Notes: a model not told the origin generated them from the letters alone. DNA of 36,508 bases from Desulfobulbus propionicus (GCA_020722285.1 DYLC01000004.1:1-36508); one strand, 5' to 3'; positions 1-36,508 are shown, counted from the stretch's first letter. Translations and numbers: made by a program.

Positions 1-2
1 TC

Positions 3-92
3 TACCAGCAAAATGCGAAACCATTCGTGTGGCGGAAGCGCGAGGTGAAGGGCAGCCAACTCAGAAATACTATCGTTAATTTATGCAACTAG
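3..92 (+). pseudogene. C-terminal end of an IS630-family-like transposase (partial, enters from left edge)
   Basis: Translation from nt 3: YQQNAKPFVWRKREVKGSQLRNTIVNLCN*, resembling IS630-type DDE transposase C-termini. Confidence 0.6.
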
Positions 93-144
93 ACACTAGC
101 AGGTCTGCTTTTCCGGCATTATTATTGGTGGGAACATCATCAAA

Positions 145-1323
145 ATGTTTAATAAAAATGTAGTCATTACAGGTCTTGTTAGTTTTTTCATGGACGTGAG
201 CTCTGAGATGATATATCCGCTTGCGCCACTGTTTCTGGCCAATGTCATAGGCGCGGATAAGGCGGTTATAGGTCTCATAGAGGGCATAGCTGAATCCACA
301 GCCAGTATTTTGAAGATCTTCTCCGGCTGGCTCTCCGACAGGATCGGGCGCAGAAAATGGCTCATGGCCGCCGGATACGGACTTGCGGTCTTGAGCAGGC
401 CCGTTATGGCCGCGTCTTTATCTTGGCATGAGGTGCTGGCGGCAAGATTCATAGACCGCGCCGGCAAGGGTGTGAGAACTGCGCCACGGGACGCGATCAT
501 CTCTGAGTCAACGGAACCTGCCTATCTTGCCAGGGCATTCGGTCTCCACCGTTCGATGGACACCATGGGCGCAGTGGTTGGGCCTCTTGCAGCCTTTTCC
601 ATGCTTGGGCTTTTCCAGAACGACTACAGGCTTGTCTTCTGGGCCTCGATGATCCCAGGGGTTATCGCCGTGCTGCTAATCATCTTTTTTATCACGGAAA
701 TATCGAAGAAGGCGAGGTCGCCTGCCCACGAAAAGCCCCGTCTCATCCTGATGCGTTTCAACTGGAGATTCAGGCTCTTCATGGTGATTTCCGCCATATT
801 CGCCCTTGGGAATTCGAGCGATGCATTCCTGATACTCAAGGCGGGGCAGATAGGGATCAGGCCCGCGCTTATCCCGATAGTCTATCTCACGTTCAACCTG
901 ATCTATTCCTTGTCAGCCATTCCAGCCGGCATGGCCGCTGACAGATTTGGGAAAAAACGGATAATCCTTTCCGGTTTTATCCTGTTTGCGTTCGTATATT
1001 ATGGTTTTGCGGTTACGGGAGATACCCGCACGGTCTGGCTCCTGTTCGCGCTGTACGGTATATTTATGGGGCTTACGGAAGGGATACAGAAGGCATATCT
1101 TGCAACCATCATACCACAGGACTTCAAGGCCACTGCGTTCGGCGTGTACAATACCGTTGTGGGGCTTGCCATGCTCCCGGCAAGCATTATAGGGGGCTGG
1201 CTGTGGGATCACATCTCTCCATCAGCAACTTTCTATTTCGGTTCGGCTACGGCAGCCATATCGGCAGCGCTCTTTTTGGCCTTTATTCAGGCAGTAAAAG
1301 GCCGCAAAGCTGTTGATGCTTGA
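145..1323 (+). CDS. MFS transporter
   Basis: 392-aa ORF, 12-TM-like hydrophobic pattern, MFS loop motif GWLSDRIGRRKW and second-half GMAADRFGKKR. Confidence 0.85.
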   Translation: MFNKNVVITGLVSFFMDVSSEMIYPLAPLFLANVIGADKAVIGLIEGIAESTASILKIFSGWLSDRIGRRKWLMAAGYGLAVLSRPVMAASLSWHEVLAARFIDRAGKGVRTAPRDAIISESTEPAYLARAFGLHRSMDTMGAVVGPLAAFSMLGLFQNDYRLVFWASMIPGVIAVLLIIFFITEISKKARSPAHEKPRLILMRFNWRFRLFMVISAIFALGNSSDAFLILKAGQIGIRPALIPIVYLTFNLIYSLSAIPAGMAADRFGKKRIILSGFILFAFVYYGFAVTGDTRTVWLLFALYGIFMGLTEGIQKAYLATIIPQDFKATAFGVYNTVVGLAMLPASIIGGWLWDHISPSATFYFGSATAAISAALFLAFIQAVKGRKAVDA

Positions 1324-1360
1324 AAATGTTTTTTAAACTCAAATCATAAAATAAGGGAAC

Positions 1361-1390
1361 TGTCGCTTTTCATGGTTATTACCCATTCCA
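1361..1390. repeat. IS21-like terminal sequence remnant (TGTCGCTTTTCATGGTTATTACCCATT)
   Basis: Matches the inverse of the sequence ending at 26389 (AATGAGTAATTACCATGAAAAGCGACA). Confidence 0.5.
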
Positions 1391-1665
1391 TATCCAGATT
1401 TACGATGTGCTGAATCTACCCCACCGACCGGGAAAAACGATCAGGACAATTGACACCGCTTTTTAGCCTTATAATTTTTTGGAACCTCTCTATAATTTTT
1501 TTTGCCTGCGCGTCTTGCCCTTGAACAAACCTTCTGATTTTTGCCTTTACTCCTTATCCCCTTGACTTATCAATGGGTTTGGTTTAAGTAACAGTCTTTC
1601 TTTTTATTTCTCCTTGCCCTGTGGGAGAATATAACAGGGCCATTTGTCCGAAAGGAGACAATCGT

Positions 1666-2058
1666 ATGAAACAACAGCATTATGAGACCATGTACCTGCT
1701 GGGCTCAGATGTAAATGACGTTGACAGGAGCGCTTTGTCCGCCAAATTGCAGAAGCTGGTTACAGATGCAAACGGCAGCATTGTCGAGGTTAATCCGTGG
1801 CCGCTTCAGAGGCTTGCCTACAAGGTGAAGAAAAATACCCAAGGCTATTACACTGTGATTGAATATGGCGCGCCTGGCTCAGTCCTGGCAGAGATCACCC
1901 GTGAGTTGAGGCTTGACGACAGGGTGCTCAAGTTTATAAGCCTGAAAAAAGCTGACAAATTTGACTACGAAGCTGTTATGAAGTCCAGACAGGCAAAGAA
2001 GACAGAGACTGCTCCGGCAGCAGAAGATGAGACAAAGGAGGCAGAGGCAAATGAATAA
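1666..2058 (+). CDS. rpsF: 30S ribosomal protein S6 (start revised from ORF-track 1621)
   Basis: [16 protein letters not shown]...[25 protein letters not shown] Shine-Dalgarno upstream of ATG 1666. Confidence 0.92.
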
Positions 2059-2335
2059 TACAAGGCCGCCACAGGACAATAAGTTTGTTCCAAGAAAAGG
2101 CAAAAGAGTCTTTATGCACAGAAAAGTATGCCGTTTCTGCGCTGACAAGAATCTACAGATAGATTTTAAGGATTCCAGGATGCTCAGGTCTTTTATCACG
2201 GAACGGGGCAAGATTCTTTCTGCCAGGATAACTGGCACATGCGCCAAGCATCAAAGATGTTTAACCGCAGCCATCAAGCAGGCCAGAAATATGGCGCTGT
2301 TGCCTGTGACCGCAGGGCATGCGCTGCTGGATTAA
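2051..2335 (+). CDS. rpsR: 30S ribosomal protein S18
   Basis: [58 protein letters not shown]; conserved order after rpsF. Confidence 0.93.
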
Positions 2336-2356
2336 GTCAGTGATAAGGAGAGCATT

Positions 2357-2803
2357 GTGGAAATTATTTTAAGAGAAAGCATGAAAAAACTTGGCAAGGC
2401 AGGGGAGATTGTAAAGGTGGCGCCTGGTTACGCCAGAAATTACCTTTTGCCCAAAGGTTTGGTTATCATGGCTGATAAAAAAAATCTTGAGCAGCTTGAG
2501 CGTCAGCAAAAGTATATAATCGCAAAGGCTGCCAGGCTTAAAGAAGAACATGAGGCGCTGGCAACCCAGCTTCAGTCCCTTGACATCATTATCGCCAAGC
2601 GTGCTGGTGAGGAGTCAAGGCTCTATGGCGCTGTTACAAGCATGGATATTGCAGAGGCTATCGCTGCCAAAGGCTTTGAGGTGGATAAGAAAAAAATACA
2701 GTTATCCGATCCTATCAAGGCTATTGGAGAGTATCAGGTAACCTGCAGGCTTAGCGCAGACGTATCGTGTGAGGTTACAGTAAAGGTGGTTGCACAGGCT
2801 TGA
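2357..2803 (+). CDS. rplI: 50S ribosomal protein L9 (GTG start)
   Basis: MEIILRESMKKLGKAGEIVKVAPGYARNYLLPKGLV, canonical L9 N-terminus. Confidence 0.95.
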   Translation: MEIILRESMKKLGKAGEIVKVAPGYARNYLLPKGLVIMADKKNLEQLERQQKYIIAKAARLKEEHEALATQLQSLDIIIAKRAGEESRLYGAVTSMDIAEAIAAKGFEVDKKKIQLSDPIKAIGEYQVTCRLSADVSCEVTVKVVAQA

Positions 2804-2805
2804 TT

Positions 2806-2857
2806 TTGACGTTTTTTGCTTAGCCATCGCATATAACGATTTTTTACGAGACCATCA
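2806..2857. repeat. 52-nt dispersed intergenic repeat, copy 1 (upstream of dnaB)
   Basis: TTGACGTTTTTTGCTTAGCCATCGCATATAACGATTTTTTACGAGACCATCA; matches 13530-13581 at about 45/52. Confidence 0.75.
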
Positions 2858-2899
2858 GGCTTAAAGTCGGCTGACAAGTAAGCCATTTATGCATTTTTG

Positions 2900-4276
2900 A
2901 TGTCAATACCAGCACAAGTTAATAAATCATTCAGGCAGCCCCCACAGGATATTGAAGCAGAAAGATGTATCCTTGGGGGCATTCTTATTGAAAACGGGGC
3001 ACTTTTAAAGGTTGTGGATATGCTCACGCCTGACGATTTTTATAAGGATGCGCATCGGGTTGTCTATAGCGCAATGCTTGAGTTGTTTAACCGTTCAGAG
3101 CCCCAGGATCTGGTGACTGTCAAGGCGCGCCTTACGAGCAATGGTACGCTGGACACAGCCGGTGGCCTGAATTATTTGGTGGAGCTGGCAGGCATAATGC
3201 CGGTTGCGTCCAACATCACCCATTACGCCAGGATTGTCAGGGATAAATCTGTTCTCAGGCGTCTTATCCACGCATCTTCAGAGATAGCCTCGATCTGTTA
3301 CGAAGAGGCCACTGAAATAGACGAAACCCTAAGTTTTGCCGAGTCATCTATATTTGAGATATCCCAGCTCAAGATACGCCAGGCGTTTTATCCGCTGAGC
3401 GGGGTGCTTAAAAAAAGCATTGACCGGGTTCAGTCTCTTTATGAGAAGAAGGAGCTGATAACAGGAGTCGGGTCGGGTTTCACAGACCTTGACCAGCTCA
3501 CGGCAGGTTTTCAGCCATCTGACCTTATAATTATTGCAGGCAGGCCAAGCATGGGCAAAACAGCATTAGCTCTTAATATTGCCCAGTTTGCTGCTACTCA
3601 ACGGGGTGTTCCTGCCGCAATTTTTTCCCTTGAAATGTCCAAAGAGCAGCTTGGCATGAGGATGCTTTGCGCAGAGGCAAAGGTGGATGCGCACAAGGTC
3701 AGGACCGGTTTTATTGACAGGGACGAATGGCCTAAGCTGATAATGGCTGCGGGTTCGCTCTCAGAGTCAAAGATATTTATTGACGATACACCTGCTATGA
3801 CAGTGCTTGAGATGAGGGCAAAGGCCAGAAGGCTCAAGAGTGAGCAGGGGCTTGGTCTGGTGGTTGTGGACTATCTTCAGCTTATGAGAGGGGGGAGCGG
3901 GCGTGACAGTCGTGAACAGGAGATATCCGAGATATCACGGGGGCTCAAGGCAATGGCAAAGGAGCTTGATGTGCCGGTGCTTGCCCTTTCCCAGTTGAAC
4001 CGCAAGGTTGAAGACAGGCCTAACAGGAGGCCTCAGATGTCAGATCTCAGGGAGTCAGGCGCGATTGAGCAGGATGCGGACGTCATCCTTTTTATTTACA
4101 GGGATGAGGTTTACAACAGGGCTGAAGACAATCCAAATAAGGGGGTTGCTGAAATTATCGTTGCAAAACAGCGAAATGGCCCGACCGGCACAGTCAGGCT
4201 GGCTTTTGTATCCCGGTTCTCTGCATTCGGCAACCTTTCAGTTGACTATGGGTCTGTATTGCCATCTGCCATCTGA
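2900..4276 (+). CDS. dnaB: Replicative DNA helicase
   Basis: Walker A GRPSMGKTALALNIA; VVDYLQLM; LSQLNRKVEDRPNRRPQMSDLRESGAIEQDAD. Confidence 0.95.
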   Translation: MSIPAQVNKSFRQPPQDIEAERCILGGILIENGALLKVVDMLTPDDFYKDAHRVVYSAMLELFNRSEPQDLVTVKARLTSNGTLDTAGGLNYLVELAGIMPVASNITHYARIVRDKSVLRRLIHASSEIASICYEEATEIDETLSFAESSIFEISQLKIRQAFYPLSGVLKKSIDRVQSLYEKKELITGVGSGFTDLDQLTAGFQPSDLIIIAGRPSMGKTALALNIAQFAATQRGVPAAIFSLEMSKEQLGMRMLCAEAKVDAHKVRTGFIDRDEWPKLIMAAGSLSESKIFIDDTPAMTVLEMRAKARRLKSEQGLGLVVVDYLQLMRGGSGRDSREQEISEISRGLKAMAKELDVPVLALSQLNRKVEDRPNRRPQMSDLRESGAIEQDADVILFIYRDEVYNRAEDNPNKGVAEIIVAKQRNGPTGTVRLAFVSRFSAFGNLSVDYGSVLPSAI

Positions 4277-4283
4277 ATGATGA

Positions 4284-5036
4284 ATGGGTTTGCCTCCTGT
4301 GAATATCCCAAAACGTCATATCAAAGAGCTTTTGCAGATTTTACAGGAGATACTTGGGCAGGCTGGGCTTATTTCAAAGGCAGCTATTGATCTTCCTGAT
4401 GGGCGTTATGACAAAACGCTTTCAAATCTTTTAATTTATCTCGAACAGCTTTTTGTCTGGAATAAATCAGTCAATCTCACAGGCTTCAGAAGTCTGGAAG
4501 ATATGGCCATCAAACATGTGGGCGACTCCGCCCTTCTCTTCAAACAATTGCCCGCAGACCAGCCCCTGACTATTCTGGACATAGGCACAGGCGCAGGGGT
4601 GCCAGGGTTGATTCTCAAGATCCTTGAGCCACTCAGGAATGGGCGCCTCAGGATCACCCTTGTGGATGCTGTCCGCAAGAAAATTTCATTTTTAAGATAT
4701 ATTATAGGCATTCTCGGGCTTGAAGGGATTGAGGCCCTGCATGTAAGGCTTGGGGGCAAGTCTGCGATTGAGCAAATTACCCCTATCTTCGATATAGTGA
4801 CGAGTCAGGCTGTTGGCGAGCTCGCCCTGCTTTGGAGGCTTGGTTCACCTTTCATGGCAAATGGCGGTATTATGATAGCTATGAAAGGTGAAAAGGGCGA
4901 GGAAGAGGCTTCTTCATGGGTTGCGGATCTGAGTGAAAAAGAAAGACAAGGCATTGAAATCAGCCTCAGGCACGACTGCCTTCCTTTGGCGCAGGCTGAC
5001 AGAACTTTTGTGTTTATCCGCACAGTCTCGCCGTAA
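4284..5036 (+). CDS. rsmG: 16S rRNA (guanine527-N7)-methyltransferase
   Basis: GidB/RsmG motif ILDIGTGAGVPGLILKI; NLTGF; size 250 aa. The stop codon lies in the terminus of an inserted MITE. Confidence 0.88.
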   Translation: MGLPPVNIPKRHIKELLQILQEILGQAGLISKAAIDLPDGRYDKTLSNLLIYLEQLFVWNKSVNLTGFRSLEDMAIKHVGDSALLFKQLPADQPLTILDIGTGAGVPGLILKILEPLRNGRLRITLVDAVRKKISFLRYIIGILGLEGIEALHVRLGGKSAIEQITPIFDIVTSQAVGELALLWRLGSPFMANGGIMIAMKGEKGEEEASSWVADLSEKERQGIEISLRHDCLPLAQADRTFVFIRTVSP

Positions 5037-5186
5037 CTATCCAGCAGCCCTCCATCTGCTGTGTCAATCGGCCTGCTCATGTGCAGGTGGCATACTTTGC
5101 AGGCCTCTTTCTTGCATCTGGGGCGCTGCTGAATAGTTACAGTACGGTGGTTTGCGTTCGTTTTCAGCATTATACTGGATAGTTAC
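5033..5186 (-). mobile_element. MITE, family GTAACTATYCAGYA, full-length copy A (reverse orientation)
   Basis: Begins GTAACTATCCAGCA and ends TACTGGATAGTTAC; flanked by 8-bp near-identical duplications gtctcgcc (5025-5032)/gtttcgcc (5187-5194); interior matches 33224-33376. Confidence 0.85.
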
Positions 5187-5375
5187 GTTTCGCCTTGAAC
5201 CAGTTAGGGGAATATTGCCCCTGACAATGCGGGGAATTTATTCCAGTGATCAGTTACTGTATTGAGCTGTCTATGTTTTTTGTTAATTAAAACAATGAGT
5301 TTATGTTTTAAGGCGTGATGGCATGATTTTAGCTTAGTGACAAAAAAATGAAATTTTAAAGAATACGAGGTGAAT

Positions 5376-6260
5376 ATGTCCGCAAAAATAATAAGTGGCA
5401 AGGAAGTGGCCGAGACCATTCGCAAGGAGTTGAAGGTCGAGGTTGATGAACTCAAGGAAAAATATGGGGTTACACCTGGGCTTGTGACTATTCTGGTCGG
5501 TGAGAATCCCGCTTCTGTTTCTTATGTCACAGCAAAGCAGAAGGCTGCCCACGAGCTTGGTTTTTATTCTATTCAGGATAATCAGCCTGCGGACATAGCC
5601 GAGGATGCGCTTCTTGCCCTGATTGAAAAATACAACAATAATCCTGCCATTCACGGCATTTTAGTGCAGCTTCCCCTTCCAAGGCATGTCAATGAGACCA
5701 AGGTGCTTTACGCTATCAATCCTGACAAGGATGTGGATGGGTTTCATCCTGTCAATGTGGGCAAAATGGTGATTGGCGAGCGTTGTTTTCTGCCCTGCAC
5801 GCCTCACGGCATACTTGAATTGATCATCCGTTCTGGCGCTCAGACCAAGGGGGCTGAGGTTGTGGTGGTTGGCAGGAGCAACATTGTTGGAAAGCCTATG
5901 GTCAACCTCATGCTTCAGAAGAGGGCTGGCGGCGATGCCACTGTAACCGTCTGCCACACAAGCACTAAAAACATGGTTGAGCATACCAAGAGGGCGGATA
6001 TTCTGATTGTGGCGGCAGGCAGGCCCAAGGTAATTACCGCGGATATGGTCAAGGACGGGGCTGTGGTGATAGATGTCGGTGTAAATCGCATTGGCAAGAC
6101 CCCTGAGGGCAAGGCTATCCTTTGTGGAGATGTGGATTTTGACGCCATAAAAGAGAAGGCGTCCGCCATTACGCCTGTCCCTGGCGGAGTTGGGCCGATG
6201 ACCATCACTATGCTTATGAAGAATACTGTGCAGGCTGCCAAGCAGGCTGCTGGTCTGTAG
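5376..6260 (+). CDS. folD: Bifunctional methylene-H4F dehydrogenase/methenyl-H4F cyclohydrolase
   Basis: GILVQLPLPRHVNE; DVDGFHPVNVGK; VVVGRSNIVGKPM; TPVPGGVGPMT. Confidence 0.95.
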   Translation: MSAKIISGKEVAETIRKELKVEVDELKEKYGVTPGLVTILVGENPASVSYVTAKQKAAHELGFYSIQDNQPADIAEDALLALIEKYNNNPAIHGILVQLPLPRHVNETKVLYAINPDKDVDGFHPVNVGKMVIGERCFLPCTPHGILELIIRSGAQTKGAEVVVVGRSNIVGKPMVNLMLQKRAGGDATVTVCHTSTKNMVEHTKRADILIVAAGRPKVITADMVKDGAVVIDVGVNRIGKTPEGKAILCGDVDFDAIKEKASAITPVPGGVGPMTITMLMKNTVQAAKQAAGL

Positions 6261-6276
6261 AGAAGTTTTTTTTAGG

Positions 6277-6460
6277 GGGTCCCAAAAAATAGAGGTTTTG
6301 TTCAAGGGCAAGGTTTTTGAGGTTGAAAAGCACAGCAGACTCCCTATATGTGAGCATTTTCAGCCTCAAAATAACACAGCCATGCCCTACGCCTTGCAAT
6401 AAAAGGCAAGGCTTGGAAAGCTAAAGCTTGCGGGCAAAAGGGTAATTTTTGGAACCTCTC
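6277..6460. repeat. Putative small MITE-like element with imperfect terminal inverted repeats
   Basis: Left GGGGTCCCAAAAAAT versus right AATTTTTGGAACCTC (reverse complement GAGGTTCCAAAAATT, about 12/15); end motif also at ~1473-1490 and ~19701-19718. Confidence 0.45.
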
Positions 6461-6509
6461 TTGAGAAATAGCGTTAGGGAAGTAAGCCTGTCAGGAGGCA
6501 ATTTTAATT

Positions 6510-8504
6510 ATGGATACATCAAAAAGATTTGGAAATAACGGAAATGGTGGTTGTCCGAGCATTCAGTGCGAGTCGAGCCGCAGTGTTTTATGCAGCGACT
6601 GTGCAAGCGGGGTCAGCACCGCAGCCCACAGGGTTGAAGGCCGCGCTACAGAGGCCTGTCTCTTTGGCAAGGGCGGCACATGCTGTCGGAACTGCAACAT
6701 GGGGCCATGTCAGATCATCGAGGGCGTTGAGTCCATGAACGGTATATGCGGCGTGAATGCAGCGACAGTTTCAGCGAGAAATTTCGCCCGCATGGTGGCG
6801 GGCGGGTCTTCCGCCCACATGGATCATGGCCGTGGTGTGGTAGAGGCGTTTATTGCTACTGCAAAGGGCGAGACGCCTTATGAAATTAAAGATTACGTCA
6901 AGCTCAGGGAGACGGCTCAGAGGATCGGAATAGATCCTGCCGACAAGGACAGGAACGATCTCGCCATTGAGGTTGGTGAAAAGTTACAGGCTCAGTTCGG
7001 CCAGCAAAAGGGTTCGCTTTTGATGATGCACAGGGCGCCTGAGGCAAGAAAGGCTGTGTGGGACAAGCTTGACATCTGGCCAAGGGGTATTGACCGGGAG
7101 GTCACAGAGCTGATGCACAGAACTCACATGGGGGTGGATCAGCATCATGAGTCCCTGCTTTTTCAGTCTGCCCGCTGTTCTCTGGCAGACGGCTGGGGCG
7201 CTTCCATGATAGCAACTGAGCTTTCGGACATCATGTTTGGAACGCCTATGCCTGTGCGCACAAGGGTTGACATCGGTGTTTTGAAAAAAGACGAGGTAAA
7301 TGTCACTGTACATGGCCATGAGCCTGTTCTGGCTGAAGCCCTTGCAATGGTTGTTAATTTGCCCGAGATTGTAGCTGCCGCCAAAAAAGTTGGGGCAAAG
7401 GGGGTGAATCTTGCGGGTGTCTGCTGCACAGGAAACGAGGTGTTGATGCGCAGAGGGATTCCGATTGCCGGCAGTTTTATACAGCAGGAAGTGGTGCTTG
7501 CCACAGGGGCTGTGGAGGCCATGGTGGTGGATGTGCAGTGTATCATGGCAGGTGTTTCACCCGTGGCAAAGCAGTTCCATACAGAATTGATCACCACCTC
7601 TAACAGGGCGAAAATCCCTGGGGCAACACATATTCAGTTCGATGAACACAGGGCGCTGGATGTGGCAAAAGAGATAGTGCTCAAGGCAATCTCGCATTTT
7701 CCAGAGCGCGGTAAATATTTTATTCCGAAACATCAGATGGATGTGGTGGCTGGATTCAGTCATGAAACGATTAATTATATGCTTGGAGGGCGTTTCAGGG
7801 GGTCTTACAGGCCATTAAATGACAATATAATGAACGGCAGGATTAAGGGTGTGGCCGCTATTGTAGGTTGCGACAACTACCGCGTGGCTGAAGAGGTGCA
7901 TACGGAGCTTGCCAAGGAATTAATCGCAAATGATGTCCTGGTGGTGGTGACGGGCTGCGCCGCCACCGGTACAGGGCGCGCCGGACTCTTGAGTCCTGAT
8001 GCCATCAGTCAGGCAGGTCCAGGGCTCAGGGAGGTGCTTGAGACAGTGGGCTGTCCGCCTGTGCTTCATATGGGCTCCTGTGTTGACAACAGCCGGATTC
8101 TCATTGCCCTTACTGAAATGGTAAAGACAGGCGGACTTGGCAATGACATCTCAGAACTGCCGGCTATCGGCTGCGCCCCTCAGTGGATGAGTGAAAAGGC
8201 CGTGTCCATCGGGCAGTATTTTGTTTCAAGCGGCGCCATGGTTATTTTTGGCCCTAATTTCCCTACAAGCGGCTCTAAGGTGATGACAGACTATTTATTC
8301 AAGGGTCTGTTGGATATTTATGGCGCTTGCTGGGATGTGGCGCAGGGCGCGAATGAATTTGCAAACAAAATGATAGATGCAATTTATAGGAAACGTCAGG
8401 GGCTTGGCATTGACAAACAGAAAGAGCGTGTGCTATTCGACATGGCGATGAGGCGCGAGCTTCAGACAGGACTGCATGGTGTTGGTTGTCATGGTCCTGT
8501 ATAA
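6510..8504 (+). CDS. cooS: Anaerobic carbon monoxide dehydrogenase catalytic subunit (CooS/AcsA)
   Basis: GGTCCRNCNMGPCQI; HMGVDQHHESLLFQSARCSLADGWGASMIATELSDIMFGTP; MGSCVDNSRI; CAPQWMSEKAVSIGQYFVSSG. Confidence 0.95.
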   Translation: MDTSKRFGNNGNGGCPSIQCESSRSVLCSDCASGVSTAAHRVEGRATEACLFGKGGTCCRNCNMGPCQIIEGVESMNGICGVNAATVSARNFARMVAGGSSAHMDHGRGVVEAFIATAKGETPYEIKDYVKLRETAQRIGIDPADKDRNDLAIEVGEKLQAQFGQQKGSLLMMHRAPEARKAVWDKLDIWPRGIDREVTELMHRTHMGVDQHHESLLFQSARCSLADGWGASMIATELSDIMFGTPMPVRTRVDIGVLKKDEVNVTVHGHEPVLAEALAMVVNLPEIVAAAKKVGAKGVNLAGVCCTGNEVLMRRGIPIAGSFIQQEVVLATGAVEAMVVDVQCIMAGVSPVAKQFHTELITTSNRAKIPGATHIQFDEHRALDVAKEIVLKAISHFPERGKYFIPKHQMDVVAGFSHETINYMLGGRFRGSYRPLNDNIMNGRIKGVAAIVGCDNYRVAEEVHTELAKELIANDVLVVVTGCAATGTGRAGLLSPDAISQAGPGLREVLETVGCPPVLHMGSCVDNSRILIALTEMVKTGGLGNDISELPAIGCAPQWMSEKAVSIGQYFVSSGAMVIFGPNFPTSGSKVMTDYLFKGLLDIYGACWDVAQGANEFANKMIDAIYRKRQGLGIDKQKERVLFDMAMRRELQTGLHGVGCHGPV

Positions 8505-8584
8505 GTAAGATTGTGAAATTGCTTGTTTTCAGAGTTTTCTGCAATAGATAGGAATGTAGCTGTTATTGAATTTAAGAGGTAGTT

Positions 8585-11500
8585 ATGGCTGATAAGAGTG
8601 GTTCTGTATTGATCTTGGGTGGTGGTATAGCCGGCATACAGTCTGCGATGGATCTGGCCGAGCTTGGTTATTATGTCTATCTGGTGGAGAAAAAGGCATC
8701 CATCGGCGGCGTGATGGCAAAGCTTGACAAGACCTTTCCGACAAACGACTGCGCTATCTGAATACTCGCACCCAAGCTGGTGGAGGCCGGTCGGTCTCCG
8801 AATATTGAAATACTGACAAATGCAACACTGCATAGTGTTGAAGGAAAGCCTGGCGCTTTCAATGCGCTGGTTCATCAGGAGCCTCGTTATATTGATGAGG
8901 ACAAGTGCACGGCATGCGGTATGTGCAAGATGTATTGCCCGCGGCCTGTGGCGGATTTCTATAATGAGAGCTTAGCTGTCATCCACGCTCCGCGTATTGA
9001 TTACCCTCAGGCAATTCCATCTGCCTATTACATAGATCCAAAGGCGTGTCTGAGGGTAAACTATGAAACCTGTAATCTTTGCGCCCAGACCTGTACTGCA
9101 GGGGCTATAGATTTTTCCCAGAAGCCGAAAGATGTTGAGTTGAACGTAGGGGCAGTGATCCTTGCCCCTGGGTTCGGCAAGATTGACAATCAGGTGTTGT
9201 CTCGTTTCGGCTATGGCAGGTTTCCTGACGTTGTCACAAGCTATGAGATCGAGAGGCTCACATGTGCTTCAGGGCCTTCCGAAGGCCATGTGATCAGGCT
9301 CTCCGATGGCAGGGCGCCAAAAAAGATTGCATTTCTTCAGTGCGTTGGTTCAAGGGATGAGACTTGTGGAAATGGTTATTGCTCTTCTGTTTGCTGCATG
9401 TATGCCTTTAAGGAGGCAGCCATTATCAAGGAGCATGAGCCTGAGGTTGACATCACGTTTTTCTTTATGGATGTGCGCACTCAGGGCAAGGGCTTTGACG
9501 AGGCGCGCAAAAGGGCTGAATCCAAATATAGTTTCAGGGTGGTGCGCGCAAGGGTGCCGAGGGTTGAACAGGTTGACGGCAAGCTTGGGCTTGTGTGGGT
9601 TGATGAAGAAGGCACAAGCAGAAACGAGCTTTTTGACATGGTGGTGCTGTCTGTCGGCCTTGAAGCCCCTGAGGATGCGCATATTATTTCAGCGGCGGCA
9701 GGGTGTGAGCTGAATCATTATGAATTTGCGAAAACAAGCGTACAGAACCCGCTTACAACAACACGTCCCGGTATTTTTACGGCCGGGGCGTTTCAGGGGC
9801 CTAAGGATGTGCCTGAAAGTGTAACCCAGGCTTCTGGCGTGGCAGCCCTTGCATCTGAGCTCCTGGCGGACGCAAGGGGCACGCGGACTGTGACCCTGAC
9901 ATATCCTGAAGAGGACAGGACGCTTTTGGAAGAAGAGCCTCGAATAGGGGTGTTTGTCTGCCATTGCGGTGTCAACATCGCTGGCGTGGTGGATGTGAAG
10001 GCTGTGCGCGACTATGCTGCAACCCTTCCAAATGTGGTTCTGTATGATGATGTGCTTTATTCCTGTTCCCAGGATGCGCTTAAAGGCATTGCCCAGAAGA
10101 TAAAGAACAACAGGCTTAACAGGGTGGTGATAGCAGCCTGTTCACCGAGAACTCATGAGCCACTTTTTCAGGATACATTAAAGAGTGTCGGTGTGAACCC
10201 TGCTCTGTTTGAGATGGCAAATGTCAGGGATCAATGCGCATGGGTGCATGCCCATGAGCCTGAGGCAGCCACTCAGAAATCCAAAGACCTTGTGAGAATG
10301 GCTGTTGCAAAAGCGAGGCTGTTGACACCTTTAGAGAGTCAGACCGTTGGCGTGAATCCCAGGGCATTGGTGATAGGCGGCGGCGGCGCAGGCATGACAG
10401 CGGCGCTTTCTGTTGCAGAGCAAGGGTATGAATGTCTTATAGTGGAAAAAAATGACGTTCTTGGCGGGAATCTTGCCAGACTTAAATGGACGGCTGACGG
10501 TCAGGATGCGCCGAGGATACTCAAGGAGATGATAGACAGGGTCAGGAAGCACCCAAAGATCAAGGTGCTTTTAGGCGCCAAACTTGAGTCTGTTTCAGGT
10601 TACGTTGGTAATTTTGTGTCAACGGTCAAGGTCAAGGAGAAGGTTCAGACGATAGAGCATGGTGTGATCCTGGTGGCCACTGGCGCAAAAGAGTACCGGC
10701 CCAAATCATACCTTTATGGTGAAAATGACAGGGTGATGACCCAGCTTGAGCTGGAAGAGAGGCTTGCAAAAGGCAAGACTTCGCTTAAAAATATCTCGAA
10801 TGTGGTCATGATTCAGTGCGTTGGGAGCCGCGGGGATGACATGCAGCATTGCAGCAGATTGTGCTGTACGCAGGCTGTCAGAAATGCCCTGAAGGTAAAG
10901 GAGCTGAAGCCTGATGCGAATGTATTTGTGCTTTACAGGGACATGCGCACCTATGGTTTTCATGAAGACCTTTACAGCGCGGCAAGAAGGAAAGGAATCA
11001 ATTTTATCAGATACGACCTTGAAAACAGGCCTGAGGTGCTTAAAAACAAGGCATCAGGGTTGACGGTCAGGTTTTTTGACAAGCTGCTTGGTGATACGCT
11101 TGATCTGGATGCAGACCTGGCTGTTTTATCGGTTGGCGTAGAGCCGACGGATAATACAGGGCTTTCAAAGCTTTTGAAGGCCCCACTTACCCAGGATGGA
11201 TTTTTCCTTGAGGCCCATGCCAAGCTCAGACCTGTAGAGGTTGCAGTGGATGGCATTTACCTCTGCGGCCTTGCACATGGCCCCAAGAGTCTCGATGAGA
11301 CAGTGGCTCAGGCAAAGGCTGCCGCTGCAAAGGCGGTTATCCCTCTTGCCAAAGGCAGGGTGAGTGTCACGCCCCTTGTGTCACATGTAGATCAGGGAGT
11401 CTGTATTGGCTGTGGTCTTTGTGAAAGCCTTTGTCCTTACAAGGCGATTGAACTTGTGAAGGTGGACAAGCGCAAAAAGGCGCAGACTATTACTGCTTCC

Positions 11501-11626
11501 TGCAAGGGCTGCGGCATCTGCGCCTCGCACTGTCCTACCCTTGCAATCAGCATGGGAGGCTTTACTGACGAGGCGATATTCGCCCAGATACATGCCTTTG
11601 CTCAACAAGAACAAGAGGTGCGATAG
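8585..11626 (+). CDS. hdrA: HdrA-like double-FAD iron-sulfur protein, selenoprotein (Sec at UGA 8759-8761), ~1013 aa
   Basis: ATG 8585 after [79 protein letters not shown]...; in frame with ORF 8780..11626 (174 nt from start to UGA). Two HdrA-like modules plus C-terminal 2x[4Fe-4S]. Confidence 0.93.
8782..8799 (+). promoter_or_regulatory. Candidate bacterial SECIS hairpin for HdrA
   Basis: GGAGGCC-GGTC-GGTCTCC: 7-bp stem (one G-U), GGUC loop starting ~28 nt after the UGA. Confidence 0.75.
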
Positions 11627-12418
11627 ATGTCTCAGACAAATGAAATGTCTAATGATATAAAAGGGTTTGATCCAAAGATACTTGGTTTTTTCTGCCACTG
11701 GTGCTGTTATGCGGCGGCTGACTCAGCAGGTGTGGCTCGCTATCAATATCCTCCAAACATCAGAACTATCAGGGTGATGTGCACAGGCAGGCTGGATTTC
11801 AGGTTTGTGCTGGAGGCATTTAGGTGTGGTGTGGACGGGGTGTTTACAGGCGGATGACACCTTGGCGAATGTCATTACCAGTCTGGTAATTACGAGGCGA
11901 TGTTGATGGCGGAGACATGCAGGCAGGTACTGAAGGACTGCGGTGTGTCGCCTGAAAGGCTTTCCCTTAAATGGGCTTCCGCTTCTGAAGGTCCAAGGTA
12001 TGTGCAGATGGTCACAGAGTATGTGAGGCATATAAAGACTCTTGGTTCTCTTGGTTCCGCTGAAGGCGAGGCAGGTCAGGATGCGCTTACCCGTCTTGAT
12101 GCAGCAGGCGCTGCCTCTGCTGTGTCCAAGATCCGAACTGCCTATGGCAACATGGCGAAGAAGTTCCATGAGGCCAATAATCCTGATGCATACACCCCTG
12201 AGGCTATGGAGACAGCAGTCAGGGAAAAGGTAATGCCTGGTTTCAGGGAAGAGAGGCTTGGCCAGGAGGTCTTGATGAGACTTGGCGCTGAAGGGATTGC
12301 TGGCTCTCTGTTATGCGGTCTGCTTGGGGCGAAAGAGGACGAGTTTGAAAAGGTCATGACAGGGCTTGTAAAAAAAGGCAAGGTTAAGGCTGAAGGCGAG
12401 ATATTTAAGCCTGCATAA
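11627..12418 (+). CDS. mvhD: MvhD-like (F420-nonreducing hydrogenase iron-sulfur subunit) selenoprotein, Sec at UGA 11855-11857
   Basis: [38 protein letters not shown]...[31 protein letters not shown]; reads in frame to TAA at 12416-12418. Confidence 0.93.
11874..11890 (+). promoter_or_regulatory. Candidate bacterial SECIS hairpin for MvhD
   Basis: ATTACCA-GTC-TGGTAAT, 7-bp perfect stem (AGUCU loop if the last pair opens), ~26 nt after the UGA. Confidence 0.6.
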
Positions 12419-12462
12419 CTGCGTTGAAGTTTATGCGGTTTCAAGGCTTAATTGGGGAAAAG

Positions 12463-13074
12463 ATGCAGATATCCAATATAAACAAAGCGTTTTTAGATGA
12501 ACTGGCGGGTCTTAATGGCTGTTCCACTTTTTCCATGTGTTATGGTTGCGGTTCCTGCAGCAGCGTATGTCCGGTTGAAAAGGTGGTGCCCGAGTTTGAT
12601 CCGCGAAAGATCGTACACATGGTGGGATTGGGCCTTGGGGAAAAACTTGTGGAAAGTGATGTGATCTGGGCTTGTTCACAGTGCCAGAGTTGCATTCCCG
12701 TGTGTCCTCAGGGCGTAAGATGCGCTGATGTGATCAAGGGACTCAGGCAGGAGGCCTCCCTGAAGGGTTTGGCTGACAGTGACAGGCTGTTTTCCTTAGG
12801 GATGTATGCCAGGGTGGATGCCTCCAAATGCGTAGCCTGTCTGACATGTGTAAGGTTGTGTCCGTTTGAGGTCCCTGTCGTTACTAATGAGGGCGCAGCC
12901 TACATTGATCCTGAAAAATGTCAGGCATGTGGCGTTTGTGTGCTGGAGTGTCCTGCTCAGGCAATAGTCCTGCCGTTGTCTTTTGAAAGCAGGGCATTGA
13001 AGGCTGCTGGCACAGGTTGTCCTGCTTGTAAGGCAGGCGAAAGCCCAGATGCAAGGAGTTTGTGCAATGCCTGA
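12463..13074 (+). CDS. HdrC-like [4Fe-4S] protein with additional C-terminal 2x[4Fe-4S] ferredoxin domain (ORF track start 12424)
   Basis: CYGCGSCSSVCPVEKVVPEFDPRKIVHMVGLG...CSQCQSCIPVCPQGV (HdrC-like) then CVACLTCVRLCPFEVP and CQACGVCVLECPAQAI. Confidence 0.82.
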   Translation: MQISNINKAFLDELAGLNGCSTFSMCYGCGSCSSVCPVEKVVPEFDPRKIVHMVGLGLGEKLVESDVIWACSQCQSCIPVCPQGVRCADVIKGLRQEASLKGLADSDRLFSLGMYARVDASKCVACLTCVRLCPFEVPVVTNEGAAYIDPEKCQACGVCVLECPAQAIVLPLSFESRALKAAGTGCPACKAGESPDARSLCNA

Positions 13075-13477
13075 TAAGAAGAAAACAGCAACTGTAAAGG
13101 GGTTTTGCTGCAACTACACAGCGAGGCTTTCAGGGGATGTCCTGTTGGAGATCGGGATTGCCCCTGATGATCTGCAGATTGAGAGGCTTGCCTGCACTGG
13201 CAGGCTTGAGGTTACGGCTGTGCTTGACGCCTTCAGTCAGGGCGCTGAGGCCGTGTTTGTGGCAGGATGCAGGCATGGGAGCTGTCATAACGTAAGCGGC
13301 AGCAAGCGGGCGGCAAAGCGTGTCATTGAGATCAAAAAAACGCTTCAGGAGCTTGGAATTGAGCCGGAACGGGTTGAAATGTTTTTGGTGCCACGGGGTG
13401 AAAGTGAGCCTGTAGTTGCTGCCTATAAAGAGATGGCTGGCAGGATTGACAGGTTTGGGCGTTTTCATAAGGAATAA
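13067..13477 (+). CDS. Second MvhD-like subunit, Cys form (ORF track start 13049)
   Basis: GFCCNYTARLSGD..LQIERLACTGRLEVTAVLDAFSQGAEAVFVAGCRHGSCHNVSGSKRA; AAGGAG upstream of ATG 13067. Confidence 0.85.
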   Translation: MPDKKKTATVKGFCCNYTARLSGDVLLEIGIAPDDLQIERLACTGRLEVTAVLDAFSQGAEAVFVAGCRHGSCHNVSGSKRAAKRVIEIKKTLQELGIEPERVEMFLVPRGESEPVVAAYKEMAGRIDRFGRFHKE

Positions 13478-13487
13478 CGGAAGTTAA

Positions 13488-13529
13488 GTAACTATCCAGT
13501 ATAATGCCGAAAACGAATGAAAACCACCG
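13488..13529 (+). repeat. Partial copy of the GTAACTATCCAGTA MITE (left module only)
   Basis: GTAACTATCCAGTATAATGCCGAAAACGAATGAAAACCACCG, matches 33224-33265. Confidence 0.75.
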
Positions 13530-13581
13530 TTGACGTTTTTTGTTTAGCTATCGCATTTGACGACTTTTTACGAGAATATCA
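13530..13581. repeat. 52-nt dispersed intergenic repeat, copy 2 (upstream of metV)
   Basis: TTGACGTTTTTTGTTTAGCTATCGCATTTGACGACTTTTTACGAGAATATCA; see 2806-2857. Confidence 0.75.
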
Positions 13582-13599
13582 ATTTTTGGTGAGATATCT

Positions 13600-14268
13600 A
13601 TGATTATTGCAGAGCGGAAACCGCTTTCAGAGATATTGGGCATGATCCAAGGGATGCACCGCATCTTAGTGCTGGGCTGTCGCGGCTGTGTGGCGGTCTG
13701 TTCATCCGGCGGTGACAAGGAGGTTGCTGTTTTGGCCTCTGCCCTCAGGCTTGGGGCAGTAAAGGCCGGGTCGGATATGTCGTTTGGCGTACAGACCCTT
13801 GTGCGTCAGTGCGATCCCGAATATCTGGCGCCCCTTGCAGAGATGGCAAAGGGATATGATGCTGTCATCTCCACTGCCTGTGGGGTGGGGGTGAATTTTA
13901 TCGCAGACAGATGCCCAGGAGTCAGGGTGCTGCCAGGGCTTAACACAACCTTTTACGGGGCGAATCTTTCAAGCGGCGAGTGGCGCGAGATGTGCGCTGG
14001 TTGCGGCTCTTGTGTGCTGCATCTTACAGGTGGTCTTTGTCCTGTGGCTCGTTGCGCCAAGGGGTTGTCGAACGGTCCCTGTGGCGGTTCTGTCGGCGGA
14101 AGATGTGAGATTAATCCAGAGACTGCATGCGTATGGCACAGGATACACGATAAACTCACAGACCTCGGAGAGGCCGACAGGCTTATGGATATCATGCCTA
14201 TTAAGGACTGGCGTACAGCCGGTCATGGCGGGCCTCGTAAAAGGATCAGAGAGGAGCTTTTGCCATGA
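13600..14268 (+). CDS. metV: MetV-like zinc-binding methylenetetrahydrofolate reductase partner
   Basis: VLGCRGCVAVCSSGGDKEVAVLASALRL...CAGCGSCVLHLTGGLCPVARCAKGLSNGPCGGS; 4-nt ATGA overlap with metF. Confidence 0.88.
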   Translation: MIIAERKPLSEILGMIQGMHRILVLGCRGCVAVCSSGGDKEVAVLASALRLGAVKAGSDMSFGVQTLVRQCDPEYLAPLAEMAKGYDAVISTACGVGVNFIADRCPGVRVLPGLNTTFYGANLSSGEWREMCAGCGSCVLHLTGGLCPVARCAKGLSNGPCGGSVGGRCEINPETACVWHRIHDKLTDLGEADRLMDIMPIKDWRTAGHGGPRKRIREELLP

Positions 14269-17200
14269 TAAAAGCCGGAAGCAATCTTGAAAATATACTG
14301 ACAAACGGACAGTTTGCCGTAACAGGCGAGCTCGGTCCTCCAAAAAGTGGAAATTACGACGTAGTCAGGGAAAAGGCGCGGATTTTAAAGGGGTATGTGG
14401 ACGCAGCCAACATTACTGACTGCCAGACTGCCATTGTGCGCATGTCAAGCCTGACAGCAGGGCTTATTGCCATGTCAGAGGGTGTTGAGCCTGTAATGCA
14501 GATGACCTGCCGGGACAGAAACCGTATTGCAATCCAGGCTGAGGTGCTTGGGGCAAGTGCCCTTGGCATCAAAAATCTTCTCTGTCTTACAGGTGACCAC
14601 CAGAAGTTTGGGAATCACCCTCAGTCAAAGGGTGTCTTTGACATGGACTCTATCCAGCTTCTTGGCATGATAAGGCAGATGAGGGATGAAAAACGTTTTC
14701 AGTGCGGTGAAGAGATAAAAGAGGCTGAGCCGAGGTTGTTTCTTGGGGCTGCTGCAAATCCATTTGCCGACCCGTTTGAGTATCGTCCTAAAAGACTTGC
14801 CAAAAAGGTGTCGGCTGGTGCGAGTTTTGTTCAGACCCAGATTATCTACAATGTGGAGAAGTTTAAAAAATTTATGGAGATGGTTTGTGACCTTGGACTT
14901 CATGAAAAGGTCTATATCCTTGCAGGAGTCACTCCCCCAAAATCCCTGGGCATGGCGCGTTACATGAAAAATAACGTGCCTGGGCTTGATGTTACGGATG
15001 ATATCATCAAGAGGCTTCAGGGCGCAAAGGATCAGAAGGAAGAAGGGATAAATATCGCTGTTGACATCATTAATCAGGTGCGTGAGATAAAAGGCGTGCA
15101 TGGTGTTCATGTCATGGCCATTGAGTGGGAGCAGGCCGTGCCTGAGATCGTAAAACGGGCAGGGCTTGACAAGCGTCCTGAGATGAAGGGGTTTGAGCCA
15201 AGGCTTGGCGCCAGGGCTGAGATTGAAGATGCTGTAAAAAAAGCGGAACAGGAAAGCGGCAGGCTTGCGCCTGAGATAGACAGGTTGAAAAATGAAGTGA
15301 CCGCCGCAAATGCCATTGCTGTAAAAGAGCAGGACAGGGTCAGTGGGTTGAGCGCTGAAGTTGAGCGGCTTAAAAAAGAGGTGCGCGATACCCAGCTTTC
15401 CATGGAACAGAAGGAAAAAGAGGTTTCAAGGCTCAGAGCAGAGTTGTCTCAGGCAATGTCCGAACTTGAAGCAGTCAAAGCGCAGGCAGCCTCGGGGCAG
15501 AGTATCTTTGTCCAGGAACAGGATGCCTGTGAGACAGATTTTATTTTTGATCCGTCAGGAGGAGATATGACAGCAAGGGATCAGGTTATCCTTAACTCCC
15601 TCACTTTGGGCTTGGAGTCTTTGAGAAAGGCCCTTGGCCTGAATGAAGATCAGTTTGAGGCTATCAAGAGATTTATGGAGGCCCAGTTCGTGATTTCGAC
15701 TGGAGGTCGTCAGTCGCCTGCAGTTTCAGCAGCGCCTGTCACAACTGCAAAGGCTGTGGAGTCAAAGCCTGTGAGGGTTATTGACACTAAGCCTGCACAA
15801 TCAGAAGTTGTGGCAGATGTTGTGGCTCCTTCTATTCAATCGCAGGAAGACCTGCTGCGCAAGGAAGTGGTCAATCTGATTGCCAAGGCCAATGTGGCAA
15901 TGCACAAAAAAGATTACGAAACTGCCCTCAAGACCTTTGAATCTGCCCTTGCCATTGATGCCTCTGATGTAAAGGCTCAGGAGGGGGCAAAGAAAGCCCG
16001 TAATGCTATGGGCACAGTTGCTCAGCCGGCAGTTTCAAGCTTTGCTCTGCCTGCACGGCCTGACGAGATAACGCCTGAGCAGTGGAGCTTCAAGTGGCTG
16101 GTGCGCTATGTCGCCCAAGGGAATGTGGCCTTGTCTGCTGGAGACAAGTCTCGGGCTGTTGAGGCCTTCAGGAAGGCGCTTGCCATTGACAGTAAGGATG
16201 AAAAGGCGGTTGCAGGCCTTAAGAATGCTGAAGCCATGCAAGAGGGCGCTATCAGCCCAAAATCTGAGATGTCAGTGGCTATTCAACCTGAAGCCGTTGC
16301 TCCAAAGTCAGAGCCTGTCCTGGCAGCAGTCAGGTCTGAGGTGCAGCCTGAGGTCAAGGCCAAGCCTGCCATGTCGGCTGTTGAGGCAAAACCCGTGGCA
16401 GTGACATCCGTTGCAGCGCCGGTTTCAGCAGGAGACTTTGAGTTTGCACGCGAAGCTAAAAGCCTGACTGAAAGAGCAGGGGCTATGCCTGCCAACCTCT
16501 TTATTGAGAGGTGTTCTGGTTCCATTAAGCCTGTAACGATTGGAGATGGGGATAAGGCTGTGACAGTGGGGGGAATGAACACCCTGCCGTTTCATCTGTT
16601 TGAGGGCGAAATGGCCAATGCCCCCCGCATTGCCCTGGATGTCCTGGATGTTGCGCCTGAAGACTGGCCGGATTCGCTCGCCAGGCATTATTCTGACGTG
16701 ATAGGGGACCCTGTCAAGTGGGCCCAAAAGAGTGTGAATGAGTACAGCGCAGAGGCGATCTGTTTTTCAATGGTCAGCGCGGATCCGAACGGTTTGAACA
16801 GGCCTGCCAAAGACGTGGCTGCTGTTGCAAAGGCAGTAGTGGATGCGGTGGATGTCCCTGTGATTGTCTGGGGCTGTGGCAATGCGGAGAAGGATACTGA
16901 GCTGTTGAGAGAGCTGACTGGCCTTACAGGCAACAAAAAAGTATGTATTGCACCATTGACTGACGCAAACTACAGGGGTCTTGGCGCTACTGCCATGGCG
17001 CTTCAGATACCTGTGGTTGCCGCGACTCCGATAGATGTCAATCTGGCCAAACAGTTGAATATTCTGCTTGAAAATCTTGGCGTGTCTTTAAGCAGCATAT
17101 TGATGGATACTTCCATCGGCGCTGTGGGATACGGGCTTGAATACACCTATTCAGTAATGGAGCGAATACGTCTTGCAGCCCTTACCCAGCAGGATGAGAA

Positions 17201-17420
17201 GCTTTCAGTGCCGTTTATCTGCAATCTCGGCAGAGAGGTTTGGAAGACCAAGGAGACAAAGCAGCCTTCAAGCGAGCTTCTGGGGGATCAGGAGAGGCGC
17301 GGAATAATGATGGAGGCTGTAACTGCCGCAAGCCTTATGCTTGCCGGTGGTGAATTGATGATTATGAGGCATCCGCAGGCAGTCAGGCTTGCCAAGGCAT
17401 TCATTCAAGGTTTGATGTAA
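14265..17420 (+). CDS. Fusion: methylene-H4F reductase (MetF) - coiled coil - TPR repeats - CODH/ACS corrinoid iron-sulfur protein small subunit (AcsD/CdhD)
   Basis: N-term (~1-310) VTGELGPPKSGNYDVVREKA..LCLTGDHQKFGNHPQSKGVFDMDS (MetF); ~320-410 heptad-like; TPR-like NVAMHKKDYETALKTFESALAIDASDVKAQEGAKKA and GNVALSAGDKSRAVEAFRKALAIDSKDEKAVAGLKNA; C-term (~724-1051) VTVGGMNTLPFHLFEGEMANAPRIALDVLD..VNEYSAEAICFSMVSADPN..GAVGYGLEYTYSVMERIRLAAL (AcsD). Confidence 0.9.
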   Translation: MIKAGSNLENILTNGQFAVTGELGPPKSGNYDVVREKARILKGYVDAANITDCQTAIVRMSSLTAGLIAMSEGVEPVMQMTCRDRNRIAIQAEVLGASALGIKNLLCLTGDHQKFGNHPQSKGVFDMDSIQLLGMIRQMRDEKRFQCGEEIKEAEPRLFLGAAANPFADPFEYRPKRLAKKVSAGASFVQTQIIYNVEKFKKFMEMVCDLGLHEKVYILAGVTPPKSLGMARYMKNNVPGLDVTDDIIKRLQGAKDQKEEGINIAVDIINQVREIKGVHGVHVMAIEWEQAVPEIVKRAGLDKRPEMKGFEPRLGARAEIEDAVKKAEQESGRLAPEIDRLKNEVTAANAIAVKEQDRVSGLSAEVERLKKEVRDTQLSMEQKEKEVSRLRAELSQAMSELEAVKAQAASGQSIFVQEQDACETDFIFDPSGGDMTARDQVILNSLTLGLESLRKALGLNEDQFEAIKRFMEAQFVISTGGRQSPAVSAAPVTTAKAVESKPVRVIDTKPAQSEVVADVVAPSIQSQEDLLRKEVVNLIAKANVAMHKKDYETALKTFESALAIDASDVKAQEGAKKARNAMGTVAQPAVSSFALPARPDEITPEQWSFKWLVRYVAQGNVALSAGDKSRAVEAFRKALAIDSKDEKAVAGLKNAEAMQEGAISPKSEMSVAIQPEAVAPKSEPVLAAVRSEVQPEVKAKPAMSAVEAKPVAVTSVAAPVSAGDFEFAREAKSLTERAGAMPANLFIERCSGSIKPVTIGDGDKAVTVGGMNTLPFHLFEGEMANAPRIALDVLDVAPEDWPDSLARHYSDVIGDPVKWAQKSVNEYSAEAICFSMVSADPNGLNRPAKDVAAVAKAVVDAVDVPVIVWGCGNAEKDTELLRELTGLTGNKKVCIAPLTDANYRGLGATAMALQIPVVAATPIDVNLAKQLNILLENLGVSLSSILMDTSIGAVGYGLEYTYSVMERIRLAALTQQDEKLSVPFICNLGREVWKTKETKQPSSELLGDQERRGIMMEAVTAASLMLAGGELMIMRHPQAVRLAKAFIQGLM
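15556..15569 (+). promoter_or_regulatory. Putative internal ribosome-binding site and ATG inside metF::acsD (ATG 15567)
   Basis: CAGGAGGAGATATG, AGGAGG Shine-Dalgarno with ATG in frame (codon 435). Confidence 0.5.
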
Positions 17421-17433
17421 AGGAGTAGTAACG

Positions 17434-19638
17434 ATGTCCAAGATAATTTGTTCTGCCGCAATTAGAGGCGCACACAAGATAGTTGACATGGCTGAGGAGC
17501 GTTTTGAGGCTGCCTTGAAGAAATATGGGCCTGAACAGGCTGTGGCGTTTCCGAATACCGCCTATTACCTGCCGATTATCTACAGCATACTCGGTGCGCC
17601 TGTGAAACAGCTTGGGGATATGAAGGACATATTTCAGGAGTGCAGAAGGCTTCTTCCTCCTCATGTCACAGACAGGAATTGGCTTCCATACCTTGCCCCT
17701 GCCTTGGATGCGGGCATGGCTACTTTCTTTGCAGAAGAGATGTTTGAAGCCATCAGATACATAGAAGACCCTGATTTTTACACCAAGACAGAGGACCCGC
17801 CTGAGGGGAAGATATGGCTTGGCGCTGCTGATGACGTGATCTTCAGAAAGCGCGGAGTTGAGTTCGTTGACGGCACTGCCCCCGGGTTTGCAGCCATTTT
17901 AGGCACACCCGCCGACCCTGAGATGGCGGCCAAGATTGCCATTGAGCTTCAGGAGAAAAATCTTTACATCTTCATGCATGAGCAGACAAACGGCCTGAAC
18001 ATGCCCGAGCAGCTTATGAAGCAGAAGGTGCAGCTCGGCTGGTCAACCCGTCTTGTCTCATTTGGACCTACCTATACGTCTGCTGTGTTTGCCATAGGTT
18101 TTGCCTGTCGTGTTGCTATGGCATTCGGAGGCATAAAGCCAGGGGATTACAAAGGCAATCTTATCTATAACAAAGACAGAACATTTGCGTTTGTCATGGC
18201 GTTTGGTCCTGTTTCAGATGAGTGGTATGCCAATGCTGCTGGGGCGATCAACTGGGGCTTCCCAACTATTTCTGACTGGGATATTCCGCAGGTGCTTCCA
18301 ACAGGTATCTGCACATACGAGCATGTTGTAAGTCAGGTGCCTCATGAGGAGATTGTGCAGCGAGCTATTGAGGTGCGTGGGCTTAAGGTGTCTGTCACTA
18401 AGATTGACATCCCAATGTCTTATGGTCCGGCATTTGAGGGTGAGAGGATCAGGAAAGACGACCTTTATATGGAGTGTGGCGGTGGTCGCACTATGGCAGT
18501 TGAGCTTTTGGTTTCAAAGGATATGGATGAGGTACAGGATGGGCTTGTGATCGTTGAAGGTCCTGAGACAACAGATTGTAAGTTGGGTGCGAAGCTACCT
18601 CTTGCCATACTTGTGGAGGTGGCAGGACGCGGTATGCAGTCTGACTTTGAGCCGATACTTGAGCGTCAGTTCCACCACCTTATCAACTACATTCAGGGCA
18701 TTATGCATGTCGGTCAGCGAAATATTATGTGGGTCAGAATCGGCAAGCAGGCGATTGAAAAAGGTTTCAAGTTTGAGCATATCGGCAGGGTGTTGCATGG
18801 CAAGCTCCATCAGGAGTTTGGGGCGATTGTGGACAAGGTGCAGGTCAAAATATACACGATCCAAGAAAAAGTTCAGGAGGTTATGAACCTTGCAAAGGGT
18901 GTTTATGCCGCCCGCGACGAGCGTCTTGGCGCTATGACTGATGATACTGAGGATACGTTCTACTCATGCACACTGTGTCAGTCTTTTGCCCCAAGCCACG
19001 TCTGTGTCATCTCCCCTGAGCGAATTGGCATGTGTGGCGCTTACAACTGGTTAGATGGCAAGGCTTCTTATGAGATCAACCCGACAGGACCAAATCAGCC
19101 GATTCAGAAGGGTAATGTAGTTGACCCTGTGACAGGTCAATACGAGGGCATCAATGCCTATGCCATGAAGGCGTCTCGTGGCAAGGTGGAGAGGGTTAGC
19201 CTTTATAGTCTCATGGTGGATCCTATGACTGCATGTGGCTGTTTTGAGTGTATTGTAACGCTTCTGCCTATGTGCAATGGCGTTATGATAGTCAACCGCG
19301 ACTACATGGGCATGACCCCAAGCGGCATGAAGTTTACGACCCTTGCAGGCATGGCTGGTGGCGGAAACGTGACGCCTGGCATGATGGGCGTGTCAAAGCA
19401 CTACATTGGCAGCCGGAAATTTTTAAAGGCTGAAGGCGGCCTGAAGCGTCTCGTATGGCTGCCGAAGATGCTCAAGGAAGAATTGAGAGAGAAACTTGCT
19501 GTCAGGGCTGAGGAAGAAGGGGTCGCCAACATGCTGGACATGATTGCAGATGAGGATGTTGGCACTACAGAGGATGTAGTTCTTGCGTTTTTGCAGGAAA
19601 AGGGACATCCTGCCCTTAATATGGAGTCTGTGGTTTAG
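17434..19638 (+). CDS. acsB: Acetyl-CoA synthase (CODH/ACS alpha subunit)
   Basis: AAIRGAHKIVDMAEERFEAALKKYGPEQAVAFPNTAYYLPIIYS; A-cluster region CTLCQSFAPSHVCVISPERIGMCGAYNW...CGCFECIV. Confidence 0.96.
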   Translation: MSKIICSAAIRGAHKIVDMAEERFEAALKKYGPEQAVAFPNTAYYLPIIYSILGAPVKQLGDMKDIFQECRRLLPPHVTDRNWLPYLAPALDAGMATFFAEEMFEAIRYIEDPDFYTKTEDPPEGKIWLGAADDVIFRKRGVEFVDGTAPGFAAILGTPADPEMAAKIAIELQEKNLYIFMHEQTNGLNMPEQLMKQKVQLGWSTRLVSFGPTYTSAVFAIGFACRVAMAFGGIKPGDYKGNLIYNKDRTFAFVMAFGPVSDEWYANAAGAINWGFPTISDWDIPQVLPTGICTYEHVVSQVPHEEIVQRAIEVRGLKVSVTKIDIPMSYGPAFEGERIRKDDLYMECGGGRTMAVELLVSKDMDEVQDGLVIVEGPETTDCKLGAKLPLAILVEVAGRGMQSDFEPILERQFHHLINYIQGIMHVGQRNIMWVRIGKQAIEKGFKFEHIGRVLHGKLHQEFGAIVDKVQVKIYTIQEKVQEVMNLAKGVYAARDERLGAMTDDTEDTFYSCTLCQSFAPSHVCVISPERIGMCGAYNWLDGKASYEINPTGPNQPIQKGNVVDPVTGQYEGINAYAMKASRGKVERVSLYSLMVDPMTACGCFECIVTLLPMCNGVMIVNRDYMGMTPSGMKFTTLAGMAGGGNVTPGMMGVSKHYIGSRKFLKAEGGLKRLVWLPKMLKEELREKLAVRAEEEGVANMLDMIADEDVGTTEDVVLAFLQEKGHPALNMESVV

Positions 19639-19763
19639 CCACGGCAGGTTAATGACAGGAAGGTTCAAGAAATGGCCCTTTTGTCCAATGGATAAAATTT
19701 CTAATTTTTGGAACCTCCCGGACAGATAAATGACAACTGGTTACTGATAAAAGAGGTAAAAAT

Positions 19764-21107
19764 ATGGCGCTTACTGGAATTCAGATAATGAAGATGCTTC
19801 CCAAGAAAAACTGTGGGGAGTGTCAGGTACCCACCTGTCTGGCTTTTGCCATGAAGGTTGCGGCAGGTCAGACTGAGATAGGTCTTTGCCCTTACGTATC
19901 AGAGGAGGTTAAGGCGCAGGTGAGTGAGGCGTCGGCTCCTCCCATCCGCACTATATCTTTTGGCGGAGGGTTTAAAATGGGTGGAGAGACCTGTCTGTAC
20001 AGGCATGAAAGGCGGTTTGAAAACCCTACCGGTATTGCCGTACTTGTGAGGACAGATATGTCCGATGATGCCATAGGAGGCAGGCTTGCCCGTTTCAATT
20101 CCCTCCGGTATGAACGTGTAGGGCTGATACTTAAGGCGGATCTGATTGCTGTTCAGGATGCAGGACAGGGCGAGGCGGCATTTACCTCATTGGTGAAAAG
20201 GGTGCGTGACAATTGCCCTGATGCTGGCATTATTGTTATGAGCATGGATATTGCTGCGGTCAGCGCCGGAGCAAAGGTCTGTGGTGATTACAAGCCTCTG
20301 TTGTATGCAGCCACTCTATCTAATGCCGAGGCAATGGCTGGGCTTGCCAAAGAGCTTGGATGTCCTCTTGCAGTCAAGGGAGAAACCCTTGGCGAGGCGG
20401 CCTCAATAGTGGAAAAATTGCAGGCAGGTGGTCTGAAGGATATGGTGATAGATTCTGGAGCGCGTACTCTCAGGGCGTCGCTGGAGGATCAGATTGCCAT
20501 GCGCAGGGCTGCCATCAAGCATAAATACAAGCCGGTAGGCTTTCCAAGCATAGTGCCTGTATGTGAGATGGCGAATGATCTGATGCTTGAATCTCTTATA
20601 GCCACATCCATGATAGCCAAGTACGCCGGTATAATTATTTTGTCTGATCTGCAGGGTGACACCCTGTTTCCTCTGTTGCTTGAGCGTTTGAATATTTTTA
20701 CTGATCCTCAAAGGCCGATGGTGGTGCAGGAGGATGTATATCCGATAAACGGTCCTCAGTCAGAGTCTCCAGTGATTATCACATGCAATTTTTCTCTGAC
20801 ATATTTTATTGTTTCAGGTGAAGTAGAGGGCAGCAAGGTGCCTTCCTGGCTCCTTATCAAGGATACGGAGGGGTTGTCTGTGTTGACTGCATGGGCTGCC
20901 GGGAAGTTTGGGGCGGATTCTATCAGTGGTTTTGTCAAGAAGTCTGGCATTACAGACAAGGTAAAACATCGCAATCTGATTATCCCCGGTTATCTCGCCT
21001 CCATCAAGGGGGAGCTTGAGGAAGAGTTGTCTGACTGGAAGATCATGGTAGGCCCAAGGGAAGCAAGCCATCTGCCGTCATACCTAAGAGATTGGAGACC
21101 TAATTAG
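19764..21107 (+). CDS. acsC: CODH/ACS corrinoid iron-sulfur protein large subunit
   Basis: TGIQIMKMLPKKNCGECQVPTCLAFAMKVAAGQTEIGLCPYVSEEVK. Confidence 0.95.
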   Translation: MALTGIQIMKMLPKKNCGECQVPTCLAFAMKVAAGQTEIGLCPYVSEEVKAQVSEASAPPIRTISFGGGFKMGGETCLYRHERRFENPTGIAVLVRTDMSDDAIGGRLARFNSLRYERVGLILKADLIAVQDAGQGEAAFTSLVKRVRDNCPDAGIIVMSMDIAAVSAGAKVCGDYKPLLYAATLSNAEAMAGLAKELGCPLAVKGETLGEAASIVEKLQAGGLKDMVIDSGARTLRASLEDQIAMRRAAIKHKYKPVGFPSIVPVCEMANDLMLESLIATSMIAKYAGIIILSDLQGDTLFPLLLERLNIFTDPQRPMVVQEDVYPINGPQSESPVIITCNFSLTYFIVSGEVEGSKVPSWLLIKDTEGLSVLTAWAAGKFGADSISGFVKKSGITDKVKHRNLIIPGYLASIKGELEEELSDWKIMVGPREASHLPSYLRDWRPN

Positions 21108-21115
21108 GAGGAAGC

Positions 21116-22006
21116 ATGTACGTACAATGTATAGCTGAAAGCATAAATATAATGGGGGCGCGCACTGGAAAGGCAATGAAGGCCAGAGATCCAGGGCCTA
21201 TCCAGCAGATGGCCAATGAAGAGGCGGCAAATGGCGGAGATTTTCTGGATCTTAACATCGGTCCTTCCAAAAAGGACGGCACTAACCTTATGCCGTGGAT
21301 TGTCAGGACAGTTCAGGAGGTCACTGATTGCCCATTAAGTCTTGACACGACCAATGCTGACGCCCTTATCGCCGGGATCAAGGCCTGCAAAAATTCTGAG
21401 CGGAATTTGATGAATTCCATCTCCTTGCAACCTGAGCGTATGAAAAAGCTCATACCTGTGGCGGCTGAAGCAGGTTGTTATGTGATTGCGCTTTTGTGGG
21501 GCGTGGAGGGCATGCCAAGGGATTCCAACGAACGCGCTGCAATGACAGTTGATCTGGTGGCTGCTCTTAATGAGGCTGGTATTCCCAATGAGAAGATATT
21601 GGTCGATCCCATCGCCACTCCGATTACCCTTGGTTCACAACAGGTGATGAGCGGTCTGGATTTTATGGTCATGCTTTCGGAGATAGCGCCAGGATCCAAG
21701 TCCACTGTTGGCCTTTCAAATGTCTCAAACGGCGTTGCGACGGAAAAGAGGCATTATCTGAACAGGGCGTATCTTGCGATGCTCATGAAGGGCGGGATAT
21801 GGTCTGCCATCGTAGATGCCTATGACGAGGAGCTTATCAAGCTGGCCCATGGCGAACTGCCAAACCTTGTAAAGGTTGTTCATGATATTATGGATGACAA
21901 TGAGCCGAATCCAAAAGACCTGACACCAAAGGAGCTTGAGTATTACAAAACCACAAGGGTTTTGATGGGTAAGACTATCTTTTCTGAATCCTGGCTGGAG
22001 CTGTAA
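21116..22006 (+). CDS. acsE: Methyl-H4F:corrinoid iron-sulfur protein methyltransferase
   Basis: AESINIMGARTGKAMKARDPGPIQQMANEEAANGGDFLDLNIGPSKKDG; DTTNADALIAGI; pterin-binding fold motifs. Confidence 0.93.
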   Translation: MYVQCIAESINIMGARTGKAMKARDPGPIQQMANEEAANGGDFLDLNIGPSKKDGTNLMPWIVRTVQEVTDCPLSLDTTNADALIAGIKACKNSERNLMNSISLQPERMKKLIPVAAEAGCYVIALLWGVEGMPRDSNERAAMTVDLVAALNEAGIPNEKILVDPIATPITLGSQQVMSGLDFMVMLSEIAPGSKSTVGLSNVSNGVATEKRHYLNRAYLAMLMKGGIWSAIVDAYDEELIKLAHGELPNLVKVVHDIMDDNEPNPKDLTPKELEYYKTTRVLMGKTIFSESWLEL

Positions 22007-25000
22007 TGGAAGATGTGATTCATCTCACCATTGACGGAAAGGAGTTGGCTGTAAATTCCGGGCAGACAATCCTGGATGTTGCGCAGGCAAACGGGATCAA
22101 CATCCCTACATTATGTCATTTGGAGGGAAGCGACAAGGACGCTGCACGTCCTTGTCTTCTCTGTATGGTTGAAGTGGAGGGTGATGGCCGCCAGCGTGCA
22201 TGCAAGGCTGAGGTTCGTGATGGCATGGTGGTTGTCACTAAGAACAAGGAGCTTGAGGCGTATCGAAAAGAAAGGCTTCAAGCCCTTGCCAAGACCCACT
22301 ATGGTGACTGTCGCGCGCCCTGTAATCTGACATGTCCAGGCGGGATAAATGTCCAGGGTTATGTCAATCTTGTGGCCCAGGGTGAGTATGAAGCAGCTTT
22401 AAGGCTTATTAAGGAGAAAAACCCCTTGCCTGTGTCTGTGGGAAGGGTGTGTCCACGTTTCTGCGAGACCAGATGCAGAAGAGTTCTGGTGGATGAACCG
22501 ATTGCAATCAATCACCTGAAGAGATTTGTGGCGGATTACTGCCATGAACATGGTTTCAGAGACAGCCTTCCATCGGTTTTCAGCGGTAAAAAAGTGGCTG
22601 TGATCGGAGGGGGGCCTGCTGGTCTTTCCTGTGCGTATTACAGCAGAAAGTTCGGGCATGATGTTACGATTTTTGAAGCCGAGGACAGGCTTGGTGGTGC
22701 GCTGAGGCACTGGATACCTGCCTACAAACTCCCTAAAAAGCCTCTTGAAAAAGAGATACAGGGCATTTTGAACCTGGGTGTGCATGTTCACACAAAGAAA
22801 CGCTGGGGTGACGATTTTACCCTTGAGTCTCTAAAATCTCAGGGTTTTGAGGCAGTTTTTATTGCCACAGGGTTGAGCCGTCAGAAAACGCTGGAAATTG
22901 AAGGTGCAGAGTATGCGGTTGACGGTCTGCATTTTTTAAAAGATGTAAATGAAGGCAGAGCAAATCTTAATGTGAAGCCTGGCAAGGCTGCAAAGGCGCT
23001 TGTGATAGGAGGAGGCGACATAGCAGTGGATGCCGCCAGAAGCGCCAAACGTCTTGGCGCTGCGTCTGTGACAGTGATCTATCCACGTTCCAGGGTGGAG
23101 ATGAGCGCCCAGCAGAGGGATATAGTTGAAGCGGAGAAAGAAGGCGTGCAATTTCTTTTGATGGCAATGCCGCTGCGGATAGTCAAAGAAGAGGAAGGCT
23201 GCAAGGTTGAGATGGCGCGTACAATTTTGAGCGAGCCGGATGAGAAGGGCATACGTCAGCCTGTTGCCATGCCAGGTTCGAGGCTGTTCTGGAATGGCCA
23301 TGTCATTATCTCTGCTTTAGGTCAGGAGGGTGATGACGCCTTCAGGAGCTATGGGCAGATAGAGGCCTCCATTGCTCTGACCTCAAAAAAAACTATCAAA
23401 TCCAATCCTTCCACCATGGCCACAAACATGCCAGGGATATTCGCAGGAGGTGATGCCGCCAGCGGTTCCCGTTCTGTGATTCAGGCTGTGTCTTCAGGCC
23501 GGCGCGCTGCCGAGGCTATTGAAGAGTTTTTGAAGTCAGAAAAGATTTTTGAGGCAGAGGCGCGGTTTAATTTTTCCAAGGGCAAACGTTTTGATGACGT
23601 GGATGTCCATAATTTTGATGGTTATTCCATTCAGTTGAGCGGTCTTATGCCTGTAAGGCCAGCAGATCGTCGAAATCGCGATTTTGACGAGGTTGAGCTG
23701 GGATTTTCTGAGGAGATGGCCAGGCGAGAGGCGGAGAGGTGCCTTAAGTGCGGGTGCGGTGGGCTTTCCAAATGCACTTACAGGGAGCTTTCTGTTGAGT
23801 ACAAGGTGGATGCAGGTGTCTCGCCGGAACGGCTTAAATATCCCATAGACAAGTCCCATCCATTCATTGTTGTGGACCCAAACAAGTGTATTGGCTGCGC
23901 CCGGTGTGAGAGAAGCTGCCGTTATGACGCTTTCGAACTCCACATTGAGACAGAGCCATCAGACCATAGTATCTCAGATGTTTCAATAAAGCTTAATAAA
24001 CGATGTGTCTCATGCGGAGCCTGCGTGGATGCCTGCCCTACAGGCGCGCTTTCCAAGCGCTCTCTTGCAGTACCGTGTTTTCCAAAAGAGGTGAAGACTG
24101 TCTCAAGCGTCTGCACATATTGCGCTACTGGTTGCAGTCTGGATCTCGTGGTGTCGAATGGTTCCTTGCAGGAGGTCAGGGCGAAGAAAGAAAATGCCCC
24201 AAACTATGGTGAGTTGTGTGTAAAGGGCCGGTTTGGATATACCTTTTACAGGCATACTGAGCGGCTGTCGCTGCCGCTCGTTCGTGACTCCATTGACGAG
24301 CCGTTCAGGGAGGTGATCTGGGATGAGGCGATCAGGCTTGTGGCAACAAAGTTTGGGGCGATTAAGGCAGCCTTCGGACCAGATGCCATCGGCGTTCTCT
24401 CTTCGTCAAGATGCACTAATGAAGAGAATTATCTTATTCAAAAATTTGCAAGGGGGGTGATTGGCACAAACAGCGTTGATAATTGTGCCAGGGTCTGACA
24501 CGCTCCATCTGTCAGTGGTCTGCTGGCAACACTGGGAAGCGGCGCAGCAACAACCCCTTTTGAACAGATACCAGGAACTGATCTTCTGTTGATATGTGGT
24601 TCAAACACCACAGAGGCGCATCCAATCGTTGGGTTAAAGGTCAAGGAGGCCGCCAGAAGAGGCGCAAAGCTGATCGTGATAGACCCGAGAGGCACAGATG
24701 TGGCCAGACTTGCAGAGGCGACAGGCGGGATGTGGATCAGGCTCAGGCCAGGGACAAATATCCTGCTGTTGAATGCGATGTTGAACGTGATCTTCAGTGA
24801 AGGGCTTGATGCAAAGGCGTTCATAGAAGAACGCACAGAAAATGTTGATGCTATCAGGGAGCATGTGGCAGATTATCCACCGGAAAAGGTGGCAGATGCC
24901 ATTGGCATTCCTGCAGAACGCATTCGTGAGGCCGCAAGGCAGTATGCCCAGGCTGAAAACGCCTTGATCCTTTACGGGCTTGGCGTTGTAGAGCACAAAG

Positions 25001-26139
25001 GCGGCACTGCCGGCGTGATGGCCCTTGCCAACCTCTGCCTTGCTACAGGGCATGTTGGCCGTCCATTTAACGGGATAAATCCGCTTCGAGGTCAAAACAA
25101 TGTCCAGGGCGCATGTGATATGGGTACGCTGCCCTACAATTTGCCTGGGTATCTGTTTACGGACGATGCCGTTTCACGGGATAAAGTCGCAAAGGCATGG
25201 GGCGTTGCATCCTTGCCTGCAAAAGGCGGGTTGCTTGAGCCTCAGATGTATGACGGTGCAGTTGAGGGAGGCGTGAAGGCCATGTACATTGTTGGCTATG
25301 ACCCGGCGCACACTCAGAGCAATATCTCAACTGTGCAAAATGCCCTGAAACACCTGGATTTTCTGGTTGTGCAGGATATTTTCCTCACAGAAACAGGGCG
25401 TTGTGCTCATGTGGTGCTTCCAGCAGCCTCTTTTTATGAAAAGGATGGGACATTTACCAGCGGCGAGCGCAGAATAAGAAGGGTCACCAAGGCAATTGAG
25501 CCTAAGGGACATGCCAAGGCAGACTGGGAGATTGTCTGCATGCTGAGTCAGGCAATGGGATACCCTATGCTTTATACCCATCCTTCCATGATTATGGATG
25601 AGATCGCCCGTGTTGCCCCGCCTTTTGGCGGCGTTTCCTATGACAGGCTTGGCTCTGATGGGCTTGTCTGGCCGTGTCCAACGCCAGATCATCCCGGCAC
25701 CCCTCTTATGCATACTGAGCGTTTTCCAAGGGGAAAGGCCAGGTTTATGCCTGTATCACACATACTTTCTGAAGAAGATGCTGACAGGGAATATCCGTTG
25801 GTGCTTATTACAGGCAGGAGGCTTGAGCACTATAATAACGGTTCAATGACCCGCAGGTGTGAAAAGTTTGACGAGATAGCCCCTTGCGAGCTTGTGGAGA
25901 TCAATCCAGAGGATGCCAGGCGCTTTGGTGTCAAGGACGGTGAGTTTGTACAGGTTGAGTCCAGGCGAGGCAGACTAAAGGTCATCGCAAAGGTGACGGA
26001 AAAATCCAGAACAGGCTCTGTTTTTATGGCGTTTCACCATGAAAACGCCTTGGTTAACCAGCTTACAAGCCCTGGAATGGACTATAAAACCCTTACCCCT
26101 GAGTACAAGGTATGTGCAGTCAGGGTGTCGGCTTTGTGA
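22006..26139 (+). CDS. fdhA: Formate dehydrogenase catalytic protein fused to NuoG-type [Fe-S] and GltD-type FAD/NAD(P) domains; selenoprotein (Sec at UGA 24496-24498), ~1377 aa
   Basis: 2Fe-2S N-term (HLTIDGKELAVNSGQTILDVAQANGINIPTLCHL), GltD-like (KKVAVIGGGPAGLSCAYYSRKFGHDVTIFEAEDRLGG), ferredoxin motifs, then FdhA: VCTYCATGCSLDLVV..NSVDNCARV-U-HAPSVSGLLATLGSGAATTPFEQIPGTDLLLICGSNTTEAHPI; both ORF-track halves are in the same frame. Confidence 0.94.
24510..24528 (+). promoter_or_regulatory. Candidate bacterial SECIS hairpin for FdhA
   Basis: TGTCAG-TGGTCTG-CTGGCA, 6-bp stem with loop containing GGUCU as in E. coli fdhF; apical GG ~21 nt after UGA. Confidence 0.65.
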
Positions 26140-26147
26140 TAAAATTG

Positions 26148-26160
26148 GTAACTATTCTGC
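26148..26160 (+). repeat. Terminal tip of the GTAACTATTC MITE family
   Basis: GTAACTATTCTGC, near-identical to TIR GTAACTATTCAGC. Confidence 0.35.
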
Positions 26161-26430
26161 TTAAAATATTTTTATTTTATTGCCTTCTTCCCACAGCCCT
26201 TTGTACGAAGTTCCGCTTTTGTACGTAAATATCCCAGCGCCATGCAGCTTGCCGTCTGCAAATTCCCCCGTGTTTTTGAACTACTCCCCATTGTCAAGAC
26301 AAAAAATGGGTAATTACCTTGCAAACGGTGATGGGTAATTACCTTGAAAATATCACGTCAAAAATGAGTAATTACCATGAAAAGCGACACTAAAAGCCGC
26401 CTCGTGATTCTTGTGTATGTTGTCTGACAT
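26161..26430 (-). pseudogene. MORN-repeat protein gene remnant split by an IS21-like terminal sequence
   Basis: Minus strand: GGAGGAAATT-ATG (26430) MSDNIHKNHEAAF..., then IS-like end at 26389; C-terminal remnant NTGEFADGKLHGAGIFTYKSGTSYKGLWEEGNKIKIF* (26274-26161). Confidence 0.6.
26306..26389 (-). mobile_element. IS21-like terminal region with three repeats of RGTAATTACC
   Basis: ATGGGTAATTACCTTG at 26306-26321 and 26331-26346, ATGAGTAATTACCATG at 26364-26379, ending AAAAGCGACA (reads TGTCGCTTTT on minus strand). Confidence 0.5.
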
Positions 26431-26465
26431 AATTTCCTCCTTTTCTCCTATTATGGCAACCTACC

Positions 26466-26507
26466 ATGCACCATGTTGCCCTGTCTAGATTTCGGGGAGT
26501 ATTATAT
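26466..26507. repeat. Dispersed repeat ATGCACCATGTTGCCCTGTCYAGATTTYGGRGAGTATTATA, copy 1
   Basis: Near-identical to 32304-32344. Confidence 0.7.
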
Positions 26508-26526
26508 CTGCAACGTTTATGTTGCA

Positions 26527-27018
26527 TTAAAGAGTTCGTCGCAGCGCAAAGAACTCGGAAAGGATATGTTTACACTCTAATTCCAGTACGCCAGCCCTGA
26601 TCTCAACGAAATGGTTGAGTCTGCTGTCCTGGATGATATTGTAGATGCTGCCGCACGCACCTGCCCGGAAGTCGCAAGTGCCATAGACAAGCCTTTTTAT
26701 CCTTGCCGCTACAATGGCCCCTGCGCACATGGCGCATGGCTCAAGCGTAACATAAAGATGGGAGTCAATCAGCCTGTAATTGTTGATTTTATTCGCAGCA
26801 AGCCTGATGGCAAGCATTTCTGCATGGGCGGATGGATCACATCTTCTGATGACTTCATTGCCAGATGCCGCAAGCACCCTGCCGTCACTGCTCACCACCA
26901 CACATCCAACAGGCGTTTCGCCTGCCGCAAAGGCAGCCTGTGCGTGCTTGATGGCGATGGACATAAAAAAATCGTCACTCAGAAGGGGAGTGGGGTTTAG
27001 AGTTAAGGAAAGTTCCAA
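26527..27018 (-). CDS. tadA: tRNA adenosine(34) deaminase
   Basis: HAEMLAIRLAA and LEPCAMCAGAIVAARIKRLVYG deaminase zinc motifs; start possibly internal ATG (MSIAIKHAQAAF). Confidence 0.92.
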   Translation of the reverse strand: MELSLTLNPTPLLSDDFFMSIAIKHAQAAFAAGETPVGCVVVSSDGRVLAASGNEVIRRCDPSAHAEMLAIRLAANKINNYRLIDSHLYVTLEPCAMCAGAIVAARIKRLVYGTCDFRAGACGSIYNIIQDSRLNHFVEIRAGVLELECKHILSEFFALRRTL

Positions 27019-27066
27019 CAGTTGCTATTTTGACTGCTGACTGTGTTACTTATCAGCGAAAAAATT

Positions 27067-27089
27067 CACCGTACTGTAACTATTCAGCA
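27067..27089 (+). repeat. Fragment of the GTAACTATTCAGCA MITE
   Basis: CACCGTACTGTAACTATTCAGCA, identical to 33261-33283. Confidence 0.65.
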
Positions 27090-27099
27090 AAAATAAAGG

Positions 27100-28167
27100 C
27101 TACAAAAGTGCCTTGATATTTTCCATAAAAGGCGGCTTAATGATGCCTTTTTCAGTGATCAAGGCAGTGATGAGCCTGTTAGGCGTTACATCGAAGACAG
27201 GATTGAACACATTTGGTGAGTAGTCGCGCCACGAGGCAAGCTCAAGCCCGCTTCTTTCTTCTATTGGTATGCCGGCGCCTTCGGCAATTTCAAGATCAAA
27301 CGTAGAGGCTGGAGCAGCCACATAAAAAGGTATATCATGAGCCTTTGCCAGTTGAGCGACGCTGTACGTGCCGATCTTGTTCGCAACATCTCCATTGGCG
27401 GCGATCCTGTCAGCGCCTGTGATGACAGCGTCCACCATACCCTTTGCCATACAGCATGCAGCAGCAGAGTCCACGATCACTGTCACGTCAATGTCATCCT
27501 TCATTAACTCCCAGGCTGTCAGCCGGATGCCCTGCAGCCACGGTCTTGTTTCGTCTGCTATCACCCTGATGTCCTTTCCCATCTGGCGGGCTAACCTGAT
27601 AACCCCAAGGGCTGTGCCGATAGCGCCGGTTGCAAGGGCACCTGCATTGCAGTGAGTGAGCGCTGTGCATCTGTCAGGAAGAAGCGCAGCTCCATATTCA
27701 CCCATTCGTTTATTGGCGATCACATCCTCGCGCCAGATCGAAATCGCCTCCTGCTCAAGACCAGATGCGAACTCGCCGGCATTATCCAGGCAGGAAAAAA
27801 ACTTTTTGCGCATCTGTCTTACTGCCCATGCCAGATTCACGGCAGTTGGCCTGGCGTTTGACATGTCCTGGCAGGCCTTTTCCCACTTATCCTGGATATG
27901 ATTAAGGGGCCTGGATTGGAGCCTTTTTGCCTCAAGCGCAAGCCCGAAGGCTGCGGTAATACCAATGGCAGGAGCGCCCCTTACAACCATGTCCTTGATG
28001 GCAATGGCAACATCCTGCGCTGTGCTGTAGCTGAGCCATATCTCACTTTCAGGCAGGGCGCGCTGGTCAAGCAGGAGGAGTTTTCCATCCTCCCATCTGA
28101 TTGGCAAAACACTTCCAATGGAATCTATCCCAAGAAGCATCTCAGTATATTTGATAAAATCAGACAT
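27100..28167 (-). CDS. mtnA: S-methyl-5-thioribose-1-phosphate isomerase
   Basis: [51 protein letters not shown]. Confidence 0.93.
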
Positions 28168-29593
28168 TCTGGAGGGCTTCCTGTAAAAGTTTGTTGAGAG
28201 ACTTTGGGTTTGCCTTGCCCTTTGTCTCCTTCATGACCTGTCCTACAAAAAAACCGAAGACATTTGTCTTGCCAGATCTGTACTTCTCCACTTCCTTTGG
28301 ACTGGCAGAAAGCACATTCCGGATTACCTCCAGCAGCAACGACTCGTCACTGACCTGACTAAGCCCCTGCTCCTTGACAATATGGGTTGGAGATTCGCCT
28401 GTTTTGTATGCCTTTTCAAGGAGTTCCTTGGCCATTTTGCCGCTTACCACATCATCTGACACAAGCTTTAAAAGCCCTGCAAGCCCTTCAGGCGTTACCT
28501 TGCATGTCTCGATCTCCTGATCGTCTTCCTTGAGAAGTCTTAAAAGCTCAACCATCACCCAGTTGCTTACGGTTTTTGGTTCAGTGAAAAGCTCAACACA
28601 GGCTTCAAAATAGTCAGCCAGTTTTCTGGAGGATGTAAGGACATCTGCGTCGTACTGCGGCAGGCTGTACTGCTCCATGAACCGCTGACGCTTGGCGTCA
28701 GGAAGCTCAGGCAAACTCGCATTAAGCGCCTCTTGCCATGCGGAAGTCACCTCCACAGGAACGAGGTCAGGCTCAGGGAAATAACGATAATCATGGGCAT
28801 CTTCCTTGCCCCGCATAGACATGGTAACACCCTTTGCCACATCCCAGAGCCTCGTTTCCTGAATAATGGGCTTGCCATCTAAGATCATGGCCCCCTGACG
28901 TCTGATTTCGTACTCAAGGGCCTTCTGGACATGACGAAATGAGTTCATGTTCTTGAGTTCAACCTTGACCCCTAACTCCTTCTGGCCTCTTGGTCTGAGT
29001 GAAAGGTTAGCATCGCAGCGCAGGCTGCCTTCTTCCATGTTGCCATCGCTGATCTCCAGATAGCGGACCAGCTCCCTGAGTTTTTTGAGATACGCCACGG
29101 CTTCGTCAGTGCTTCGCATGTCAGGCTCGCTGACTATCTCAATAAGGGGAACGCCAGCCCGGTTCAGATCAACATGGCTTACAGGCCGCGCCTCCGCATG
29201 TATCAGCTTTCCGGCATCCTCTTCAAGATGTATTCTTGTGATACCTATGCGCTTAACTGCGCCGTCAACTGTGATGTCGAGCCAGCCATGTTCTGCCAGA
29301 GGGAGTTCGTATTGCGATATCTGATATCCCTTTGGCAAATCAGGATAGAAGTAATTCTTGCGTGCAAACCTGCTGTATGGCGCAATATTACAGCGCGTGG
29401 CAATAGCCATTTTAATGGCATACTCAACGACCTTTTTGTTCAACACAGGAAGAACCCCTGGCATCCCGAGACATATCTGACATACATTTGTATTCGGCGG
29501 GGAGCCAAAGGCAGTTGAACAACCACAAAATATCTTTGTTCTGGTCTGAAGCTGACAATGCACCTCCAGACCTATGACGACTTCAAAATCCAT
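28160..29593 (-). CDS. gatB: Asp-tRNA(Asn)/Glu-tRNA(Gln) amidotransferase subunit B
   Basis: [58 protein letters not shown]. Confidence 0.96.
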
Positions 29594-29599
29594 CCCTTG

Positions 29600-29872
29600 C
29601 TAACCCTTGCGTCCCTTGCCTGTCTTTCCTTTTTCCTCAGCAACAGGAGAAAGACCAAGCTTTTCCACATAGGCGAGTACAGGATTCTGTCTTTTTGCGG
29701 TCTTTTTTGCTAACGGCACATGATGTTTGCGAAGTTCGGTAACAATCTTGGAAACCTGAAACTTACTGATTCCACGCTCTTCTGCAATCTCTGATGCAGT
29801 CATATTTACATAGTTCTTGTGCACAAATTCTACGTCATCCAGGTTGTAGGATCTACTACGTTTACCTGCCAT
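29600..29872 (-). CDS. Small HTH-containing protein of unknown function
   Basis: 90 aa, NMTASEIAEERGISKFQVSKIVTELRKH helix-turn-helix-like; preceded by AGGAGG. Confidence 0.6.
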   Translation of the reverse strand: MAGKRSRSYNLDDVEFVHKNYVNMTASEIAEERGISKFQVSKIVTELRKHHVPLAKKTAKRQNPVLAYVEKLGLSPVAEEKGKTGKGRKG

Positions 29873-29937
29873 AATCAGCCTCCTGATAAGAAATAAAAAG
29901 TATGTTCAGCAACACTAACTACTTTTTTCTGTTTATG

Positions 29938-30660
29938 TCAATATTTTTTCTTACTTTCAGACTTGCCATGCCCTGCTATTGAAGAGAAAAATATTCCGGC
30001 TTCATAAGTTGAAATAAGCCCTAAAGCAAGCAGCATCTGGGTCAAGACATCTCCTGTGGAAAAACTCATGGCAACTATATATAATAATATATAGACAATC
30101 TTTCGTTTTTCCTTACACTTGGCCACCTGCAACATGCCACTTTTCACACCAAGAAACATGGAAAGTGGAAGCTGGAGCAGGATGCCAGTAAAAAAAGAGG
30201 TTTTAAGGGTAAAAATCAGATAGTTATGCAGCCGTGGCATAGGCGTCAGCCATTTATCAGCAATCCAGAACGAAAATATTGACAAACATGGGGTAATAAC
30301 GGCATATCCGAGCAATATTCCAGAAAGAAAAACCATAGACGAATATACAGATAATCTTAGCACTACATTTTTCTCATGGCCATACAGAGCAGGCGCTATA
30401 AAACGCCAAGCTTGATATATAATAAAAGGAAATGTAAACAAAAGTGCAATCCAGAACGAGACTTTCAGGTGTGCCATAAATCCCTCTGTAAGATGAGTGA
30501 ATACCAGAGGCACATTTCTAAGGCTTTGTCTCGCTGGCTGTAAAATCAGAAGGAGAAGCTTTTCTGAAAAGCAATAACACACTGCAAATGCACAGACAAA
30601 AAAATACACACATGAAATCATGCGCTTTCTAAGTTCATCCAGGTGCTGGGAGTAGTACAT
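29938..30660 (-). CDS. tatC: Sec-independent protein translocase TatC
   Basis: HLDELRKRMISCVYFFVCAFAVCYCF; multi-TM; adjacent to TatA/B. Confidence 0.9.
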   Translation of the reverse strand: MYYSQHLDELRKRMISCVYFFVCAFAVCYCFSEKLLLLILQPARQSLRNVPLVFTHLTEGFMAHLKVSFWIALLFTFPFIIYQAWRFIAPALYGHEKNVVLRLSVYSSMVFLSGILLGYAVITPCLSIFSFWIADKWLTPMPRLHNYLIFTLKTSFFTGILLQLPLSMFLGVKSGMLQVAKCKEKRKIVYILLYIVAMSFSTGDVLTQMLLALGLISTYEAGIFFSSIAGHGKSESKKKY

Positions 30661-30986
30661 CAGGCGGATTCTTTCTTAGTCTCGACCTCATTTGTGCCTG
30701 TAACATTTCTTGACGCAGGTTTTAATGCAAGCGGGTCAACAGGCAGGTCGGAAATAATGTCCCCAGCCAGTTTGTCGTAGATTTTTTTTTGCAGATTTTC
30801 CGGTTTTACGGCATCTATTGCCGTTTTTTCCTCGTCAAGCTGGTTTTTAAGTTCATCAGCCGCCTTTTTGATGTCATTGATGATTTTAACCACCTTTTTG
30901 GCGAGTTCAGGTAGTTTTTCCGGCCCAAGCACCACAAGGCCAACTACAACGATGAGTATAAATTCAGGAAAACCAATGCCGAACAT
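30660..30986 (-). CDS. TatA/TatB family translocase subunit
   Basis: MFGIGFPEFILIVVVGLVVLGPEKLPELAKKVVKIINDIKKAADE. Confidence 0.88.
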   Translation of the reverse strand: MFGIGFPEFILIVVVGLVVLGPEKLPELAKKVVKIINDIKKAADELKNQLDEEKTAIDAVKPENLQKKIYDKLAGDIISDLPVDPLALKPASRNVTGTNEVETKKESA

Positions 30987-32144
30987 TCATCTCTCCTTAT
31001 AGATGCGTCTGTTTCTCGTGCCAAGAAGACACAGCAGCTCATAGTTAATAGTCCCTGCCCAGCCTGCCATCTCTTCAATGGTTATCCTATCGTTTTGATC
31101 TCCGCCGAGAAGTGTCACCTTATCCCCAATGGAAACGTTGACTATATCTGTGACGTCCACCATCATTGACCTCATGCATATCGTACCTGCCACTTGGCAA
31201 CGTCTGCCTCGCACAATTACCTGAGCCTTACCAGACATGGTTCTCATATACCCGCAGTCATAGCCTACCGGTACAACAGCGAGCCTTGAAGGTTTAGTGA
31301 CAGCGAATCTTGCCCCATAACTCACAGAAACCCCAGCCTCCACCTCGCGTATGGCGATAATCCTGCTGTAATAAGACATGGCAGGCTTTAAATCAAGGAC
31401 GCTATGCAGATACTGTTGCTGCGATGGATATCCGCCATAGACGGCTATGCCAGGTCTGATGGCGTCAAATTGGGTATCAGGTATGAGTGTCGCTGCTGCT
31501 GCGTTGGCCATGTGTGAAAAAGGTGTTCTACCGAGATGAGCGATAAACATCTCCCGCGCCTGGCTAAATCTCCGAAGCTGTATTTCATTGAGCGAATGTT
31601 CTACACAATCGGCGCAGGCAATGTGGGAATAAATGCCCTCGAATTCCAGGTGACGCCACATATGGATGCGTTGCAGGATATAACTCAACTCTGTCTCTGA
31701 CAGTCCCATCCTTGACATGCCAGTGTCAATCTTCAGATGTATCCTGACTGTTTTGTCAAGGCCATTGCAGGCAGATTCAAGAACATTCAGAATAGCGATA
31801 TCGGTAACGCCGACAGTCAATCCATACGCCACAGCAATGTCAGAATCCTCAGGCAGGATGCCGGAGATGAGAAGGATTGGCACGTTAAAACCTGCCTGTC
31901 GAAGCAGTACCGCCTCCTTGATATCAAAGACAGCCAGCGCCGTAGCGCCGTTTTTTGCCGCCACTCTGGCAACCTCGCACATGCCATGCCCATAGCCGTC
32001 CGACTTCACCACAGGCATCAGACCGGTGGTCGGCTTCCTCAAACAACCCTTTAACTGAGCCATATTGTGGGCAATGGCTGTCAAGTCTATCTGTACAACA
32101 TTCAAATCTAAATAGGACACAAAAAATACCTGTCTCTGCTGCAA
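30987..32144 (-). CDS. alr: Alanine racemase
   Basis: PVVKSDGYGHGMCEVARVA (PLP lysine); HLKIDTGMSRMGL; RPGIAVYGGYPS; SYGARF. Confidence 0.93.
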   Translation of the reverse strand: MQQRQVFFVSYLDLNVVQIDLTAIAHNMAQLKGCLRKPTTGLMPVVKSDGYGHGMCEVARVAAKNGATALAVFDIKEAVLLRQAGFNVPILLISGILPEDSDIAVAYGLTVGVTDIAILNVLESACNGLDKTVRIHLKIDTGMSRMGLSETELSYILQRIHMWRHLEFEGIYSHIACADCVEHSLNEIQLRRFSQAREMFIAHLGRTPFSHMANAAAATLIPDTQFDAIRPGIAVYGGYPSQQQYLHSVLDLKPAMSYYSRIIAIREVEAGVSVSYGARFAVTKPSRLAVVPVGYDCGYMRTMSGKAQVIVRGRRCQVAGTICMRSMMVDVTDIVNVSIGDKVTLLGGDQNDRITIEEMAGWAGTINYELLCLLGTRNRRIYKER

Positions 32145-32303
32145 AGGCTTTTTTTTTGCAGTTTAACATCTGCAATGCCTTTCTGCACTGATGATGTCAG
32201 CGTCAGTGGAAAAAAATGAAAGGCTTCCTCTGCGCTGGCTGTGTTACAATCCTATGGGAAGTTTCAAAAATTCACTTTTCAAGTCAGTTTTTTCTTGCAT
32301 CTT

Positions 32304-32344
32304 ATGCACCATGTTGCCCTGTCCAGATTTTGGAGAGTATTATA
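32304..32344. repeat. Dispersed repeat, copy 2 (see 26466-26507)
   Basis: ATGCACCATGTTGCCCTGTCCAGATTTTGGAGAGTATTATA. Confidence 0.7.
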
Positions 32345-32346
32345 CT

Positions 32347-32520
32347 GTAACTATTCAGCAGTGCCCCAGATGCAAGGAAGATGCCTGCGAAGTGTGCTGC
32401 CTGCACATAAGCAGGCCGATGACGCAGCAGATGGGGTGCTGCTGGATAATTTCAATATATTTAGGAGGAAAAGCTATTCAGGCCGATGACGCAGCAGATG
32501 GGGTGCTGCTGGATAGTTAC
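32347..32520 (+). mobile_element. MITE family GTAACTATTCAGCA, copy B (rearranged, with partial tandem duplication)
   Basis: GTAACTATTCAGCAGTGCCCCAGATGCAAGG...GCTGCTGGATAGTTAC; CAGGCCGATGACGCAGCAGATGGGGTGCTGCTGGATA occurs twice (from 32412 and 32479). Confidence 0.75.
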
Positions 32521-32555
32521 AAAAATATCAAGTGCGAAAGTTGAGGTAATATGTT

Positions 32556-33188
32556 GTGAACAATAAAAAAGGCATTTTGATTGTTGTTGAGGGTATTGAT
32601 GGCGCTGGCAAGAGCACTCTGGCAAAAGGGCTTGCGAACAAACTGACAACACTGGGCAAAGATGTAATTTTGACATTCGAACCCACTGCGGGGCAGTATG
32701 GCAGGAGGCTCAGGGAGAGTTTCACCAGCGAAAAACGCCTAACCCTTGATGAGGAACTTGAACTTTTCATGCTTGACAGGAAAGAACATGTCGAGAGCCT
32801 TCTCATCCCTGCTCTTAGTAAGGGGAAGGTGATAATATGTGACAGATATTATTTTTCTACAATGGCCTATCAGGGGGCAAGGGGGGCAGACCCTCAGGAC
32901 ATCCAGGCGCGAAATGAGGCATTTTACCCTGTACCTGATCTGCTTCTGATCCCTGTGCTTCCAGCAAGGGAGGCTGTGAACAGAATTCGTATCATTAGAA
33001 AGGACAGGCCTAACAATTTTGAACAGCTTGCCTACCTGGAAAAGGTCTCCATGATTTTTGATAACATAACAGGAGATTACGTTGAAAGGCTGGATGCGAG
33101 GCTTGGCATCGAAGAACTTTTAGGCGAGGCGGTGAAAGTTTATGAGAAGCGGTTTTGCGATTGCCTCAAGGACACGTCAAACCAATGA
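32556..33188 (+). CDS. tmk: Thymidylate kinase
   Basis: LIVVEGIDGAGKSTLAKGLANKL (P-loop); ICDRYYFSTMAYQGARG. Confidence 0.94.
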   Translation: MNNKKGILIVVEGIDGAGKSTLAKGLANKLTTLGKDVILTFEPTAGQYGRRLRESFTSEKRLTLDEELELFMLDRKEHVESLLIPALSKGKVIICDRYYFSTMAYQGARGADPQDIQARNEAFYPVPDLLLIPVLPAREAVNRIRIIRKDRPNNFEQLAYLEKVSMIFDNITGDYVERLDARLGIEELLGEAVKVYEKRFCDCLKDTSNQ

Positions 33189-33223
33189 CCCAATGAGATT
33201 TAACCGCCATATCTGCAAAAATG

Positions 33224-33376
33224 GTAACTATCCAGTATCATGCCGAAAACAAACGAAAACCACCGTACTGTAACTATTCAGCAATGCCCCAGATGCAAGG
33301 AAGAGGCCTGCGAAGTGTGCTGCCTGCACATGAGCAGGCCGATGATACAGCAGATGGGGTGCTGCTGGATAGTTAC
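33224..33376 (+). mobile_element. MITE family GTAACTATYCAGYA, full-length copy C
   Basis: Same architecture as 5033-5186 in opposite orientation, internal GTAACTATTCAGCA at 33270. Confidence 0.82.
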
Positions 33377-33401
33377 GATTTGTTTTACTTTAAAGCCATA
33401 G

Positions 33402-34421
33402 TTAGTGCTTGAACAAAAACCAACAAAAGCCAATAAACTCCATATGTTATCATCATATTTCATATATGAAGAAATTTCGGGGTATAAATAGCAATGATTG
33501 CATAATGATGTAACATGCTAATTACTATGGTATATTGAATTTAGTAAGTCTGTTGGATAGGGTGTCTGAATGGGTCAGCCAGCTTCTATCGCAAAATCTT
33601 CGCCGAATGAATATGCCATGCGTAAAGTAATCAACCCCCAGATGCAGTTGGGTGAACTGCCCATTGCCGCCATACAACTTGACCCTAAATCCCGTGATGA
33701 TATTCCTCAAATCCTGCGCGGACTTCAGCACATCTGTGGTGGAGACCAATGTCCATTTTCCCACCGACATTAACCTGCTGTTGGATGCCATCCGCAAGGT
33801 CATTGAGATCAGCGCAAAGCTGGCCGAGGCCAGCAATCTGCCGGGATGGCGGCAGCATCGCTACCACTACCGGCACAACTCAAAAAGAAGTATCGCCAGG
33901 TGCAGCGGCTCAAGCACTCAACATCCAAGGATGAAAGCAAACAGCAACGCAAAGAACAGGAAATTCGAGATGCCCACCGGGCTTACCTGGAGTTGGCGGA
34001 GAGCCATCTGAAACTGGCCGAACTCACCCGCTATATTGCCATGGCAGTGGTGGCACGCAACATACAGCGTCTCAGGGCAGTGTTACGTCAGCAGGAACAA
34101 GAGGCTGCCGACCGCAAACGCGGGCCTTACAAAAAAGTAGCCTGAGAAGAGCTGCCGCTCCTGTTATCAAGAATAAAAGGGAGAGGTATGCCCTATGCAC
34201 ACAATAATTGAGAACTATTATCATTTTTAGGGTTACGAAGACGAAAAAATGGTATCGGAAAGAAAACCAGCCACGTTAACAGGGGCTACGCGGGTACGAT
34301 TTTTTTAAAAAATGGGGTTTTCTGTCAGACACTATTTATACTTCGCTATTTCTTCATGTATTGAATATGACGATAACATATGGATTTTATTTTCTTTTGT
34401 TGGTTTTCGTTCAAGCACTAA
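33402..34421 (+). mobile_element. Internally deleted ISNCY-like insertion element with ~90-bp terminal inverted repeats
   Basis: 33402-33491 TTAGTGCTTGAACAAAAACCAACAAAAG...GTATAAATAG is inverted at 34332-34421; encloses transposase remnant. Confidence 0.8.
33570..34145 (+). pseudogene. ISNCY-like transposase remnant (core deleted, frameshifted)
   Basis: N-term MRKVINPQMQLGELPIAAIQLDPKSRDDIPQILRGLQHI joined to C-term SVVETNVHFPTDINLLLDAIRKVIEISAKLAEASNLPGWRQHRYHYR and, in another frame, LKKKYRQVQRLKHSTSKDESKQQRKEQEIRDAHRAYLELAESHLKLAELTRYI. Confidence 0.78.
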
Positions 34422-34430
34422 ATATTTGAA

Positions 34431-34479
34431 CTGGATGCAACCGCATCCAGGATTGGTTCCCATGCAGCGCATGGGAACC
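34431..34479. repeat. Two consecutive perfect REP-like palindromes
   Basis: CTGGATGC-AACC-GCATCCAG (34431-34450) and GGTTCCCATG-CAGCG-CATGGGAACC (34455-34479). Confidence 0.75.
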
Positions 34480-34586
34480 AGGAGGCAACAGGCACTTACC
34501 ATGAAACATACCGGATAGTTACGTTTTTTTTACTTTGGCGCACTTATTGATATAGACAATGACACAAATGGAAAGGACGGCAAAAA

Positions 34587-35771
34587 ATGAAGATTACGCA
34601 ATTGGATATTGAGGGTTTTCGCTCTCTCCGCAAAGTAAGCTGGCGGCCCGGTGATCTCAATGTGATTATTGGGCCTAATGGCTCTGGCAAATCTAATTTA
34701 CTTCGATTCTTGGAATTGATTGCCGTCTCCGCACAGGGCAGATTGGGGAAATACATTCAATCTTCAGGCGGAATGTCCCCGATAGTTTGGGATGGCGTTG
34801 CCTCCTCCATAAAATTTACCATGGAAACAACACCTGAAGGAGGAGACTTAGGCCCAGAGCATTACGAGCTTGAACTCACACGGCTTGGATCGGGGAGTTC
34901 CTATAAGGTTGAAAAAGAACTTTTGATCAACTCTTTTAAACCAAGACAGGGCTTAAAAAAGAGACCTTTTAAATTTTTGGAACGAATAGCAAAGGCGGCT
35001 TTTGTTTTTGATGAAGGAGAACATAAATTTACTACCCCTGAAGAGTTCGTAGCAGACGAAGAAAGCCTCCTTTCCATCGCATCCGGTCCCTTTATCAACA
35101 ACCACTTTATTCCACCTTTCCAAAAAGGACTGGCCTCTATAGCCGTTTACCACGATTTGCATACCAATAAAGATTCGTCTGTCCGTCAATCTGCTATCTC
35201 TCGCATGGAAAAGCGGGTGGACCCGGATGGACAAAATCTAATATCTGTTTTGCACACACTTTACACGGGTGACCGTGATTTCAAAAAAGATATTAATTCT
35301 GCCATGCAGGCTGCTTTTGGCGATGATTTTGAAGAGCTGGTTTTCCCCCCTGAGGCTGATCAGAGGATACAAATGCGGATTCGCTGGAAATCACTGAAAC
35401 GAGAGCAATCAGCCGCGGAACTCTCAGATGGCACCCTTCGTTTTTTGTTCCTGTTAACCGTGTTGGCAAGCCCGACGCCCGCTCCCATTATCGCTATCGA
35501 TGAACCGGAAACTGGACTCCATCCCTCAATGCTTCCCCTGGTCGCAGAATATGCAATTGATGCATCCACTCGATCGCAAGTCATTTTGACGACCCATTCT
35601 CCACAATTTCTTGACGCGTTCGCGGGAACCAGACCCACCACAACGATCGCGAAATGGGAAAATGGTGAAACCACGTTAAAAACATTAGAGGGCGAGGCAC
35701 TTGAATACTGGCTGAAAGAATATTCCCTTGGAGCTCTCTTCAAATCCGGAGAACTGGAGCAAATAGGATGA
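34587..35771 (+). CDS. AAA (AAA_21/OLD-like) ATPase
   Basis: LNVIIGPNGSGKSNLLRFLELI Walker A; AELSDGTLRFLFLLTVLASPTPAPIIAIDEPETGLHPSMLPLVAEYA; TTHSPQFLDAF. Confidence 0.9.
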   Translation: MKITQLDIEGFRSLRKVSWRPGDLNVIIGPNGSGKSNLLRFLELIAVSAQGRLGKYIQSSGGMSPIVWDGVASSIKFTMETTPEGGDLGPEHYELELTRLGSGSSYKVEKELLINSFKPRQGLKKRPFKFLERIAKAAFVFDEGEHKFTTPEEFVADEESLLSIASGPFINNHFIPPFQKGLASIAVYHDLHTNKDSSVRQSAISRMEKRVDPDGQNLISVLHTLYTGDRDFKKDINSAMQAAFGDDFEELVFPPEADQRIQMRIRWKSLKREQSAAELSDGTLRFLFLLTVLASPTPAPIIAIDEPETGLHPSMLPLVAEYAIDASTRSQVILTTHSPQFLDAFAGTRPTTTIAKWENGETTLKTLEGEALEYWLKEYSLGALFKSGELEQIG

Positions 35772-36403
35772 AATTCATTCTTTTCGTTGAGGGATATACG
35801 GAGCATAAAGCATTGCCGCAATTTCTGAAAAAATGGCTCGATCCTAAACTGTCCAGTCCTGTTGGGATTAAAACCGTTCGTTTTGAAGGATGGCAGGAGC
35901 TGGTGAAAGACGCTCCCCGGAAGGCCAGGATGCACTTACACGGCCCAGATAAAGACGAAATTATTGCTGTTATTTCTTTGCTGGATCTTTATGGCCCAAC
36001 TTTTTATCCGAAGCACTTGACCGAGAGCAATGATCGTTATTCTTGGGCCAAGAAAGAAATCGAGGAAAGAGTATCTCAACCAAAATTCTTTCAGTTTTTC
36101 GCCGTTCATGAAGTCGAGGCATGGCTTCTGAGTGAACCGGATATCTTCCCCACGCCCGTCCACAAAGCATTTCCCGGGAAGATTCATAATCCGGAAACCG
36201 TCAACTTTGATGAGCCGCCGGCAAAATTGCTGGAACGTCTTTATCCCGCCCATATGGGCAGATCGTACAAAAAGGTGGTTCATGGGAAAGAGCTGTTTGG
36301 CAAACTCAACCCGGATATTGCGTATCAAAAATGCCCGAAGCTCAAAGAACTTTTGGACAAAATGCAAGAATTGGCCAAAGGATATGTCCCGGCAGCACAA
36401 TGA
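35768..36403 (+). CDS. DUF4276 family protein (TOPRIM-like), partner of upstream ATPase
   Basis: FILFVEGYTEHKALPQFLKKWL; AVISLLDLYG; FAVHEVEAWLLSEPDIF; ATGA overlap with ATPase. Confidence 0.78.
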   Translation: MKFILFVEGYTEHKALPQFLKKWLDPKLSSPVGIKTVRFEGWQELVKDAPRKARMHLHGPDKDEIIAVISLLDLYGPTFYPKHLTESNDRYSWAKKEIEERVSQPKFFQFFAVHEVEAWLLSEPDIFPTPVHKAFPGKIHNPETVNFDEPPAKLLERLYPAHMGRSYKKVVHGKELFGKLNPDIAYQKCPKLKELLDKMQELAKGYVPAAQ

Positions 36404-36429
36404 TGAGAGATGCGCGGGGTAAATTGGGG

Positions 36430-36507
36430 TCAGGTCTTGCATTCCAACATTTCTTTTTTCTGGCAGTTTACTGCCCGGCTGATGGTGGCATAATGAACTC
36501 CAAGGAA
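36430..36507 (-). CDS. C-terminus of REP-associated tyrosine (Y1) transposase, truncated by window edge
   Basis: Minus strand: FLGVHYATISRAVNCQKKEMLECKT*, followed by the GACCTGACCCCAATT sequence often seen after such genes. Confidence 0.65.
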   Translation of the reverse strand, partial: FLGVHYATISRAVNCQKKEMLECKT

Positions 36508-36508
36508 T

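Follow-up and report, generated by a model that had tools for sequence, protein, structure and literature searches.

Why are the methylene-H4F reductase (MetF) and the small subunit of the corrinoid iron-sulfur protein (AcsD) of the Wood-Ljungdahl pathway, an ancient route of CO2 fixation, encoded here as one polypeptide, and what could the long segment between them do? The gene in question, metF::acsD, lies on the + strand at 14265-17420 of the window (the whole stretch of 36,508 nucleotides that was analysed). It starts with ATG and runs through a single unbroken frame of 1051 codons (1051 aa), as a preliminary description of this DNA had read it. From the frame, Pfam and a search of its own genome, its layout is a MetF part (residues 1-~300), a linker of ~440 residues and an AcsD part (~743-1051).

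Both ends are what they had first seemed to be. The N-terminal domain (residues 1-300; 14265-15164, +) is a methylene-H4F reductase of the MetVF type: the Pfam family MTHFR (PF02219) matches residues 8-300, i.e. the full domain (E 2.4e-36; 126 bits versus a cut-off of 24), and Foldseek finds the Thermus MTHFR 7th5 (TMt 0.82). Two acidic motif residues, E22 and D111, show no variation across 42 fusions; D111 falls on the GD motif in an alignment with human MTHFR, E22 being assigned by motif alone. In MTHFR of E. coli the catalytic acidic residues are Glu28 and Asp120. The C-terminal domain (residues 743-1051; 16491-17417, +) is matched by CdhD (PF03599) at residues 757-1035 (E 1.1e-35; 123.6 bits versus 24.8), and by the NCBIfam model of the delta subunit of acetyl-CoA decarbonylase/synthase (NF003376, 364.8 bits versus 280). 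It scores 312.4 bits with WLP_AcsD (NF040759), below the curated cut-off of 430, which places it outside the set named by that model. Its fold is that of the small subunit of the corrinoid iron-sulfur protein (2h9a_B, TMt 0.94). It resembles the known AcsD/CdhD structures 2h9a, 4djd and 9fzy by its size of ~300 residues, by an identity of 41-45% (Foldseek) and by TMt values of 0.90-0.94, and differs from them by its N-terminal tether and MetF domain. AlphaFold2, run with the 42-sequence alignment, models both folds confidently; the overall pTM is low (0.43), as would be expected for domains on a leash.

No separate acsD or metF had been noticed beside the fusion. Its own genome (1.69 Mb, 90% complete) indeed has no other AcsD, and its one further MetF-like gene is distant (28% identity, contig C25). 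The latter (G000 contig C25:18197-18949; L002, L187) belongs to a 502-aa frame that also has a MetV match near its C-terminus. The fusion is again the only MetF of the pathway type in each of 15 other genomes that carry it, some of which are one-contig; their remaining MetF-like genes share 27-34% identity and lie in frames of ~500-915 aa.

An assembly error or a frameshift was considered and rejected, as the fusion is present in many genomes, including one-contig genomes and that of an isolate. The preliminary description had named a break of the frame in the linker as a possible refutation; on the contrary, the intact frame recurs across genomes, homologues of the same architecture were found by genome searches across the window's order and two further classes, and the suggested domain search detected MTHFR, TPR and CdhD. 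In 60 whole genomes (its own and 59 relatives), full-length fused frames extend across the window's order, mostly at 59-64% identity, while genomes of the same phylum outside this order gave separate matches. Nearly every member of the order whose gene was readable whole has the fusion. A scan of contigs added Deltaproteobacteria MAGs including SeepSRB2; the isolate Thermodesulfatator autotrophicus S606, Thermosulfurimonas and Caldimicrobium; and, for Desulfobulbales, Desulfocapsa and the cable bacteria Ca. Electrothrix. The fusion thus occurs, with several one-contig genomes, in Thermodesulfobacteria, in Desulfobulbales and in the window's order, which is probably Dissulfuribacterales, since the SeepSRB2 locus L054 is among its rows of the AcsD tree and Seep-SRB2 has been placed in Dissulfuribacterales (PMC10553843). 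AcsD is present in 261 of the 396 genomes of the phylum, and AcsD frames of >700 aa belong to the window's order and to families resembling Desulfobulbales and Thermodesulfobacteria (a length criterion, the MetF half being checked in some). Beyond the phylum, none of 163 genomes with AcsD has a frame of fusion length (0/41 in a Chloroflexota sample, 0/122 in a Bacillota sample, labels inferred from the central loci), and other-phylum genomes reached through loci have no long AcsD frame. The MetF-AcsD fusion is a real, old and conserved arrangement, shared by a large group of sulfur bacteria with an autotrophic life.

How did it arise? In an AcsD tree that includes 72 distinct fused sequences, a branch of support 100 gathers on one side all fused rows, the split L141/L142, L105, which is truncated by the end of its contig, and L087. 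The MetF tree agrees (support 90), with one separate MetF, L176, inside. Both trees fit a single origin from adjacent genes, followed by at least two splits or losses. In L149, L176 and L099-L104 metF and acsD are separate neighbouring genes, ordered as in the fusion; L149 and L176 also have metV upstream and acsB-acsC downstream and differ from the window in having two genes. Their gene order suggests a fusion of neighbours. In L141 and L142 (G144, G373) metF and acsD are separate and AcsD retains the linker helix and the LSERA motif, which gives them the look of later splits. In L087 the MetF part has been lost. In those lineages, then, the covalent linkage is dispensable.

These observations bear on a rival explanation, that a fusion of adjacent co-transcribed genes was fixed by accident; it would ensure at most that MetF and AcsD are made in the same quantity, and the linker would be a tolerated spacer. 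The unfused neighbours in the same order, the splits, and a linker that varies in sequence and in length (103 to 462 aa across fusions) all agree with it. However, the retention of the fusion across three classes and many families, the purifying selection on the linker and its conserved hairpin make us regard such an accident as rather improbable.

The constraint on the linker is visible in close pairs: its dN/dS is 0.06-0.39 and its dS is, in most pairs, broadly similar to that of the domains; therefore the linker is translated and constrained. Two independent structure models (the window protein and that of Electrothrix) predict an anatomy that combines flexible segments with rigid spacers. 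After MetF, AlphaFold2 predicts a single helix at residues 317-403 (15213-15473, +), a heptad coiled coil whose 3.5-residue periodicity exceeds that of all 5000 shuffles and whose a/d positions are 80% hydrophobic versus 37% overall. A helical hairpin follows at 437-479 (15573-15701, +; helices 437-457 and 461-479), which has no Pfam match, then two three-helix TPR-like units at 527-583 (15843-16013, +; pLDDT >90 over most) and 604-657 (16074-16235, +; pLDDT about 88-97), with Pfam matches around 538-573 and 615-644 (TPR_2: 33.7 bits versus a cut-off of 27). An Ala/Pro/Lys/Val-rich tether (662-723; 16248-16433, +; pLDDT <50) leads to an L-x-E-R-A-x-x-x-P motif (~734-742; 16464-16490, +), seen in the alignment of fusions directly N-terminal of AcsD. 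The disordered joints are predicted at 401-434, 480-525, 585-592 and 662-723. The heptad-rich segment, the two TPR-like repeats and the Ala/Pro/Lys/Val-rich linker, all picked out at first sight, are thus confirmed in the window protein.

Across the fusions these elements are unequally kept. Most orthologues have only a weak coiled coil. TPR_2 is recognised in about 26 of the 42 fusions: the repeats are present in the window's order, where they are conserved, and in some Thermodesulfobacteria; they are not evident in Desulfobulbales linkers, and the modelled Electrothrix protein has an Ala/Lys-rich helix of ~100 residues and no TPRs. The 44-residue hairpin (consensus ALxSxxxGLxALRKALGLxEDQFEALxxFxEAEF) is common to the window's order and Desulfobulbales, most Thermodesulfobacteria having one amphipathic helix at this position instead. 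In the L-x-E-R motif R737 is invariant, and the motif persists in the split AcsDs L141/L142. What is kept is therefore a helical element, flexible segments and the L-x-E-R motif, and not the TPRs and the coiled coil. A profile of the hairpin searched against ten genomes gave no convincing match beyond the fusions themselves. A similarity of the hairpin to PDB 3ugm (E 1.8e-13) was rejected as an artefact of repeats or composition, no stretch passing alone.

Long disordered joints might also be expected of a precursor whose linker is cleaved to release MetF and AcsD as two proteins, and the splits indicate that the separate proteins function. Against this, the conserved elements of the linker are helical, and no conserved motif resembling a cleavage site was noticed on inspection of the linker alignments; we hold such processing to be very improbable.

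The surroundings of the gene suggest which partners the chain could meet. On the + strand, upstream, are cooS/acsA for the catalytic subunit of CO dehydrogenase (6510-8504), hdrA (8585-11626, start approximate), a mvhD-like gene (11627-12418), a gene for an HdrC-like Fe-S protein (12424-13074), a further mvhD-like (FlpD) gene (13049-13477) and metV (13600-14268, PF12225), whose end overlaps the start of the fusion by 4 nt, as reported initially. Downstream are acsB for acetyl-CoA synthase (17434-19638), acsC for the large subunit of the corrinoid iron-sulfur protein (19764-21107) and an acsE-like gene for the methyl-H4F:corrinoid protein methyltransferase (21116-22006). This cluster recalls the type IV MTHFR of Moorella thermoacetica, MetVF-HdrCBA-MvhD (PMC8760232), by the position of metV directly upstream of MetF and by the presence of hdrA, hdrC and mvhD. 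It differs by the fusion of MetF to AcsD, by hdrB, not recognised among the genes examined, and by in-frame TGA codons in hdrA (8759) and in the first mvhD-like gene (11855, GG*HLGECHY). Together with that of fdhA (24496, CARV*HAP), these TGAs look like selenocysteine sites from their sequence context; a search for tRNA-Sec in the own genome (90% complete) gave no match over the cut-off, the two best places being other tRNAs.

Two further explanations concern these neighbours. The coiled coil and TPRs could be docking sites for AcsE, MetV or the Hdr module, as had been put forward initially: TPRs are typical protein-binding repeats, here confidently modelled and conserved within the window's order, and all candidate partners share one gene cluster in the window. 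Alternatively, the tether could serve electron delivery, holding the corrinoid protein near the iron-sulfur clusters of MetV and Hdr for the re-reduction of inactive Co(II); MetV, HdrA, HdrC and two MvhD-like proteins are encoded beside the fusion, in the manner of type IV clusters. Yet in four Desulfobulbales genomes metV, mvhD and hdrC stand at a distant locus devoid of MetF and acsE is outside the fusion locus (in L183-L186, from G232, G185, G366 and G253, a metV-mvhD-hdrC cluster lacks MetF and the only MetF of the pathway type is the distant fusion). That these bacteria keep the fusion with such genes elsewhere speaks against a recruitment of their products by the linker; with the patchy TPRs and the weak coiled coil outside the window protein, it makes docking unlikely in our view. 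Electron delivery we judge no more probable: the unlinked metV, mvhD and hdrC count against it as well, although products of unlinked genes can still form one complex.

We favour, at about even chances, the reading that two enzymes are made here as one tethered polypeptide, its linker being a leash that holds the corrinoid protein, via AcsD, near MetF. The MetF domain with MetV, and probably with the neighbouring HdrA, HdrC and MvhD, would produce 5-methyl-H4F, and the AcsD domain would make up the corrinoid iron-sulfur protein together with AcsC. Partly disordered and partly helical, the long leash would keep the methyl acceptor locally more concentrated near MetF, and the AcsC/AcsD unit could still move to AcsE and next to AcsB. 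The chain may dimerise through its coiled coil in the window's lineage, and perhaps through the conserved hairpin as well, which would match the dimeric MetVF (a dimer of heterodimers in C. ljungdahlii, PMC8760232). The assembly of a complex, the dimerisation and a possible kinetic gain are what we infer from this arrangement.

The leash is favoured by the deep conservation, single origin and flexible linker anatomy, by the status of the fusion as sole MetF of the pathway type, by the persistence of a helical element in an otherwise changing linker, by a linker dN/dS well below 1 and by the recurrent tethering of AcsD described below. It has against it that AcsE, which is outside the chain, and not MetF, hands the methyl to the corrinoid protein, and that the splits show channelling by the fusion not to be indispensable. 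Of the scaffold originally proposed, the placing of MetF near the methyl acceptor is supported by the same conservation, origin and flexibility, and the recruitment of AcsE, MetV or Hdr by coiled coil and TPRs is not supported. More tentatively, and with somewhat less confidence than in the leash itself, the chain that arose once and is now in three classes may form an assembly of leashed carriers, where the hairpin is a module for oligomerisation or docking and the methyl branch works as one complex. Multienzyme complexes such as pyruvate dehydrogenase have flexible carrier arms on their E2 component, and the likeness, in that a protein of carrier type sits on an extended linker rich in Ala and Pro, is an analogy only, with no sequence relation.

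The natural covalent joining of the reductase to the corrinoid carrier makes substrate channelling in the Wood-Ljungdahl pathway directly testable, in groups to which belong an isolate, cable bacteria and bacterial partners of archaea that oxidise methane, and where the fusion may also affect the annotation of MTHFR genes. In the open-access literature we found no description of a covalent MetF-AcsD joining, and where papers deal with members of these groups, their lists of MTHFR and acs genes leave a fusion unmentioned. The genome paper of Thermosulfurimonas dismutans lists the MTHFR genes of the pathway and does not mention a fusion (PMC4911364), and a paper on Dissulfurimicrobium hydrothermale gives MTHFR loci located outside the acs cluster (PMC8780430).

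AcsD is also tethered elsewhere. An AcsD-CooS fusion of 1123 aa (L144:4316-7684, G074 contig C113), one of the long AcsD frames of the phylum, joins AcsD to a pathway enzyme through an Ala/Pro-rich linker, possibly with a short helix, like the window protein; AcsD is here N-terminal, its partner is CO dehydrogenase, and in the AcsD tree its origin is separate from that of MetF-AcsD. With the AcsD tails of other genomes, this suggests that the tethering of AcsD recurs. Such tails, C-terminal and of ~200 residues, occur in other Desulfobacterota (L150, L151, L154, L156 and L157) and consist of an Ala/Pro/Lys linker and a KAEAEAKA-type helix; in L150, L151, L154 and L157 they finish with a short amphipathic end and cooS lies downstream. 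The tail is possibly a docking arm.
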